A stretch of DNA of 64,000 bases from Pseudomonadota bacterium. Its GTDB lineage: Bacteria; Myxococcota_A; UBA796; GCA-2862545. The position numbers and the translations under genes are program-made. The notes under the pieces were generated by a model. The model ran no database searches. It had not been told where the DNA came from and saw only the letters and a list, made by a program, of their open reading frames with translations. Position 1 is the first letter of the stretch. Each line of letters begins with the position of its first letter. Shown here one piece after another: positions 1 to 64,000 of the stretch. The stretch is taken from contig SXOB01000028.1 of the NCBI GenBank assembly GCA_005776945.1, positions 62,001-126,000 of the forward strand, written 5' to 3'.

Positions 1-205
1 GGAAGCAAAGGCCGATGCCGGTTTCGCAGAGGATGTTGCGGCCGTCGGGTTCCCGGACGAGCATCGCGCGGCAGGCGAGCGGCACGCGGTGGGCGTCGTC
101 GGGCGGCAACCAGCGGGCCCAAACGGCACGCGGCGCGTTGCCGAACATCGAGCCGCCGTCCAGCCGTTGGCCGTTGCCAAGTATCGCCGAGATCGTTCGG
201 TCCAT
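1..205 (-). CDS. MBL-fold metallo-hydrolase, N-terminal 68 residues (runs off the left edge)
   Basis: Reading leftward from an ATG at 205 gives an open frame to the window edge. The N-terminus contains an [15 protein letters not shown]-type stretch followed by a PLACRAMLV strand and ETGIGLCF. This layout is common in metallo-beta-lactamase-fold hydrolases, where the substrate-side strand precedes the HxHxDH metal motif; that motif would lie outside the window. The gene starts eight bases after the stop of the serine hydrolase upstream, so the two are probably co-transcribed. No strong ribosome binding site is visible, which fits translational coupling. The fold is recognised; the substrate cannot be given. 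Confidence 0.7.
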
Positions 206-213
206 AGGCGCCG

Positions 214-1254
214 CTAAGCCGGACGATCGCGGCCCGCTCCCCGGCCCCAGGTTGCAGAGACGGCGTCGTGGAAGGCTGGGCGAAGTGCCCGGATGGCCGA
301 CCGTTCGTCGCGGGGGTGGAGGCGATTCGTGAGCAGGACGGCGACGAGGTCCCAAGAGGGGACCAGCCAGATCGAAGTGCCGGTGAAGCCGAGGTGGCCG
401 ATGGCGTCGTCGGGAAAGGCGCTGCCGGTGGACGTGTACCCGCCCCGCGTCGGCGTGTCCCAACCGAGCACATGGCTGCCCCGGCCGCGTGTGGTCGCGA
501 AGGCGCGAAGCGTCGGGCCGTCCAACGGGCTTGGCCGGCCCGCGATCGCGTCGAGGACGGCGACGCCGACCCGCGCGACCTCGCGCGCCGAGGCAAACAG
601 GCCGGCGTGTGTGCTCACTCCGCCCATCGCGGCGGCATTGGGGTCGTGGACGGTGCCGCGAATCAACCCGCGGACGGGGTCCAGTTCGGTGGCCGCGGCC
701 GTGGGGTCCCCCCAGCTCAGGCGGGCGCCAAGGGGTCCGGCGACCCGTTCGGCGACGAGCGTGTCGAGCGGAGCATCTCCTACGTGCTCCAGCCACCTGA
801 GCAACCAAAGGAAGCCAAGGTCGCTGTAGACGGAACGCACCCCGGGCGGCGCTTCTGGCTGCACGGCGGCAAGGGCGTCGAGCACCCAACGGCGGTCCAC
901 GACGCCGGGCTCCAGGCCCGCGAACAGGGGCGCGACGGCCGGGAGACCGGAGTCGTGGTGGAGCAGATGCCGGGGTGTGACCCCGGCCGGTGCGTCGGGG
1001 AAATGATGCGTGAGGGGGACGTCGAGGACCCCGAGGTCGCGGCTGCAGGAGGCCGCGACAAGCGCGCCGGCCAACACCTTCGTCAAGCTTGCCAAGTCGT
1101 AGACCTGGCCGTCCGCAGCGGGGACCCCCGGGTCGAGGCACGCCATGCCCAACGTGACGTCAAGGCGCGTCTGGCCGCCTTGCCAGACCACCGCGCTCAC
1201 ACTGGGAATGGCGGGCATGGCGGCTGCCAGGACCGCCCAAGGGTCGGGCGTCAC
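214..1254 (-). CDS. Serine hydrolase of the class C beta-lactamase / PBP4* family
   Basis: 346 residues, GTG start. The serine nucleophile sits in the SLTK (SxxK) motif near residue 56, followed by a YSDLG tyrosine motif near 145 and a HLGFTGTS block near 290 that takes the place of the KTG triad. These define the beta-lactamase/penicillin-recognising fold used by esterases, D-amino-acid peptidases and class C beta-lactamases. There is no clear signal peptide, so a cytoplasmic esterase or peptidase is as likely as a cell-wall enzyme. It is followed closely by an MBL-fold hydrolase on the same strand and diverges from accD with only about 40 bases between the starts. Resistance cannot be inferred from this sequence. 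Confidence 0.75.
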
Positions 1255-1295
1255 GTGGCGACGGGCCTAACCCCCGCGATACGCGGCGAGCCGAG

Positions 1296-2231
1296 GTGAG
1301 CGTGGCGGGGAAGCGGTGGTTCGAGCGACCGGACGCGATGGCGGTGCCCTCGCGCGAGTCGGCCGCGGATCCGGCGACGCCAGAGTTCTACACGCGGTGT
1401 CCGTCCTGTACGGAGTTGCTCTACGACGAGGCCCTGCGCGAAGCGATCAAGGTGTGCGGACGCTGCGGACACCATTTCCCGCTTGAACCCGAGCTTCGCC
1501 TGCTCAGCCTGTGCGACGTTGGCACGTTGGTCGAACACGATGGCCACCTCGTCGCCCGCGACCTGCTCGGCTTCTTCGACAGCAAGCCCTACAAGGCGCG
1601 GCTCGCGTCGAGCCAGAAGGCGATCGGACGCAGCGATGCATTCTACTCGGCCTCTGGCGCCGTCTGGGGCGTGCCCGTCGAGGTCGGCTGCTTCGACTTC
1701 CGCTTTATGGGCGGGTCGATGGGTGCGGTCGTCGGGGAGTCGATCACCCGCCTCTACGAGCGCGCCACGGAGCGCAAAGTACCTGCGATCGTGGTGAGCG
1801 CGTCGGGCGGCGCCCGCATGCAGGAGGGCGTGTTGTCCCTCATGCAGATGGCGCGCACGTGCGCTGCCCTTGGCCGCCTGCGCGACGAAGCTGGCATGCC
1901 CTATGTGTCGGTGCTCACCCACCCGACCACGGGCGGGGTCGCCGCGTCGTTCGCGATGTTGGGCGACATCATCCTGGCGGAGCCGCGCAGTTTGATTGGC
2001 TTCGCGGGACCGCGCGTGATCAAAGAGACGATCGGTCAGGCCCTGCCCGAGGGCTTCCAGACGTCGGAGTACCTGCTCGATCACGGCATGATCGATGCGA
2101 TTGTGGAGCGCTCGGCGCTTCGGAGCACGATCGGTCGCCTGCTTCGTCAGCTGCTTGGGCTTCCGGCCTTGCCCGACGAGGGCCGCACCACGGGGACGCC
2201 GGCGCCAGTGCGCGAGGCCGGCTCGGCGTGA
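1296..2231 (+). CDS. accD: Acetyl-CoA carboxylase carboxyltransferase subunit beta
   Basis: 311 residues, GTG start. The subunit transfers carboxyl groups from carboxybiotin to acetyl-CoA, making malonyl-CoA for fatty-acid synthesis, as part of the AccA-AccD heterotetramer in the cytoplasm. An N-terminal four-Cys zinc ribbon (C35, C38, C54, C57) is followed by the crotonase-like core, with GGSMGAVVGE and SASGGARMQEG blocks. The length is normal. The last base of the stop lies beyond the GTG of folC (GTGA overlap), so the two genes are translationally coupled, as accD-folC is in many proteobacteria. accA is not in the window. Confidence 0.95.
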   Translation: MSVAGKRWFERPDAMAVPSRESAADPATPEFYTRCPSCTELLYDEALREAIKVCGRCGHHFPLEPELRLLSLCDVGTLVEHDGHLVARDLLGFFDSKPYKARLASSQKAIGRSDAFYSASGAVWGVPVEVGCFDFRFMGGSMGAVVGESITRLYERATERKVPAIVVSASGGARMQEGVLSLMQMARTCAALGRLRDEAGMPYVSVLTHPTTGGVAASFAMLGDIILAEPRSLIGFAGPRVIKETIGQALPEGFQTSEYLLDHGMIDAIVERSALRSTIGRLLRQLLGLPALPDEGRTTGTPAPVREAGSA

Positions 2232-3490
2232 ACGACCATCCCGCGCTCGAGGCGGCAGCCCGGTTCGGCGTGCGTCTCGGGCTCGACCGCATGCGGGCCT
2301 TCTTGGCGACCCTCGCCGACCCACAACTGAGGTCGCCCGTTGTCCACATCGGGGGCACGAACGGCAAGGGGAGCACGACGACGTTGGTGACTGCGGCGTT
2401 GGTCGATGCCGGCTACCGGGTCGGGACCACGATTTCGCCCCATCTCCAGCAGATCAACGAGCGAATCCAGATCGACGGGGCTCCGCTCGCCGACGACGTG
2501 CTCGACGGGCTGTTGTGTGATGTGGACGCTGCGCGGCGCCGCTGGGCCGAGAGCGTCGGGGCCCCCGACGCGCCGCTCACCTACTTTGAGCTCGCGACCG
2601 CCAGCGCCTTTGTTGCGTTTGCGCGCGCCCACGTCGGCGTATCGGTCGTCGAGGTGGGCTTGGGTGGGCGCCTCGACGCCACGAACGTCGTCGAGCCGTC
2701 GGCGTGCGCCATCGTGACCGTCGGCATGGATCACGAAGCGGAGTTGGGGTCGACGTTCGGCGCGATTGCGGGCGAAAAGGCCGGCATCCTCAAACCGGGC
2801 GTGCCAGGGGTGCTGGGGCCCATGCCAGAGGAGGCCCAGCGCGCGATCGAGGCCGTGGCGACCTCCGTCGGTGCACCGTTGTGGGTGCCCGGGCGCCACC
2901 TGCGGCGCGCTGCGCGGTCGGACGGCGCTTGGGATCTTGCCACGCCAGCGGGGCAACTTTCGGGCGTGCGCTTGCGCCTTGCGGGGGCCCACCAAGGCGG
3001 CAACGCGCTCGTCGCGCTTGGCTTGTTGCACCATATGCGCGCGGCCGGTCTGTCCATCCCCGACGACGCCATCCTGAGCGGCTTCGCTCGCGCATTCATC
3101 GGGGGGCGCGTGGAGGAGCTGGCGCCGGGGCTCGTGGTCGACGGCGCACACAACGCCGAAGGTGCCGCAGCGCTCGCGGCGTGGCTCGCGCGCCGAGAGC
3201 GCCCACGGCGTCGCCTTCTCCTGTGGGGGATGGGGGAGGACCGCGAGCCGGAGGCGATCCTGCCGGTGCTTCTGCCCCATGTCGACGCCGTCATCACGAC
3301 CCACGGTCGCCACCCCAAGGCGCGGCCGTCCGGCGAACTGGCCGCACGGATTGCGCCGTGGGTTCCCGGTGTGCGCGACGGGGGCCCGATCGAGGTGGCG
3401 CTCGCCGCCGCCCGCGCCGATGCCGACGAGGTCATCGTCAGCGGCAGCCTCTACTTGGTTGGCGCCGTCCGGGATCTCGTCGGTCGCTGA
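2228..3490 (+). CDS. folC: Bifunctional folylpolyglutamate synthase / dihydrofolate synthase
   Basis: 420 residues. FolC adds glutamate to dihydropteroate and to reduced folates, using ATP. The Mur-ligase-type P-loop GTNGKGS is at residues 43-49 (K47), the SPHL and ERIQ segments follow, and the C-terminal domain carries the VDGAHN block typical of FolC. The frame is open far upstream inside accD, but GTG at 2228 is chosen because it overlaps the accD stop as GTGA and gives the standard FolC N-terminus. It ends four bases before the convergent holB stop, leaving no room for an intrinsic terminator. Confidence 0.93.
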   Translation: MNDHPALEAAARFGVRLGLDRMRAFLATLADPQLRSPVVHIGGTNGKGSTTTLVTAALVDAGYRVGTTISPHLQQINERIQIDGAPLADDVLDGLLCDVDAARRRWAESVGAPDAPLTYFELATASAFVAFARAHVGVSVVEVGLGGRLDATNVVEPSACAIVTVGMDHEAELGSTFGAIAGEKAGILKPGVPGVLGPMPEEAQRAIEAVATSVGAPLWVPGRHLRRAARSDGAWDLATPAGQLSGVRLRLAGAHQGGNALVALGLLHHMRAAGLSIPDDAILSGFARAFIGGRVEELAPGLVVDGAHNAEGAAALAAWLARRERPRRRLLLWGMGEDREPEAILPVLLPHVDAVITTHGRHPKARPSGELAARIAPWVPGVRDGGPIEVALAAARADADEVIVSGSLYLVGAVRDLVGR

Positions 3491-3494
3491 GCCG

Positions 3495-4496
3495 TCAGGA
3501 TCCGAGTTCGGTCGCGATGCGGGCCAGCAGGGCGTCGACGACGGAACGGCCGGCGACGAAGACGGCCAGCTGGTCGCGGGCGTCGCGTACGGCCGTGGCG
3601 CAGCGGGCGAGCCCGTCCGGGCCCAGGCGTCGACCCCAAGGCTCGGTGGTGTCGGCGACGTCTGGGTGAATGCGCGGGACGGTCGCAGCGGCCAGCGAAA
3701 GGGCAGCATCCCGCAAGAGTTCGTCGAGGACGTCGAGTGCGACGTCGAGGCGGGCTGTCCATTCCTGTCGTTTGCCCCCCGTGTGTTCGACGGCCCACTC
3801 GTTGCGGCTCGGAAGGCCGCCAGCGAGGGCTGTCAGCAGGCCGTCCCGCAGCGCGCGGCGTTCGTCGAGGACGTCGCCGTCGAGCGCCACGGCTGGGCGG
3901 CCGTGGCAGGCGGCCGCTCGGCCCTCGGCCTGGTCTACGCCCTTGGACTGTAGCCAGGCAGCGATCTCGTTGGTCGCCACGACGCCAAAACGAATGTGTT
4001 GTGTGCGGCTGCGAAGCGTGGGCAACAGGGCCGAGGCATTCGTGGCGATCAGGATGAAATGGGTGTCTGCGGGGGGCTCCTCGAGCGTCTTGAGGAGCGC
4101 GTTGGCGCTCGCCGGGGCCAGAGCTTCGGCCGGCTCGACGACGATGAATCGCTTGCGCCCCATGTACCGATGGTAGGACGTCTTGCGCAGCACCTCGCGA
4201 ACCTCGGCGACCGCGATCTGGCCGCTGGCGCGGTCCCCTTGTGGCGACACTTCGATCCAATCTGGAAAGACGCCGCGCTCAAGGGCCGTGCAGGTCCGGC
4301 ACCGGCCACAGGCGTCGGCCCCCGATGGCGCTTCGCAGTTGGCGAGCGCGGCCAGCGCACGTGCGACACGTGTGCGACCGACGCCGGCCGGCCCTTCGAA
4401 CAGGAGGGCGTGGTGCAGGCGGTCGCGCAGGAGGCTCCGCGTGAGGCGGGCCCACAACGGTGCGTGGCCGATGAAGGGCAAGGCGGTGGCGGTCAC
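3495..4496 (-). CDS. holB: DNA polymerase III delta-prime subunit (clamp-loader ATPase)
   Basis: 333 residues, GTG start. This is a clamp-loader AAA+ protein. A four-Cys zinc module (C54, C63, C66, C69) sits inside the ATPase domain, and there are ALLKTLEEPP and TLRSRTQHIRF (SRC-like arginine finger) motifs. The P-loop reads GPAGVGRT at 35-42, with Arg41 in place of the usual Lys. E. coli delta-prime also fails to bind ATP, so the substitution supports HolB over the ATP-hydrolysing DnaX. A 56-residue gene ends nine bases upstream on the same strand. Confidence 0.85.
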   Translation of the reverse strand: MTATALPFIGHAPLWARLTRSLLRDRLHHALLFEGPAGVGRTRVARALAALANCEAPSGADACGRCRTCTALERGVFPDWIEVSPQGDRASGQIAVAEVREVLRKTSYHRYMGRKRFIVVEPAEALAPASANALLKTLEEPPADTHFILIATNASALLPTLRSRTQHIRFGVVATNEIAAWLQSKGVDQAEGRAAACHGRPAVALDGDVLDERRALRDGLLTALAGGLPSRNEWAVEHTGGKRQEWTARLDVALDVLDELLRDAALSLAAATVPRIHPDVADTTEPWGRRLGPDGLARCATAVRDARDQLAVFVAGRSVVDALLARIATELGS

Positions 4497-4505
4497 CGCG
4501 GCCCG

Positions 4506-4676
4506 TCAGTTCCCGGTCGGGGCGACCTGCGCGGGAGGAGCCGCCGCGTCGATCTCGGGCGTGTGAATCGGGAACACCGGGGTGGTGCCGCGACGGTTCG
4601 CCGCCTTGCGGTCCTTGCCCGCATTCTTGCGGCGGATCTCGCGACGCTTCCAAGTGGTGGCGGTCTTGCTGGCCAT
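4506..4676 (-). CDS. Small basic protein of unknown function upstream of holB
   Basis: 56 residues starting MASKTATTWKRREIRRKN. The N-terminal half is very rich in Lys and Arg and ends in an RRGTTPVFPIH segment; the tail is Ala/Pro-rich. An in-frame upstream start at 4718 exists, but the ATG at 4676 gives a protein that begins directly with the basic region and leaves space for a promoter. Short Lys/Arg-rich proteins with a GTTP segment are, from memory, found in other Myxococcota. Nucleic-acid or ribosome binding is a guess from charge alone. It probably shares a transcript with holB. Confidence 0.55.
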   Translation of the reverse strand: MASKTATTWKRREIRRKNAGKDRKAANRRGTTPVFPIHTPEIDAAAPPAQVAPTGN

Positions 4677-4790
4677 GGCGTCCTCGGCGGTTTCGGTCGG
4701 CGGGGCTATCGACGCCATGGGATGCCGTCAACCACGGCTCGGTCCTGGCCCGCCGGGTTGCGTCCCGCTACGGCGATCGCGGGGGAGTCG

Positions 4791-5564
4791 ATGCGCTTCG
4801 CGATCTTGGGGAGTTGGTTGGGGTGCGATCTCCTGGTGGAGGCCGAAGACGTCGCAGACGCGATCGGCGGCCTGACGAATCCGCTCGTGGCCCAGGGCGT
4901 CATCCTGGCGGTGGAACCCGCCCAGGACCCCGATGCGGCCGCGTTGCTCGAGGGGTCGGCGTACGCGCCGGGGACCGGGGCGACCGTCTTTCTCGCGGAC
5001 GCCAAGAGCGCTGCGGATCTTGCGAACGCGCCGGTGACCGGCGGCACGGTCAGCGTCGGCGGGGTCGCCGCCACCGACGCGGGCGATGGGTCCTACCTCA
5101 TCGAACCGTCGGCGGGCCTTACGTATACGCCAGGCGCTTCGTGGACAGTTTCGATCGCGGTACCCGAGACGGATCCGGCCGTTGCCGACGTCGTCCTGCC
5201 CGCCAGAGCGACGTTCACCGTGCCCGACCTGCACGTGCCTGGCGCGGACCTCGAGATCGACCTGACCGGACAGGGGTTCACGTCGGCGCTCGGCGTCCTG
5301 TTGGACAGCAACGGTGCGCTCGTTTGGAGCAACGAGCCCCAGACGATCGAGGAGGTGTACGAAGCGTCAGGCAACTACGAGGTGGCGTCGCTCCTCGTGC
5401 CGGGGGCGGATCTGGCGACCGACGGCGTCTACCTGCTTGGCGTGGCCGGCCTCGTCGGGACGACGGCCGACCAGTTGTCGGGCATGAACACCGCGCTGAG
5501 CAATGTCTCGGCGGGACAGATTGTGTTCAAGCCGCTCACGGTGGGCAGCCTGCCGGCCCACTGA
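4791..5564 (+). CDS. Probable lipoprotein of unknown function
   Basis: 257 residues. The ATG at 4791 follows a GGGGGAG ribosome binding site. The N-terminus MRFAILGSWLGC is a very short signal-like stretch ending in Cys12, so lipid attachment is inferred. The rest is Ala/Gly/Thr/Val-rich with a TVSVGGVAATDAGDGSY segment resembling small beta-sandwich (carboxypeptidase-regulatory-like) domains, and no catalytic motif. No family is recognised. It converges on the thiolase gene with 44 bases between stops, which contain a short GGCGGC/GCCGCC inverted repeat but no T-run. Confidence 0.65.
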   Translation: MRFAILGSWLGCDLLVEAEDVADAIGGLTNPLVAQGVILAVEPAQDPDAAALLEGSAYAPGTGATVFLADAKSAADLANAPVTGGTVSVGGVAATDAGDGSYLIEPSAGLTYTPGASWTVSIAVPETDPAVADVVLPARATFTVPDLHVPGADLEIDLTGQGFTSALGVLLDSNGALVWSNEPQTIEEVYEASGNYEVASLLVPGADLATDGVYLLGVAGLVGTTADQLSGMNTALSNVSAGQIVFKPLTVGSLPAH

Positions 5565-5608
5565 GCGTAGGTGGCGGCGGGGCGGATTTGGCGCATTGCC
5601 GCCGGCGG

Positions 5609-6859
5609 TCAGAGGTTGCGGAAGGTCGCCGCGACGACGGTCTTGTCGTCGCCGCCCATGTTGACCGTGAGGCCGACCGACGGCCGCTTTGCAAGCTGGT
5701 AGTCGCCGCAATGGCCCTTCATCTGTCGCCAGATCTCGAGCACCTGCTTGACACCCGAAGCGCCGACGGGGTGGCCAAAGCCGACGAGGCCGCCGCCGGT
5801 GTTGATCGGCTTGTCGCCTGTCAGCGACGTCCGGCCTTCCCGCACCATCGCCGCGCTTTGGCCGACGTCACAAAAGCCAGCGGCCTCCATCATCAACAGT
5901 TCGGTGACGGTGAAGCAGTCGTGGACTTCGGCGACGTCGATGTCGGCGGGCTTCAAGCCGGCGGCGGCGTAGGCGCGGGCGGTTGCGGTGGCCGACGTCT
6001 CCAGACGGGTCGGGTCGCCGTCGCGGTACAGGTCGCCGGTGCACAGGGCGAGCGACGTGATTTCGATGGCGTCGGACGGCGAGCGCCCGAGCTTACGTAG
6101 GCCCGCTTCGCTGACAATCAGCGCCGCGGCGCCCCCGTCGGACACCTGGGAGCAGTCGGACATCTTCATGTAGGGCTGCAACTCAGCGTTGGACAGGAAG
6201 GCGGCGTTCTTCGGGTTGACGCTGCCGGCCGTCTCCAGGTCCATCTTGACCGCGCGCATGTGGGCGAGCGGGTTGCGGTTGGCGTTGGCGTAGGCCTTGA
6301 CGCTGACGCGTCCGAGGTCCTCGTCAGTGAGCAGCCCCTTCTCGCGCAGTGCTTTGACGCGCCTCGCGAAGAGGGCAGGGAACGTGAAGTCGTCGATCGC
6401 GCGTTGACGGCGGTAGTGGCTGGCCCGGGCCAGGTAGTCGCCGCCGGTCCGGGCCGATGCGGTGGTCTGAACTTCGGCGCCGACGGCCAAGGCGATGTCT
6501 GTGCCAGCTTGGATGGACTCGTGGGCACTGGCCACGGCCAAGCCGCCCGACGCACACGCGGCCTCGACGCGCATCACGGGTTTGTAGCGGAGGCCCTCAT
6601 GGGCTCCGACGACTGCGGCACCGAGGTGCCCCTGTCCACAGAAGAGCTCTCCCACGAAATTGCCGATCCACGCCTTTTCGACGAGGTCGGCGGGGCAGGA
6701 GGTGGCCTCGAGGGCGCCGAGGACGGCCGAGGTGATGGTGTCTTCGAGCGTCGGGTTTTCGCGCTTGCCGAAGTCGGGGTGTTTCTCCCAGACGAAATCG
6801 GGGTGACGCTTGCCGATGAACGGCGTGATGGCGCCGCCAAGGATGAACGTGCGCCGCAT
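5609..6859 (-). CDS. Thiolase (acetyl-CoA acetyltransferase / SCP2-type)
   Basis: 416 residues. The nucleophile lies in the VEAACASGG motif (Cys102). HDCFT and a C-terminal GGLVGFGHPVGASG block supply the remaining active site. The HDCFT and GFGHPVGASG forms and the lack of a second typical Cys motif point to the SCP-x/lipid-transfer thiolase branch, so the enzyme could act on beta-oxidation ketoacyl-CoA or on less usual acyl-CoA. ATG 6859 has GGAGAG five bases ahead. A GTG at 6865 overlapping the upstream stop is the alternative. The upstream neighbour is a membrane-anchored protein transcribed together with it. Confidence 0.85.
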   Translation of the reverse strand: MRRTFILGGAITPFIGKRHPDFVWEKHPDFGKRENPTLEDTITSAVLGALEATSCPADLVEKAWIGNFVGELFCGQGHLGAAVVGAHEGLRYKPVMRVEAACASGGLAVASAHESIQAGTDIALAVGAEVQTTASARTGGDYLARASHYRRQRAIDDFTFPALFARRVKALREKGLLTDEDLGRVSVKAYANANRNPLAHMRAVKMDLETAGSVNPKNAAFLSNAELQPYMKMSDCSQVSDGGAAALIVSEAGLRKLGRSPSDAIEITSLALCTGDLYRDGDPTRLETSATATARAYAAAGLKPADIDVAEVHDCFTVTELLMMEAAGFCDVGQSAAMVREGRTSLTGDKPINTGGGLVGFGHPVGASGVKQVLEIWRQMKGHCGDYQLAKRPSVGLTVNMGGDDKTVVAATFRNL

Positions 6860-6861
6860 GG

Positions 6862-7524
6862 TCACTCTCCGCCTGCGGCGGGGGCGTCGGCTTCGTCTCG
6901 CGCAGCGGCCGCGGCGCGGGCGGCCTCCTGGGCTGCGAGAGCCTCCGGCGGCGGCGGTCCCGGGAGGTTCGCTGGCAACTGGGGCAACTGGGGATTCGTG
7001 TGGTACTCGACGAGGTACGCATCGATGCGATCGACGGCATCGACCGCTTCTTTCAGCTCCATGGCCGGGCTTGCGCGCACCTTCGCCACCCAGCCCTTGA
7101 TCCGCTCTTCGAGGATCGGGAAATCGCCGGCCGTGGGGTCGCGACGAAGGGCTCGAAGGTCGTTCATCAGCGTGAGGCTCTCGTCGGCCAGCGGCGTGAG
7201 CTCGGGGCGTTCAGCGAGCACGATGGCGCGTCGCGTCATCGCGAGCGGACCTGTCAGCCGGCCAGCGTAGACGGCCTCCGGCGTGTTCATCGCGCGCATC
7301 GCTTCGGCGGCTGCGGGGTGCGGGCCAAGGGCCGTCGCAGGGTCGAATTCGCGGCGCACTTTTTCGGCGCCCGGCCGAACGATCGGTTCGCCCGGCTTCC
7401 GGGGCTTGCGCTCGGTCGCGGTGGGGCCGTCGACGGCGCCTCCGGTGTCCGGGCTGGGGAAGAGCGCGATCGCGGCGACGATGGCCACGACACCGGCACC
7501 AACAAGCCACCACTGGCGCTTCAT
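6862..7524 (-). CDS. Membrane-anchored protein of unknown function
   Basis: 220 residues beginning MKRQWWLVGAGVVAIVAAI, one N-terminal transmembrane helix with a Lys/Arg inside face, then a soluble domain that would be periplasmic. The soluble part is helical with an ERIKGWVAKVRASPAMELKEAVDAVDRID segment broken by Pro, and an Ala-rich tail. ATG 7524 is preferred over the upstream start because it places a charged n-region before the helix and has GAGGAC upstream. It ends at the start of the thiolase gene. No family is recognised; pairing with thiolase gives no clear role. Confidence 0.65.
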   Translation of the reverse strand: MKRQWWLVGAGVVAIVAAIALFPSPDTGGAVDGPTATERKPRKPGEPIVRPGAEKVRREFDPATALGPHPAAAEAMRAMNTPEAVYAGRLTGPLAMTRRAIVLAERPELTPLADESLTLMNDLRALRRDPTAGDFPILEERIKGWVAKVRASPAMELKEAVDAVDRIDAYLVEYHTNPQLPQLPANLPGPPPPEALAAQEAARAAAAARDEADAPAAGGE

Positions 7525-7617
7525 GACGTCCTCGGGAGGGTGGCGGTCTACCTCGGGAGACGCGGGGGCCGCCACGGCCGGACGGTCCCGGCTTCGCCCC
7601 GCGGCGATTGTATCGTT

Positions 7618-7676
7618 CGAAAGATCACTTTCGTCCGTATAGCTGATCTCAGGATCTGCGGCGTTGCCCGCGGATC
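7618..7676. promoter_or_regulatory. GATC cluster and palindrome upstream of the Dam gene
   Basis: In the gap between two divergent genes, four GATC sites lie within 54 bases (7623, 7645, 7653, 7673). The first is part of a perfect hairpin-type palindrome, CGAAAG-ATCA-CTTTCG (7618-7633). The stretch is more AT-rich than its surroundings. GATC is the target of Dam-type methylases, and the gene just downstream encodes one, so autoregulation through methylation is a fair inference. No experimental or comparative support is available here. Confidence 0.5.
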
Positions 7677-7710
7677 CCTAGCGGTTACTTCGTGCAGAGC
7701 TTTCGGAGGG

Positions 7711-8574
7711 GTGTTGCGTCCTCTGTTGAAATGGGCCGGCGGCAAACACCGGCTCGTCCCCGAGATCGCGAAGGCGTTCGGCGGCCCGTGTCAGGGGACC
7801 TGGGTCGAGCCCTTTCTTGGTTCGGGCGCGGTCTTTCTGGCCTTGCGGGCCAGTGGCTTCGTGGGGCGTGCGCGCTTGGGCGACGCCAACGACAAGCTCA
7901 TCGCCGTGCACATCGCCGTGCGCGACCAACCCGACGCCGTCCTTTCGGCGCTTGGCGAGCTGCCCGCCGGGCCGACCTGGCCCGACGTGTTTGCCCGTGT
8001 CCGGGAGGCCTACAACGAGGGGCCGACGACGGGACCGAAACACGCCGCGAGATTTATGTGGCTCAACCGCGCGGCGTTCAACGGCTTGTACCGGGAGAAT
8101 CGCAAGGGCGAGTTCAACGTGCCGCGCGGCTCTTACGTCACCCTGAGCCTGCCTACTGCCGAGCACGTGCGGCAAGCCTCGGAGCTGCTCCAGGGCGTGG
8201 AGCTGACGACGATGGACTTCGGCGATCTCATGCGCGGCGTCGGCGAAGGCGACATGATCTACTGCGATCCGCCCTACGTCCCGTTGACGGAGACGGCGTC
8301 ATTCACGGGCTATTGCCGCCTTCCCTTTGGGCGAGCGGAGCACATTCGCCTCGCGGAAGCGGCGCGCCGCGCGGGCCTCGCTGGGGCGCGGGTCGTGCTG
8401 TCCAACCACGACCTGCCCGTCGTCCGCAACGAGTTGTACGCCGTCGATCGGGGATTCGAGCACGTGGCCCGGCCCCGTGTCGCGAGGGCGATCAGCCGCG
8501 CAGCCGCGAGTCGGGTGTCCGTCGACGAAATTCTGGCACGGATCGGCCCTACGGATCGGTCGAGCGCAGCCTGA
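7711..8574 (+). CDS. dam: DNA adenine methylase, D12 class (Dam-like)
   Basis: 287 residues. The N-terminal LLKWAGGKHRLVPEI and the EPFLGSGA motif (about 33-39) bind S-adenosylmethionine. The catalytic DPPY is at 186-189, followed by the aromatic TGY segment. This order is typical of the D12 class that methylates adenine in GATC. GTG 7711 is chosen because the family begins just before the KWAGGK motif and GGAGGG lies directly upstream; TTG 7714 is an alternative. No restriction endonuclease gene is next to it, so it looks solitary, for mismatch-repair strand marking or regulation. Confidence 0.85.
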   Translation: MLRPLLKWAGGKHRLVPEIAKAFGGPCQGTWVEPFLGSGAVFLALRASGFVGRARLGDANDKLIAVHIAVRDQPDAVLSALGELPAGPTWPDVFARVREAYNEGPTTGPKHAARFMWLNRAAFNGLYRENRKGEFNVPRGSYVTLSLPTAEHVRQASELLQGVELTTMDFGDLMRGVGEGDMIYCDPPYVPLTETASFTGYCRLPFGRAEHIRLAEAARRAGLAGARVVLSNHDLPVVRNELYAVDRGFEHVARPRVARAISRAAASRVSVDEILARIGPTDRSSAA

Positions 8575-8649
8575 GCGAGGGTGGGACGTCCGTCGGGAGC
8601 TTGCCGGCGACGTTGTCGGTGGCAATAGGAGGCGGACAGGGGAAGGTCC

Positions 8650-10497
8650 ATGGCCAAGGAATCTGCGCCGCGTGGCAACCGTGAGACGCGCCGGGCGCTG
8701 ATGATGCTGACGGCGATGGGCGCCGTCTCGATTGTGGCCCTCGGTGGGGCCGCCGTGTGGGCCGTTCAAGCGAATCAGGAGGCCGAGGTTCCTCAGGGCA
8801 GCTTCCTCCATGTGCGCCTCGAGGGTGGCCTGCCGACGACGCCGAACGCTGGCGGACCCATTTTCGACCCGGCGGACCGTCCGCTGCTGGCCACGGACAT
8901 TGCGTGGGGCATCCGTGAGGCGGCCACAGACGAACGCATCGAGGGGCTCTACCTCGACCTCATGGACCCCTCGATGGGCTTTGCGACCGTCCAAGAAATC
9001 CGATCCGCTGTCACGGCCTTCGGCGAGACCGGCAAGCCGTGCGTCGCGTTCGCCGAGACCTACGATTTCATGGACTACTACTTGGCGTCGGCGTGCAAGC
9101 GGGTCGTCCTCGCGCCGGCCGGCATCGCGCTCGTCACAGGCATGAATGCCGAACTGACGTACTACGCGGGAACGTTGGAGAAGATTGGGGCGGTCGCTCA
9201 ATTCGAGCACGTTGGCGACTTCAAGAGTGCCGTCGAACCGCTGGAGCGGTCGGGCCCCTCCGAGGCGGCCTCGATGGCGTTCGACGCGATGTTCGACTCG
9301 CTGTTCGGGCAGGCCGTTTCGGGGATGGCGGCCGGTCGCGGCATCGACGTTGGCGTCGTTCGGGAGCGAATCGACGCGCCCGCCCTGTCCGCCCGCGGCG
9401 CTTTGGATCAGGGCTGGGTCGATGCGCTCGCATGGAGAGACCAGGTCGAACGCTCGTTGGGGGCAGCCGGCGACGACGACTTCGCCGAGCGCGTGATGGC
9501 GTCGCAGCCCGCACCCACGGACAGCGATGAGGGCGAGGAAGAGGAGGCCGACACCGTCGCCCGCGTCAAGAAGACGAAGATCAAGTCATACGTGGACGAC
9601 CTGCGGGATGCGCGCTCGGGTGGGCCTTCGGTCGCCGTCGTCTACGCGGCGGGCCCCATCGTCTCCGGCGAGTCCGAGGGCGGATTGTTCGGCAATTCGG
9701 TGCTCGCCGATCGGGACTTCGCTGGCTGGATGCGCCAGGTTCGCAGGGACGACGACATCGCGGCCGTCGTCCTCCGGGTCGACAGCCCTGGCGGCAGCGG
9801 ATTGGCCTCTGACATGATGTGGCGCGAAATCGCGCTCGTGCAGGCGGCGGGCAAACCCGTGGTCGTGTCGATGGGCGACTACGCCGCAAGCGGCGGGTAC
9901 TACATCGCGGCGCCGGCGGACTGGATCGTGGCCCAACCGGGCACGTTGACGGGCTCGATCGGGGTCTTTGGTGGCAAGCTGAACCTCGGGGGCACCTGGG
10001 AGAAGCTCGGCATGACGCGCCATGCGTACCAGCGCGGTGCCGTCGCAGACCTGTTCTCGACCGGCGCCTCGTTTTCCGAACCGGGCCGGGTGGCCTTCAG
10101 GACCTTCCTCCAGGACTTCTACGACCTGTTCCTCGACCGCGTCGGCGAGGGGCGAAAGCTCGATCGCGCTGCGGTCCATGAGTTGGCCCAGGGTCGCGTT
10201 TGGACGGGAGAGCAGGCCCTGGAGCGGAAGCTGGTCGACGAACTCGGCGGTCTCGACGTCGCCATCGCGAAGGCCGCGGAATTGGGCGGCCTGGGGTCGG
10301 ACCACGGCGTCCGCGACTTGCCCGTACCAAAGACCTTCTTTGAGGCGTTGGCCGAGGAGTTCGACGTCGCCAACGTACAGGTCGACGTCGGGCTGCCAAA
10401 GGTCGGGGTCGAGGTCCTTCGGGATGTCGCGTTGATGGAGCGCATCCTGGCCGACGGTGCCGCCGCGCTGATCCCTGCGCGCGTCGACTGGCGCTGA
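8650..10497 (+). CDS. sppA: Signal peptide peptidase SppA, 67K type
   Basis: 615 residues. SppA degrades cleaved signal peptides in the inner membrane. One N-terminal transmembrane helix (about 17-38) is followed by two tandem ClpP-fold domains. The general base Lys192 lies in GDFKSAVEP in the first domain and the nucleophile Ser414 in DYAASGGYY in the second, the same split Lys/Ser arrangement as E. coli SppA. An acidic linker (about 293-305) joins the domains. The start has GGGGAAGG just upstream. The next gene begins one base after its stop. Confidence 0.9.
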   Translation: MAKESAPRGNRETRRALMMLTAMGAVSIVALGGAAVWAVQANQEAEVPQGSFLHVRLEGGLPTTPNAGGPIFDPADRPLLATDIAWGIREAATDERIEGLYLDLMDPSMGFATVQEIRSAVTAFGETGKPCVAFAETYDFMDYYLASACKRVVLAPAGIALVTGMNAELTYYAGTLEKIGAVAQFEHVGDFKSAVEPLERSGPSEAASMAFDAMFDSLFGQAVSGMAAGRGIDVGVVRERIDAPALSARGALDQGWVDALAWRDQVERSLGAAGDDDFAERVMASQPAPTDSDEGEEEEADTVARVKKTKIKSYVDDLRDARSGGPSVAVVYAAGPIVSGESEGGLFGNSVLADRDFAGWMRQVRRDDDIAAVVLRVDSPGGSGLASDMMWREIALVQAAGKPVVVSMGDYAASGGYYIAAPADWIVAQPGTLTGSIGVFGGKLNLGGTWEKLGMTRHAYQRGAVADLFSTGASFSEPGRVAFRTFLQDFYDLFLDRVGEGRKLDRAAVHELAQGRVWTGEQALERKLVDELGGLDVAIAKAAELGGLGSDHGVRDLPVPKTFFEALAEEFDVANVQVDVGLPKVGVEVLRDVALMERILADGAAALIPARVDWR

Positions 10498-10498
10498 G

Positions 10499-11650
10499 TT
10501 GCAGGGGGTCCGCATTCTGGACCTCGGACGGGTCCTCGCCGGGCCATGGGCGACCCAGATCCTCGCCGACCAGGGCGCGGACGTCATCAAAGTGGAGCCG
10601 CCGGGTGGCGACGAGACGCGCGCGTTCGAGCCCGCTGTGGACGGTGTCTCCACGTACTTCCTCTCCGTCAATCGCAACAAGCGGTCCATCGTTCTCGATT
10701 TGACGACCGAGGCGGGCCAGTCGGTGCTCCAACGCCTGGTTGCGTCGTCAGACGTCGTGTTGGAGAACTTCCGGCCCGGCGTGGCCGCGCGCCTGGGGCT
10801 GGACTGGGCGGGGCTGGAGAAGGCGCACCCGCGGCTGATCTATGTCGCCATCCACGCGTTCGGCGACGCGGGTCCCTTGGCCGACCGCCCAGGCTACGAC
10901 ATGGTGCTTCAGGCGGCGGGCGGCGCGATGTCGTTCACGGGTCGCCCCGGAGACCCTCCGCTGAGGAGTGGGGCGCCGGTGGCCGACCTCGTGGCGGGCC
11001 TGTTGGCAGCTCAGGCGATGACGGCGGGCCTCTTCGATCGCGAACGGACGGGCCGCGGCCAGCGAATCGTCGTCAACATGATGGCGGCGCAAGTGGCGTC
11101 GCTCGTCTACCATGGGACCCGTCAGATGCTGACCGGGGAGTCGGAGACGCAGCGTGGCAACGCCCATCGCGGGCTCGTTCCCTACGATGTGTTTTCCTGT
11201 GTGGACGGGCACGTCGTCGTCGCCTGCGGCAACGACCGGATGTGGGCGCGGCTGCGCGTCGCCCTTGGCCTCGAAGACGTTCCTGCCTGGCGGACGAATC
11301 GCGGCCGGGTCGCGGCACGCGAAGCCGTGGACAGCGCCATCGCTTCGGTCCTTGCTCCGCTGACGGTGGCCGCGGCAGATCAGCGCTTGGCTGCGGCGGG
11401 TGTCCCGGCCGGCGCCGTGCTCAACGTCGAAGCCGCTGTGAATCACCCCGCGGTAGCGAATGTCACCGTGACCCACGATCGGCTTGGGCGGATTCCGTTG
11501 CCGACTCCGGCGCTCGTGACGCGGACGTCGCGCTTCGACCATCGCGCCCCTCCTGAATTGGGGGCCGATCGCGACGCGATTCTGTCGGACCTCGGCTATG
11601 ACGAGGGGGCAATGGCCCAACTGGCCGCGCAGGGGGCATTCGGTCCGTGA
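10499..11650 (+). CDS. CaiB/BaiF family (class III) CoA transferase
   Basis: 383 residues, TTG start one base after the sppA stop. The N-terminal GVRILDLGRVLAGPWATQILADQGADVIKVE is the family signature, and the conserved catalytic Asp is probably D134 in RPGYDMVLQ. Members include alpha-methylacyl-CoA racemases, formyl-CoA and carnitine CoA transferases. The length and the lack of a formyl-CoA-specific insert fit a racemase or a general acyl-CoA transferase. The actual substrate is not clear. The stop overlaps the next start as GTGA, giving one transcription unit. Confidence 0.85.
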   Translation: MQGVRILDLGRVLAGPWATQILADQGADVIKVEPPGGDETRAFEPAVDGVSTYFLSVNRNKRSIVLDLTTEAGQSVLQRLVASSDVVLENFRPGVAARLGLDWAGLEKAHPRLIYVAIHAFGDAGPLADRPGYDMVLQAAGGAMSFTGRPGDPPLRSGAPVADLVAGLLAAQAMTAGLFDRERTGRGQRIVVNMMAAQVASLVYHGTRQMLTGESETQRGNAHRGLVPYDVFSCVDGHVVVACGNDRMWARLRVALGLEDVPAWRTNRGRVAAREAVDSAIASVLAPLTVAAADQRLAAAGVPAGAVLNVEAAVNHPAVANVTVTHDRLGRIPLPTPALVTRTSRFDHRAPPELGADRDAILSDLGYDEGAMAQLAAQGAFGP

Positions 11651-12510
11651 GCATTCGATTGCACAAGCTCGCGAGCGAGGTGGGCGCGGAGGTGTCCGAC
11701 GTCGTGGCGCGCCTTCAGGGCCTCGGTTGGCCGAGGTACAAGGGGCCACAGGATCAGGTGGCCGACGACGCTGCTGCTGCGCTCCGTCGCGCATTTTCGG
11801 AAGCCGCTCGACGCGGGGGGACGCCCCGACGACCTCCGGACTTGCCGGTCCGCGCGCCGGCGCCGCCGCCGCCCCCGTCCGGAGACCTCATGGCGGCCCT
11901 TGTTCCAGGCGTCGCACCGCTCAAGGGTGGGGCGAAGCGTGCGCCGGTCGCCCAGCCCCGACGCACCTCCCCCGTCTCGGCGCCCGTCGGCGTAGCGCCC
12001 CGGCCATCGCCGGCGTCGCCTGTGGCGGACGACGAAATGGCGACACTACGGGCCGAGGTCGTCGCACTCCGCGGCGAAGTCACGGCGCTGTTGGCGAACG
12101 CCAGAGCGACCCACCTGGCCCTCGAGGCTCTCGAGACGGACCGGGCGTTGCTTCGGGCGGAGTTGGATCGGAGGGTCGGAGCATTGACGCCCGCCGTCGG
12201 CCCTGTTGCCTCGGTTTCCGATCGACCCGCTAGCGACGACCGCGCTGTGGGGGCGGCGCTCAGCGAACAGCTTCTCCTCGCAGGCTACCGCCGCCTCCGC
12301 GTGGTTGGGGCCACGGTTTCGGAATTGCGCGGGCTCCGCGCATTGCTCGACCGTCGAATCGTGCTGACCGACGGCAGCGCTGACGATGGCAGCGGCGTGG
12401 TGGTCTTGCTGCGCGGCGCAGAGGCCGAGGTCGGGCGGGGACTACGAATTGCGTCCGGCGCCGACGACGTCGTCGCCTTGGTGGCCGACCTGCTCAAGGC
12501 GCTGGAGTAA
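11647..12510 (+). CDS. Protein with an IF2 N-terminal-like domain, coiled coil and unknown C-terminus
   Basis: 287 residues, GTG start overlapping the previous stop. Residues 1-35 (RLHKLASEVGAEVSDVVARLQGLGW) match the small helical domain at the N-terminus of translation initiation factor IF2, a likely RNA/ribosome contact module. A Pro/Ala-rich linker (about 55-120) leads to a predicted coiled coil (about 125-175). The C-terminal 80 residues, LRVVGATVSELRGLRALLDRRIVL onward, look like an alternating beta/alpha fold. The combination is not one I recognise. The next gene encodes an Sm-like protein, so the pair may act on RNA; that is inference. Confidence 0.65.
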   Translation: MSIRLHKLASEVGAEVSDVVARLQGLGWPRYKGPQDQVADDAAAALRRAFSEAARRGGTPRRPPDLPVRAPAPPPPPSGDLMAALVPGVAPLKGGAKRAPVAQPRRTSPVSAPVGVAPRPSPASPVADDEMATLRAEVVALRGEVTALLANARATHLALEALETDRALLRAELDRRVGALTPAVGPVASVSDRPASDDRAVGAALSEQLLLAGYRRLRVVGATVSELRGLRALLDRRIVLTDGSADDGSGVVVLLRGAEAEVGRGLRIASGADDVVALVADLLKALE

Positions 12511-12592
12511 GCGGAGGGCGCGGGCCGGGTTAACGGGGGCGTTCAGCCGGTGTCCCTTGGCAGCCCGTGCCCCGTCGCGAAAGAATGCTGGT

Positions 12593-13309
12593 GTGAGCCC
12601 GCAGGTGCGAGATCAGGCGGAAGCGCTTCATCGCGATGGCATGCCCTTTCAACTTGCGATGGCGGTCGCTCGCGAGGCGCTGAGCTTCGAGGACGCCATC
12701 GCGAGAATGGCGCGGGCGGAGCGCACAGAAACGCTCATGGCACGCCACGAGTTGGCCCGAAGCGTGGCTGCGCAAATTGCGCATGGTCACTTGTCGCTCG
12801 AGGCCGTGCTGGCCCGCAGGCGCTTCGCCCAGATGCGCACGACCGATCGGGCGCGCACGTCCATGGTCGTGGGGGCCCACCTTGGCCTTGCTCAGGTCGG
12901 GGGCGCCCGACCCACGGGCGTGGCACTCGCCGTGGGGCCCTACGACATCACGATGCGTTGGGAAGGCGGCGGCGAGGGCATCGTACGCAAGATGGACATC
13001 AAGTACGTCCACGACGCGGGCGAGCTGAGGCGGGTCCGCAAGGCGACCCGGACCGACAAGGCGCGGGCCGCGGATCCCCCCGAGGTGCCGACCAAGCCCC
13101 AGCACCGGTACCCGCTCAAGGATCAGCGCCTCTTCGATGCGTTTGCGGCTGAGGAAGAGGTGGGTGTGTGGTTTGTGGATGGCGAACTTTTGCGGGGCCG
13201 CGTCACGTGGTTTTCGCGTTTCGAGTTCGGCATGACGCTGAAGAATGACGCGCCCATCGGCGTGCTCCGTCACGCCGTCCGAGGCTTTTCGGCTGCCTCC
13301 GAACTGTGA
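12593..13309 (+). CDS. Protein with two Sm/Hfq-like stretches
   Basis: 238 residues from GTG 12593. No strong ribosome binding site is present, so a different start is possible. An N-terminal helical region (1-75) precedes a stretch near 95-150 (LGLAQVGGARPTGVAL ... YDITMRWEGG ... IVRKMDIKYV) and a second near 175-238 (VGVWFVDGELLRGRVTWFSRFEFGMTL ... VLRHAVRGF). The second has the Hfq pattern of a G-rich strand, a bulky residue before a short L/I strand and a terminal His-Ala segment close to KHAI. The first shows the same spacing less clearly. Sm folds bind uridine-rich RNA. Assignment rests on pattern only. Confidence 0.6.
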   Translation: MSPQVRDQAEALHRDGMPFQLAMAVAREALSFEDAIARMARAERTETLMARHELARSVAAQIAHGHLSLEAVLARRRFAQMRTTDRARTSMVVGAHLGLAQVGGARPTGVALAVGPYDITMRWEGGGEGIVRKMDIKYVHDAGELRRVRKATRTDKARAADPPEVPTKPQHRYPLKDQRLFDAFAAEEEVGVWFVDGELLRGRVTWFSRFEFGMTLKNDAPIGVLRHAVRGFSAASEL

Positions 13310-13335
13310 TCTGACCTCAACCCTCAAGGTGTGAT

Positions 13336-13947
13336 GTGGGAATTCTGACAGGCGCAATGACCGTGCGCCGTTTCCGGGTCGATGGCGAGTTGCCGTCGGA
13401 CTGGCGTTCGACCTTCGGGCCGGCGTTGTCCGAACATGCGTTCCCAGAGTCGCCGACGCCGCGGGGCGGCGAAGAGGTCGAGGGCTGGGTGCTCGTCGGC
13501 GACCTGCTCGCGAACCGCTTCGACGACCTGAACCGCTGGCAGTTCGACGATTGGCTGATCTTTGCGCTTCGCGTGGACAAGAAGCGCCTTCCCGCCAAGC
13601 TGTTCACCGCGACGCTCAACCGTCGTTGTGAGGCTTGGTGCGTGGACCGGGGGACGGAGAGCTGCCCCGCTTCGGTGCGGACGGAACTCAAGGATGCGCT
13701 TGAAGACGAGTGGTACGCCCGCGCGCTGCCCACCGTGGCGGTCACCGAGGCGGCGTGGGAGCTCAGCACCGGGACGGTGTGGCTGCACAGCTTGTCCGAC
13801 AGCGTCGCCGACCGCTTCCGCAAGCGCTTCCTGCGTACCTTTCAACGGACGCTCGTGCCCTGGTCGCCGCTTGACTTCCTCACCTCGACGGCCGACGTCG
13901 AACGGCTGATGGCGACCGCTCCCGGCGAGTTGGGAGGTGCCTCGTGA
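13336..13947 (+). CDS. RdgC-like protein, N-terminal half
   Basis: 203 residues, GTG start. The beginning MGILTGAMTVRRFRV resembles the RdgC-like proteins of Myxococcota, which usually start MGxLxGxxTxxRF; this favours GTG 13336 over ATG 13357. E. coli RdgC (about 300 residues) is a ring-shaped DNA-binding protein that restrains RecA. The present protein holds a helical half with repeated Trp/Phe/Arg positions (WQFDDWLIFALRVDKKRLPAKLF) and matches the first part of that family. It ends with a GTGA overlap with the second half. The gene symbol is not given because the protein is only half of RdgC. Confidence 0.6.
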   Translation: MGILTGAMTVRRFRVDGELPSDWRSTFGPALSEHAFPESPTPRGGEEVEGWVLVGDLLANRFDDLNRWQFDDWLIFALRVDKKRLPAKLFTATLNRRCEAWCVDRGTESCPASVRTELKDALEDEWYARALPTVAVTEAAWELSTGTVWLHSLSDSVADRFRKRFLRTFQRTLVPWSPLDFLTSTADVERLMATAPGELGGAS

Positions 13948-14456
13948 GCCAGGGCCTTCCCGCACCGGGCCACCTGGCCCACGAGTTCGCCACCTGGTTG
14001 TGGTGGAAGTCCGAGATGAATGCTGCACGGTTTGACCTCGGGGACCCCGTCGGCGTCGTGGACATCTGGGTCGACGAGCGTCTGGCCTTTCGCCACCGCG
14101 ACGAGACGAGGGTGGCCGCCCTGATGACGGGCGACAGCCCGAGTGCGACGCTGGAAGCCCGTGCGGCGCTGGCCGGCGGCAAGTGGGTCGCGGAACTCCG
14201 CGTGGGTGTCCGGCGCGACGACCGCGAGTTCATGATCACGCTCAAGGGCCCTGAATTGCACTTCGCGGCGGTCAAGCTGCCCGTCGTTGTCGCGGATGGC
14301 GGCGCTGAAGTCCTTTGGGATCGAATGCACCTGCTGACCGAGATCAGTTGGATCGTTGGCGCCGCCTACCGCCAGTTTGCCGCGCGGCGAACAGCGTCCA
14401 CGTGGGCGTCCGAAGACCTGCCCGCGGTGCGCCGCTGGATGGCGGGCGAGGGTTGA
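13944..14456 (+). CDS. RdgC-like protein, C-terminal half
   Basis: 170 residues, GTG start overlapping the preceding stop by four bases, so it is translationally coupled. The block HEFATWLWWKSE, an ARAALAGGKWVAELRVGV strand-turn-strand and a C-terminal AYRQFAARR correspond to the second half of RdgC-type proteins. From memory, Myxococcota keep these halves as neighbouring genes, so this is likely a lineage-specific split and not a recent break: both parts have their own starts and no frameshift scar. The proteins probably assemble together on DNA. tRNA-Arg follows 47 bases downstream. Confidence 0.55.
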   Translation: MSQGLPAPGHLAHEFATWLWWKSEMNAARFDLGDPVGVVDIWVDERLAFRHRDETRVAALMTGDSPSATLEARAALAGGKWVAELRVGVRRDDREFMITLKGPELHFAAVKLPVVVADGGAEVLWDRMHLLTEISWIVGAAYRQFAARRTASTWASEDLPAVRRWMAGEG

Positions 14457-14503
14457 CACGAGGGGGGCCGGCATTAGGCACGGGCGTCCCAAACCGGGTC
14501 CAC

Positions 14504-14580
<77 letters not shown>

Positions 14581-14604
14581 TCGGTTCTCGCGGGAGTCGG
14601 CTCA

Positions 14605-15483
14605 GTGGAACTGACCTTCTGGGGCGTACGCGGCTCGATTCCTACGGCGGGAGCCCACACGGCCCGCTGGGGCGGCAACAGCAGCTGCGTGGAGGTCCGG
14701 TCCGGCGCGTTGCCCCCAATGCTCTTCGACTGCGGCACGGGTGCCCGACCGGCCGGCGCAGACCTCGTTCGCCGACCCGGCCGCGCGTTGCACGTGTGGT
14801 TCTCGCATTTCCACATGGACCATCTGTTCGGCTTCCCGTTCTTCCTGCCGATCTACACGCCGGGGTACCAAGTCACCGTTCATGTGCCCGCCTACACGAA
14901 TGATCAAGCTCGTAGCAAGCTGGCCCGGTACCTCGACGGCATCCTCCACCCCGTCCGCCTCGCCGATCTCCCGTCGTCGGTCGCCATCGAGGCCACACGG
15001 GCGCGTCGTCGGGCGGAAGTCGATGGGTGGACCGTCGAAAGCGCCGTGCTCCAGCACCCAGGTGGCTCGCTTGGCTACCGCGTCAGCGACGGCACGCACT
15101 CTGCGGCCTATGTCACGGACACGGGGCCCTTCGCCCGTCCAGACGAAGGGCTCTCGGTCGGCCAGCCTGCGACCCGAGCGGAGGCGCGAATCGTCGAGTT
15201 TCTGCGCGGCTGCAACGCGGTCGTCTACGACACGATGTTCGAGCGCAGGGAGTACCTGGACAAGATGACGTGGGGGCACTCCTACCCGGAGTACGCCATG
15301 GCGTTGTGCCGTGAGGCCGGGGTGGGGACGCTCGTTCTCTTCCACCATCATCCAGACGCCACCGACGATGACATCGATGCCCTCGCTGCCCGCTACGCGG
15401 GACAGCAGGGTCCACGCATCGTGGTTGCCCGTGAAGGGGCGACCCTGGCTGTGGGGGAGGGGGCGATGATCGCCGAGGGGTAG
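14605..15483 (+). CDS. MBL-fold metallo-hydrolase
   Basis: 292 residues, GTG start 24 bases after tRNA-Arg. It begins ELTFWGVRGSIP, a signature of a MBL-fold branch found in phosphodiesterase-like and PqqB-like proteins. The metal motif SHFHMDHLFG (HxHxDH) is near residues 71-79, a YVTDTG strand supplies the bridging Asp near residue 173, and late FHHHPDATDDD supplies the last His. Di-metal hydrolysis is expected; phosphodiesters or other small substrates are possible and cannot be separated. There is no signal peptide, so it is cytoplasmic. Confidence 0.8.
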   Translation: MELTFWGVRGSIPTAGAHTARWGGNSSCVEVRSGALPPMLFDCGTGARPAGADLVRRPGRALHVWFSHFHMDHLFGFPFFLPIYTPGYQVTVHVPAYTNDQARSKLARYLDGILHPVRLADLPSSVAIEATRARRRAEVDGWTVESAVLQHPGGSLGYRVSDGTHSAAYVTDTGPFARPDEGLSVGQPATRAEARIVEFLRGCNAVVYDTMFERREYLDKMTWGHSYPEYAMALCREAGVGTLVLFHHHPDATDDDIDALAARYAGQQGPRIVVAREGATLAVGEGAMIAEG

Positions 15484-15515
15484 CGTCTCAGATCACTCCG
15501 GAGTGGCTGATTTCG

Positions 15516-15821
15516 GTGGCCACTGGCATCCCCTTTGCGGTTGCGGCCCTTTGGTGCGTCTTGTGGTCGAGTGCGGCCGAACGTGCGGCCGTGGCCCAAC
15601 AGCACTGGTCGGAGATCTTGTTGATCGCACGCGCGGTCGGGGGGCGCATCGTGCCCGTCAGTCACGGCTACGACGTGCGCTGGAGCGGCGGTTGGGTCCG
15701 GTGGTGCGGAGGCGTCCTCGGCGTCCGGACGGTCGGACGCTGGCGCGGACGGCGGCGCTACTTCGACGGTTGGGCGTCGGCGATTGTTCTCGCCGAAGCG
15801 GGCGTCACTCCGACTGAATGA
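15516..15821 (+). CDS. Small membrane-anchored protein, unknown function
   Basis: 101 residues, GTG start with GGAG about 12 bases ahead. One N-terminal hydrophobic helix (about 4-20, IPFAVAALWCVLWSS) is followed by a short Arg/Trp-rich domain. No family is recognised. Its last 17 bases overlap the end of the convergent PP2C gene. Coding is supported by the codon pattern and membrane helix only, so a chance open frame cannot be ruled out. Confidence 0.45.
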   Translation: MATGIPFAVAALWCVLWSSAAERAAVAQQHWSEILLIARAVGGRIVPVSHGYDVRWSGGWVRWCGGVLGVRTVGRWRGRRRYFDGWASAIVLAEAGVTPTE

Positions 15822-17991
15822 CGGGTGCCCTGACCCGGTGGACCTTGACCGGCATCGGCAGGTCCGAAGGGGCCGGTTCGCGGGGACGGGCGACGGCGGT
15901 GGTCTTGACCTTGGCAGCGGCTTCGGCCTTCGTATCGGGCATCGGTGCGCCGAGCGCGACGGCCTGGGCGAGCGCGACCTGCTCGGGGAGCCCATCGTTG
16001 GGAGCCGAGCCGTCGGTTGGGGCGACAACGGCCGTCGGGTCCACAACTTTCGGGGTCGTCGCCTGCAGGAGCAGCGCGCGAAGCGTCGGCACGACGTCGG
16101 ACCGGTGCTGTTCGACGATGCGGCCCGCGCGGCCTTGCATGGCCCTCGTCAGCACGTAGACGCGACGTGCCCACCAGTCGATCACGCGCTCGTTGGGGGC
16201 CTCGACCTGGCTCAGGCCGGCGGCGGCGTACGCCTCCAACAACAGGTCGCGGGCCAGGTCGTCTGCCACCTTCGGCTCGCCGATGAGGTCAGACATGGAC
16301 TCGATGATCAGGTCGTGTTCGTTGCTTCCGGCCCACGCCTCGATGCGGTACTCGACGCCACCGACTGCGGGACGGGCCCACAGCGGGAGTTCCTTCGCTG
16401 CTTCGGTCTCCACCTGAGCGCGCTGCTCGGGGCTGCCCTCGAAGTGGTGGGCAATGAATGCGAAGTCTTCCCAGGTGCGGGCCTCGGACGCGGCGAGCGG
16501 GATGGCATGAGAGTCATTGAAGCAGTTCCACGCCTGCGTGTACAGCTGGGCGTAGTCCACGGATTGACGCATGCCCTCGCGCACCGTTTCGAGCGCCTTG
16601 GGGCAGTTGCGGTTGCGCGCGGCTTGGACGGCATTCCATTGGACGGCGCCGCCAGGTGGGGGCTGCGTGTACTCGACGGCGCGGTGAGGAAGCCGCCGCG
16701 GAGATGCCGGAATTTCGGGTGAGAAGGCGAGTGCGACCGGAATCTCGCCTGGGGGTGGGGCGTCGACGGCGTCGACTTGCTCACCCTGGCTACCCGCGGG
16801 GACGAGGCCTTCGGCGCCGGTGACGACGATTTGGGCACGACTGTCGGCCCCCTCATCGGGGCCGGCCGGAGTCGGGGCGCGGCGCAGAATGGTCGTCACC
16901 ACGCCAAGGCAGAGCAACAGGGCGACGGCGAGGGCGAAGCCGCCGACGACGAGCGACCGCGAGGCCGATGGCTTGTCGAGCTTGACTTTGGGCGGAGACG
17001 ACGGAGCGGCGCTGCGTTGCACCTGCTGCGCCGTGGGCGTGAGGCGGATGGGCCGCGGGGGCGGCATCGGCTCGGGGCGAGCCTCGCCGGGGTGAGGTGT
17101 CGGATTCGGGACCTTGCTTTGGCGTTCTGTCTCGGGCTCCTTCGCTTCTGTCCCGAGCGCCATCGGCTGCTGGCGAATTGGCTCGGGAAGGGGGGTCGGG
17201 GACAGGGGCCGCGGAATGCCCTCGTCGCCTTGGCCAGGGTCCGGAATGTCGGTCTGGGAGACGTTCTCGCTCGACGGGCCCGCGTAGATTGCGACGGCGG
17301 TCGCGTTGTCGTCGCCTTCGCGCGCCTCAACGATCCGGAGGACCTGCGCGACCGCGTCGTTGGGCTTGCCCCAAGCGATGTTCGCGAACTCCCAGTCGGT
17401 GACGACGCCGTGGACGCCGTCGCTGCACAGGAGGACCGTGTCGCCGCGCTCGATGGGAACGGCGGCCCCCAACTCGACGTCGACGCTGCGCTCCATGCCC
17501 AACGAACGCGAAAGCACGTGCGCTTCGGGATGTGTGGCCGCGTCTTCCGGCGTGAGCAGTTCGGCATCCACGAACAGGTTGACCATCGTGTGGTCGCGCG
17601 TCAGCGCCCGCGCTTCGCCGCGCGAGATGACGTAGGCGCGGCTGTCGCCAACGTGGGCGACGTAGGCCTCGGACTCCGTGACCAGCACGACGACGGCGGT
17701 GGTGCCCATGCCAGCGAGGCGATGGTTCTTGCGGGCCGCTTCGTAAATGGCGGTATTCGTCTTCTGAAGTGCCGCCTCAAGCAGCTGAGGCAACGGCGAA
17801 TCGCCAGCCTCTGACAGCGCTTGGTGCAGGGTTCGCACCGCAAGCGCGGCTGCGTAGGCCCCCCCGACATGGCCACCCATTCCGTCGCAAACAATCGCGG
17901 CGGTGAAGCGGGGGAACCGGAAGACGCCGTGATTGTCTTGGTTCTCGCTTCGGGTGCGCTTGTCGGTACTGTAGCCGAGCGAATGCTCCAC
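15805..17991 (-). CDS. PP2C-family Ser/Thr phosphatase with transmembrane segment and C-terminal domain
   Basis: 728 residues. Residues 1-240 form the PP2C (PPM) phosphatase: RSENQDN and CDGMGG (D36) bind the metals, then GDSRAY, LLCSDGVHG and GDDNAT. A Pro-rich linker leads to a single transmembrane helix (SLVVGGFALAVALLLCLGVV, about 390-415), then a long domain outside the membrane. The frame continues upstream to an ATG at 18060, but GTG 17991 has GGAGG five bases upstream and starts right at the phosphatase domain, so it is preferred. The protein likely reverses the many Ser/Thr kinases of this genome. Confidence 0.8.
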   Translation of the reverse strand: MEHSLGYSTDKRTRSENQDNHGVFRFPRFTAAIVCDGMGGHVGGAYAAALAVRTLHQALSEAGDSPLPQLLEAALQKTNTAIYEAARKNHRLAGMGTTAVVVLVTESEAYVAHVGDSRAYVISRGEARALTRDHTMVNLFVDAELLTPEDAATHPEAHVLSRSLGMERSVDVELGAAVPIERGDTVLLCSDGVHGVVTDWEFANIAWGKPNDAVAQVLRIVEAREGDDNATAVAIYAGPSSENVSQTDIPDPGQGDEGIPRPLSPTPLPEPIRQQPMALGTEAKEPETERQSKVPNPTPHPGEARPEPMPPPRPIRLTPTAQQVQRSAAPSSPPKVKLDKPSASRSLVVGGFALAVALLLCLGVVTTILRRAPTPAGPDEGADSRAQIVVTGAEGLVPAGSQGEQVDAVDAPPPGEIPVALAFSPEIPASPRRLPHRAVEYTQPPPGGAVQWNAVQAARNRNCPKALETVREGMRQSVDYAQLYTQAWNCFNDSHAIPLAASEARTWEDFAFIAHHFEGSPEQRAQVETEAAKELPLWARPAVGGVEYRIEAWAGSNEHDLIIESMSDLIGEPKVADDLARDLLLEAYAAAGLSQVEAPNERVIDWWARRVYVLTRAMQGRAGRIVEQHRSDVVPTLRALLLQATTPKVVDPTAVVAPTDGSAPNDGLPEQVALAQAVALGAPMPDTKAEAAAKVKTTAVARPREPAPSDLPMPVKVHRVRAPVIQSE

Positions 17992-18058
17992 GACGCCTCC
18001 GTCGGCGGCGTGTAGCCCGTTCGGCGGAGGCAGGTCAGGGTGGGGGAACGGGGGTGGC

Positions 18059-19723
18059 ATGCGATACGTTGTGGGGCTGGTGGCGATCGGGGTCGCGTTC
18101 GGGGCTGCACCTCCGCCGGAGAGAGGGGCGGGTGTCGTCGCGGCCGACCACGCCGAGGCGTCCCGAGCAGGCGCCCAGCTCCTTGGCGAAGGCGGGAACG
18201 CGGTCGACGCTGTCGTGGCGGCCGCCCTTGCGGCCGGTGTCGTACAGCCAAGCGCAAGCGGCCTTGGCGGCGGAGGCTTTGCGACGTGGCACGTGGATGG
18301 GGCCAGCGGCTTTCTCGATTTTCGGGAGGTCGCGCCTGGCGCCACCGATCCAGCCGTCTACCGTGAGGATCCTGAGCGAACTCGGCGGGGAGGCCTCGCC
18401 GTCGCTGTACCCATGGAGAGCCGCGGGCTGGCGACCCTCTTGCGAGAGCGTGGCAGGATGGGATTTGCCAAGGTCGCCGCGCCTGCGATCTCGCTCGCCG
18501 AACGGGGCCACCTGCCGGCCGAGTTCACGCTCGAGCAACTCCGAAAGACGACCTTCGACGCGATTCGCGCGCGGTTTACGGTGGACGGCGCGCTTGCGGA
18601 TCGCAACGTCCGCGTCCGGCAGCGCGATCTTGCACGGACCTTGCGCCGCTGGGCAGCCTCGGAGGGGGAAGACCTCCACGTCGGCGACGGCGCAGCCGCC
18701 ATCGTTCTGGCCGTTCAAGCGTCCGGAGGCCGGTTGACCGCGGGCGACCTGGCCTCGGTCCGGCCCGTCGCGCGCGAGCCCCTTCGCTTTCGTTGGCGGG
18801 GTCTCACGGTACTGACGGCGCCGCCGCCCTCCTCAGGCGGAACCGTGCTTTCTACGTCGCTGCGAGCGACGGAAAGGAGCATCGCCGGCGATATTGACGG
18901 CTCCGGCGCCTACCATGCCCTCATCGAGGCATTTCAGCACACTTACGCCGACCGTGCTCGGTACCTTGGCGATCCTGATCATGTGGATGTCCCCGTTGAC
19001 CGCCTCACGGATGACGCGCGCGTCGCGGCAGTCGCGGCGGCGCTTGGCCCTTCGACGCTGGAGACGTCCGCCTACGGCCTGCCTGTGGAACCCCCCAAGG
19101 ATGCCGGCACCCAGCACATCTCCGTCATCGACCAGGACGGGGGGGCCGTGGCGCTGACGACGACGATCAACACCGGTTTCGGGTCTGGGATTGTGCCTGA
19201 TGGAACCGGAATCATCCTCAACAACCAGATGGACGATTTCGCAGTCGCGCCCGGCGTCCCCAACGCGTACGGTCTCGTGGGGTCGGCCGCGAACGCGATC
19301 GCGCCGGGGACGCGGCCGCTTTCGTCGATGACGCCGACGTTGGCGTTGGGGGACGATGGCGTCGTCCGCTACGCCGTCGGGGCGTCGGGCGGTGCCCAGA
19401 TCCCGTCGGCCGTCGCGCAGGTCTTGATCGGCATGGTGTCGGGCCTCGATCCCCAAGAGGCGGTGGCTCGACCGCGATTTCACCACCAGTGGTTGCCCGC
19501 CGAGGTGGTGTTGGAGCTGGCCTTCCCAAGCGACGTGGACGCGGCGCTGGCGGCGCGGGGTCACCGGATCGTTCGGCGCGACCACTACGCGTGCGTTCAG
19601 GCCGTCGCGCGGACCTCCGAAGGGGTCGTCACCGGCGGCGCCGACCCACGCAAAGGTGGGTGGCCGGCCGCCGTCATGGGGCGCTGGATCGCGCCCGCTC
19701 CGCAAGGGCCTGTCGGTCCTTGA
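18059..19723 (+). CDS. ggt: Gamma-glutamyltransferase / glutathione hydrolase
   Basis: 554 residues with a short hydrophobic N-terminus (MRYVVGLVAIGVAFGAA) consistent with export to the periplasm. GGT cleaves the gamma-glutamyl bond of glutathione. The protein self-processes at a Thr in DAGTQHISV (T351), which becomes the new N-terminal nucleophile of the small subunit. GGNAVDAVVAAALAAGVVQP near the N-terminus and TINTGFGSGIV and the later PLSSMTPTLAL blocks are typical. It diverges from the PP2C gene, with 67 bases between the chosen starts. The end overlaps the convergent PfkB gene by 50 bases. Confidence 0.9.
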   Translation: MRYVVGLVAIGVAFGAAPPPERGAGVVAADHAEASRAGAQLLGEGGNAVDAVVAAALAAGVVQPSASGLGGGGFATWHVDGASGFLDFREVAPGATDPAVYREDPERTRRGGLAVAVPMESRGLATLLRERGRMGFAKVAAPAISLAERGHLPAEFTLEQLRKTTFDAIRARFTVDGALADRNVRVRQRDLARTLRRWAASEGEDLHVGDGAAAIVLAVQASGGRLTAGDLASVRPVAREPLRFRWRGLTVLTAPPPSSGGTVLSTSLRATERSIAGDIDGSGAYHALIEAFQHTYADRARYLGDPDHVDVPVDRLTDDARVAAVAAALGPSTLETSAYGLPVEPPKDAGTQHISVIDQDGGAVALTTTINTGFGSGIVPDGTGIILNNQMDDFAVAPGVPNAYGLVGSAANAIAPGTRPLSSMTPTLALGDDGVVRYAVGASGGAQIPSAVAQVLIGMVSGLDPQEAVARPRFHHQWLPAEVVLELAFPSDVDAALAARGHRIVRRDHYACVQAVARTSEGVVTGGADPRKGGWPAAVMGRWIAPAPQGPVGP

Positions 19724-20678
19724 ATGTCGCGCCCACCTGCGCGACCGTGAGGGCCGCGACGGCGTTGCCAAGGGCCGCGCAATGCAGAACGGGCCAGTCG
19801 CGGGCGAGGCCGAAGAGGAAGCCGGCGGCGTAGCTGTCGCCCGCGCCGGTCGTGTCCACCGCAGCCACGCGCTCCGCGGTGATGTGGTGCACTTCGCCGG
19901 CGCTCCAGACGAGGCTGCCCTTGCTGCCCATCTTGACGACGACGACCTTGGGTTTCAGGGTGTCCGCGATGCGGAGCACAGCGTCGTGTGGGTCTTCGCC
20001 AACGAGCCCGCGCGCTTCGTCGGCATTGAGGAAGAGGACGGACGTCGTGCGGCGGAGGAACTCCCACATCCGGTCCCGAGCGGCTGAGACCACAAAGGGG
20101 TCGGCGGCGTCGAAGCTCACGATGGCGCCGGCGTCGGCTGCCGAGATGCCGGCTTCGAAGACCCGAGCGGACATGACGTCGTCGAGCAGTTCGTAGCCCG
20201 TGAAGTGGGCGATTCGGGCTCGGGTGAGCGCGGTGCGGAAGGCCTCAGGGAGGGCGGCGAGCCGGATGGCGGCCCCGAGGTGGGTCATCATCGTTCGTTC
20301 GGCGTCGACCGGGCTGATGATGCTCAGGCACTTGCCGGTGGCCAAGTCGCGACTGAAATGCAGCGCATGGCCACCGTTCGCCTCCGCCAGCTGGGCGGCG
20401 TAGGCGTGTCCCATCTGGTCGTCGCCGACCTGCCCGCAGAAGAGGGCGCGGCCGCCGAGGCGACCCACCGTGGCGAGCGTGTTCGCGCAGCTGCCGCCGG
20501 CGTCCAGGGTGACCCGGTTGCGGCGGACGCGCTCATAGGCCTGTTGCCACTCGGGTGCGTCGACCAAGCACATCGTGCCGCGGGTCAATCCAAGGTCGCG
20601 AATGACGGCATGGTCGTCGTCGACTACCGTCAGCGCGTCCATGAGCGGGTTTCCGAGCCCGACGACGTCGTAGTCCAC
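19674..20678 (-). CDS. PfkB-family carbohydrate/nucleoside kinase (adenosine-kinase-like)
   Basis: 334 residues, GTG start. The ATP-dependent ribokinase fold is shown by the N-terminal GLGNPLMD, the substrate-binding GGSCANT (61-67), and the DTTGAGDSYAAGF motif with catalytic Asp281. NTLATVGRLGG and a small lid suggest the adenosine/ribokinase side of the family over phosphofructokinase, which would carry different substrate residues; sugar versus nucleoside is not resolved. Its last 50 bases are antisense to the end of ggt, an unusual overlap for two functional genes. Confidence 0.8.
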   Translation of the reverse strand: MDYDVVGLGNPLMDALTVVDDDHAVIRDLGLTRGTMCLVDAPEWQQAYERVRRNRVTLDAGGSCANTLATVGRLGGRALFCGQVGDDQMGHAYAAQLAEANGGHALHFSRDLATGKCLSIISPVDAERTMMTHLGAAIRLAALPEAFRTALTRARIAHFTGYELLDDVMSARVFEAGISAADAGAIVSFDAADPFVVSAARDRMWEFLRRTTSVLFLNADEARGLVGEDPHDAVLRIADTLKPKVVVVKMGSKGSLVWSAGEVHHITAERVAAVDTTGAGDSYAAGFLFGLARDWPVLHCAALGNAVAALTVAQVGATFKDRQALAERARSSAP

Positions 20679-20718
20679 GACCGCTCCCAGCGGGCCGCGG
20701 GGTTAGTCCGCGCCTGCG

Positions 20719-21702
20719 ATGAGGGCAACGACGACAGGGCGTGTGCAAGCGCGCCTAGGACTGGCGGTGGGCGTGGTCGCCGCCGGAGCGTTCGCGTGGG
20801 GGGTCGATTGGGTCGCCGTGACCGCGGTGATGGCGACAGCGGACCCGGCCTGGATGGCGTTGGCCGTCGCCGTCATGGCGGGCTCCGTCGGCACCCACGC
20901 CGCACGCTACGCCGTGCTTGTAGGGCACCTCACGCCGCGGCCATCGACGATGCTCTGGTGGGACTCCAATGCGATCCTGGCGGCGGGCAACACGCTCTTG
21001 CCCTTGCGCGCTGGCAACGTCCTTCGGCCGCTGCTCGTGGCCAGGGACGGTGGGGCGGCGCTACCGCCGCTGTTTTTCGCGCTTCTGCCAGAGTTGCTGT
21101 GCGACGTCTTCGCGGTGATCGCGGTGTTGGCGGCCGGGCTCGCCCTGGCGCCTCCCGGCACGTCGCCCCAGGTCGCCGCGCTTGCGATTCCGCTCGGAAG
21201 CCTGGCTGTCGGTGCGCTCGGCGTCCTGCTGGCGCTTGGGACGCGCGGGGCGAGGGGCGTGGCCGTGCGGTTGATGCGCCTGTCGCCCTCGCGTCGCTTC
21301 CGTCACTGGGCGCTGGCGCGGTTCGACGAGCTCACCTCGGCCCTCGCGCCCGTCGGCAAGTTGCGCCGTCTCGCTGCGGCCCTGTTTTGGAGCGTGGCCG
21401 GGTGGGCCACCTGGGCGATAGCGCTCGACGCTACGTTGCGGGCCGTCGGCCATCCGCTGGACCCGGGTATCGTCCTTGTGCTCGTCGCCACGCTTGCGGC
21501 ATCGACGGTGGTCCCGCAGGCGCCGGGCTTCCTCGGCACGTTTCAGGTGTTGGTGGCCGGCGCGTTGGTGGCCTGGAAGGTGCCCGAAGCGACGGCCGAC
21601 GCCGTGGCGTTGCTCGGGTGGGCCGTCTTGTTCTTGCCGCCGACCCTCATCGGCTTGTTCAGCGCTTGGCGGCGGGGAATGTCCCTTCGCGAAAGCGGCT
21701 GA
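20719..21702 (+). CDS. Flippase-like / LPG-synthase-type transmembrane protein
   Basis: 327 residues with about eight hydrophobic helices. The layout, with a LLPLRAGNVLRPLL segment (near residue 100) and a late QAPGFLGTFQVL segment (near 275), matches the UPF0104 / lysylphosphatidylglycerol-synthase transmembrane family. Members flip or transfer lipid-linked groups, and the soluble lysyltransferase part is absent here. The substrate is unknown. It diverges from the kinase with 40 bases between starts and ends nine bases before the convergent M16 gene. Confidence 0.75.
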   Translation: MRATTTGRVQARLGLAVGVVAAGAFAWGVDWVAVTAVMATADPAWMALAVAVMAGSVGTHAARYAVLVGHLTPRPSTMLWWDSNAILAAGNTLLPLRAGNVLRPLLVARDGGAALPPLFFALLPELLCDVFAVIAVLAAGLALAPPGTSPQVAALAIPLGSLAVGALGVLLALGTRGARGVAVRLMRLSPSRRFRHWALARFDELTSALAPVGKLRRLAAALFWSVAGWATWAIALDATLRAVGHPLDPGIVLVLVATLAASTVVPQAPGFLGTFQVLVAGALVAWKVPEATADAVALLGWAVLFLPPTLIGLFSAWRRGMSLRESG

Positions 21703-21711
21703 GGGCGCGCT

Positions 21712-24700
21712 TCAGTCTTCTGAGCGGGCCGCGAGGTCGGGCGCTTCCATCAGCGCGCTGTCCTTCTTCGGAGCTTCGCCCTTCTTAGCGTCTTCTTTGG
21801 CCTTCTTCTCCTCGTCCTTGACGCGGAGCTTCTCCTTGAGCTTGGCGCTCTTGGGATCGTACTTGAGGAGCAGCTCGCTCGCTGTGCCCTTCCACTCGGC
21901 GACTTCGTAGGACCAGCCGCGCTCGTCGAGCTGCGGCTTGAGGACGTCGACCGGCCCCTGGATCGTCGTGATCGTGTTCGCCGTGCAGCCCTTGATCAGG
22001 CGGCGCAGATCGTCGACGGTGACGGCCGCAATCTCCTCGCCTTGCTTTTCGATCGCGTCGAGGCCGCGACCCTTTCGGAGGACGCCGACGACGGATTCCG
22101 TGACCTGGTCGATGCTCTGGATGCTGACGCCATTGGCGCGCGCCTCGCGGAGCTTGTGCAGGCGCAGCTCGAGTGGGTCGATCTGTCCGGACTCGAATTC
22201 AGCGGCCGTCTGCTGGAAGACCTCGATCGTGCGGCCGACGCCGACGTTGACGGCCAGCGAGTAGAAGGTCAGGCCTGCGGTGCCGTCGACTTGGGCGTTG
22301 GCGCCTCCGCCGGGGCTGTAGGCGAGACCTTCCTGCACGCGGAGGATTTTGAACGCGCGGTTCCACATGAAGGAGCTGAGCACGCCGACGGCGGCGTCGT
22401 CTTGGGGGCCTGCGTAGTTGAGGCGGCACATCGTGCGCACTTCGGACTGCGTCCGGGTCGGCTCATCGAACAGGACCATCTTCGTCCCGTTTGCGGCGGG
22501 CGGAGGCGTAGGCAGCACCATGTGGTTCGTCTGGGTGGCCCCTTGGGGGTCCTTCCACCCTCCCAGGTATTTCTCGACCGTGCTCATCAATTCGTCGGGC
22601 GACCCGGTGCGGCCGACGAGCAACAGCGTGGCATTGCTCGGCCGCATGTGCTCGTTGAGGTAGCCCTGGATGGTCTCCGCATTCCAGGACGACCAGGTCT
22701 CGATGTCTTCCCAGCCATCGGTCCGGCTGCGGAGACTGTTGGGGTAGAGGTGGTCCATCTGGGCGCGCGTGACGTGCCAGTCAACGCTGTCCCACACGCC
22801 GGTGCCACGCTTGCGAATGTCACCGCGAAGCGCCTTGCGCTGGTCGTCGATCCAGTCGGGTTTGCCGGCCATCATCGGGTGGGCCGTCTCCATTTCTTCC
22901 CGGAGGAGCCACAGGGCGCCATCGACGTTGCGGTTCGGAGCGCGGACTTGCATGGTCCAGAAGTTGGACCCCTTGAAGGGGCCCGTCATCGGCGCGCCGA
23001 AACCGCCACCGACGGTGCTGAAGCCCGACGGCGTCGTCACGAAGTAGCTCGTGCTCGCCGCGATCGGAAGCGGGTCGTGGCCCTGCGACTCGGTGAACCA
23101 GCTGGCGAAATCGTGCAGGCCCCAGGGCTCGGCCACCTGGCCGCCGCCGAAGATCAGGGTCGCCAGGACCGTCGGTGCATCACCCTGGGGAACCGCGATC
23201 ACCTTGAGGCCGTTGGGCAGCGTGCGCGTGACGGCGTCTGAGAAGTCCGGGCGAGCGTAGGACGCCGCGATTTGCGCGTCGGTGACGGCCGAAAGGTCGT
23301 CGGATGGCGTCAGATTCAGGCCGTCGGACGCGCCGGAGCCCGAGTACGTGGACCGCTCGCTGCCGACGTCGATCTCGTCGTCGTCCAACGGCTCCACGAT
23401 GACGACCGCGGCGCGGTCGCGCTGGAGGTAGTTGTAGGCCATCTTGCTCATCGACGCGGCTTCGAGATTCATGATCTTGCCCATCGCGTCGGAAATGCTG
23501 GCGGCGCTTCCGGTGTAGTGGGCGTGCGGGACGAGGTCCTCGGCGCGGGCACCGAATTCCTGGGCGACGACGTCGACGTTCAACAACATGTCGCGCAGGG
23601 TTTCCTGGCGCGCACGGCTGATCGCAGGGGCGTAGTAGGGCAGGAGTTCCGGGTTCCACATGGGCGCGATGCCGTCGATCATCGTGTTGGCGACATTCTC
23701 CATGTCGACCTTGTCCTTCTTGCGGATTTCCGCGAGGCACATCAACGTCGTATTGACGATTTCCGACTGAGCGAAGCAGCCGATGTCGCCAATCCACTTG
23801 TTGCGGATGGCGTCGGTGAGACCCGACGTCACGAAGCTCGAGGCGACGTTCGCGAGAACGACGTGGTTGTACTCGTCAGACCGGAAGCCGCCTGGAAGGG
23901 AGAACCCGACGAGGACGTAGGGATTGGTGACCGGGGCCTTGCGACGCTGGACTTCGGTCGTGCCGACGGGCGGAAGCGGCGGGCGCTCGTCGGTGATGCG
24001 CGGCGGAATGGTGTTGGGGTCCTGGAGACGCAGAACTTCCTTTTTCTCGGGGAAGCCCTTGGGATCGTAGGCGCCGACGTACCAATCCGTTGGCCGATTT
24101 GGGTCGGGATTCTTGACGCCCGGGCGCGGGTACTTGAACAGGTGTTCCGGCTTGAGGTCCGGGTGCAACAATTCCGGGGCGAAGTTCTCGAAGGCCATGC
24201 TGCTGGCGGCCTGGATGTCGAAGTCCCCGACGACGAAGATCGTCGTGTGTTCGGGGCGGTAGTAGTCGTCCATGAACTTCTGGAGGTCGGCCAACTTGAT
24301 GTGGTCGATGGACTCGTGCGACGACATGCGGCCGTACGGATGGTCGTCCGGGTAGACGGCGTCGTACAGGTAGTCGAAGAGCAGGGCGACGTTCTGTTCG
24401 TTGCGGCGGCGCCACTCGTTGCGGATGACTTCGCGCTCGACGTCGACCTGCTCCTCGGTGACGCCGATGTACGGCTCGGTCAGGCGCAGGGACTCCATTT
24501 GCAGGAGCAGCGGCAGGAACTCCTTGGACGTGACGGTGCGGTAGTCGGTCCAGTCGTTGCGAGTCGTCGCATTGAAGCGGGCGCCGATGTCGCCGATGAG
24601 GTCCATGACCGTTGGCAGGCTTCCGTGCTTGCTGCGGAACCACAGGTGCTCGACGAAGTGGGCGGTCTCTTCCTTGCCGACGGGGTCGTCCTTGGTACCG

Positions 24701-24909
24701 TAGTTGACGACGGAGTGGACGAGGACGACCGGGGCCGAACGGTCGGACTGGAACATGATCCGCAGACCCGAAGGAAAGACGAACACCTTCGTGTCGAAGC
24801 TGAAGGGGTCCATCTTGTAGGTCCACTCGGGGCGCGCGGGGCGGTTGTCCGCCGCGTCGGCGACCGAGGGAAGGGCGAGGGCGAGGGCAAACAAGCTGCG
24901 TCGGAACAT
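21712..24909 (-). CDS. M16 (insulinase/pitrilysin) family metallopeptidase
   Basis: 1065 residues with a signal peptide (MFRRSLFALALALPSVADA|A), so periplasmic or outer-membrane associated. The inverted zinc motif HFVEH lies at 84-88 with the third ligand E165 about 77 residues later, so the N-terminal peptidase unit should be active. The C-terminal half has the paired inactive M16 fold (GLAYSPGGG ... SIQSIDQV ... AAVTVDDLRR). A Lys/Glu-rich tail follows. Two-unit M16 enzymes clip unfolded peptides in a closed chamber. A truncated homologue of the same C-terminus lies next to tRNA-Met at 25343-26138. Confidence 0.88.
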   Translation of the reverse strand: MFRRSLFALALALPSVADAADNRPARPEWTYKMDPFSFDTKVFVFPSGLRIMFQSDRSAPVVLVHSVVNYGTKDDPVGKEETAHFVEHLWFRSKHGSLPTVMDLIGDIGARFNATTRNDWTDYRTVTSKEFLPLLLQMESLRLTEPYIGVTEEQVDVEREVIRNEWRRRNEQNVALLFDYLYDAVYPDDHPYGRMSSHESIDHIKLADLQKFMDDYYRPEHTTIFVVGDFDIQAASSMAFENFAPELLHPDLKPEHLFKYPRPGVKNPDPNRPTDWYVGAYDPKGFPEKKEVLRLQDPNTIPPRITDERPPLPPVGTTEVQRRKAPVTNPYVLVGFSLPGGFRSDEYNHVVLANVASSFVTSGLTDAIRNKWIGDIGCFAQSEIVNTTLMCLAEIRKKDKVDMENVANTMIDGIAPMWNPELLPYYAPAISRARQETLRDMLLNVDVVAQEFGARAEDLVPHAHYTGSAASISDAMGKIMNLEAASMSKMAYNYLQRDRAAVVIVEPLDDDEIDVGSERSTYSGSGASDGLNLTPSDDLSAVTDAQIAASYARPDFSDAVTRTLPNGLKVIAVPQGDAPTVLATLIFGGGQVAEPWGLHDFASWFTESQGHDPLPIAASTSYFVTTPSGFSTVGGGFGAPMTGPFKGSNFWTMQVRAPNRNVDGALWLLREEMETAHPMMAGKPDWIDDQRKALRGDIRKRGTGVWDSVDWHVTRAQMDHLYPNSLRSRTDGWEDIETWSSWNAETIQGYLNEHMRPSNATLLLVGRTGSPDELMSTVEKYLGGWKDPQGATQTNHMVLPTPPPAANGTKMVLFDEPTRTQSEVRTMCRLNYAGPQDDAAVGVLSSFMWNRAFKILRVQEGLAYSPGGGANAQVDGTAGLTFYSLAVNVGVGRTIEVFQQTAAEFESGQIDPLELRLHKLREARANGVSIQSIDQVTESVVGVLRKGRGLDAIEKQGEEIAAVTVDDLRRLIKGCTANTITTIQGPVDVLKPQLDERGWSYEVAEWKGTASELLLKYDPKSAKLKEKLRVKDEEKKAKEDAKKGEAPKKDSALMEAPDLAARSED

Positions 24910-24956
24910 GGGGGCCTCGTCGGAGGGGCGCGCTCCTAACGTGGGATACGCGCTAG

Positions 24957-25196
24957 GTGGTGGGTGTCCGGCGGCGGTTGTTCATAGGAGCCGGTGTGGA
25001 CGGTGTGGCATTCGGTCTGCTGGTCGGCACGGGTGCGCTGGCCATCTGGTTCGGTACGCGGGCCCACCTTACCGAGGATGGATGGGCCGAAGGCGTCGGC
25101 CCCCGGCTGGTTCGCTGTGCCGGGGGGGCGCTCGTCTTCGTGCTCGGGCTGCTCACCGGGGTCACGTTCGTCGTCCTGGTGAGCTTGCCCGGTTGA
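24957..25196 (+). CDS. Small protein with two transmembrane helices
   Basis: 79 residues, GTG start 47 bases upstream-divergent from the M16 gene. It has two hydrophobic helices (about 8-30 and 55-77) separated by a loop containing RAHLTEDGWAEGVGPRL. No family is recognised, and there is no clear ribosome binding site. It lies just upstream of tRNA-Met on the same strand. Confidence 0.45.
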   Translation: MVGVRRRLFIGAGVDGVAFGLLVGTGALAIWFGTRAHLTEDGWAEGVGPRLVRCAGGALVFVLGLLTGVTFVVLVSLPG

Positions 25197-25233
25197 CGGC
25201 GGCGGCGATCGGCGGCTAGTGCCCGGGCGCCTC

Positions 25234-25307
25234 GGCTGGGTAGCTCAGTTGGTTAGAGCATGCGGTTCATACCCGCAGTGTCGGCGGTTCGAGTCCGCCC
25301 CTAGCCA
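25234..25307 (+). tRNA. tRNA-Met (anticodon CAT), elongator type
   Basis: Acceptor GGCTGGG pairs with CCTAGCC (one G-U), D-arm GCTC/GAGC, anticodon stem TGCGG/CCGCA with loop TTCATAC (anticodon CAT, 25268-25270), and T-arm GGCGG/CCGCC. The first pair is G-C, which argues against the initiator tRNA. The body resembles elongator Met over lysidine-type Ile. CCA is not encoded. Gene fragments and foreign-looking DNA begin 35 bases downstream, so this tRNA may mark an integration point. Confidence 0.93.
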
Positions 25308-25342
25308 CGCAGCTTCCGCGCGAGTGCGATCCGAGTTGTCCG

Positions 25343-26138
25343 CTACCTGCGTTCGAACTTGTCGATGATCGCTTGGCGCACACGGTAGGCGGCGGGGTCG
25401 GCCTCCTTGAGCATGGCCGATGCGTCGGTCTCCCAGTCGACGACTTCGAACGGGAGCTTGCGGGTGGCGAACTGGGGGGCGAGGTCTTTGATGGGGCCCA
25501 GGACCGCCGTGACCGTGGACGTACCGCAGGGCTGGGTGAGCCCGCCGTAGGTCGTCGGCGGTCACGGCGGCGATCGCGTCGCCGAACGTCTCAAGCGCGG
25601 CGAGATCGCGCCCCTCCACCACGTGAACGATCACTGCCTTGCTGAGTTGGTCGATGGACTGGAGTGACAAACCGGCGGCGCGTGACGCGCGCACCTTGTA
25701 GTGCTGGACTCGCGTCGCATCGATCTGGTCGAACGTCGACCACGCGCCTTGGAGGAGCTCCAAGGCCCGGCCCGCGCCGGGATTGCTGGGGTCTGCGCCC
25801 ACCTTTGCGAAGGCGGCGCCATCGTATGCGACCCATGTGTGAGCGTCAGGCGCGTACGCGAGTCCCTCGGGATCGTGGTCGTGGCTGCGCAGTGCAGCGT
25901 CCGCGCGCCGGGCAGCTTCGCGGGCGCCCTGGAAGACGACCCACCGGTGCGTGGCGGGCGTGAGGTCGGCGAAGAGCGCCAGACCGCCGTCCTCGTGGAC
26001 CATGAAGGTCTTCCACCAGCCGAGCCGGGGCTCCTCGCCGCCTTCACCCGCCCAGGCGACTGCGAGCTGGGCGGCGAGGGCGTGGTCGAGGGCGGTGTCG
26101 GGGAGGGCGGTTGCGGCAGGTCGGGATTCGACGTCCAT
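25343..26138 (-). pseudogene. Chimeric, frameshifted gene: BrxE-like N-terminus joined to M16 peptidase C-terminus
   Basis: From ATG 26138 (GAGGAG ten bases ahead) the first ~85 codons read ALAAQLAVAWAGEGG ... EEPRLGWWKTFMVHEDGG ... AREAARRADAAL, which I recognise as the BrxE protein of type 6 BREX phage-defence systems. At about 25873 the sequence switches in frame to an M16 peptidase C-terminal domain (GLAYAPDAH ... SLQSIDQL ... AAVTADDLRR), homologous to the intact gene at 21712. At 25541-25543 one extra G/C shifts the frame; the other frame continues the homology (LTQPCGTSTVTAVLGPIKD ... EVVDWE ...) to a TAG at 25343. Hence a rearranged, decayed remnant. The BrxE call is from memory of the family. 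Confidence 0.65.
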
Positions 26139-26254
26139 AGTGCGCGCTCTCCTCGGCACGGCGGGCCGGCGCGACAGACGGTACCGCAGCGGTCTCGCTT
26201 CGGCGATGAGGCACCCGCTCGCCCTCACCCCCCGTCTCGCCGGTCGCACCTGGC

Positions 26255-26511
26255 CCGCCCACTCGAGCGTCGCCCTCTTCGCCTCGATGTCCGCAGCCTC
26301 CAGAAATTTGGTGTTCCGGCCGGTGTCGGCGCCGCCCTCGAGGATCGGGTGCTTACCGGGAATTGTCGCACCGAGATGGAACATCAGGCTGCTCCTTCGA
26401 CTTGGGGAAGAAGCTTGCCATGTTTCCCTTTTGCGTGAAGGTCGGAGCGCTCCACTTGATGCACTCCTCAACGCGGGGGTCCACTCCTCGGACGATATCG
26501 CGGACCCTCAT
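26255..26511 (-). pseudogene. DUF1801 gene remnant with frameshift
   Basis: From ATG 26511 the reading DIVRGVDPRVEECIKWSAPTF, then NMASFFPKSKEQ, is the conserved core of DUF1801 proteins. The frame then runs into a stop, while another frame from about 26395 carries the next part (SSLMFHLGATIPGKHPILEGG ... NTKFLEAADIEAKRATLEW). The start of the family (about 20-25 residues before DIV) is also missing. Both breaks together mark a dead gene. DUF1801 proteins have no firmly established function. It lies between the BrxE/M16 chimera and an orphan frame. Confidence 0.6.
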
Positions 26512-26535
26512 GACGTTGGCGCGTTGAGGATTGTC

Positions 26536-26853
26536 TTAGGATTCGAACCAGGCGTCGACGGCATTGGAGAGCGAATGCGCTAGCCCCCAATGGGGACGGC
26601 CACCGAGAGCCTCCAGCTCACGCTGCAACCGAGGAACCCAAGCCGTCACCCCGTGGCGATAGGCCACATTGGCCCGTTCCGTTTGGTTCTTGGCCTCGCG
26701 CCTCCTCAATTCCAGGTCCAATTCCCCATCCTGAAGGAACCCGACCTCCAAGGAACGGGCGCGCGCGCTGTGGCCGCGGTTCGCGGATTGGGAAGCGCGC
26801 ATGTTGGCGATGCGAGGGCACATCGCCTTCGGTGGGCCATTTACGGAGCGCAT
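26536..26853 (-). CDS. Orphan ORF of unknown function in the scar region
   Basis: 105 residues from ATG 26853 or a later start. The C-terminal two-thirds is charged and helical (LEVGFLQDGELDLELRRREAKNQTERANVAYRHG ...) and ends HSLSNAVDAWFES. The base composition is noticeably less GC-rich than the neighbours. No family is recognised. It may be the tail of a larger, lost gene. It follows the lipoprotein gene at 26873 by 19 bases on the same strand. Confidence 0.35.
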   Translation of the reverse strand: MRSVNGPPKAMCPRIANMRASQSANRGHSARARSLEVGFLQDGELDLELRRREAKNQTERANVAYRHGVTAWVPRLQRELEALGGRPHWGLAHSLSNAVDAWFES

Positions 26854-26872
26854 GGGCTGGACGGACTGACGT

Positions 26873-27871
26873 TCAGAGTTCCTCCCATCTCGCGTCGGGG
26901 TCATGGACGATGTCCTCGCCGAGCACCCACGCGTCGAATGTACCGAACGCGGTGGTGACGCTGACCCAGCCGCCGTCGCCGTCCGGGACCACCGGGAGGT
27001 CGGCCTCGGCGCGCCCGACGAGCGTCCCTTCGACACCGAGCCAGAGCAGCGTTCCGGCGGGCACTCTCGGACCTGTCAAAGCGCCCCAGCCGCCGCAGCA
27101 GGAACAACCCCAACCGACCCCGCGCCCTTCGAGGTTCTGTGGCCGGTCGTCGACATGGACCCAGCCGACGACGGTCACGCCTGCGCTTTCCAGGTGGACG
27201 AGCACGTCGTCGCCATCGGTGCGAAGTTCCCTCGCATCGCGGAAGAATCCGGCGTCTTCGCCCTCGGCGACGCGCGCGAGGACGCGCCCACCGGGGGCGT
27301 CGAACACTTCCGTGCCGGGGCGGAGGATACGAATTCCGTTGCCTTCCGCTCGAGCCCAGGAATTGCGGACGGGTTCGCCGGCCTCGTCGAGCTCGGGATC
27401 CTCGGCCCTGTAGACCTCGTCGATGTGGCCGGCCGGGAACCACGCTTCCGCCCAAATGTCCTGGGTTTCCACTTCGACGCGGGTCACCCCCGGACCGAAA
27501 TCGACGGGCGTGACGACGCGGCCCGCATCAAGGCGGACGAACGCCTCCGTTGGCGTGAGATCCGGGGTGGTCCGGCCGGTCGTCGTGAGGGCGGCGACCG
27601 GCGAGAGGTCGACGCGATCCAGCCAAAGCAACGTGGTGGTGAACCGGTCACGGGTGCGAATGCGGACGCTATCGGAGGGGTCGACGACGACGTATTCCGC
27701 CCCGACGGGCACCCATCCTTGGTCTTGAAGCGGGTCGCCGTCGGGCGTCAGGCGCGCCACCGGTTGGGAAATGGCCGGACGGGCGCGCTCGCTGGCGTCG
27801 ACGTCCAAAAGGATGGGGTCGTCGTCGAATCCGCTCAACGGATCGGGCTGGGCACAGGCGAGAAACCACAT
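26873..27871 (-). CDS. Lipoprotein of unknown function
   Basis: 332 residues from ATG 27871. The N-terminus MWFLACAQ places a lipobox-like Cys at position 6, an extremely short signal with no positively charged start; the frame remains open upstream but without any hydrophobic stretch. The body is beta-rich (repeated TVVGWVHV, VVVDPSDSVRIRTR, VEVETQDIWAEAWFPAGH) and ends GTFDAWVLGEDIVHDPD. A WGCSCCGGWG segment near residue 255 is Cys-rich. No catalytic motif is seen. It probably sits in the outer or inner membrane facing the periplasm. Confidence 0.65.
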   Translation of the reverse strand: MWFLACAQPDPLSGFDDDPILLDVDASERARPAISQPVARLTPDGDPLQDQGWVPVGAEYVVVDPSDSVRIRTRDRFTTTLLWLDRVDLSPVAALTTTGRTTPDLTPTEAFVRLDAGRVVTPVDFGPGVTRVEVETQDIWAEAWFPAGHIDEVYRAEDPELDEAGEPVRNSWARAEGNGIRILRPGTEVFDAPGGRVLARVAEGEDAGFFRDARELRTDGDDVLVHLESAGVTVVGWVHVDDRPQNLEGRGVGWGCSCCGGWGALTGPRVPAGTLLWLGVEGTLVGRAEADLPVVPDGDGGWVSVTTAFGTFDAWVLGEDIVHDPDARWEEL

Positions 27872-28017
27872 GGGGACCTCCCAGGGTCTGGACCCCACGG
27901 AGTTGCGGCGGTTCCAGTTTCCTGTGAGCCTTCCGTCAGGACCGAACGGAGTACCCGCTCGACGGCTGGGAGTAGCAGGCGGACAGATCCTGACCGCACG
28001 TTCGGCGCGCCTCACGC

Positions 28018-28035
28018 TACACTGAACATCTGTTC
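28018..28035 (+). promoter_or_regulatory. LexA-type SOS box (GAAC-N4-GTTC) overlapping a promoter
   Basis: GAACATCTGTTC at 28024-28035 is a perfect GAAC-N4-GTTC palindrome, the classical Cheo-type LexA site, abutting a TACACT hexamer (28018-28023) that could serve as a -10 element. It ends 11 bases before the ATG of a RecA/ImuA-like gene. LexA recognition differs between proteobacterial groups, so binding in this organism is inferred from the palindrome and the gene it controls. Confidence 0.55.
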
Positions 28036-28046
28036 GGGGTGGTGGG

Positions 28047-28658
28047 ATGGCCGAAGCGGCAGTGGTCGCGGCGCTACGGGAGCGGATTCGAGCCCTGGAG
28101 GGGGGGCCGCTCGTCCGTCGGACGCGGGTTCCGTCGGGCGTGGAGGCCCTCGATGCCCGCATCGAGGGCCTGCCGCGGCCTGGGGTCGTCGAGCTGGTGG
28201 GCGCGGAAGGAACGGGCCGGACGCGGATGGCCGTGGCGATGGCGGCCGCGATCACCCGCCGTCGGTGCGGAGTGGCATGGATCGACGCCGAGGGGGAGTT
28301 CTACCCGCCCGCAGCGATGGCCCACGGGATCGACCCCGAGCACTTCCTCGTCATCCGTCCCCCCGCACGCGACGCCGTGGGCTGGGCGGCGGAGCAGACC
28401 CTCCGGTCAGGCTGCTTCGCCCTGGTCGTCGTGGCGGTCGGGGCCGGCATGCGGTCGGGGCCGTCGCTGGCTCGGGCGGCCGAACATGGGCAGTGCACGG
28501 CCCTCGTCGTGTCGCGCCGTCCCTCACGGGACCTGCCCGCCGACGTGCGCCTCGCGGCCGACGCTCAGACCCTCGTGGTCGTCCGCGACCGAGCCACGCC
28601 CGGCGGGTCGGTCCCCATGCCTTCGTGGCCAGCGGGCCAAGATCCGTGGTCGCCCTAA
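28047..28658 (+). CDS. RecA-like / ImuA-like protein (SOS mutagenesis)
   Basis: 203 residues. VPSGVEALDARI, the P-loop GAEGTGRTR (52-60, Arg58 replacing Lys), IDAEGEFYPPAAMAHGI and FALVVVAVG follow the RecA core order, but the C-terminal RecA domain is missing. ImuA proteins have this design and work with ImuB and DnaE2 in translesion synthesis; neither partner gene is adjacent. The loss of the P-loop lysine suggests weak or no ATPase activity. The LexA-type box in front supports an SOS role. Its stop overlaps the convergent nucleotidyltransferase by four bases. Confidence 0.65.
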   Translation: MAEAAVVAALRERIRALEGGPLVRRTRVPSGVEALDARIEGLPRPGVVELVGAEGTGRTRMAVAMAAAITRRRCGVAWIDAEGEFYPPAAMAHGIDPEHFLVIRPPARDAVGWAAEQTLRSGCFALVVVAVGAGMRSGPSLARAAEHGQCTALVVSRRPSRDLPADVRLAADAQTLVVVRDRATPGGSVPMPSWPAGQDPWSP

Positions 28659-29224
28659 GGTCGTGTGGCCAACCGCTCGTGAAGCCTTCGCAGGTAGGCA
28701 GCTTCGTCGTCGAAATCGTCGCCCACACACGTGTCGACCCGCCGCCGGGGCGCCGTCACCAGCACCTCGTCGAGCCGCCGTGCAGCCAAGGTCCGCAGCC
28801 GCGTCAGCCGCGCCCCCCCGATGGCGACGGGGTGACCGTCCCGACCGTCCGGTCCCTGCGGAACGCAGCTCAAGGGGCCAGCCGCCACGACCGCCAACAC
28901 CGAGGCGCTCGCCGGAACCACATCGATGGGCGTGACGAGCACCCGCCGGGCCGCCGGTAGGGCCCGAAGGGCGACCTGGACCGAGTCGAGCGGAAAGGTC
29001 GTGGCCCAAGCGGCGTTGAACACGGTCGTGACGCCCGGGGGGACCTCCAACGCCAACCGCTCGGCATCCGCGCCGAGCACCGTCCAGACGGGCGCCAGGG
29101 GGGCCAGGGTGCGCGCGTGGGCCTCCCACAACGTCTCGCCGCGCCAAGGCAACAGGGCCTTGGGACGCCCCATCCGGCGCGATGCCCCCGCTGCGAGCAC
29201 AATCACAGCGTCGAAGGCCGGCAC
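28655..29224 (-). CDS. MobA-like (MocA/CoxC-type) nucleotidyltransferase
   Basis: 189 residues, GTG start. The N-terminal LAAGASRRMGRPKALLPWRGETL is the nucleotide-binding signature of molybdenum-cofactor cytidylyl/guanylyl transferases, and TPIDVVPAS supplies the metal-binding Asp. DGHPVAI near the middle is the sugar/cofactor contact. Transfer of a CMP or GMP to molybdopterin or of NDP to a sugar phosphate are both possible; there are no other molybdenum genes nearby. It diverges from the small lipoprotein at 29290. Confidence 0.75.
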   Translation of the reverse strand: MPAFDAVIVLAAGASRRMGRPKALLPWRGETLWEAHARTLAPLAPVWTVLGADAERLALEVPPGVTTVFNAAWATTFPLDSVQVALRALPAARRVLVTPIDVVPASASVLAVVAAGPLSCVPQGPDGRDGHPVAIGGARLTRLRTLAARRLDEVLVTAPRRRVDTCVGDDFDDEAAYLRRLHERLATRP

Positions 29225-29289
29225 GGAGGGCTGCTATCCCCGCTGGCGAGGCGCGGGTCCACGGGTGATGGGGCGGAGGGGAGGAGCGC

Positions 29290-29670
29290 GTGACGATCGG
29301 ACTCGCAGTCGCGCTTGCCTGTGGGCCAGGCTCGGCCGACGTCGTGGTTGAGACCTCGACGAGCACGTTGGAAGCGCCGGATCTGACGGGCTCCTGGACC
29401 GCAACGGGCCCCAACTGTTCCGAAGGTGCCTTCGACGGCACCCTCCTGATCTCCGGCGCCGCCGACGCGCTCACGTTTTCCTTCCCGACCGTCTCCGTTC
29501 CCGGTGCGGTAGACGCGACGTTTACGTGGTCCTTCGAAGGGCCCGTGTCGGACGACGACGCCGTGGCCGACGGATTGGCCCACGTGTCGAGCGACGTCTG
29601 GACGCTCGACGGCGATCTCGTCTGGGGCGACTGCAACGGCGCCTTCAGCGCGCTCCGGGACCCTTCGTGA
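29290..29670 (+). CDS. Small lipoprotein
   Basis: 126 residues, GTG start after GGAGG-type sequence. MTIGLAVALAC puts the candidate lipid Cys at position 11. The rest is a beta-rich domain of the type used for extracellular 'lipocalin-like' components (LTGSWTATGPNC ... DGDLVWGDCNGAF), with two or three further Cys that could make disulfides. Its stop overlaps the next start by four bases, so the two are one unit, possibly a lipoprotein and an outer-membrane barrel partner. Confidence 0.6.
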   Translation: MTIGLAVALACGPGSADVVVETSTSTLEAPDLTGSWTATGPNCSEGAFDGTLLISGAADALTFSFPTVSVPGAVDATFTWSFEGPVSDDDAVADGLAHVSSDVWTLDGDLVWGDCNGAFSALRDPS

Positions 29671-30323
29671 TTGGCGTGTGGTTGGGTGCGTCGGCGTTGG
29701 CCGTCGACGTGTCGGCTGGGGTGGGCTTGTCCCTCGTCGCGGACCTCCCGGACCCGGCCCCGCTCGACGCCACGCGATGGTCGCTCGGTGGCGGCCTCGT
29801 CGTGCCCGTCTGGCTGGGACTGACGGACCGGACTTCGGTTCGCCTCGGTTTCCGTGGCGACCATGCTTCGGGGGTCGATCAGCTCACCTGGACGGAGACG
29901 ATTGCAGGCGTCGACCATCGCTTCGTGTCCGACGGGCACACCGCTTGGCTCGGGCTCTTCACGCTCGCCGCGGGGCCCGAGGTTCGCGTCCCGGTGGGAG
30001 ACCATGCCCTGACCTTTGCGCTGGAAGGTGGGGGTGGGGCAGCGGCCACCTGGCACGCCATGGACTTGGACAGCCAGGTGCTGTTGGGTTCCGGGCCCGG
30101 CCTCGACGACCCCGGTCACCTCGACCCCTACGCTTGGAGCCCGGCCGTCGCTGGCTTTGCCACCGTCGGCTTCGCGCCTCCGTGGCCCATTCGTTTCGAG
30201 GTCACGTTTGCCTCGGCCTACGTTCAAGGCGCGGGGCTGACGGGTGCACCTGTGCCGCTCGACGCCCGCCGGGAGGCTTTCGCGGCGACCTCCATCCGCC
30301 CCGCCATTCTCGCCGCGTTCTGA
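29667..30323 (+). CDS. Outer-membrane beta-barrel-like protein
   Basis: 218 residues from GTG 29667, which overlaps the previous stop as GTGA. A short hydrophobic N-terminus (VWLGASALAVDVSAG) precedes alternating amphipathic strands ending in aromatic residues (LGGGLVVPVWLGL, SVRLGFRGDHA, TFALEGGGGAAATWH, FATVGFAPPWPIRFEVTFASAY) and a C-terminal Phe, the usual signs of a small outer-membrane barrel. No specific family is recognised. Coupling to the lipoprotein in front is the strongest context. Confidence 0.6.
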   Translation: MIGVWLGASALAVDVSAGVGLSLVADLPDPAPLDATRWSLGGGLVVPVWLGLTDRTSVRLGFRGDHASGVDQLTWTETIAGVDHRFVSDGHTAWLGLFTLAAGPEVRVPVGDHALTFALEGGGGAAATWHAMDLDSQVLLGSGPGLDDPGHLDPYAWSPAVAGFATVGFAPPWPIRFEVTFASAYVQGAGLTGAPVPLDARREAFAATSIRPAILAAF

Positions 30324-30418
30324 CGGGGCAAGGCTCCTCAGGTCGTCAATGGGGTGCCCGGCCTTTGCGTCAGCCCCCTGGAGCCACGTTAGGGGGCCGC
30401 CCCCGACCTGGATCCGCC

Positions 30419-30937
30419 ATGAAGTTGTACAAGGCCAAGGTGCCCACCATCGCTGCCGATGTCATCGAGGTGCTGGTGCGGGACGGCGACATCGACGTGG
30501 CCGCCAGCGACCGCTCGGAGGCCGAAAAGGACCTCGTGGCGATCATGGAGGAGTTCCTTCGGCGCGACAACGAGTTGCGCGACCGGGCGCGGGACGAGAT
30601 GGCGGCCCAGAACATCCCGTACAACGAGTTCGGGAAGACCTGGAAGCGCATCGCCGAGGAGACCGGGCACCCGACGAACGACGAAGTCGAGCGCTTCTTG
30701 ACGCGTCAGTTCATCGAGAACATGCTGATCTCCCGCTTCGTCGGCGAGGTCTACACGGACGACAAGGCGCTGTTCAAGAAGGTCATGATTCAGCTGAGGG
30801 TCCACGACGTCGACGAGCGCCAGATCCGCGAAGAAGCGGAAGGTAAGGTCAAGAACGTCACGCAGGGCACCGTGGACTACGAGATTGCCCTGCAGTCGGC
30901 GATGCGAGACGTCCGCAAGCGTCGTGGGCTGATCTGA
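30419..30937 (+). CDS. DUF507 family protein
   Basis: 172 residues. The start MKLYKAKVPTIAADVIEVL and repeated helical charged segments (SEAEKDLVAIMEEFLRRDNELRDRAR; EVERFLTRQFIENMLISRFVGEVYTDD) match DUF507, known from Deltaproteobacteria and some other phyla and of unknown function. The family is cytoplasmic. It converges on yqgE with 15 bases between stops. Confidence 0.8.
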   Translation: MKLYKAKVPTIAADVIEVLVRDGDIDVAASDRSEAEKDLVAIMEEFLRRDNELRDRARDEMAAQNIPYNEFGKTWKRIAEETGHPTNDEVERFLTRQFIENMLISRFVGEVYTDDKALFKKVMIQLRVHDVDERQIREEAEGKVKNVTQGTVDYEIALQSAMRDVRKRRGLI

Positions 30938-30952
30938 GGCGTTTGCCGTCTA

Positions 30953-31480
30953 TTACTCGTCGATGGGCGTCATCCACACCGTCGACGCGCTGAGTCCCAA
31001 CGTGGCGAGCGCGCGGTCGTAGCGTTCGTCGACCGGCGTCGCGAAGAGCAGGGCGGCGTCGACATCGGCGATCAACCAGCCCCCTGTGCGGATCTCGTCG
31101 TCGAGTTGGCCGGGACCCCATCCGGCGTAGCCGAGCAGCAATTCCATGGGCATATTCGAGGAGACCCAGGCCTCGAGCACCGTCTGCGACCGCGAAATGC
31201 CGATGCCGGTTGGGAGGTTCCAGCCTTGGTCATCGTCGACGGCAGCCTGAGAGACGACCGTGCCGGTTTCGGGCTCCACAGGGCCGCCCCAACCCACGCG
31301 GCATCGTTGGTCGGCGCCGTCGTCGGACGTGGTCACAACCTGGCTGAGCCGGACGTCCATTGGCCGATTGACGACGACGCCGATGGCGCCGTCCTCGTCG
31401 TAGTGCCACAGGAGCACGACGGTGCGCTCGAATGAGGGGTCGCGCATCTGGGGCGAAGCGATGAGGAGGCCGGGACCCAT
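30953..31480 (-). CDS. YqgE/AlgH family protein (UPF0301)
   Basis: 175 residues, ATG 31480 (a TTG at 31483 is also possible). [40 protein letters not shown] is the family signature, followed by a WGGPVEPETG strand and a GYAGWGPGQLDDEI block. AlgH in Pseudomonas affects alginate and stress outputs; the biochemical function is unsettled. The start touches the clpX stop (one-base overlap), making it the last gene of the lon-kinase-clpX operon. Confidence 0.88.
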   Translation of the reverse strand: MGPGLLIASPQMRDPSFERTVVLLWHYDEDGAIGVVVNRPMDVRLSQVVTTSDDGADQRCRVGWGGPVEPETGTVVSQAAVDDDQGWNLPTGIGISRSQTVLEAWVSSNMPMELLLGYAGWGPGQLDDEIRTGGWLIADVDAALLFATPVDERYDRALATLGLSASTVWMTPIDE

Positions 31481-32757
31481 CAACTGGGAACGTTCATCGG
31501 CATTTCGACGATGAGCTCGGCCTCGGCTTCGCCTCGGACCGCCGCGTCCGTGATGACGACCTCTTGTAGGCCCTCGATGCTTGGGGCATCGTACAGGATG
31601 GGCAACATCACGCTTTCGAGGACGGCGCGAAGGCCGCGAGCGCCGCTCTTTCGAGAAATGGCCCGTTCGGCGACGGCCTTGATGGCCTCATCGGTGAAGC
31701 GCAGCTTGACCTTTTCGAAGCGCAGCAACTTCTGGTACTGCTTGATGAGCGCGTTGCGCGGTTGGGTCAGCACGTGGACGAGGTCGTCGACCCCGAGGGC
31801 GTCGAGCGTCGCGATGACGGGCAACCGACCGATGAATTCGGGAATAAGGCCAAATTTCTCGAGGTCTTCGGTCGTGAGCCGCTTGAGCGTGGCTCGGCGC
31901 TGCTCGGCGGACGCGTCGGCCGTTGGCTCGGCGTCCCGGTGGAATCCGACAGACCGCTTGCCGGTACGAGATTCGATGATTTTCTCGAGGCCCTCGAAGG
32001 AGCCGCCGCACAGGAACAGAATGTTCCGTGTGTCGACCTGGATGTTCTCATTGGAGGGGAGTTTCTTGCTGCCCTTGAGCTGAACCGTGCAGACGGTACC
32101 TTCGAGAATTTTCAGGAGCGCCTGCTTTACGCACTCGCCCGAGACGTAGCGAGAGACATTGGAGCTGAAGTTCTTTTTGGCGATCTTGTCGATTTCGTCT
32201 AGGTTGACGATGCCGCGCTGCGTCTTTTCGAGATTGCCGTTCGCCGCCTGGTGCAGGTGAAGAATGATATTCTCGACGTCTTCGCCGACGTACCCGGCCT
32301 CCGTGAGCGTGGTCGCGTCTGTCACCACAAAGGGAACGTCGAGCATTTTCGCGAGCGATTGCGCGAGCAGGGTCTTGCCCGTCCCCGTGGGGCCGATGAA
32401 GAGCACGTTGCTCTTCTGGATTTCGACCGGCGCTTCGCCGTTGGCCGGCGGTGCCGCGGCGTTGGCCTCGATGCGCTTGTAGTGGTTGTAGACGGCCACG
32501 GCGATCTTGCGTTTCGCCGACTCCTGGCCAATCACATATTGGTCGATAAACTCTTTGATCTTCTGCGGGCTAGGGACGCCGGTGTGCGTCCAGGCCAGCG
32601 GGCGGGCCTGGTTCTCGCGGATGATGTCCAGGCAGAGGCGGATGCACTCGCTGCAAATGAAGACGTTGGGGCCCGCGATGATCTTCTCCACTTCGCGCTG
32701 CGGCTTGTGGCAGAAGGAGCAGCTCAATCCGCTCGCACCCGTGGCGTACTTCGCCAT
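31480..32757 (-). CDS. clpX: ATP-dependent Clp protease ATP-binding subunit ClpX
   Basis: 425 residues. A zinc domain (C13, C16, C35, C38) precedes the AAA+ core: Walker A GPTGTGKT (122-129), pore loop GYVG (155-158), Walker B VNLDEID with D187/E188, and sensor and IGF-type RSVGF segments. The IVNLDE and [10 protein letters not shown] wording departs from the very conserved IVYIDE and RDVSGEGVQQ of housekeeping ClpX. ATG 32757 is the family start; the frame extends further upstream without homology. No clpP or tig gene is next to it. It lies 20 bases after the kinase stop. Confidence 0.93.
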
Positions 32758-32777
32758 CCGTCCCCCGACGGTCGCCC

Positions 32778-35700
32778 CTATCGCGCGCCGCGGGGTTCGG
32801 GCACGGCGTCGTCGATGCTCGGCGCAGGCCCTGGCGCGCGGTTGCCCAACCACTCGCCAACGACTGCGGCGTCGCCCGTTCCCAACGCTGCGGCGCGTGC
32901 GGTTGCCTCGGCGATCACGCTGTCGTCGACCTCGCCGGTGCGGGCGCGAAGATGCGCGAGAAACACGTCATTGAGCGCCATCCCTTGTTCCCAGCCCATG
33001 GCCTGGGCCAACTCGCGGCTTCGTTCGAAGGCGACGGCAGCGCGGTGGAATTGGCCAGCGCGGAAATGGGTGTCGCCGATGTTGTGGAGGTTGACGATGA
33101 CGCCCCGTTGGTAGCCAATCCCTTCGCGAACCTCCATTGCGCGCCGGAAATGTGCCAGCGCCGCGTCGCGGTCGCCGAGTTCCGCGTGGAGCAGCCCGAG
33201 GTTGTTGAGAACGCGCCCTTCCAGGATGCGGTCGCCGGCGAGCCGGGCGGCTTCGAGTGCGCGTACGAGGCGGGGGCGGGCCTCCTCGAGCTGCCCTGTG
33301 CGCAGCAGTCGAGCCGCGAGGCCGACCTCGCAGCGCGCGACGGCGGTGGCGTCATCGCCGGCCGCCTGTAGCGCCACGTGCCAGAGCGCTTCGGCCTCGT
33401 CGGTGCGACCAAGGTCGAAGGCGATGCCAGCGGCAACTTCGGCGGCCTCAGCTTCCAAGGCCGCGTCGGGGTGGAGGGCCAACGCGGCGCGCGCGCCCTC
33501 GACGTGGGCCTGAGCTTGTGGCGTTCGCCCGCGCTGCGCGAGGCTGCGCGCAAGGGCGAGGTGGCTAGGAACCTCGACCCAAGGCAGGCCCTCGTCGGCT
33601 CCAAGCCCGAGCGCGACCTGCAGGTTGCGTTCGCCCTTGGTCACGTTGCCGAGCAAGCAGGCGACGCTTCCAAGGCGGAGGTGAAGGATGGCCTGTCCCT
33701 GGAGGCTGCCTTCGCGATCGACGGTGCCCCGCTCGTTCTGCAGCCAGCGCAGCCCCGCTTCGTAGTGGGCCGCAGCGGCTGCGAGATGCTGCGCGCGCTC
33801 GTCGCGTTCCCCGGCGCGCAGGCGCCATCGGGCGGCATCGACCCGTCGGCCGGATCGACCGTGATGCTCGGACAGGGCTGGCCAGAGCCCCGGGTCGTCG
33901 ACGGCCCTGCGTTCGAGCGCGGCCGCCCACCAGCGGTGGTAGTCCGTCCGTTGGCCGAGCAGCGTGCTGCGGCGAGCGACCTCGCGGACGACGTCGGAAA
34001 CGAAACGCCACCGTCCGGCTTCGCCGTCGCGGCGGACGAGTCCGCGCCCCGAGAGCGCGACGAGGGCGACGGCCGTCTCCTCGTACCCCGACGCTTCGGC
34101 AAGAAGGTCCTGGTCGAATGTGTCGCCGCCGACAGCCGCGAGTTGGAGCAGGCCCTTGTGGGCGGGATCGAGGTCGTCGAGGCGTGCGGCGACGAGGCCG
34201 GCCAGCGTGTTGGGAAGGGGTAGGGCGGACGATTGCGCCTTCGCCTTGGCCACGCCGTCGACGGTTTCCACGAGGCCGCGCGCGAGGAGGAACTTGAGGA
34301 TCTCCTCGACGTAGCGCGGGTTGCCCTCGCTTTGCCTGCGGATGGTGGCGAGCAACTGAGGGTCGACCGATGTCACATCCAGCGTCGTGGCGACGAGCCG
34401 TGCCTCGGCTGCGTCGGAAAGGGCAGGCAGACCGACGTCCTGGAAGGGGGCGTCGACGGGCGTCCGCGACGTCGCCAACCACCCGATGGGGGCCGGTCGG
34501 GTGGCGCGGACGACGGAAACCAGCGCGTCGCGGTCGGCGACGCCGAGGTGGTGTAGGTCGTCGACGACGATGAGGAATGGGGCGTCGGCCGCGCGGCGCG
34601 TGAGCCACGCGGCGATGGCGGCGGCGATCTCGCCGGGCTCCGGGCGGTGACGCGTCGGCCGGCCAGCCAGGCTCGCGAGGACTTCCGCGTCTCGAACGGG
34701 CGTCGAATAGGTCGCGAGGGCCTCCATGACGCCATCGCCGTCGGGCCCCGTCGCCGGGGCCCAGGTGCGAACCATGTCGGCGAAGACGGGCCAGGGACGC
34801 GGCTCCCCCCAGCCCGACACACGGACGACGAGGGCCGCGAGGCCGCGTCGCTCGGCCAGGTGGGCAAGTTCCCCGACGAGGCGGCTGCGGCCACTGCCGG
34901 TGGGACCCGAAAACGCTATGGCGGCGCCCCGACCTTCGCCGAGGGTCGCGAGCAGGTCGCGGACGGCGTCGAGTTCGGGTCCCCGGCGGACCCATGCCCG
35001 CCGGTTCGGGGCGGACAAGTTTCGACCGAGGAGCCGGTACGACGGGCTGTCGGGGCGCCCCTGTCGGCCCGGAAGGACCTCGGCACGTCGGAAGTCGTAG
35101 GCGCCTTCGAGCGCGGTGAAGGCGCGCTGGGACACGAGCACTTCGCCGCCGTCGGCGGACGCGCTGAGCCGGCGCGCGAGGCGGGTCGCGTCGCCGCGGG
35201 CCATGTATCGGACCCGGCGTCCAACCTGGGTCGTCGAGACCTCTCCGTAGTGGACACCCATGGCGAATTGGACGGGGAGGCCCTGCGCGCGCAGCTGACC
35301 GATGGCGTCTCGCAGGGCGAGTGCGCAGTCGAGGGCGCGGTCGATTTCGTTGCCAGTCGCGCGCCTGACGCCGAAGAGGAGCGTGATGTGGTCGTCGATG
35401 GCCCGCGCGAGCAGCGCCCCAAACGGGTCGGCGATGCGTCGAACCCACCGCAACAGGTGCAAGTGGCGCCGGAACATCTGCTCGGGCTCCAGGCGCTCGG
35501 ACAGCTCGGTGATGCCGTCCACGTCGATGAAGATGACGCCAACGAGGCGCCGCTCGCTACGGGGCGGTACGAGGCGCCCGACGTCGGGCGTGTGCGGCGT
35601 CGCATCTCCGAGGCGGTCGAGGTCGGAGGCCACCTGGTCGAGGACATAGGTCCCGCCGCGGTCGGGGGGCTCGTCGGGGAAGGCCAGGCGCAATTCAGCC

Positions 35701-36590
35701 GCAATGCGGTCTCGGTCGACGCGCTCTCGGCGCTCGAACAGCCAAGCGCGAAGGTCCTCTTCGAGGTCGGCGGCGGTCGGGTGCCGGTCGGCGGGGTCGC
35801 GCGCGCGGGCCCGCCCGACGATTCGCTCGAGGGTGGGGTCGACCGTGACGCCGCGGACCGACGGGGGGTCGATGATCGCCTCGCGTACGCGACGCAACTT
35901 CTCGGCCGGATCGGGGTGGGTGAAGAGGCGCTGCCCGACGAGCAGCTCCCAGGTGAGGATGCCGGCACCGTAGATGTCGGACGCGGCGCCGACGGGTTCG
36001 CCGTTGGCCTGCTCCGGGCTCATATAGGCGAACTTGCCGCCGCCCGGCGTCACCGGCGCCGTCGCCGAGTGCATCGCGCGAGCGATGCCGAAATCGACGA
36101 GTTTGACGTCGCCGGTGAAGGTGACGAGCACGTTGTGCGGGCTGACGTCGCGGTGGACGAGGCCGAGCGGACGCCCCATCGCGTCGGCCCTCGCGTGGGC
36201 GTAGGCGAGGCCGCGACAGACGTCGGCCGCGATGGCAACGGCGACGTGGACGGGCAGCCGGCGTCCGTCCGCGCGCAGGGCCTTGATCCAACGCGTCAGG
36301 TCGCGGCCGTGCAGGTATTCCATCGCGATGAACAGGCCGTTGCCGACGCGGCCGAGCTCATGGACCTGAACGACGTTGGGGTGGTCCAGGTGGACGCCGA
36401 TGCGCGCCTCCTGAATGAACATGCCGACGAATCGCGGGTCGCCCGCCAGTTCGGGCAGGATCCGTTTGATGACCAGCCGCTTCTCGAAGCCGGCGACCCC
36501 GCGGACCCGTGCCAGAAAGATCTCGGCCATTCCTCCAATGGCGAGGCGCTCGAGCAACTCGAACTTGCCGAAGCGTTGGGGAAACTCCAT
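32778..36590 (-). CDS. Ser/Thr kinase fused to cyclase-like, ATPase and TPR domains
   Basis: 1270 residues. Kinase domain 9-285: AIGGMAE loop, K42, HRDVSPHN (D148), DFG 166-168. A class III nucleotidyl-cyclase-like domain follows (about 350-520; FIDVDG, GVHYGEV). Next comes an ATPase of the LuxR/STAND type with Walker [10 protein letters not shown] (Arg in place of Lys) and VVDDLHH Walker B, then a long TPR-like helical region rich in Ala/Leu/Arg to the end. Such proteins are a Myxococcota hallmark and probably integrate signals by phosphorylation. It sits between lon and clpX with gaps of 8 and 20 bases, which suggests control of proteolysis. Confidence 0.9.
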
Positions 36591-36598
36591 GCCTCGGG

Positions 36599-38920
36599 CT
36601 AACCGCGCTGCGCGGCGGGACTGCCCTCCAGGGCGAGGTCGAGGACCTCGAAGACGTCATCGACGAGGTGGACGCGCACCCCTTGCAGCGCGCCCTTGGG
36701 GACCTCGGCGAGGTCGTCCGCATTTTTTCGTGGAAGGATGAGGTCGGTCACACCGGCCCGGCGTGCGGCGAGGGCCTTCTCCTGGATGCCCCCGACCGGA
36801 AGGACGCGGCCCCGGAGCGTGATCTCGCCGGTCATCGCAAAGCCGGGGCGGCCCTTGCGGCCAGTGGCGATGCTGGCCAGGGCCGACGCCATGGTCACGC
36901 CGGCGCTCGGGCCGTCCTTGGGGATGGCGCCCGCGGGCACGTGGACGTGGAAGTCGGCGTCGAAGGCGGTTGCGTCGATAGAGAGAGCGGCGGCGTTGGT
37001 GCGGAGCCAGCTCATCGCGGCTTCGGCAGATTCCTTCATCACGTCGCCAAGCGAACCAGTGACCTTGAGCGCCCCCTTTCCGGGCATGCGCGTGGCCTCG
37101 AGGAACAGGATGTCGCCGCCGGCTGGCGTCCATGCGAGCCCCACGACGACGCCTGCGCGCTGGACCGTCTCCAGCGTCTCTGGCAGGAATTTTCGGGGCC
37201 CCAGCCACTGGACGAGCGCATTCGACGTGACGCGCGTCTTGCCCTTGCTGTCCTCGACGATGGCGCGGGCCGCCTTGCGGTGGATCCGAGCCAGTTGCCG
37301 CTGCAATTCGCGGACGCCCGCCTCGCGGGTGTGGTCGCGGACGATGTCGCGCAGGACGTCGCCGGGAAACTGAAGCTTGTCGGGGCCGACGCCGTGGTCC
37401 TTGCCGAGGCGGGGCAGGAGGAAGCGCCTGGCGATTTCGAGCTTTTCCTCTTCCGTGTACCCAGGCAGTTCGATGACCTCCAAACGGTCGTGGAGGGCCG
37501 ACGGAATCGTGTCGAGTTGGTTCGCAGTCGCGATGAACAGGACCTGGGACAGATCGAAGTCCAGGTCCAGGTAGTGATCGACGAAGGCGTGGTTCTGCTC
37601 GGGGTCCAGCACCTCCAACAGGGCGGACGCCGGGTCGCCCCGGAAGTCGTTGCCGAGCTTGTCCAACTCGTCGAGGACGAGGACGGGGTTGCGGGTCCCG
37701 GCGCGCACGATGGCGCGCAAGACCCGGCCGGGAAGGGCGCCGACGTACGTGCGCCGATGGCCGCGGATCTCGGCTTCGTCGCGAACACCGCCAAGCGCCA
37801 GTCGAGCGGCCTTGCGGCCAAGCGCGCGCGCGATCGACATGCCGAGGCTCGTCTTGCCGACGCCCGGGGGCCCGACAAAGCACAAGATGGCGCCGCGGTG
37901 GTCCGGCGCGAGCTTTCGTACCGCAAGGTACTCGAGGATGCGGTCCTTCACCTTGCCGAGACCGTGGTGGTCTTCGTCGAGAATGGCGCTTGCAGCCCGG
38001 ATGTCGGTTGTGTCCGGCGTCAGCACGTTCCACGGCAGGTCGCAAACGGTTTCGAGCCAAGTGCGGGCGACGGTGTACTCTGCGCTGTCGGCGTGCATCC
38101 GCGTGAGACGGTCGGCCTCGCGCAGCGCTTCGGCCTTTGCTTCGGGGGGCAGACAACCGGCCTCGATCCGCTCGCGAAATCGGTCGGCGTCGGCCTCGGG
38201 ACCCGCGTCGCCAAGCTCCTTCCGGATCGCCTTGAGCTGTTCCCGCAGCTGATACTCGCGCTGGCTCTCGTCCATGGCGCCTTGGACGCGCTGGTGGACG
38301 TCGGCCCGAATTCGTGCGGCGGCCAACGCGGTGACGAGTTGGTCGACGACGAGTTCGAGGCGAACGTCGAGGACGGGCTCCGCCAGAATCGCGAGCGCAT
38401 GGGGCCACGTTGGCTCCAACATGGACATGACTTGGTCGGCGAGGCGCTCGGGGCGGGCTTCGTCGACGAGGACGGCGTCGCGATCGCCCGTAGACATGTC
38501 CTGGTGGCTCATCCACTCGTCGTGAACTGCGTGGATCTCGCGGGCGAGCGCGGCCACCTTCCGCGCGTCGCGGATCGTCGCAGTCATGCGGTCGACCCCG
38601 ATGGCGTAGGCGCCGTCGCGTACGCCGAGACCGCCCGCGATCTTGACGCGTTGGTGGGTGTCGACAAGCAAGCGAAGCGACCCGTCGGGGAGCCTGACCA
38701 GCCGTTCGATTCTGGCGGCGATGCCAACGGGAGTAAGTGCGGCCTTCTGCGGGTCCTCGACGTCGGGCTCCACCACGGCGACGAGCGCGACCGGCTGATC
38801 GCGCTCTGCAGCGCGTTCGGCGGCTGCGATGGCCTGGGGTCGGGTCGCGATGACCGTTCGTTGGGCGCCTGGGAATGGAATGGCGCCGCGGATGGGCAGC
38901 GCGAGCAAGGTCTCGGCCAT
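36599..38920 (-). CDS. lon: ATP-dependent protease La (Lon)
   Basis: 773 residues. A Lon N-terminal substrate domain (LPIRGAIPFPGAQRTVI), the AAA+ domain with Walker A GPPGVGKTS (K356), and the peptidase with the Ser672/Lys715 dyad (KDGPSAG, GGIQEKA) are all present, with the Ser-Lys spacing of 43 found in E. coli. An in-frame ATG at 38983 would overlap the upstream gene; 38920 begins right at the family start. Lon degrades damaged and regulatory proteins in the cytoplasm. Second gene of the operon; 11 bases separate it from the metallophosphoesterase. Confidence 0.95.
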   Translation of the reverse strand: MAETLLALPIRGAIPFPGAQRTVIATRPQAIAAAERAAERDQPVALVAVVEPDVEDPQKAALTPVGIAARIERLVRLPDGSLRLLVDTHQRVKIAGGLGVRDGAYAIGVDRMTATIRDARKVAALAREIHAVHDEWMSHQDMSTGDRDAVLVDEARPERLADQVMSMLEPTWPHALAILAEPVLDVRLELVVDQLVTALAAARIRADVHQRVQGAMDESQREYQLREQLKAIRKELGDAGPEADADRFRERIEAGCLPPEAKAEALREADRLTRMHADSAEYTVARTWLETVCDLPWNVLTPDTTDIRAASAILDEDHHGLGKVKDRILEYLAVRKLAPDHRGAILCFVGPPGVGKTSLGMSIARALGRKAARLALGGVRDEAEIRGHRRTYVGALPGRVLRAIVRAGTRNPVLVLDELDKLGNDFRGDPASALLEVLDPEQNHAFVDHYLDLDFDLSQVLFIATANQLDTIPSALHDRLEVIELPGYTEEEKLEIARRFLLPRLGKDHGVGPDKLQFPGDVLRDIVRDHTREAGVRELQRQLARIHRKAARAIVEDSKGKTRVTSNALVQWLGPRKFLPETLETVQRAGVVVGLAWTPAGGDILFLEATRMPGKGALKVTGSLGDVMKESAEAAMSWLRTNAAALSIDATAFDADFHVHVPAGAIPKDGPSAGVTMASALASIATGRKGRPGFAMTGEITLRGRVLPVGGIQEKALAARRAGVTDLILPRKNADDLAEVPKGALQGVRVHLVDDVFEVLDLALEGSPAAQRG

Positions 38921-38931
38921 GGGGCGGCCGG

Positions 38932-40002
38932 CTAACCCCATGGGCCGGCGGGGCGCTGGGCGTCGCGGATCCACAGCTCCCATGCCCGGGGACGGCCACG
39001 CCGCTCTTCGCCTTCACGGAACCGGAACCACCCGAGGTAGTTTTCTTGCCACCAACGCTCGAAGTTGGTGTCCCAGATCGTGCCTTCGAGGAGGGTCCGG
39101 TACAGCTCGTCGCCGAAGCGGCGGCCGCTGACCCAGTCTGAGCACGTGAAGGTGCCGTTTTCGAGCGTCACGACGTGGGACGACGCAAAGGTCCACGTGC
39201 CCGTGTTCACGTAGGTACGGTCCCCGCGTGCGACGATTCCGGGCATGTGGCTGTGGCCGCAGACGAGGACGCGGTGGGGACCTTCGTCCAGCGCCGCCAT
39301 CGTAGGGCGGAACATCCCCATGCTGTCGCCGAGGTTGCCCCAGGTCCAATAGTCGATGCGTGCGTCGACAGGCGCCGGGTCGCGGCCGAGTAGGCGGCGT
39401 GCGTTGCGCCAAAGCCACCACACCTTGTGGCCCATCCAGAAGGCGAAACGGTTCGACGCCGTGTAGAACTCGCCCAACGGTACGCGGATCCAGGTGCCAA
39501 GCAGGCGCTCTACGACGTGGTGGATCGTGGTGCCCCAGGCGTAGGAGACGCCGACTTGGGAGCGCAACACGGGGTCGAACTGCCAGCCGTGGACGACGCG
39601 GATGTCGTCACCGATCCACAGCTCGTCGCACACCTTGAAGCGCAGGATCGTCTCGTAGATGGCCAGTTCGTCGTCGTGGTTGCCGATGACGTACGTGACA
39701 CGGTCGGCCGCGGCGAGGTCGGCCAGCGCCCGGAAGAGGTCGGGGTGGGCCGCCAAGATGCGGCGCAGCGTCCAGGCCTGGTGGAAGTCGATCGCGTCGC
39801 CGACGATGACGAGCTGGGAGCCTTCCGCCTGGATGCGTTGGAGAAGGGCGACGAGGTGGGCGTCCTTGCCGAAGAAGGCGTCCGAAGGCGTGCCGTCGCC
39901 AAGGTGCAGGTCCGAGATCATCCAGATTTTTTGGTCGGGCGCCATGTGCTGGACCACCGGGCGCCGATGGTTCCATCCGGTGTAGGGAGAAGCGGTCGTC
40001 AT
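38932..40002 (-). CDS. Metallophosphoesterase, LpxH/UDP-diacylglucosamine pyrophosphatase-like
   Basis: 356 residues. The binuclear metal motifs are ISDLHLGD, GDAIDFHQ, GNHDDEL and VHG ... CGHSHMPG, the order of calcineurin-like phosphoesterases. The DLHLGD/DFHQ spelling and the size resemble LpxH-type UDP-2,3-diacylglucosamine hydrolases of lipid A synthesis, but it is longer, with an aromatic C-terminal region (WWQENYLGWFRF). Other nucleotide or lipid substrates are possible. Its start codon overlaps a possible upstream start of engB in the other direction. Heads the minus-strand operon. Confidence 0.75.
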   Translation of the reverse strand: MTTASPYTGWNHRRPVVQHMAPDQKIWMISDLHLGDGTPSDAFFGKDAHLVALLQRIQAEGSQLVIVGDAIDFHQAWTLRRILAAHPDLFRALADLAAADRVTYVIGNHDDELAIYETILRFKVCDELWIGDDIRVVHGWQFDPVLRSQVGVSYAWGTTIHHVVERLLGTWIRVPLGEFYTASNRFAFWMGHKVWWLWRNARRLLGRDPAPVDARIDYWTWGNLGDSMGMFRPTMAALDEGPHRVLVCGHSHMPGIVARGDRTYVNTGTWTFASSHVVTLENGTFTCSDWVSGRRFGDELYRTLLEGTIWDTNFERWWQENYLGWFRFREGEERRGRPRAWELWIRDAQRPAGPWG

Positions 40003-40075
40003 GCCGTTCCCAAGCGCCTCCGGACGGGGGCCGCGTTATCCGCGGAGGCGGCGCTCCACCACGTTATCGGCCCCC

Positions 40076-40666
40076 ATGGCGAGAACCCGAGACCTTCCGG
40101 CGACGTGGGTCACGGCCACGACGACTGAGCTGCCGCCGTCGGACCGGCCTGAGATCGCCTTCTGTGGCCGCAGCAATGTGGGCAAGTCGAGCCTGATCAA
40201 CGCCCTGTGCCGGCAGAAGAAGTTGCTGCGGACGAGCGGAACGCCCGGGCGTACGCGCATGATCCACCTCGTTGCGGTGGCCGATCGCATCCACCTCGTG
40301 GATCTCCCAGGCTACGGCTACGCCCGCGTGGGGCACGCCGAACGCGACGCCTGGGGCCAGATGGTCGAGGACTACCTTGGCGAACGGCCAGCCTTGGCTG
40401 GCGTGGTGCTCATCGTGGACGCCCGCCTCCCACCTCAGGACGCCGACATCCATTTGCGCCGCGCGCTCGTCGACACCCATCTGCCGGTGCTTGGCGTCGC
40501 GACGAAGATCGACGGCGTCCCCCGGAGCAAACAGCGGGCTCAGCTGGAGGTGCTGCGGCGGGCCCTCGATTTTCCGCCGGGTCGCCCGCTTCCGTTCAGC
40601 GTCGAAGGGTCTCAGGGGCGCGATGCGCTCTGGGACGCCATCGACGAGATGACGGGCCGGCCGTGA
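40076..40666 (+). CDS. engB: Ribosome-biogenesis GTPase EngB/YihA
   Basis: 196 residues. P-loop GRSNVGKS (31-38), the G2/switch threonine in SGTPGRT, G3 DLPGYG and G4 (TKID) are all in order; TRMIHLVAV and the DLPGYGYA are typical of YihA/EngB. It helps large-subunit assembly. ATG 40076 is preferred to ATG 40001 since the family begins just before this point; the longer start would overlap the divergent gene. It is followed by rlmE nine bases later, suggesting a ribosome-related unit. Confidence 0.92.
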   Translation: MARTRDLPATWVTATTTELPPSDRPEIAFCGRSNVGKSSLINALCRQKKLLRTSGTPGRTRMIHLVAVADRIHLVDLPGYGYARVGHAERDAWGQMVEDYLGERPALAGVVLIVDARLPPQDADIHLRRALVDTHLPVLGVATKIDGVPRSKQRAQLEVLRRALDFPPGRPLPFSVEGSQGRDALWDAIDEMTGRP

Positions 40667-40675
40667 GTCGCGCTG

Positions 40676-41266
40676 ATGGGTGAGGGCAAGAATCCCTATG
40701 CGCGGGCCGACCGCTTCACGAAGGAGGCGAAAGCGGCCGGGTTCGCGGCGCGCAGCGTCTTCAAGCTCGACGCCATTCAGAAGCGCTTTCGCCTCCTCCG
40801 ACCGGGACAACGGGTGGTTGACCTTGGTTGTAGTCCTGGGTCCTGGGCGCAATTCGCGATGGTCATGGTAGGCAAATCTGGCCGCGTCGTCGGAGTCGAC
40901 GTCGAGCCGCCCGAAGTCGGGGGCTTCACGTTCCTTCATGCGTCGGCGCTCGATGTCGATTTGGACACGTTGCAGCAGTCGCTCGGCGGGCCGGCCGACG
41001 TGGTGCTTTCGGACATGGCGCCGCGGACGACTGGCGACGTGGACGGGGATCATCTGCGCCAGATCGAACTCGCCGAACGCGCGCTCGAGGTGGCGGTCGG
41101 CCTGCAGTCGCCCTGGCTTGTGTGCAAGGTCTTCGACGGCATCGACGCTCCGCCTTTCGTCGAGCGCGTGCGGCGCGCGTTGGGCGCCGTAGACCGCGTC
41201 CGACCCGACGCCGTGCGAAAGAACAGCCGCGAATTTTTTGTTGTCGGCCACCCCAAGCGTCCGTGA
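40676..41266 (+). CDS. rlmE: 23S rRNA (uridine-2'-O-)-methyltransferase
   Basis: 196 residues. The RrmJ/FtsJ fold with SAM-binding GCSPGSWAQF (51-60) and the full K-D-K-E catalytic set: K30, D113 (SDMAP), K151 (CKVF) and E186 (SREFF). It methylates U2552-equivalent 2'-O in the ribosomal A-loop. It lies nine bases after engB, a matching partner for large-subunit maturation. A lipoprotein gene follows after 41 bases. Confidence 0.93.
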   Translation: MGEGKNPYARADRFTKEAKAAGFAARSVFKLDAIQKRFRLLRPGQRVVDLGCSPGSWAQFAMVMVGKSGRVVGVDVEPPEVGGFTFLHASALDVDLDTLQQSLGGPADVVLSDMAPRTTGDVDGDHLRQIELAERALEVAVGLQSPWLVCKVFDGIDAPPFVERVRRALGAVDRVRPDAVRKNSREFFVVGHPKRP

Positions 41267-41307
41267 ACAACAGTACTGACTGCCAATACCCGCTTTCGGA
41301 GGTTCGG

Positions 41308-42081
41308 ATGTGGACCTTGTTGTTGGCCTGCGGCGGAGACAACCCGACGGACGCGCCTGGTGGCACGACGGACGCCACGACGGACGTCGGAGGCGAGCCG
41401 TGCGTGGGAGGCGAGTCCGTCGTCTCCATGGAGACAACGGACGGTGTGACGTTGGAGGCCGACGACATGATGGCCTCGGTGTCGGGCCGACCGGCCCTGG
41501 TCCTCTTCCACATGGTTCCGCCGTATTTTGACCGTTCAAGCTGGCCGAAGCGGATTCGCAGCAAGTTCCATGACCTCGACATCAACGTGTTGAACGTGGA
41601 TCGGCGCGGCGCCGGTGGTAGCGGCGGCGTTCCGGAGGAGGCGTACTTTGGAGACGGGGCCCTTCTGGACGGTGAAGCGGCCGTGAGCTGGCTGATGTCC
41701 GACCAGCGTGGCTGCGCGATCGACACCGAGCGGCTCATGCTGTTCGGCGCCAGCAACGGCACGACGACAACGCTCGACTACGCCTTCGGCCACGCCGGCG
41801 ATCTGCCCGACGTGGCCGGGCTCGCATGGCTCTCGCCCGGCGAGTACACCGAGGCCCAAAACGACATCGACGACAAGCGCAAGAAGCTCGAAAACGTGTC
41901 GATGCACTGGTTGTACCCGGAGAACGAACCCTACGCCGACGATTTCGTCGATGGCGCGCCCGGGACCTGGCAGTTCGCTCGCCGTGGCCTGCAACATGGC
42001 ACGGACATGTTCGACGGAGACACGCTCGAGGACGACACGGTGGCCGACCTGCTCGCGTTGGTCGACGACGTCCTCAACTGA
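41308..42081 (+). CDS. Lipoprotein with alpha/beta-hydrolase-like domain
   Basis: 257 residues, ATG after a GGAGG site. MWTLLLACGGDN puts the lipid Cys at position 8. The body shows an alpha/beta-hydrolase layout: strand LVLFHMVPPYF, oxyanion-side DRRGAGGSGG, and a nucleophile elbow FGASNGTT (GxSxG). Candidate acid and His residues are less clear, so activity is not certain. Esterase or peptidase action at the cell surface is possible. Its last eight bases overlap the convergent MopE-repeat gene. Confidence 0.7.
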   Translation: MWTLLLACGGDNPTDAPGGTTDATTDVGGEPCVGGESVVSMETTDGVTLEADDMMASVSGRPALVLFHMVPPYFDRSSWPKRIRSKFHDLDINVLNVDRRGAGGSGGVPEEAYFGDGALLDGEAAVSWLMSDQRGCAIDTERLMLFGASNGTTTTLDYAFGHAGDLPDVAGLAWLSPGEYTEAQNDIDDKRKKLENVSMHWLYPENEPYADDFVDGAPGTWQFARRGLQHGTDMFDGDTLEDDTVADLLALVDDVLN

Positions 42082-44260
42082 CGCGGCGGCGGCTCCAAAG
42101 GAGCGCCAAGGCGAGTAACGGCATCCCGGCCACGCCCGACCCGTTGCACCCGCACGGGGAGGCCGGGTCGGTGCCAACCTTCTCCTCGGCCTCGTCGCAG
42201 CCAGGGTCGATCACGCCGTCGCAGTCGTTGTCGATGTGGTCGCAGACCTCTTCGCGCTCCGGGTTGCGCCACCCATCCATGTCGTCGCAGTCTCCGCGCG
42301 CAACGGACCAGCCGTCGGCGTCCTGGTCGTCGAGGCCCTCGTCGACGGCCAGATCGCAGTCATCGTCGAGGTCGTTGTCGCGCTCGACGGCGCCGGGGAC
42401 GATGTCGGGGTCCGAGTCATCACAGTCGCCGTCGGACTCCGTGAGGCCGTCGCCGTCGTCGTCAGTCGAGGGGCTGCCAGAGTCGATGACGCCGTCGCAG
42501 TCGTCGTCCAGGCCGTTGGCGGGGTCGCCGGCATCGGGGTGGATGGCGCCGTTCGCGTCGTTGCAGTCACCCGCATCCTCAGAAACGCCGTCTCCGTCGT
42601 CGTCCACCGCCGAGGTGCCCTCGTCGATGAGGTCGTCGCAGTCCTGATCGACGCCGTCGGCGACTTCGATGGCGCCGGGGAAGATGCTGTCGTCGGCGTC
42701 GTTGCAGTCGTTGCCCTCCGGGGCGAAACCGTCGCTGTCTTGGTCGACGGAGCCCGAGTCGACGACGCCGTCGCAGTCGTCGTCCAGCCCGTTGGGCTCT
42801 TCGGGCGCGCCAGGCCAGACGGCGTCATTGGCATCGTTACAATCGCCGTCGGATTCGCTCCAGCCATCGCCGTCGTCGTCGTGGCAGGGCAGGCCGCCGT
42901 CGATGACGCCGTTGCAATCGTCGTCCAGCCCGTTGCACGATTCGGCGGCTGTCGGCGCCATGGCGGGATTGCCATCGTCGCAGTCTCCGCCCGCCTCCGT
43001 CGCGCCGTCGCCGTCGTCGTCGTACCAGATCGTCGTGTCGTCGGCGATGCCATTGCAGTCGTCGTCTCGGCCGTTGGGAAGTTCAAGTGCGGCGGGGTGG
43101 ATGGCGGGGTCCGCGTCGTGGCAGTCGCCGTCGCAGCCGCTCGCGCCGTCGCCGTCGCCGTCCGTCGGGCTCAAATGGGCCGCGCCGTCATCGCAATCCG
43201 TGCAGCTCCAGGCGCCGTCGCTGTCGGAGTCCGTTTCGTCGGGCGCCTCGGGGCAGGGGTCGCAGAGGTCGCCAAGGTCGTCGCCGTCGAAGTTGGCCTG
43301 GAGCGGGTCGGGCAACGCCGGACAGGTGTCGCAGGCGTTGCCGTGGGTGTCTCCGTCGACGTCCAACTGGTCGGGATTCCCCACCAGGGGGCAGTTGTCG
43401 CAGCTGGCCGGCAGCCCGTCGGCGTCGAAGTCCTCGTCGTCGAAGGTCGCGTCGTCGCAGTCGGTGCCGCCGCAGTCTTCAGACTCGAAGCCGTCTTCAT
43501 CGAGGTCGCAGCACTGGTCCGAATCGACGCAGTCGGGGTCGTCGCAGTCAATGAGGGTGTCGTCGTCGTCGTCGACACCGTTGGAGCACACTTCGTCGGT
43601 CGGACAGCCGCCGCCGAGGACGATGGTCAGCGTGTAGTTGCCGAGCGGGCTCGCGAGATTCGACTTGCACCAGCCGACGCCGAGGCCGTAGGACGCCGTG
43701 CCGCGCCACGTGTGGCCGTAGCCCTCGACGACGATGTGGCGGGTGGCCCCCATCGTGCATTCGAAGTCGAGCACTTCGTCGCCGAGGTCCGAAGTGTTGC
43801 CACCCTCCATGCAGTCGGCGTCGGGGTCGCAGCCCTCGTCGAGAACGTACAGGTCCAGGTCGCAGTCGAGGTCCGTCAGCTCGACGGTGACGGGGCCGTC
43901 GGCCGGACACACGAAGGTGTAGACGTGTTCGGGGCCCTCCATCGGCAGGTCGTCGCCAAGCGAACCACACGTGTAGTGGTCGCCGGTGCATGCGCTCAGG
44001 CCGTTCGTACAGGTCTGGATGCCGGCAAAGTTGAGGTTGACGTAGTTGCATGTGGCGCCGAGGTCGGAGTCCAATTGGTCGAAGCCGTCGGGGCAGGGAG
44101 GCGGCAACGGGTCGAGGGCGGCCACGAGGGCCGCGCCGATCCACGGACCCGGGTCGAGCCAGCCCGACGTCGTGTCGCCACAGGTCAAGGTGGCAACGGG
44201 GGCGTCCGCGCACGCGGCGGAAGCCGTCCACGACACCATGGACCAGAGAAGCGCGATCAT
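42074..44260 (-). CDS. Secreted protein with MopE-type Asp/Cys repeats and MYXO-CTERM-like tail
   Basis: 728 residues. Signal peptide MIALLWSMVSWTASA|A, a PPC-like beta domain (EHVYTFVCPADGPVTVELTDLDCDLDLYVLD), then at least nine Ca-type repeats of the form DxDxDGDx ... CNGxDDDCDGxID. The C-terminus CGCNGSGVAGMPLLALALLWSRRR has the Cys, hydrophobic helix and Arg cluster of the MYXO-CTERM sorting tag, so cell-surface anchoring is probable. Its start overlaps the next gene's stop by four bases, and it shares the upstream transcript with the subtilase-like protein. Calcium binding is expected from the repeats. No enzymatic motif. Confidence 0.8.
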   Translation of the reverse strand: MIALLWSMVSWTASAACADAPVATLTCGDTTSGWLDPGPWIGAALVAALDPLPPPCPDGFDQLDSDLGATCNYVNLNFAGIQTCTNGLSACTGDHYTCGSLGDDLPMEGPEHVYTFVCPADGPVTVELTDLDCDLDLYVLDEGCDPDADCMEGGNTSDLGDEVLDFECTMGATRHIVVEGYGHTWRGTASYGLGVGWCKSNLASPLGNYTLTIVLGGGCPTDEVCSNGVDDDDDTLIDCDDPDCVDSDQCCDLDEDGFESEDCGGTDCDDATFDDEDFDADGLPASCDNCPLVGNPDQLDVDGDTHGNACDTCPALPDPLQANFDGDDLGDLCDPCPEAPDETDSDSDGAWSCTDCDDGAAHLSPTDGDGDGASGCDGDCHDADPAIHPAALELPNGRDDDCNGIADDTTIWYDDDGDGATEAGGDCDDGNPAMAPTAAESCNGLDDDCNGVIDGGLPCHDDDGDGWSESDGDCNDANDAVWPGAPEEPNGLDDDCDGVVDSGSVDQDSDGFAPEGNDCNDADDSIFPGAIEVADGVDQDCDDLIDEGTSAVDDDGDGVSEDAGDCNDANGAIHPDAGDPANGLDDDCDGVIDSGSPSTDDDGDGLTESDGDCDDSDPDIVPGAVERDNDLDDDCDLAVDEGLDDQDADGWSVARGDCDDMDGWRNPEREEVCDHIDNDCDGVIDPGCDEAEEKVGTDPASPCGCNGSGVAGMPLLALALLWSRRRVS

Positions 44261-47200
44261 TGGCGTCGCCGGCGCGCGAGCCAGATTGTGGGCAAGAGGA
44301 GCAGGCTCGCCTGGCCGTCTTTGCGGCAGCAGCCAGCCTTCTCGTCGTCGTCGATGGCGGGGGGACCGGCCTGAGCGACGAGGGGGGTCGTCACGTTGCC
44401 GGTGTTTTGGGGATCGTGGCGAGGACTGGGCCAAATGCCCTTCTGGTCGGCCTTTCCTTGGGTTCGCCAGACGTGGATCCAGCCCTGGCGGGTGGTGAGG
44501 GCGGCCTCGAGAAATCCGTCGCCGTCGACGTCGCCGACGCTGACCCCCGACGTCGACCAGCCCTGGGTCCTCTTTGGCCACCCAGGCGCGCTGGTGCCTT
44601 CGGCGTCCCAAGCCCCGACGAAGTGGCCCCCCGACGTGGCGATCAGTTCGGGGCGCCCGTCGCCGGTGATGTCGGCCATCGACGGGCTGACGAAGAAGCT
44701 GATGTCGTCAATTTGCCGCGGAAAACCTGGCAACATGTCGCCGGTGGCGCCGCTCCAGGCACCGACACCATGTTCGTAATGTTCGACCGTGGACACGGGC
44801 AGCGCCACGAGCCAAAAAACGCCAGCGCCCGTCATTGCGATGTCGAGGACGCCGTCGCCATCGAGGTCTCCGACCGCCGGATTCGACGCGAGACTGACCA
44901 GGCTGGGCTCGGTGAGGTTGGTCCCGAGGCCGTAGTGGTCAGCGGTGAAGGGGAGGTCCAGCACCTCGTTGCCGTGGAGGTCCACCACGCCGTCGGTGCC
45001 CAACATGGCCTCGCTGACCATCTCCAGGGTGCCGTCGCCATTGTGGTCGTAGAGCGCGACGCTGCTTGGATGACCTTCGCCGATCATTGGCAGGATGGAC
45101 TGGTTGATGAGTCCTTTGCGGGCGAGCGGGAAGCTCGGGAGGAAGGTGGCCGTCGTCAGATCGACGGCGAAGAGCCACGCGGCGGCCCCTGGCGGGATCT
45201 CGTTGGTGCCGAGCACGGCGTCGAGGTCGCCGTCGGCGTCGACGTCGCCTAGGGCGGGGCTGGCGACGATGCGTGCGCCGAACCCGCAGCCGTCGGGGTG
45301 GCAGAGCTCGAGCGGGAAGCCCTCGCGGGTCTGACCGTCGCCGCCGAATACGTACAGGCGCTGGTCCATGGCGCCGATGACGATTTCCAGCGCCCCGTCG
45401 CCGTCGACGTCCCCGAGCGCGGGCGCAGCGAAGATGCCGTTTTCCCAGCCGTGGCCAGGTGTGAACGCCTCCGGTTCCCGGCCGACGATGAAGGTCGGGA
45501 AGCCCGGCAGGCGCTCGCCTTGGGCCGAAAACGCGTCGATGGAACCCGCGGTGGTGCCGACGACGATGTCCGGGGAGCCGTCGCCGTCGACGTCGCCTAC
45601 TGCGGCGCCGGCGAGCGTCCCGGGCGTTGGCAGGGAGACCGCTCCAGAGGCGTACGGCCCGGCGGCGCCATGGGCGAAGGACGGCCACGCGCCCGTCGAG
45701 ACCGGAAAGCCTGGGTGGGGTTCGGCCTGCGCGTTCAGGGCGTGAATGGTGCCATCGCTCGTGGCGACGATGATCTCGTGCACGCCGTCGCCGTCGAGAT
45801 CCACGAGAACGGGGGCCCCTTCCGCACTCGCGCCAAGGTCGACGGGGAACCCGTCGAGGCGGTCCGGGTCACCGTCGACCCACACGCCGGTTCGCGCTTC
45901 GCTTGATCGGCCGGCCGAGTCTGTGGCCGTGAGGCGGAGCAGCACGAGGCCTTCGTGGGCTCTGGCGACGCGGTCGAGCAGGTGCTCGTAGGTCAGGTCG
46001 ATGGCGGGGGCCGGAACGTAGGGTCGGAGGTCCAGCGTCCCGAGGTCACCATCGATGGGGCCCTGGCCCTCGGCGACGAGGGTCCAGGACTCGGGGTCGT
46101 TGCCCGCGCCGGCTTCGAGGCGCCAGTTCGCGAGCGTGTCGCGCGGCGCGTCCGCCAGGCCGGAGACCGAGAGGTCGCCGCTACCGTGGGCGAACCACCG
46201 CGGCGCGTGGAATCTGGCGACGGGGGGGAGGTCGCCAGATGCGATGGCGGCTGCGGCCCGGCCGATCTGCATGCGGCCGGCGCCGAGCCAGGGGTCCCAG
46301 CCCGCGTGGGTGGGCCACGCCTCAGCCTCCTCCAGCTCCGTGGCCGTGAAGGTGACATCGTCGGCGGTCGACGTGAGCAGCGCTCGAATCTCGTCGCCCG
46401 TCAGCTCCAGCCCATGGTCGCGCCCGATGGCGCGGAGCAGCGCCGCGCCGCCGGCGATCGCGGCTACGGCGCCCGTGGCACAGGCATTCGACGGTGCAAC
46501 GAGGTCGACGCGCGGGCCGATGTTGTTGCAGTTCCATGTGTTGAAGTAGCTGTAGGTTCCCTCTTCCTCCTCCATGTTGTTGCCGCGGATCGAATGCACG
46601 TAGAGGATGCCGTCGTCGGCTGCGGGCAGGTTCTGGTGCCAGGACATCTCATCGCCGGCGGCGCCGACGACGACGACGCCGGCGTCGATCGCTGCGGCCA
46701 CGGCGGCTGACGCGTGAGCGGGGTGGCTCATCGCACCGATCGCCATCCCGGCCGCATCGACGCCGGAGACGGTAGCAAAGACAAGGCCCATCCCGACGCG
46801 GTCACCGCCGACGACGAAGCTGTCGCCGATGCGAATCGGGAGGATGGAGCAGTCTGGGCAGACGCCGATGTCCCCGCCGTCGTTGCCGCCGGCCGCTGCC
46901 CCTTCCATCACGCCCGTTCCGTGGTCGGCTTGGCCGGACTGAAGGTCGGCGTAGGGATCGTTGTCCATGCCGAAGAAGTCCCAGCCGGCGATGTCGTCGA
47001 CGTACCCATTGAGGTCGTCGTCCTCGCCGTCGGAGAAGACGGCAATCAGGTCCGATGGGTCGAGCGCGCTGTCGGCCGTGTCGGCGCCCGCGGCCCAGTC
47101 GACGCGCAGGTCGTTCGCGTAGTCGGCGAGGTCGTACTCGTCCGAGCCGGCAGGCACGGGGAGGCCGTCGGCCCCTTGCGGGGGCGGCAATTCACTCAGG

Positions 47201-47502
47201 TTGAGGCGAACTTTGGCGGAGACCGCTGCGTCCTGCCAGTAGATTCCGGAGTCGAGGACAGCGACGGTGGTGTCCCAGCGTCCGGACCCGATCGCAAGCG
47301 CCTCATCGAGGTGGATGCCGCTGCCGAGGGCCAACTCGGCGGGACGAACGGTCTCAACCGACCCTTCGGGTATCCACGAGATCAGCTCCCAGCTTCCGGG
47401 CAGCTCGCTTGGGCAGGAGGACGGCGTTTCAGGCCCACAATCCGGCTGAAGGCCGATAGGATCGTATGCGGCGGCCAATGTGGCGAAGGTCCAAGGCAAC
47501 AT
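44257..47502 (-). CDS. Subtilase-like (degenerate) protein with FG-GAP repeats
   Basis: 1081 residues. The N-terminus MLPWTFATLAAAYD is a short signal-like stretch. The subtilase-type domain (about 75-360) keeps D84 (AVLDSGI) and H194 (DHGTG), but AAGN becomes AAGD284 and the GTS-containing stretch is replaced by PSNACATGAVAA, so a catalytic Ser is not seen. Seven or so FG-GAP/integrin-like repeats (DVDGDGSPDIVVG type) follow, then a CCRKDG ... LLLLPTIWLARRRR tail like MYXO-CTERM. A surface adhesin or pseudoprotease is likely. It is divergent from an intact subtilase with 81 bases between starts. Confidence 0.8.
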   Translation of the reverse strand: MLPWTFATLAAAYDPIGLQPDCGPETPSSCPSELPGSWELISWIPEGSVETVRPAELALGSGIHLDEALAIGSGRWDTTVAVLDSGIYWQDAAVSAKVRLNLSELPPPQGADGLPVPAGSDEYDLADYANDLRVDWAAGADTADSALDPSDLIAVFSDGEDDDLNGYVDDIAGWDFFGMDNDPYADLQSGQADHGTGVMEGAAAGGNDGGDIGVCPDCSILPIRIGDSFVVGGDRVGMGLVFATVSGVDAAGMAIGAMSHPAHASAAVAAAIDAGVVVVGAAGDEMSWHQNLPAADDGILYVHSIRGNNMEEEEGTYSYFNTWNCNNIGPRVDLVAPSNACATGAVAAIAGGAALLRAIGRDHGLELTGDEIRALLTSTADDVTFTATELEEAEAWPTHAGWDPWLGAGRMQIGRAAAAIASGDLPPVARFHAPRWFAHGSGDLSVSGLADAPRDTLANWRLEAGAGNDPESWTLVAEGQGPIDGDLGTLDLRPYVPAPAIDLTYEHLLDRVARAHEGLVLLRLTATDSAGRSSEARTGVWVDGDPDRLDGFPVDLGASAEGAPVLVDLDGDGVHEIIVATSDGTIHALNAQAEPHPGFPVSTGAWPSFAHGAAGPYASGAVSLPTPGTLAGAAVGDVDGDGSPDIVVGTTAGSIDAFSAQGERLPGFPTFIVGREPEAFTPGHGWENGIFAAPALGDVDGDGALEIVIGAMDQRLYVFGGDGQTREGFPLELCHPDGCGFGARIVASPALGDVDADGDLDAVLGTNEIPPGAAAWLFAVDLTTATFLPSFPLARKGLINQSILPMIGEGHPSSVALYDHNGDGTLEMVSEAMLGTDGVVDLHGNEVLDLPFTADHYGLGTNLTEPSLVSLASNPAVGDLDGDGVLDIAMTGAGVFWLVALPVSTVEHYEHGVGAWSGATGDMLPGFPRQIDDISFFVSPSMADITGDGRPELIATSGGHFVGAWDAEGTSAPGWPKRTQGWSTSGVSVGDVDGDGFLEAALTTRQGWIHVWRTQGKADQKGIWPSPRHDPQNTGNVTTPLVAQAGPPAIDDDEKAGCCRKDGQASLLLLPTIWLARRRRQ

Positions 47503-47583
47503 CGCCCCCGTTTATGCCGACGCGGTCGTCGTGCGATCATTCCGCGCTCGAACGGACGGTGGACGTGCTAAATAGTACGGTAG

Positions 47584-50253
47584 ATGACCCGTTTCGGCTG
47601 GCTATGGGCGGTCGCCTGCTCCGATCGGCGCGCCCCAGGACCCGAGCCGTTGGACCACCGGCGTGGTCCCGCGGAGGCGCTCGTCTTTGAGGTGGGCAGC
47701 GGCTTCTCTGAGGACGGCTGGCCCTTGGACCCGACCCTCGAGCGCGAGTGGCGTGACGCTGGCGTCGTCGCCGTCGGCCCCCTGCATCGTGAAGCGCCGC
47801 GCCGGAATCTCACAGCCTTTCTCGCCCTAGGTCTCGACCGTCAGCACGTCGCCCTCGTCGAGGGCGACATCGAGGCCGCCCGCGGCTTGCTCGCGCAGAC
47901 GCCCGGCGTCGCGTGGGGCGGCGCGGATGGGCGAGGGTACGCCGCCGCACCGCCGTCTGACGCGGCCTTTGGTTTGCAGTGGCCTCTTTCGAGCGACGGG
48001 ACCATCGACGGCACGTTGCCGGGCCGCGACATCGGTGCGATCGACGCATGGAATGTCACGGTTGGGGATTCGTCGATCGTGATCGCGGTGCTCGATACGG
48101 GGGCCAACCTCGTCGAGCCGGACCTTGTCGAAGCCCTCTGGGTCAACAAGGGCGAAGATCCCGACAACGGCATCGACGACGATGGCAACGGCTTCGTCGA
48201 CGACTGGGCGGGCTGGGACTTCTCCGGTGACGACTCCGAGCCATTGGACGAAAATGGCCACGGGAGCAACGTCGCCGGCGTGGCGGCGGCCACCGGTGAC
48301 AACGGGGTGGGATTCGCCGGGGTGTGCCAACGTTGTACGGTGATGCCGGTTCAGGACCTCGATCGAGACGGCATCGGCTTCTTGTCGGATTGGGCAGAGG
48401 CCGTCGTGTACGCGGTCGACAACGGTGCTCACGTCGTCAACATGTCCCAAATCTCGCCCGACCTGAGTCCCGCCTTGGAGGACGCGGTAGCGTATGCGTT
48501 GGCCAGCGGCGTGCCTGTGGTCGCCGCCACGGGCAACGACGATCTCGAAATCGCGCTCGTGCCCGCAGCCTACGACGACGTCATCGGCGTCGGTGCTTCC
48601 GATGGGCTCGATCGGCGCGTGTCCATGGCGATTGGTGGGTACTGGGGGTCCAATTGGGGCGACGTTGTGGACGTACTTGCCCCCGGTATGACCATCTACG
48701 GCCTTGACGACGAAGTCGGCGCATACGATGTTGCCCGCAGCGGCACCAGCCAATCGACGCCCTTTGTGGCGGGCCTATATGGCCTGCTCCTGTCGCTCGA
48801 CCCGACCTTGGGCCCCTCAGAGTTGGCCGACTACCTGGCAGCGGGTGCTCGCGACCTCGTAGGCGACCCAGACGAAGACTTGGTGGGGAAGGACGCCTAC
48901 CAAGGCTGGGGCGTAGTGGACCTCGCCCGCACAGTGGCGCTTTGGGAGGCGGGGCCGCCCCCTGGGATGCGGTTGTCCTGTGAGGAAGGGACCCCGGGCG
49001 GGCAGATGGAGTGCCGGGTGGATGGGGCACAACCGAGCTCATTCGTCCGTTTTCGCCTGGGGCTCGCCGAAGGTGACGGGAAGTGCCCGGCCGATATGGG
49101 CGGGCTGTGCTGGGGTATCGTCGGTGCAGGACCGCGCCGCGACCAGCTCACGGACGCGACCGGTTCCGCGACGTTTGGGCAGTTGTTGTCCGTCAGTCGC
49201 GACTTCGGCCCGATGGGGGCGCTGCAAGTGGCCGACCCCCTGGGTGAAAGCAGTCAAGTCAGCAACGTCGTCTTGCCCACGGTCGTGGGATGCGGCGATG
49301 GCGCGATTGGCGGAAACGAGGCGTGTGACGACGCCAATGTCGACGATTTTGACGGCTGTGTGTCGGACTGCACGGCCGACCCTGAGCTTCGGTACTCGAA
49401 GGTCGCCTCGGGGGGCCACCACGGCTGCGGGCTACTCGCCGATGGGTCCCTCGCGTGTTTTGGCGAAGGCGATGTGGGCCAGACGGATGCGCCGCCCGGT
49501 ACGTTTGTCGACGTCACTTCGGGTCGGTACCATAGTTGCGCGATCGACCTTCACGCCAAGTTGGCGTGTTGGGGCCTCGACGACCGCGGCCAGGCATCCG
49601 CGCCTGCTGGGGATTTCGTGGAGGTCGATGCAGGCTGGTACCACACATGTGCCGTCGACGTGGGTGGCGCGCTTCAGTGTTGGGGGGATGACGCCGCTGG
49701 CGAATCCTCGCCGCCCCCCGGATGGCACCGCGACGTTGGCACTGGCTTCGAGTTCAGTTGCGCGCTCGACGCGTTGGACCAACCAGTTTGTTGGGGTGCG
49801 TCGGAGTCCGGGCAACTCGATGTTCCAGGCGGGGCCTTCGCCGCGTTGGCGGTGGGCGGCAGCCACGCCTGCGTTCTCGATGGGGCGGGTCAGCCCACGT
49901 GTTGGGGCTGGAACGCCTATGGGCAAACCACTGCGGTCCCTGGAACGTACGTCGAAATCGTCGCGGGCCTTTCGCACACGTGTGCGACCAACTTGTTTGG
50001 AGACGTGACGTGTTGGGGACGGGACTTGCTCGCCCAGACCCGGCCACCTCAAGACGCGCTGACGGGGCTGTCCGCGGGCCGGTACCACACGTGCGGCATC
50101 GATGATCACGGCGTGGTGGCTTGCTGGGGCAGCAACTCGTCGGGGCAGGCGACACCCTACTGCGGGGACGGCTTGCTCCACGTGCACGAGGGCTGTGACG
50201 ACGGAAACCTGACGGAGGCCGACGGGTGCGACGCCCGATGCATCCCCGAATGA
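47584..50253 (+). CDS. Subtilisin-family (S8) protease lipoprotein with RCC1-like repeats
   Basis: 889 residues. MTRFGWLWAVAC suggests lipid Cys12. The protease domain has the full triad D171 (VLDTG), H226 (NGHGSN) and S389 (SGTSQSTP), plus the oxyanion AATGN. A cleaved pro-region is plausible before it (residues 15-130). After the protease come a beta-rich part, a myxobacterial Cys-rich DDANVDDFDGC repeat near 590, and about seven RCC1-like repeats (HTCAVDVGGALQCWG type), ending with another CDDGN repeat. The region upstream contains TAAATAGT, a possible -10 at about 47570. It likely matures or digests surface proteins. Confidence 0.85.
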   Translation: MTRFGWLWAVACSDRRAPGPEPLDHRRGPAEALVFEVGSGFSEDGWPLDPTLEREWRDAGVVAVGPLHREAPRRNLTAFLALGLDRQHVALVEGDIEAARGLLAQTPGVAWGGADGRGYAAAPPSDAAFGLQWPLSSDGTIDGTLPGRDIGAIDAWNVTVGDSSIVIAVLDTGANLVEPDLVEALWVNKGEDPDNGIDDDGNGFVDDWAGWDFSGDDSEPLDENGHGSNVAGVAAATGDNGVGFAGVCQRCTVMPVQDLDRDGIGFLSDWAEAVVYAVDNGAHVVNMSQISPDLSPALEDAVAYALASGVPVVAATGNDDLEIALVPAAYDDVIGVGASDGLDRRVSMAIGGYWGSNWGDVVDVLAPGMTIYGLDDEVGAYDVARSGTSQSTPFVAGLYGLLLSLDPTLGPSELADYLAAGARDLVGDPDEDLVGKDAYQGWGVVDLARTVALWEAGPPPGMRLSCEEGTPGGQMECRVDGAQPSSFVRFRLGLAEGDGKCPADMGGLCWGIVGAGPRRDQLTDATGSATFGQLLSVSRDFGPMGALQVADPLGESSQVSNVVLPTVVGCGDGAIGGNEACDDANVDDFDGCVSDCTADPELRYSKVASGGHHGCGLLADGSLACFGEGDVGQTDAPPGTFVDVTSGRYHSCAIDLHAKLACWGLDDRGQASAPAGDFVEVDAGWYHTCAVDVGGALQCWGDDAAGESSPPPGWHRDVGTGFEFSCALDALDQPVCWGASESGQLDVPGGAFAALAVGGSHACVLDGAGQPTCWGWNAYGQTTAVPGTYVEIVAGLSHTCATNLFGDVTCWGRDLLAQTRPPQDALTGLSAGRYHTCGIDDHGVVACWGSNSSGQATPYCGDGLLHVHEGCDDGNLTEADGCDARCIPE

Positions 50254-50258
50254 CAAGT

Positions 50259-50354
50259 GCGCGCCGCGGGCCGGGGAACCCGCTTGGCGGCGCGCATCGT
50301 CATTGGGGAGAGTGACGGGGCCAGAGACGTCAGCGCCGGGGGGACGGCGCTGAC
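50259..50354. terminator. Two hairpins between convergent genes
   Basis: Perfect nine-base arms pair 50259-50267 with 50287-50295 (GCGCGCCGC/GCGGCGCGC), and a second hairpin pairs 50329-50337 with 50346-50354 (GTCAGCGCC/GGCGCTGAC) around an eight-base loop. They lie between the stop of the subtilase and the stop of the small lipoprotein, where a bidirectional terminator would be expected. Neither has a clear T-run, so termination is inferred from position and stem strength. Confidence 0.45.
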
Positions 50355-50358
50355 GGCG

Positions 50359-50604
50359 TCAGGTCCCCGTGTCGGTCGGGTCGGTCGGGTCGGTCGGGTC
50401 GGTCGGGTCCGGCGGGTCGGTCGGGTCGGTCGGGTCCGGCGGGGTGTCGGTGTCCGTGTCGGTGTCCGTGTCCGCGTCGCCATCCGTCTGCTGTGTGGTG
50501 TCGTCCGGGATCCCGGTTTCAAGCGTGTCGGTCTTGGTGACGGACTCCGATGTCGTGCAGGCCACGATAGAGATCACGAAGGTCCAGGCCAGAACGTTGC
50601 GCAT
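50359..50604 (-). CDS. Small lipoprotein with Asp-Pro-Thr repeats (paralogue A)
   Basis: 81 residues from ATG 50604. MRNVLAWTFVISIVAC is a lipoprotein signal with Cys16. After TTSESVTKTDTLETGIPDD come (TD)n and (DPT/DPP)n repeats to the end, encoded by eight 9-base units at 50371-50442. It is paralogous to the neighbour at 50800-51063: the first 37 residues are nearly the same while the tails differ. The function is unknown; low-complexity acidic tails in lipoproteins may act as surface linkers. Confidence 0.65.
   Translation of the reverse strand: MRNVLAWTFVISIVACTTSESVTKTDTLETGIPDDTTQQTDGDADTDTDTDTDTPPDPTDPTDPPDPTDPTDPTDPTDTGT
50371..50442. repeat. Tandem 9-base repeat, eight units
   Basis: Eight consecutive units of nine bases, six of them GTCGGTCGG and two GTCCGGCGG, lie inside the lipoprotein gene on the opposite strand, where each codes for one Asp-Pro-(Thr/Pro) triplet. 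Such units can change copy number by slippage without shifting the frame. Confidence 0.85.
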
Positions 50605-50750
50605 CGCGTGTGCCCCCACAGGTGGAGATGGTTCCACCTGTCTGTCGCCATCATGTGCGCATTTCGTGCCGGCCGCCACTGCCCACGTGAAAAAAGCTGA
50701 TCGCGGGTGAGGGGCCTGTTGAATGGCGGCCCTGGCGGCAGATCGCGGGC

Positions 50751-50777
50751 AAAAAAAAGCCCCGCACGGAGCGGGGC
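50751..50777 (-). terminator. Rho-independent terminator of the (TD)n lipoprotein gene
   Basis: Read on the minus strand, a GCCCCGC / GCGGGGC stem (50771-50777 with 50759-50765) with a five-base loop is followed by eight T (50751-50758). It lies 22 bases downstream of the stop of the lipoprotein gene and is the clearest intrinsic terminator in the window. Confidence 0.85.
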
Positions 50778-50799
50778 CTTTGGCCGAGCCGAGAGCCTC

Positions 50800-51063
50800 T
50801 CACATGCCCGTTTCGGTCGGGGGCGTGTCGGTATCCGTCGTGGGCGGGGGCGGCGGAGGAGGCGTGGTGTCGGTGTCGGTATCGGTATCGGTATCGGTAT
50901 CGGTATCCGTGTCCGTGTCCGTGTCCGTGTCGCCCTCGGCGGTCGGCGGCGTGTCGGAGTCGGAAGGAATGCCGGTTTCGAGGGTGTCGGTCTTGGTCAC
51001 GCTTTCCGTCGTCGTGCATGCCACGATCGAGACGACAAAGGCCCAGGCCAGGAAATTTCGCAT
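50800..51063 (-). CDS. Small lipoprotein with Thr-Asp repeats (paralogue B)
   Basis: 87 residues from ATG 51063. MRNFLAWAFVVSIVAC has its lipid Cys at 16, and the following TTTESVTKTDTLETGIPSDS is nearly identical to the neighbour. The tail is a run of about ten Thr-Asp pairs, then a Pro run and TETGM. Eleven 6-base units at 50867-50932 encode the TD run. A clear terminator follows it at 50751-50777. The duplication of whole genes with different repeat tails points to recent tandem duplication and divergence. Function unknown. Confidence 0.65.
   Translation of the reverse strand: MRNFLAWAFVVSIVACTTTESVTKTDTLETGIPSDSDTPPTAEGDTDTDTDTDTDTDTDTDTDTDTTPPPPPPPTTDTDTPPTETGM
50867..50932. repeat. Tandem 6-base repeat, about eleven units
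   Basis: Eleven hexamers (GTATCG, GTGTCG, GTATCC, GTGTCC variants) in a row encode the Thr-Asp run of the lipoprotein on the other strand. Third positions vary between units, so codons are conserved while bases drift. Confidence 0.85.
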
Positions 51064-51184
51064 ACGTGCTCCAAACACCGCCCGAAGGTTCTATCAGGCC
51101 TTGGGTTCTCACTCGCCGCGCACTTGCCGTCAAGTCAGGGTGGCCGTAAGCCGGGACGTTAGGCAGCGGTCGAGGGGGGGTACG

Positions 51185-51820
51185 ATGCTGCGTCGCGCGG
51201 GACTGGCATTCAGCTTTTGTATGGGTTGTACACTCGATACCGTTGGAAACGGAACCGTCGTTGAAGACCCTCGCCTTGTCGACGGCTTTACGTCGATCCG
51301 AGTCTCCGATGCGATCGGAGCGACGGTCGAGGCCGATCCCAGCGTGTCCGTAGCCATCGTCTCGGACAGCAACTTGGTGGATTTCGTCGTCGCACAAGTG
51401 GACGCCGGCGAGCTGCGGCTGTCGATGGAGAACGGGATGACCGTCGAGGCGACCGAGCTGTCGGCCAAAGTCGGCCTCCCAGTGTTCGACAAGTTGACGC
51501 TGGACGGCAGCGGGGCCGTGGACGCCATGGAGGTGCAGGCAAGCACATTCGTGTTGACGAGCTCGGGGTCGGGGCCCGCGACGTTGGGCGGCACCTGCGT
51601 CACGTTGGAGATCGAGGCTTCTGGATCATCGACCATCGACGCCTCCGCGCTGGCCTGCGACAACGTCCATGTGACGCTCTCCGGCCAAGGGATCGTCACG
51701 GTATTTGCCGCCCTCGCCGTCGACGGCTCGGTCGATGGGGACGCCACGTTGAACGTGCAAGGCGCTCCTTCGCTGCAAGACGTTCGGGTCTACGGCAACG
51801 GTTCGGTGGTCTACGAGTAG
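51185..51820 (+). CDS. DUF2807 (head GIN domain) protein, lipoprotein
   Basis: 211 residues, ATG with GAGGGGGGG upstream. MLRRAGLAFSFCMGC gives a candidate lipid Cys at 15 (or 12). The body is a right-handed beta-helix-like series: GFTSIRVSDAIGATVEADPSVSVAI, VQASTFVLTSSGSGPATLGG, CVTLEIEASGSSTIDASALACDNVHVTLSGQG, NVQGAPSLQDVRVYGNGSV. This matches the head-GIN/DUF2807 family, thought to bind or expose at the cell surface. It probably sits in the periplasm or on the outer membrane. Function unknown. Confidence 0.75.
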   Translation: MLRRAGLAFSFCMGCTLDTVGNGTVVEDPRLVDGFTSIRVSDAIGATVEADPSVSVAIVSDSNLVDFVVAQVDAGELRLSMENGMTVEATELSAKVGLPVFDKLTLDGSGAVDAMEVQASTFVLTSSGSGPATLGGTCVTLEIEASGSSTIDASALACDNVHVTLSGQGIVTVFAALAVDGSVDGDATLNVQGAPSLQDVRVYGNGSVVYE

Positions 51821-51858
51821 GTCTGCGGCATACGGGGGCCGCCTCGCTGGGAGGCCCC

Positions 51859-53169
51859 GTGGCGCTGTGGCTGGTTCAGATCGTTGGGTTGGCCGCCTGT
51901 GGCGGGTCTGGTCCCACTTCATCGGGCGGCGATGGTGCGGTGGCCAGCGCGGCCGAGGCGTCAGACGTGTCGACGGCGCGAGGGGGCACCAAGTCCCAGC
52001 GCATCGGGCGAAACCCCGTCAAAGTCGTCGCGCCGATCGCCGATCCCGAGTCCCTGGCGAACAAGTGGCTTGTGGTGACGCGAAAGGGCGATGACGCAGG
52101 TCTCGAGCGCCTGACGCAGCACCCGGAACTGGCAGCGAGCCCCATGAGGGTCCCTTCCAACAGCTTCCGTGCGTTGTCGCCTTGCGGCGACCTCGTGGTT
52201 GCAGGCGCATTCGTAGGCCGAGACGAGGCGGCTTTCATGCAGCGCCGTTTGGCGGCGATCGACGTGGCCACGGACCTCGCGTTTTCGGGCGCCTTTGTCG
52301 GCCGTCGCCCGAAGCTGGAATCCCTCTGCGAAGCGGCAGACGCGGCAGGGACCGGCACTTGCGGGGACGTTCGCCTCGTCGAAATGCACGGAACACATGC
52401 CGATGTGGCCCTTTCCCTCGATGCTGCCGCCGCGACTGCCGCGGTGTCGTCAGCCACGGCGCCCGCGTTGGTCGGCGGGGTTTGGGAGGCGCCGCTATCG
52501 GACACGACGCTCGGCGGGCTCACCGTCGGCGACGTGTGGACTGGCGCGGCGCCGGGTGGGTCTGCGTCGCCCTGCAAGGTGGCTGGATTTGTCGTGGTGA
52601 CGCGCACATCGGGCGGCGAAGAGCCGTGCGGCGGACCCCAGGTCTTTGCCCGCTTGGCGTGTGCCAGTAGCCCCGCCTTCGTGCTGCCCCCTGGGGCGCC
52701 GGCTCCGGTCCATTGGGCCATCGAGGGTTCGCCCAAGCCGTCGGCGCTTGCCGCGGCCATGGTCGCTGTGACGTCGAGTTCGGCGTTTGTCGATGCGCTC
52801 CGCGACATCGAGCGGGTTGCCGAGGCGAGACGTGGCGCGGTCAGCCAGGACTTCGACGTCAAGGTCGTACGCCAGGGCGACGTGGCGGGCATTCTCGTGG
52901 TTGCGACCCTGACCACGGGTTCGACGGCCGAAGTCTGCTCGCAGGATGGAGATCAGCGCACCATCGCCGGCATCGTCGATGGCCAGGGTGGCGTTTGGCA
53001 CGCCTTCCACGACCTTGGAGCGGGCACGGTGGATGAGGTGGTCGACCTCGACGGCGACGGGCGTCCGGAGATGCTCGAGTCGTCCTGGCCGAATTTCCTT
53101 ACCCTGCGAGGGACGGACGGCGCGGTGCGCTGTGCGGTTCGCCCGCCCCTGTGCCGAAACCCCTGCTAG
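51859..53169 (+). CDS. Lipoprotein of unknown function
   Basis: 436 residues, GTG start. MALWLVQIVGLAAC gives lipid Cys14. Several Cys pairs (CGDLVVAGAF, LESLCEAADAAGTGTCGD, EEPCGGPQVFARLACAS) suggest disulfides. Near the C-terminus, VVDLDGDGRPEMLESSW is a single FG-GAP/EF-hand-like calcium motif. No known family. The 3' end is TAG within a CCTGCTAGCAGG palindrome and is followed by a GGGCG-TTT-CGCCC hairpin with TTTT at 53251-53267. Confidence 0.6.
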   Translation: MALWLVQIVGLAACGGSGPTSSGGDGAVASAAEASDVSTARGGTKSQRIGRNPVKVVAPIADPESLANKWLVVTRKGDDAGLERLTQHPELAASPMRVPSNSFRALSPCGDLVVAGAFVGRDEAAFMQRRLAAIDVATDLAFSGAFVGRRPKLESLCEAADAAGTGTCGDVRLVEMHGTHADVALSLDAAAATAAVSSATAPALVGGVWEAPLSDTTLGGLTVGDVWTGAAPGGSASPCKVAGFVVVTRTSGGEEPCGGPQVFARLACASSPAFVLPPGAPAPVHWAIEGSPKPSALAAAMVAVTSSSAFVDALRDIERVAEARRGAVSQDFDVKVVRQGDVAGILVVATLTTGSTAEVCSQDGDQRTIAGIVDGQGGVWHAFHDLGAGTVDEVVDLDGDGRPEMLESSWPNFLTLRGTDGAVRCAVRPPLCRNPC

Positions 53170-53250
53170 CAGGCTGCGGCGAAGCGCCATCCTGCTGCGC
53201 CCGGGCTCGCAACGGACGGCGCCAGTCACCACGCTCGCCGGCACGCCGGC

Positions 53251-53267
53251 GGGCGTTTCGCCCTTTT
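53251..53267 (+). terminator. Short hairpin with T-run after the lipoprotein gene
   Basis: GGGCG (53251-53255) pairs with CGCCC (53259-53263) around a three-base loop, followed by TTTT (53264-53267). It lies about 80 bases after the lipoprotein stop and just ahead of the convergent exonuclease stop. The stem is only five bases, so efficiency is uncertain. Confidence 0.55.
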
Positions 53268-53278
53268 GCACCAGCCTG

Positions 53279-54148
53279 CTAAGCGTTCCAGCGGTCGACG
53301 CGGTCGGCAAAGCGGACGTCGCCGATGCGCTCGAGCAGTGGCAGGAGGCGCGAACGATCCGCGCCTCGCCAGAGCAGGTCGTTGCGGGTCTCCGGCAGTG
53401 GAACGGTCGTCCGCAGGGTGGCGAGTGTCCGGTAGAGGGCGACCTCGCCGCGGCCGGCGCGTAGGGATTCCGCAAGCGCCGCAGCGCCCCGAACGGCCAC
53501 ATCCCAGCGGGCGGGGTCGTCGGGGATGGCCTCCAAGTGGTGCCAACGCGCAAGGACCGCAGCGGCACTGCGGGCGCCCCACTTTGGCAACCCCGGGATG
53601 CCGTCAGCCGTGTCTCCGACGAGCGCCAGGTAGTCGGGGATGGATGCTGGGCGGACGCCGAACTTCTCGACGACGCCTTCCTCGTCGAGAAGGGTCTTGC
53701 GGACCCTGTCCCGCAGGACGACGCGCTGACCCGTGACGCATTGGGCGAGATCTTTGTCGGGCGATGCCAACTGGACGTGGTCGAACTCGGGCGCCCACCT
53801 TGCCGCTGCCGTGGCCAGGGCGTCATCGGCCTCAAACTCAATCATGGGCCAAGTGACGAAGCCAAGCGCGCGCGACGCCTCCTCGGCCAGCGGGAACTGG
53901 GCGGAGAGCACCGGGTCGATGCCGGCGCCGGTCTTGTACCCTTCGAACAAATCGTTCCGGAAGGACTCGATGACGTGGTCGAAGGCGACCGCGATAGAAA
54001 GGTCTGGGGCCTCTGTGGCGAGTGCGTAGAGGCTGCGGAGGAGTCCGCGGATCGCGCCGACCTCGCTGCCGTCAGGGCCTGTGGCCGGTGGTGCGCCGAA
54101 GAAGGAACGGAACAGCTCGAATGTGCCGTCAACGAGGATGAGCGTCAC
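53279..54148 (-). CDS. Stand-alone 5'-3' exonuclease / flap endonuclease domain protein
   Basis: 289 residues, GTG start. ILVDGTFELFRSFF, an IAVAFDH strand, FEADDALATAA, SPDKDLAQ and GDTADGIPGLPKWGARSA (helix-hairpin-helix) are the five-metal active site of the DNA polymerase I small-domain exonuclease family (Xni/YpcP type). It acts on flaps and RNA primers. Length and order are normal. It starts after a 50-base gap from the divergent FHA-GGDEF gene and ends within an inverted-repeat pair with the convergent lipoprotein. Confidence 0.85.
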   Translation of the reverse strand: MTLILVDGTFELFRSFFGAPPATGPDGSEVGAIRGLLRSLYALATEAPDLSIAVAFDHVIESFRNDLFEGYKTGAGIDPVLSAQFPLAEEASRALGFVTWPMIEFEADDALATAAARWAPEFDHVQLASPDKDLAQCVTGQRVVLRDRVRKTLLDEEGVVEKFGVRPASIPDYLALVGDTADGIPGLPKWGARSAAAVLARWHHLEAIPDDPARWDVAVRGAAALAESLRAGRGEVALYRTLATLRTTVPLPETRNDLLWRGADRSRLLPLLERIGDVRFADRVDRWNA

Positions 54149-54198
54149 GCTGCCTCACCGGATCGACGCATGATAAGGTATCCTTGGCGTTGAGGCAC

Positions 54199-55119
54199 AT
54201 GAAGGCTGACGTACAAGGGCTGGAGGATGATCCGACGGAAGTGCGCGGCGTCGTGGTGGACGTGCCAGCCGAGCGCGGGGATGAAGCGGCCTACGTCGTC
54301 GTTCAGACGGGCCGCGCCGTGGGGCGTGTCCATCGGCTGGGTGGAGGGGCGGTGTTGCTCGGGCGGGTCCCGACGGCGGACGTCGTTCTCATGGACGAAG
54401 GGGTCAGCAGGGAACACGCGCGAATCGAACACGATGGTGGCCGCTCGTGGCTGATAGACCTAGGTTCAACCAACGGAACGTGGTTGGAGGGCGAACGCGT
54501 TGGGCGGGTGGCGCTTCCCCTGCGCGACGGCGACCGCATCCGGCTGGGTCCGACCACGCTGCTCAAGTACGGATTCCAGGACACCGTCGAGCAACGCTTC
54601 CTCAACCAGTTGTACGTCGCAGCGACGCGAGACGGGCTGACGGGGGCGTTCAACCGGCAGTACTTCGCCGAACAGATCGAGGTGGAAGTCCTCTGGCACC
54701 GCCGGCATCGAGAGCCCTTGTCGTTGTTGATGGTCGACATCGACTGGTTCAAGTCGGTCAATACGCGCTTCGGCCACCCCGCTGGCGACGTCGTCCTTCG
54801 CGACGTGGCCCAGACGCTGCAAAACGGGGTGCGAGGCGAAGACGTCGTCGCCCGCGTAGGCGGTGAGGAGTTCGCCATCGTGCTGCGCCGCACCGTCCGC
54901 CCCGAGGCGGTCAACTTGGCCGAACGGCTGCGGCGCTCGGTCCAGGAACTGCAGGTCACGTGGTCGGGCGAGGCGATTTCGGTGACGCTCAGCGGGGGCG
55001 TAGCGACCCATGCTGGGGGCGAGACCATCGACGCAGGGACGCTCATCGCCCAGGCGGATTCGGCGTTGCGGAGTGCCAAGGAACAGGGCCGCAATCGAAT
55101 CCTGGCCGACGGTAGCTGA
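54199..55119 (+). CDS. FHA-GGDEF diguanylate cyclase
   Basis: 306 residues. An FHA phosphopeptide-binding domain (about 35-125; GR55-56, SREH70-73, TN91-92) is joined to a GGDEF domain. The active site reads GGEEF (221-225) and the RxxD inhibitory site RGED (212-215) lies five residues ahead, so c-di-GMP synthesis with product inhibition is expected. Binding of phosphothreonine on a Ser/Thr-kinase substrate would couple the kinases of this genome to c-di-GMP. ATG 54199 with GAGG upstream is preferred; TTG 54184 with AAGG upstream is an alternative. Confidence 0.88.
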   Translation: MKADVQGLEDDPTEVRGVVVDVPAERGDEAAYVVVQTGRAVGRVHRLGGGAVLLGRVPTADVVLMDEGVSREHARIEHDGGRSWLIDLGSTNGTWLEGERVGRVALPLRDGDRIRLGPTTLLKYGFQDTVEQRFLNQLYVAATRDGLTGAFNRQYFAEQIEVEVLWHRRHREPLSLLMVDIDWFKSVNTRFGHPAGDVVLRDVAQTLQNGVRGEDVVARVGGEEFAIVLRRTVRPEAVNLAERLRRSVQELQVTWSGEAISVTLSGGVATHAGGETIDAGTLIAQADSALRSAKEQGRNRILADGS

Positions 55120-55226
55120 CGAAGGCGTTGGGAGGACGCGGCGGCAGCGCGGCGCGCGCCCTTGGGAGATCGGCGGGTCTGCCGGAGCCGGCGGACCCGT
55201 TAGATGTTGCCGCGTCGGGGGATGTG

Positions 55227-56201
55227 ATGGTCTGGGTCCGGGTGAGTTGGCTCGTGGCGCTTGCGGGGTGTGGTGCCGTCGACCTCGCGCGCCTGGAGGC
55301 CAAGCAAGAGGAGCTGCAAGGCCAGTTCGACAACCTTCAGCGCACGGTTCGGGACATGCGCAAGGAAATGGTCGATCTCGGCATGATCTCCGCGACTGTC
55401 GAGGGTGAGGATCCCTTCAAGGCCGCCAAAGCCGGCAAGGGCAAGGCGCCAGGCGGGGGCCCACGCGACCACCAGCGGCCGGAGCTGGAATTGACCGCGT
55501 CGCTTCGATTTACCGCGTCCCGCACGGGCGAGGCGGCGCCCCTCCCCGACCTCCCCGAGATGGAAAAGGACGAACCCACCTGTGGGTACAAGTTCTCGCT
55601 GCCGTCGATCAAGGCCATCAGCGACTTCGTCCTGAACAAGGACGGCGACGTAGGCCGCGCCTCGCCGGTCGAGCTGCTCGTGGACGGCGAGCCCTTGCCA
55701 GGGCACGCCACGGGGCCGCAACTCGAGGCCTGCGAGGGCAAGTTCCGTCATTCCGGGCAGCTGGTTCAGTTCTCGCCCGCCGGAGAAGTCAGCAAGGCCA
55801 ACGGTCCCCGCTACGACATCCGGCTCTCGCCTGAGGTCCCGTTGCCGCGCGGCGGGGACGGCCGGCCGATGTACTGGATTTACCCAGGGACCACCCTGAC
55901 CTTCGACGTGGATCCATGGCAGGCGGGCTGGGGTCCCGCGGGCCTGGACCTGGCAATGCATCTCGGCGGGGAAGGAACCGGGGCGTTGACGGTCACCGTG
56001 GGGGGTGAATCGCACAGTCTGGCGCCGTCCAGCGACGGGACGTTGTCGGTCGATACGCAGCCCGACGCCGATGGGCTCACCGTGTCGATCGCCTCTCCGG
56101 CCGATGGCGCCTTCGCGGTCATCCAGAGCCTCACCCTCGGTAATGAAAAGGCAGCGCTGGTCGTCACCAGCGAGGCCGCTTGGAAAGGGGCGAACCCGTG
56201 A
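55227..56201 (+). CDS. Coiled-coil lipoprotein of unknown function
   Basis: 324 residues. MVWVRVSWLVALAGC puts the lipid Cys at 15, immediately followed by a coiled coil (DLARLEAKQEELQGQFDNLQRTVRDMRKEM). A linker leads to a beta-rich domain with CGYKFSLPSIKAISDFVLNKDG and GTTLTFDVDPW. The stop overlaps the start of the sulfatase gene by four bases. The next protein has the same arrangement, Cys followed by a heptad-rich helix, so a lipid-anchored heteromer is a good guess. Confidence 0.65.
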   Translation: MVWVRVSWLVALAGCGAVDLARLEAKQEELQGQFDNLQRTVRDMRKEMVDLGMISATVEGEDPFKAAKAGKGKAPGGGPRDHQRPELELTASLRFTASRTGEAAPLPDLPEMEKDEPTCGYKFSLPSIKAISDFVLNKDGDVGRASPVELLVDGEPLPGHATGPQLEACEGKFRHSGQLVQFSPAGEVSKANGPRYDIRLSPEVPLPRGGDGRPMYWIYPGTTLTFDVDPWQAGWGPAGLDLAMHLGGEGTGALTVTVGGESHSLAPSSDGTLSVDTQPDADGLTVSIASPADGAFAVIQSLTLGNEKAALVVTSEAAWKGANP

Positions 56202-57916
56202 CCATCTGGTGGCTGGCCGGCTGCCTGGAGGCCCGCGTCGCCCACCTGGAAGACCAGGTGGCCGGGCTTGAGCGCGACATCGCAAGCGCCGAGCGGGTTG
56301 TCGCTGCGATGAAGGCGAAGCTCGACCGGGCGCGCGACCACGTGATTCCGGTCCGCAACGACCTGGATCCGCAGGGCTTTGATGGCGAAAGGACGATCCC
56401 GCGTGGCGATCCATCGAGGCCCGACGTCATCCTGTTGTCGATCGACACGCTTCGTGCTGACCACCTCGGTGCCTACGGGTACGAGCGCGACACGTCCCCG
56501 TTCATCGACGCCCTCGCCCGCGAAGGGTCACGCTTCGAGGATGCGTGGAGCCCGAGCCCCTGGACGCTGCCGTCTCACACGACGATGCTGAGCGGGTACA
56601 CCCCGCTCCGCCACGGCAGCATCGAGGACGATCTGCCCATTTCGGCGAACGTGCCCCTGATTCAGGAGAAGTTTCGAGACGCTGGATACGCGACGGTTGG
56701 CGCGGTGGCGACCCTGTTCGTTTCCAGCCGCTACGGCTTCGACCGCGGCTTTGACCACTTCGTAGATTTCGGTGTCCACAGCACCAAGCTCAACAACCTG
56801 AGCACGGTCGACGCCGACCACGTGTTTCACCATGCGCTGCATTTCCTCCAGGAAGCGCCAGCGGGCAAGCCCGTCTTCGCCTTCGTCCACGTCTATGACG
56901 CGCACTTCGCGTACAACGCACCGCCGCCCTTCAACGAGAAGTTCGACCGGAAGGCCCAGCTCGGCGACGCGATCTACAAGAACTACCACGACTACAAGAA
57001 GTCGATGATCGACGACGAGCAGCTGGCGCACCAGGTGGCCCAGTACGACGAGGAAATCGCCTTCGTCGATGCGAAGTTCCGCGAGTTGGTCGAGACCTGG
57101 CGCGCCAGCGGGCGCGAGGTCATCGTGGTCCTGTCGGCCGACCACGGTGAGGAGTTCGGCGAGCGCGGGTCCTGGGGCCACGGGCACACCCTTTGGCGTG
57201 AGCAACTCCATGTGCCGCTGATCGTCAACGGTCCCGGCATCCGGACCCAGGTGGTCAAGGGCCGCGTCGGCACCGAAGACATCGCACCTACGATTGCCGG
57301 ACTCGTCGGACTCGAGTCGTGGCCGTCCGATGGCGTCGACCGCACCCAGACACTCAAGACGGGCGCCCCGGTCCCATCCCGCGCGGCGCGCCTGGCCGAG
57401 ACCAGCCGCTTCGACACGATTCGGTACCGTTGGCACGAGGCGCCTTGGGAGTTCCAACTCGACGCGGCCACCGGCGCGCGGCACCTCTGCCAAGTGGTTG
57501 AGGACCCCTGGTGCCAGACGAATCGGGTCGAGGCTGCACCCGACAAGGCCGCCGCAATGGAGGCCGGGCTTCTCAAGGCCATCGGAGACGGCTGGAAGGC
57601 CGTGGCCGATGGGCGGGTCGCGTCCCAGGACGGAATTCCCTACATCGACGGCAAACGGTCCAAGGGCGGCGGCGACGTGACGGCGGGCACGGCGTTCGCG
57701 GTCCTTCCGCTCGACGCCCGGGTCAGCTTCAACGTCGGCGGCGCGCAGCGGGGCCCTTGGCGCGGTATCGCGTCGCCCTTTCCCGAAGCCACGGATGGCT
57801 TGGAGTTCCTCGGCCCGCGAAGCGTCGCGATTCAGCAGACGGCAGCCGAAAAGGAACTGTTGGCCACGCTCGGGTACATGGACCACGACGAACCGGAGAA
57901 GCCGGCGCCAGAGTAG
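56198..57916 (+). CDS. Sulfatase/alkaline-phosphatase-fold lipoprotein hydrolase
   Basis: 572 residues, GTG overlapping the previous stop. MTIWWLAGC gives lipid Cys9, then a coiled coil (VAHLEDQVAGLERDIASAE). The hydrolase starts near 75: LLSIDTLRADHLGAYGY holds the first metal Asp (D83), WTLPSHTTMLSG puts a Thr (T123) where sulfatases have Cys/Ser of CxPxR and a His for the Arg, and SADHGEEFGERGSWGHG gives the remaining metal ligands. A Thr nucleophile is found in LtaS-type phosphotransferases, so phosphate esters or sulfates both remain possible. Surface-located. Confidence 0.8.
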   Translation: MTIWWLAGCLEARVAHLEDQVAGLERDIASAERVVAAMKAKLDRARDHVIPVRNDLDPQGFDGERTIPRGDPSRPDVILLSIDTLRADHLGAYGYERDTSPFIDALAREGSRFEDAWSPSPWTLPSHTTMLSGYTPLRHGSIEDDLPISANVPLIQEKFRDAGYATVGAVATLFVSSRYGFDRGFDHFVDFGVHSTKLNNLSTVDADHVFHHALHFLQEAPAGKPVFAFVHVYDAHFAYNAPPPFNEKFDRKAQLGDAIYKNYHDYKKSMIDDEQLAHQVAQYDEEIAFVDAKFRELVETWRASGREVIVVLSADHGEEFGERGSWGHGHTLWREQLHVPLIVNGPGIRTQVVKGRVGTEDIAPTIAGLVGLESWPSDGVDRTQTLKTGAPVPSRAARLAETSRFDTIRYRWHEAPWEFQLDAATGARHLCQVVEDPWCQTNRVEAAPDKAAAMEAGLLKAIGDGWKAVADGRVASQDGIPYIDGKRSKGGGDVTAGTAFAVLPLDARVSFNVGGAQRGPWRGIASPFPEATDGLEFLGPRSVAIQQTAAEKELLATLGYMDHDEPEKPAPE

Positions 57917-57924
57917 GGATGCCG

Positions 57925-59238
57925 TCAGCCTCCGGCGCGTTGCACGAGGTACCGCGCGGCGCGTGCGACCCGGTCATGAGGGTGGGACGCGAGGCGCTTG
58001 GCGCGGGCGAGCAGAGCACTGTCGCGACGGTCGCACAGCACGATGAGGGCAGTCTCGACCTCACTTGGCCGGGCGGCGCGAACCCAGAAACGCCACCCTG
58101 GGACCTGAGCTCGGTCCAGGACGTCGTGGAACGGGGACGTGTCGACGTCCGGTGCCGCATCCAGGATTCGCTGGACTTCGGCGACGCGGGCCTCCCAATC
58201 AGGCTGCTGCAGGAGGGCCACCAGGCGTGGTCGCGCCTCTTCCGGCGTCAGCCGGGTCGGGGGCGGCGTAGACGGATCGAGCTCGAGGAAGCGGAGCCGC
58301 CCCGCTTCCGGGTGCCCTTCAATGCCGCGCACCTTGCGCCGCTCGTGGGCGGCCGACGCCGCGGCGGCCGTCAATGCGGGAACGTCCATGGGTCGGCCCT
58401 GAGCGCGGAGGATGCCGTCCAACGATGACGCAACCTCGGCCATCGAAGGCCGCTGGGACGGGTCGTAGGCCAACATGCGCACGATGAGTTCGCGCAGCGG
58501 ACCGGGGTCGGCGAGTCCCTCGGGCTCCACTCGGGCCGCTGCGACTCGAGAAGCGCGGCCATGGGCCTCGCCGTCGGCGGTGAGCAGGAGCGCCTTTCGC
58601 GTCAGAAGGACGAAGAGGGTGACGGCGAGGGCGTAGACGTCGCTGCCGGGGCTGTCCTTGCCGTCGCCGAGGCGGCGTTCGGGCGCGTCGTAGCCCGCCG
58701 TTCCCGCGACGTTGTAGAGGCTCCGTGTCCGCCGGTCCGCGAAGTCGCCGGTCGCGATGCCGAAGTCCAGCAGTTTGATCGTGCCGTGGACGTCGACCAT
58801 TGCGTTGGCGGGCTTGACGTCGCGGTGGACGATGCGCATCGGCTCGCCCGCCGTTCCGTACTGGCCGTGGTAGGCGGCGTGAAGGCCGTCTGCCAGCTGC
58901 ATCGTTGCCGCGATGGCCGCCTCCCAAGGCAAGCCGGCCGGCCGGGTGACGAAGAGCTCTTCGAGCGTGGCGCCTCGGATGTAGTCCATCACGAGAACGG
59001 GACGTCCGTCGTAGTCGAGGATGGGATCGACGCCGACGATTGCAGGATGTCGCAGGGCTCGCAGGATGCGGGCCTCGTCACGGAATCGGTTCAACGCGGT
59101 GGGGTCGGCGAGCCAGGGCTCGCGAAGCACCTTCAGCGCGACGAGTCGCCCGTCGCGACGGCGGTCGCGCGCCACCACAACCAGGGCGAATGCCCCGGTC
59201 CCCAACAACTCGACGAGTTCGAAATGGCCGTGGGACAA
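57925..59238 (-). CDS. Ser/Thr protein kinase with C-terminal helical repeats
   Basis: 437 residues, TTG start. Kinase features: GTGAFALVV glycine loop, K36, HRDVKPAN (D140), DFG (D158) and GTAGYDAPE. The C-terminal ~110 residues ([30 protein letters not shown] ...) form HEAT-like helices. There is no transmembrane segment. It converges on the sulfatase gene with eight bases between stops and is followed upstream by DUF3810 in the other direction. Confidence 0.87.
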   Translation of the reverse strand: MSHGHFELVELLGTGAFALVVVARDRRRDGRLVALKVLREPWLADPTALNRFRDEARILRALRHPAIVGVDPILDYDGRPVLVMDYIRGATLEELFVTRPAGLPWEAAIAATMQLADGLHAAYHGQYGTAGEPMRIVHRDVKPANAMVDVHGTIKLLDFGIATGDFADRRTRSLYNVAGTAGYDAPERRLGDGKDSPGSDVYALAVTLFVLLTRKALLLTADGEAHGRASRVAAARVEPEGLADPGPLRELIVRMLAYDPSQRPSMAEVASSLDGILRAQGRPMDVPALTAAAASAAHERRKVRGIEGHPEAGRLRFLELDPSTPPPTRLTPEEARPRLVALLQQPDWEARVAEVQRILDAAPDVDTSPFHDVLDRAQVPGWRFWVRAARPSEVETALIVLCDRRDSALLARAKRLASHPHDRVARAARYLVQRAGG

Positions 59239-59309
59239 GTTGCGCCAAGGACAAGTGTAGCGTCACCCATTGACCCCTGCGGCGTCGACGCCCGCGATAT
59301 GACATTTCG

Positions 59310-60335
59310 GTGAACGTTTCGTGGGTTGCCCCGTGGCACGAATCGGTGGGGGCCCCTGCGACGCGCGTGCTTGCTTTGCTTTCGAGCTTGGCGCCGACGA
59401 GTGTGGCCGAGTGGTGCCTCGGCTGCGTCTTGATTGCGTTGGGCACGTGGACGGGCGTCGCAGCCGCTTGGGCCGCTCGCGGGGGGGCGGCGTCCGCGGC
59501 GCGTTCGCTTGGCCTTCTGACCGGGGCGGGAGCTGTGTGCGCGGCGATCTTCTACGCCATTTGGGGCGCCAACTACGCCCGTCCGCCGCTTGCCGACGTC
59601 CTGGGTCTCGAGGACACGGCTGACGACGACGCACTGGTGCTGCTCGCAGGCGCATTCGTCGAACGAACGAACCGTGCGTACGTCGAGGCGTTCGGCTCGG
59701 GGGACTTGGGCGTGGTTGCTCCCGTGGCCGAACGTGTCGACGAGGCCGTGGACGAAGGGCTGGCCAGCGCGGTCGCATCGCTCGGGTTGCCGGGGCATAT
59801 GGGCCGCTCGCACGGCCCACACAAGGAGCTTCGCTTTGCAGGCGGGGTGGTGGCGCGGCTCGGCATCAGCGGGTTCTTTTTTCCCTTCACTGGGGAGGCG
59901 AACGTCGTGCCCGGGTCGCCGCCGGCCTTTCGCACGCATGTGATTGCGCATGAAAAGGCGCACCAACGCGGGCTGGCGAGCGAAGACGAGGCGAACTTCC
60001 TCGGCTTCGTCGCGTGCATTTCATCGCCCGATCCGCGCGTCCGCTACGCCGGGTGGTGGTTCGCCCAACGTACGGTGCTCACGGCGATCTCGTCGACCCG
60101 ACGAGGCGAGGTGTCGGCTCTTGTCCAAGTGCGAGAGCGCGGCGTCCAGCGGGACGTCGACGCCAATCGGCGCTTCTGGGCGGCGTACCAGGGATCGGCC
60201 AGCGAGCTTGGGCATGCTGTGAACGACGCTTACCTTCGCCTTCACAGGGTCAAGGGCGGTGCCCGGAGCTACGGCCTGAGTGTTCGGTTGATCGCCTCCT
60301 GGTACAACGAAAGCGTGGTCCGTTCCGACCGATGA
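59310..60335 (+). CDS. DUF3810 family membrane metallopeptidase-like protein
   Basis: 341 residues, GTG start. Two N-terminal hydrophobic helices (about 30-52 and 62-86) precede a soluble domain with the zinc motif HEKAH (H214, E215, H218) and downstream SEDEANFLGF with a candidate third ligand E226. This order is that of DUF3810, a predicted zinc-peptidase family mainly known from Bacteroidetes and some other bacteria. Activity is unproven. It is followed by a small membrane gene with 16 bases between. Confidence 0.7.
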   Translation: MNVSWVAPWHESVGAPATRVLALLSSLAPTSVAEWCLGCVLIALGTWTGVAAAWAARGGAASAARSLGLLTGAGAVCAAIFYAIWGANYARPPLADVLGLEDTADDDALVLLAGAFVERTNRAYVEAFGSGDLGVVAPVAERVDEAVDEGLASAVASLGLPGHMGRSHGPHKELRFAGGVVARLGISGFFFPFTGEANVVPGSPPAFRTHVIAHEKAHQRGLASEDEANFLGFVACISSPDPRVRYAGWWFAQRTVLTAISSTRRGEVSALVQVRERGVQRDVDANRRFWAAYQGSASELGHAVNDAYLRLHRVKGGARSYGLSVRLIASWYNESVVRSDR

Positions 60336-60351
60336 GGGGTCGGGAGGGCCG

Positions 60352-60564
60352 ATGTGGACCACGAGTCGGGTGATCTTGGGCGCCTACACGTTGGCGCAAT
60401 TGACGGTTGGGGTCCAACTCGGGGTCGCGGCTGCGTGGCTCGTGCTTCAGCGGGACTGGCCACTGACCTACACGCTGGCGCTTGCGCCGTTGGGACTGCC
60501 CATGGTGTTCCTGCAGTATGTGTTGGCGCTCCGCTTTCTCGGGCGGACCTCCGAGCCGGGATAG
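60352..60564 (+). CDS. Small protein with two transmembrane helices
   Basis: 70 residues, ATG preceded by GGGAGGGC. Two hydrophobic helices (about 5-30 and 40-60) joined by a short RDWPLT loop. No family is recognised. The same strand and short gaps on both sides put it in one operon with DUF3810 and the following lipoprotein. Confidence 0.55.
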   Translation: MWTTSRVILGAYTLAQLTVGVQLGVAAAWLVLQRDWPLTYTLALAPLGLPMVFLQYVLALRFLGRTSEPG

Positions 60565-60582
60565 GACGACGGCGGGGGTGAC

Positions 60583-61347
60583 GTGCGGCTCGTTCTTTGC
60601 CTCGGCTGTCTGGGCTGTGCGCGCGAGCGGACACCCGCACCGACTGAAATGGTCGACCTCGTCGGCTTCCTCTTTCAGCATTGGGAAGACGAGGAAACGG
60701 TCGAAGAGGGGTTCGCCAACCTCGCGGCATTTGTACGCGACGAGATCGATAGCGACGAGGCGGAGGAGGGCTGGCAGCTCGAGACGTTGGCCCAAGTGGA
60801 GGCCGACGCGGTCGCCCATGCCGACATCTCGTTCGACAACCTGATCGGCGCGGCCGCCGCGGCGCGCAGCCCGTTCACGGTCGACGAGCACGTCGCGACG
60901 TTCGGGATGAAGGACCAGGTCTGGGGCAACCCCACGAACTGGAAGAGCTACACGCGCCATGTCGTCGAGGGCAAGATCGCCGACTTCAAGAACCGCGAAG
61001 GTGTGTTGCGGACGGAGAATGACGTCGAGACCAGCCTCATCGGCATCAACATCCCGTACGTGTTGTTCAAGGACTTTCGGTGGGTCGAAGGTGACGGCGA
61101 CGACGATGTACTTGGCCGTAGCTGGATCGCGGAGATCAGCTGCAATGACGGTGGCGGCAGCTGTGTCAATCTGAGCTTCTCGATCGACGTCTGGCAGGGG
61201 GAAGGCGACGAGACGATGCGCTTCACAGCCACCTGGTCGGATGTGGAGTCGGTCATCGACCCCGGCGACGACTTCCTCATTGCGTCGCTGGCGGCGGGAA
61301 TCCGCAGCGTCTTCCAACACACCGACGAATTCCTCGCTGAGCCCTGA
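60583..61347 (+). CDS. Lipoprotein of unknown function
   Basis: 254 residues, GTG start. MRLVLCLGCLGC has three Cys, any of positions 6, 9 or 12 could be the lipid anchor. A helical first half (VDLVGFLFQHWEDEETVEEGFANLAAF) precedes a beta-rich domain with WIAEISCNDGGGSCVNLSF. No family is recognised. Its stop is four bases from the convergent acyl-CoA dehydrogenase remnant. Confidence 0.6.
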   Translation: MRLVLCLGCLGCARERTPAPTEMVDLVGFLFQHWEDEETVEEGFANLAAFVRDEIDSDEAEEGWQLETLAQVEADAVAHADISFDNLIGAAAAARSPFTVDEHVATFGMKDQVWGNPTNWKSYTRHVVEGKIADFKNREGVLRTENDVETSLIGINIPYVLFKDFRWVEGDGDDDVLGRSWIAEISCNDGGGSCVNLSFSIDVWQGEGDETMRFTATWSDVESVIDPGDDFLIASLAAGIRSVFQHTDEFLAEP

Positions 61348-61351
61348 ACTC

Positions 61352-61787
61352 TCAGGCCAAGCGAGCGAAACGCTCCGCCCGCTTCGCGGCATGGTCGCCG
61401 TCGTTGGCGCGGTCGAAGAGCACACGGGCCGTGAAGAGTCGGCCTAGAGCAAGCGTTCGCCTACGCGCGGTCGCCTCCTCCACCGGCCAGCGGTGGATGG
61501 CCTCGCTCGACGGCGTCGCGCTCGAGCATTTGCCACGCGGCCGACAGGATGAGGCGATCCACGCGCCGTCCCCAGGCATCCCAGGGTTCGTGACGCGGCG
61601 GTTGGGCTTCGGCGGCCCGCGCAAGTGCGGCCAGGTGATTGGAGGCGTCGAGGCCCAACGCGGCGAGGCCGGGTGACAGCGCGGCGGCGCGCTCGGCGGG
61701 CACGCGAGCACGCCACTCGGTCCAGATCGGGCTCGTGGAAGCCAGGGGGTCGAGGTCGGCCGGAGTCGGTGGATCGGAATACGTCAA
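61352..61787 (-). pseudogene. Truncated acyl-CoA dehydrogenase
   Basis: From ATG 61787, residues 40-95 (ALGLDASNHLAALARAAEAQPPRHEPWDAWGRRVDRLILSAAWQMLERDAVERG) match the N-terminus of acyl-CoA dehydrogenases of the AidB-like group, then the frame stops after GGGGDRA. A shifted frame continues to 61352 (TLALGRLFTARVLFDRAN ... ERFARLA), which weakly resembles the C-terminal helices of the same family. The whole catalytic middle (about 400 residues) is missing, so the gene is dead. The C-terminal match is tentative. Confidence 0.5.
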
Positions 61788-61830
61788 TGGCGCTCCATCG
61801 TGGCTTTAGCGCGAGGGGTGGGGGTGTGAT

Positions 61831-64000
61831 TTGCGGGGGACTCATCTCCACGACCATGTCGCTCTGTTGGCGGAACTCGCCCGGAAAGGCGAACGGGTGG
61901 ACGTCGAGGACGTCACCCGCCGCGGGCGTGCCCTGCATGAGCGCCTTCGGGCCTTGGGTCACGAGCGCCTTCGTGCGGACGTTTCGGCCCTGTTGCAGGC
62001 CGCGAACGCGCCGGGACAGACCGGCTTGGCGGCGCAGGCAGGTTTGGGGGCGCTGACGCGCAACGATGCGCTTCGGCTCGATCCCATCCCGCCCATGGCT
62101 CTACGGTCGGCCACCTTTTTGGGTGGCCTCTTCCATCACTGGGTGGCCCGTTCGCGCGGCGACACAGCCCACGCCCAGGCGGCCCCCCTGCCGGCGTCCG
62201 CGCGCGAGCGGGTCGATCGGGAGGTGTCGGACTTCGAGGTCGCCGACCGAAGCGACGGAGAGTGGGCCGCTGCCGCGCGCGGCTGGGTCGGCCAGTCGAC
62301 CTTGCCCGAGAAACATCCCATCGTTCGCCGTATGTTTCGGAACGCGGAGTTCCTTGCCGTCGTGTTGGAAACGCCAGACGAGCGAGTGCCCGACGACGTC
62401 GCTCGCGCGCGCGCCGCCATTGCGTGGCTCACGCGGGGGCCAGCGCGACAGGATGTCCTGGAGGCGGTCGAAGACGCCTACGTGCTCGACCAGGCCGTCA
62501 CCGCCATCGAGCCGGCGCGAGAGCCGTGGATCCGGCTGATTCAGGCGACGACCTCGACGTGGCCCGTCTTGTCGCAGCTGACGACTGGTGACCGGACGCT
62601 GGTACTCAGCCGGTCGATTCTGCAGGATGCAGCGCTCCTGGCTGAACCCCTCGCCGTTTCTCAAGGAACGCTCGACGACGCCCTGTTTGTGCCGGCGGCT
62701 GGAAGCGTTCCCTTGTTGCTCGGTCTCGTAGGCGCGCTGGAATACCTGTTCGAACTGGACGATGTGCTTCGCGAAGCCGACAGTGAGGTCGCGCCGGACC
62801 TCGACCGGTTGAGCTGGCTCGCCCGGAACGCGCCGCGAGGCCCGTTCGTCCTCGTCGTCGCGCCGACCGGTCCCGCGCGCTCGCTTTTTGAGGGCGCGAC
62901 GCTCGGCGGTCGGCCTCTGACGTCGGTCTTGCCCTGCGCCGAAGTGCTTGACGATCGAAGTCTGCGCCGTTTGGGGCCAGCCGGGGGACCGGCGCTGTTG
63001 CTGGTCTGTGGTCAGCTTTCGCTTGCGGCGTCGTTGTTGGCCGATCGGCCAGACGACGCGCGGCTTGTCATCGTCGACCTGGCCCTGGCCGGCGCCGAAG
63101 AGGGCGTGGACACCTCGCCCGTTCGCACGCGCACGCTGCGTTCAGGGGACCACCGACCTGCAACCACCGACCTGTACGAGACGTACGCCGAAGAGGCCGG
63201 CGACATCGACCGGATGTCGGTCGACCGGGAATCGGTCCTTTCGATCGAGGCCATCGCAGCGCGCGCCGAGATTCTCGAAGCCGCCGTCGATCTGGGCCCC
63301 ACCGTCGACCAGTTTTTCGAGGCCGACAATGTTCGGGCCGAAGAGCTGCTGAGCCACTTCCGCAACCTCTGGGCGGACGGGGAGCCGGACCGAGCTGAAA
63401 CGATGGCCGCGCTCGACGCTCTGGGAATGGCCGACGAAGGGTATCGGGCCGTTCTCAAGGGCTTGGACCACGATGTCCGCCAGTTGCTCACGCTGAGGAT
63501 GATGACGGACCCCGTCACGACGGCCCGAAGGCTCGACGAGATCGGGCGACGAATCCGTGTCCCCGCTGACCGATTCCTCGAGGCGGCCGACCGCGTGACG
63601 CGCGCGGGAGCGCGGTTGGACCGCGTCGTCGACGAGTTCACCCAACGCAACTTGCGCCTCGTGTTGTGGATGGCGCGCAAGTACCGAAACCGGACGTTCT
63701 ACTTGGACATGATCCAGGAAGGGAACGTCGGTCTGATGCGGGCCGCCCGCAAGTTCGACCACCGAAAGGGCGCCAAATTCGGCAGCTACGCGGGGTGGTG
63801 GATTCGGCAGTCGATCGAGGGCTTCCTTTCGCGCCACAGCCGGACGATCCGCATTCCCGTCAACACGTTGGGCCTGATGCGCCGAATTGGGCGCGCGGAA
63901 ATTGAGCTTGCGGAGGCCAAGGGTCGGTCGCCGACCGACGACGAGTTGGCGGCGCACACGGGCATCCCTGTCGACGAGGTCACGCGCGCGCGGCGGGTGG
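61831..64000 (+). CDS. RNA polymerase sigma-70 factor with a long N-terminal extension (runs off the right edge)
   Basis: The frame is open from about 61810 to the window edge; TTG 61831 with GAGGGG/GGGGG upstream is a plausible start. From residue 607 the sequence has clear sigma region 2 (NLRLVLWMARKYRNR ... MIQEGNVGLMRAARKFD ... SYAGWWIRQSIEGFL) and region 3 (RTIRIPV ... RSPTDDELAAHTGI). Before it lie about 600 residues, the last 150 perhaps equivalent to regions 1.2/non-conserved region. The first 430 match nothing I recognise, but include beta-alpha blocks (FVLVVAPTGPARSLFEG; ALLLVCGQLSLAASLLADRPDDARLVIVDLAL). Region 4 is outside the window. Confidence 0.75.
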   Translation, partial: MRGTHLHDHVALLAELARKGERVDVEDVTRRGRALHERLRALGHERLRADVSALLQAANAPGQTGLAAQAGLGALTRNDALRLDPIPPMALRSATFLGGLFHHWVARSRGDTAHAQAAPLPASARERVDREVSDFEVADRSDGEWAAAARGWVGQSTLPEKHPIVRRMFRNAEFLAVVLETPDERVPDDVARARAAIAWLTRGPARQDVLEAVEDAYVLDQAVTAIEPAREPWIRLIQATTSTWPVLSQLTTGDRTLVLSRSILQDAALLAEPLAVSQGTLDDALFVPAAGSVPLLLGLVGALEYLFELDDVLREADSEVAPDLDRLSWLARNAPRGPFVLVVAPTGPARSLFEGATLGGRPLTSVLPCAEVLDDRSLRRLGPAGGPALLLVCGQLSLAASLLADRPDDARLVIVDLALAGAEEGVDTSPVRTRTLRSGDHRPATTDLYETYAEEAGDIDRMSVDRESVLSIEAIAARAEILEAAVDLGPTVDQFFEADNVRAEELLSHFRNLWADGEPDRAETMAALDALGMADEGYRAVLKGLDHDVRQLLTLRMMTDPVTTARRLDEIGRRIRVPADRFLEAADRVTRAGARLDRVVDEFTQRNLRLVLWMARKYRNRTFYLDMIQEGNVGLMRAARKFDHRKGAKFGSYAGWWIRQSIEGFLSRHSRTIRIPVNTLGLMRRIGRAEIELAEAKGRSPTDDELAAHTGIPVDEVTRARRV

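Follow-up and report, generated by a model that had tools for sequence, protein, structure and literature searches.

An extended sigma-70 factor with a putative DrmE-like module ahead of its core regions

The locus and its orthologues

The window, i.e., the whole stretch of 64,000 bases analysed here (G000:C20:62001-126000), derives from a 3.88-Mb draft genome of 92 contigs and breaks off within a long gene encoding a sigma-70 factor (Table 1). The original prediction had described a frame running without a stop to the edge, ending in sigma regions 2 and 3 and placing about 600 residues ahead of region 2. We found that this frame follows an in-frame stop at 61807-61809, its earliest possible start being the TTG at 61831, and that the contig sequence, which coincides with the window end base for base, closes it intact at 836 codons. 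Pfam recognized region 2 from residue 605 onward (E 4e-14, 52.6 bits against a cut-off of 24), region 3 (E 9e-12, 45.4 bits, cut-off 25.3) and, past the edge, where the original prediction had advised looking for it, region 4 at residues 774-826 (E 3e-15, 56.1 bits, cut-off 24.1). With all three regions above their Pfam cut-offs, the protein is a member of the sigma-70 family.

Table 1. Features of the extended sigma gene and its surroundings; positions refer to the window and residues to the 836-aa product.
Feature	Position	Strand	Remarks
Putative FHA-GGDEF fusion protein	54184-55119	+	Resemblance judged by eye
Serine/threonine protein kinase	57928-59238	-	Near the sigma locus; Pkinase E 2e-34
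Hypothetical protein, 254 aa	60583-61347	+	Matches no family; flanked by the DUF3810 gene and the AidB remnant
AidB-type acyl-CoA dehydrogenase remnant	61464-61787	-	AidB_N only, 108 codons; 26.9 bits; divergent
Extended sigma-70 factor (RpoD/RpoS-type, DrmE-like N-terminal module)	61831-64000	+	TTG start; stop 341 bases beyond the window edge; 836 aa
Helical N-terminus, residues 1-94	61831-62112	+	Conserved in orthologues from residue 8
Helical DUF1232-like domain, residues ~95-247	62113-62571	+	Pfam match in one orthologue; match to a DrmE-family protein
Alpha/beta domain, residues ~248-425	62572-63105	+	Homology to a portion of DrmE-family proteins
Low-confidence linker, residues 426-445	63106-63165	+	AlphaFold, alignment
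Residues 446-600	63166-63630	+	Expected place of region 1.2 and the non-conserved region; region 1.2 similarity weak
Sigma-70 region 2, residues 605-671	63643-63843	+	Pfam; clade-specific E-G in region 2.4
Sigma-70 region 3 (start), residues 684-760	63880-64000	+	Pfam; runs past the edge; region 4 wholly beyond the edge

A search with residues 1-510 of the window protein retrieved orthologues of 837 aa (L026) in a further species from the same genus (G001) and of 878 aa (L027) in another genus of the family (G014). The three sigma fusions can be aligned from residue 8 to the end, and this conservation supports the TTG start. A profile of the three N-termini pointed to a fourth carrier (G032) from another family of the order, where the gene lies in two pieces: contig C187 terminates in 594 of its codons, and contig C359 in the N-terminal 175. 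We infer that the two pieces form one gene, each contig being interrupted within it. Homologues keeping the same fusion, which the original prediction had proposed to seek, are thus encoded by three other genomes of the order, bringing the carriers to 4 of its 63 genomes. No further sigma fusion was detected among 379 genomes sampled across the phylum, and when one genome from each GTDB species was scanned with two seed patterns, just the two loci already found came up. As for a public record titled ‘Klebsiella pneumoniae’ MAG (L034), it holds the same locus as G001, a genome that cannot be Klebsiella, and is apparently mislabelled.

The rare TTG start and the draft state of the 92-contig assembly could raise the suspicion that two genes have been joined by a frameshift, a misassembly or a wrongly chosen start. 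However, the same architecture and length recur in independent assemblies, and codon-position G+C follows one steady pattern along the 836-codon frame with no frameshift signature. Because the orthologues share this architecture, we regard an artefact as excluded for practical purposes, and with it the separation of the N-terminal part from region 2 by a frameshift or internal start, which had been named as the outcome that would overturn the original prediction.

We observed that the blocks EPAREPW and DAALLAEPLA of the N-terminal module are invariant across genera, which argues for selection on the module. Within the genus, identity amounts to 46% in the alpha/beta part vs. 82% in the sigma part; such faster N-terminal divergence would suit a regulatory module and, equally, a loosely constrained sequence. 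The quick divergence, the degenerate motifs described below and the restriction of the fusion to four genomes of the order might also be read as signs of a passive relic, i.e., a decayed, functionless domain tolerated since the sigma part suffices. We consider this very doubtful, as the frame is kept open in all four lineages, the blocks mentioned above have not drifted between genera, and both domains are retained in the same order with a confidently predicted fold.

In the window, the AidB_N remnant lies 43 bases from the sigma start, while in G001 and G014 an intact AidB-type acyl-CoA dehydrogenase gene diverges from the sigma gene, with a start-codon spacing of approximately 63 and 101 bases, respectively. 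The trxB gene follows the sigma gene in the window genome and G001. No AidB neighbor was found next to the gene of G032, which lies on short contigs. The neighbors scanned comprise AidB, trxB, rhomboid, LON-type, DUF3810 and kinase genes. Seven of the order's 63 genomes have an AidB gene, and in five of these seven the sigma fusion is absent. Since E. coli induces aidB via Ada and sigma-S (PMC4437013), control of aidB by the extended factor would be a natural guess, but common synteny accounts for their proximity equally well.

The N-terminal module and its kinship with DrmE

AlphaFold, given residues 1-470 and an alignment of 21 rows, predicts residues 8-247 to be all-helical and residues ~250-422 to adopt an alpha/beta fold with pLDDT mostly around 90, followed by a low-confidence linker (~429-452), which in the G014 orthologue is acidic and approximately 25 residues longer. 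Folded alone, the alpha/beta part reached a pLDDT of 84 and a pTM of 0.84. The beta/alpha layout ascribed by the original prediction to the first 430 residues therefore holds for residues 250-422 but not for residues 8-247, and the VLVVAPTG and VIVDLAL segments singled out as strands are indeed both strands of the predicted alpha/beta domain. Its elements are arranged in the order ALFV strand, PAAGSVP loop, long helix, FVLVVAP strand, helix, short strands, ALLLV strand, helix and RLVIVD strand. As we read it, this layout is similar, with weak backing from fold searches, to that of the first RecA-like domain in DEAD/DEAH helicases, the positions of motifs I, Ia and II being degenerate; the degenerate helicase-like motifs of the domain lie at residues 284-298, 339-346 and 411-418.

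Across the orthologues, PAAGSVP, PATGTVP, PTAGSTP or PTGGRAA stands in the Walker-A-like loop, and DLAL, DLAV, DFEV or DPAC at the DExx position. The Walker A GK[ST] and DExx motifs that characterize P-loop NTPases and SF2 proteins are conserved in none of the orthologues, and as the invariant Walker residues are absent from all of them, ATP hydrolysis by the module seems unlikely. Of the two folds suggested originally, a nucleotide-binding-like alpha/beta layout is retained, but a receiver is not, there being no Pfam Response_reg match in any orthologue; the degenerate loop and DExx position speak against the enzymatic domain that had also been considered, and neither Pfam nor NCBIfam supports a receiver or enzyme domain. 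The sensory domain acting as a direct signal-to-promoter switch, likewise put forward originally, is still plausible. Foldseek gave no significant match for the module: SF2 helicases made up 10 of the first 31 matches, none of them significant (best DDX41, E 0.39, TM 0.36-0.38). The whole N-terminus yielded nothing against PDB and BFVD in Foldseek, nor did a sequence search of PDB. Weak Pfam matches, at E 0.01 or worse, to AAA_27, DUF7125 and Capsid-VNN were taken as chance. A match to a TPR protein of G175 (E 5e-4; 2e-5 to 2e-4 in another search) is also probably fortuitous because it covers only around 48 residues.

The N-terminal profile matched twice (8e-12 and 4e-10) a 1081-aa protein (L076, G285:C71) encoded by a genome of another class (G285). 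This protein scores 105 bits with the DrmE_fam model (cut-off 80) over residues 425-1077 and shows weak DrmE_C and DUF1232 matches; G285 also encodes DrmB (418 bits, cut-off 240). When run as separate profiles, the two halves of the module reached 2.5e-11 (DUF1232-like) and 1.5e-11 (alpha/beta) against the G285 DrmE, and none of 300 shuffles of the latter came near these scores. The alpha/beta half aligned with residues 427-500, i.e., inside the part recognized by DrmE_fam. Taken by themselves, the initial strand and loop of the alpha/beta part gave no significant alignment to this protein; homology to DrmE is thus firm for the DUF1232-like part and, within the alpha/beta part, for its second half. 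The closest relative found for the module is a DISARM DrmE-family protein rather than a sensor kinase or receiver. The relationship, detected through the G285 DrmE, is limited to the N-terminal part of the fusions, which gave no match with DrmE_fam or DrmE_C and so fall outside the DrmE family as these models delimit it. Similar to DrmE (NF038316, Pfam DrmE_C), the fusions possess a DUF1232-like helical domain followed by an alpha/beta segment with VVAP, GxPLxxxLP and LLVV; unlike DrmE, they are devoid of DrmE_C and the other later DrmE parts and continue into a sigma factor instead, and their carriers lack DrmB. In L076, the N-terminal DUF1232-like domain lies outside the NCBIfam DrmE match, which hints at how DrmE N-termini are composed.

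In the G014 orthologue, the helical part is matched by Pfam DUF1232 (PF06803; E 8e-5 and 1.7e-4) at 21.7 bits, just under the gathering cut-off of 23, while the window protein shows no such Pfam match. A profile of the helical part also retrieved stand-alone DUF1232 proteins of approximately 180 aa from another class, down to E 3.5e-7. These YkvA-like proteins correspond to residues ~95-247 of the fusion. In contrast to it, they consist of a single domain and keep a PDDLIPD loop that the fusion has lost. Many of them are encoded in the class of G285 (L079-L097), where the PDDLIPD and GYLDDAIM motifs are conserved, C-terminal tails are often basic and some genomes possess two or three copies.

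Given that the best relative of the module is a DrmE-family protein, the extended factor might be a regulator of defence, its module sensing phage infection as part of, or as a derivative of, a DISARM- or MZA-type system and its sigma part activating defence genes. There is a precedent for this in MzaA, a sigma-like protein that is a member of a defence system (PMC9523054). Like the extended factor, MzaA of the MZA system (NF041931, PDLC02203) carries a C-terminal sigma-70 part behind a long N-terminal part, yet the likeness is confined to the sigma part, the only part matched by MzaA models, and the score of 217 bits against a cut-off of 800 rules out MzaA membership. Moreover, DrmB, the product of a DISARM core gene, was not found in any of the four carriers, in which no DISARM system is thus recognizable, and the neighbors are housekeeping or metabolic genes (aidB, trxB, DUF3810, rhomboid) and do not form a defence island. 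We therefore hold a defence regulator to be improbable. A phage or plasmid origin of the fusion was also rejected: in phages only sigma parts matched, and the N-terminus of the G001 orthologue had no plasmid match.

Place among sigma-70 factors

All four carriers hold separate RpoD and RpoS-like genes, the RpoD gene of the window genome being truncated by a contig end. A tree built from regions 2-4, with long branches, above all that of G032, unites the extended factors in one clade (support 100/99) apart from the RpoD and RpoS-like clades. The extended factor is not the housekeeping RpoD (group 1). NCBIfam models of RpoD, RpoS and MzaA match it over residues ~565-830, with scores that in each case fall well short of the curated cut-off; the RpoD models NF004208 and TIGR02393 gave 224 bits against 555 and 208 (208.5) against 354, respectively.

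Regions 2, 3 and 4 within residues ~565-830 are RpoD-like, and the TKERIRQIE helix of region 4.2 is close to the TRERIRQIE of RpoD. In contrast to RpoD, the extended factor has no detectable region 1.1, in whose place stands the 430-residue DrmE-like module, and it differs in region 2.4. RpoDs of the order are mostly ~570-620 aa in total with region 2 near residue 340, in line with the original view that RpoD-type factors rarely have N-terminal extensions of this length. An HMM built from seventeen of them aligns to the extended factors only from profile position ~300, just before region 2, which disposes of the possibility, raised at the outset, that the N-terminal part is an ordinary RpoD non-conserved region. 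Neither Pfam nor this HMM detected a region 1.1 or an RpoD-like N-terminus in the extended factors; the N-terminal module occupies the place of region 1.1. As for region 1.2, residues 446-470 present a candidate that is plausible on inspection (DLLNRYMDEASAISRLTPEEE in G014), with a score no better than that of the best shuffle.

In region 2.4, all four extended factors carry E-G where RpoDs of the order have T-R and RpoS-like factors have A/V/I-R. At sigma-70 position 455 (E. coli numbering), they have N or G instead of H. Both changes suggest a set of promoters that would overlap that of RpoD without being identical to it.

Gating or targeting of promoter binding

The protein is very probably an alternative sigma factor of the RpoD/RpoS family with a module, shared with DrmE, that joins a DUF1232-like part to a dead RecA/helicase-like one. 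Most likely, this catalytically dead module gates or targets promoter binding. The best overall explanation, which we consider about evenly poised between right and wrong, is a group-2-like factor gated in cis by the DrmE-like module. In RpoD, region 1.1 keeps free sigma off DNA and fills the polymerase channel until DNA enters. A module of ~430 residues at this very position, attached by a flexible linker, would sit where it could gate either DNA binding or the formation of the holoenzyme, acting in cis on the sigma part. Unless a ligand or partner (nucleic acid, nucleotide or protein) is present, it might, like region 1.1 in RpoD, block promoter binding or the assembly of the holoenzyme; binding of the ligand would release the block, and a small set of promoters, perhaps including that of the divergent aidB, would then fire. 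We put this gating mechanism forward tentatively, at somewhat less than an even chance.

Alternatively, the sigma part could be active at all times, with the module adding specificity: a dead helicase-like module would bind a nucleic-acid structure or a partner and bring the holoenzyme there, e.g., to damaged DNA, replication forks or foreign DNA. Such targeting is consistent with the relationship of the module to a family from a nucleic-acid-targeting system, its helicase-like topology and weak DEAD-domain resemblance, the clade-specific changes in region 2.4, which suggest a special promoter set, and the aidB gene adjoining the sigma gene in two carriers. Yet no fold match of the module was significant, and the function of DrmE itself was left to future work, no activity being known for it (PMC9142583). 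We regard targeting, constant activity of the sigma part included, as plausible but rather unlikely.

Most alternative sigma factors of the RpoD/RpoS type are controlled from outside, through their level or by anti-sigma factors. A large conserved module at the position of region 1.1, as in the gated factor that we favor, would represent control in cis. Sigma-70 factors with N-terminal accessory domains are already known as a kind, since cyanobacterial cases are on record in which such a domain lies ahead of the sigma-70 core (PMC11119718). The accessory domains named in the text of that report are DUF6596, NB-ARC, WD40, ankyrin, TPR_MalT and others, with neither a DrmE-like domain nor DUF1232 among them (PMC11119718). 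In the literature searched, we found no description of a DrmE-like module on a sigma factor or of the extended-factor clade. What is new here is this module together with the clade, and the interest lies chiefly in an uncharacterized defence-protein fold being linked to transcription initiation; a fold connected with defence may directly control gene switching. Since DrmE, for which no role in DISARM is known, has the module in common with the sigma fusion, the transcriptional read-out of the latter would assay what the fold binds. A bolder and, in our judgment, distinctly less probable idea is that the module was acquired from anti-phage defence and, as an integral sensor for damage or abnormal nucleic acid, licenses the sigma part in cis. 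If true, the protein would be a one-piece switch that couples the sensing of DNA state to the choice of promoter without any anti-sigma factor, and it would offer a handle on the role of DrmE in DISARM.
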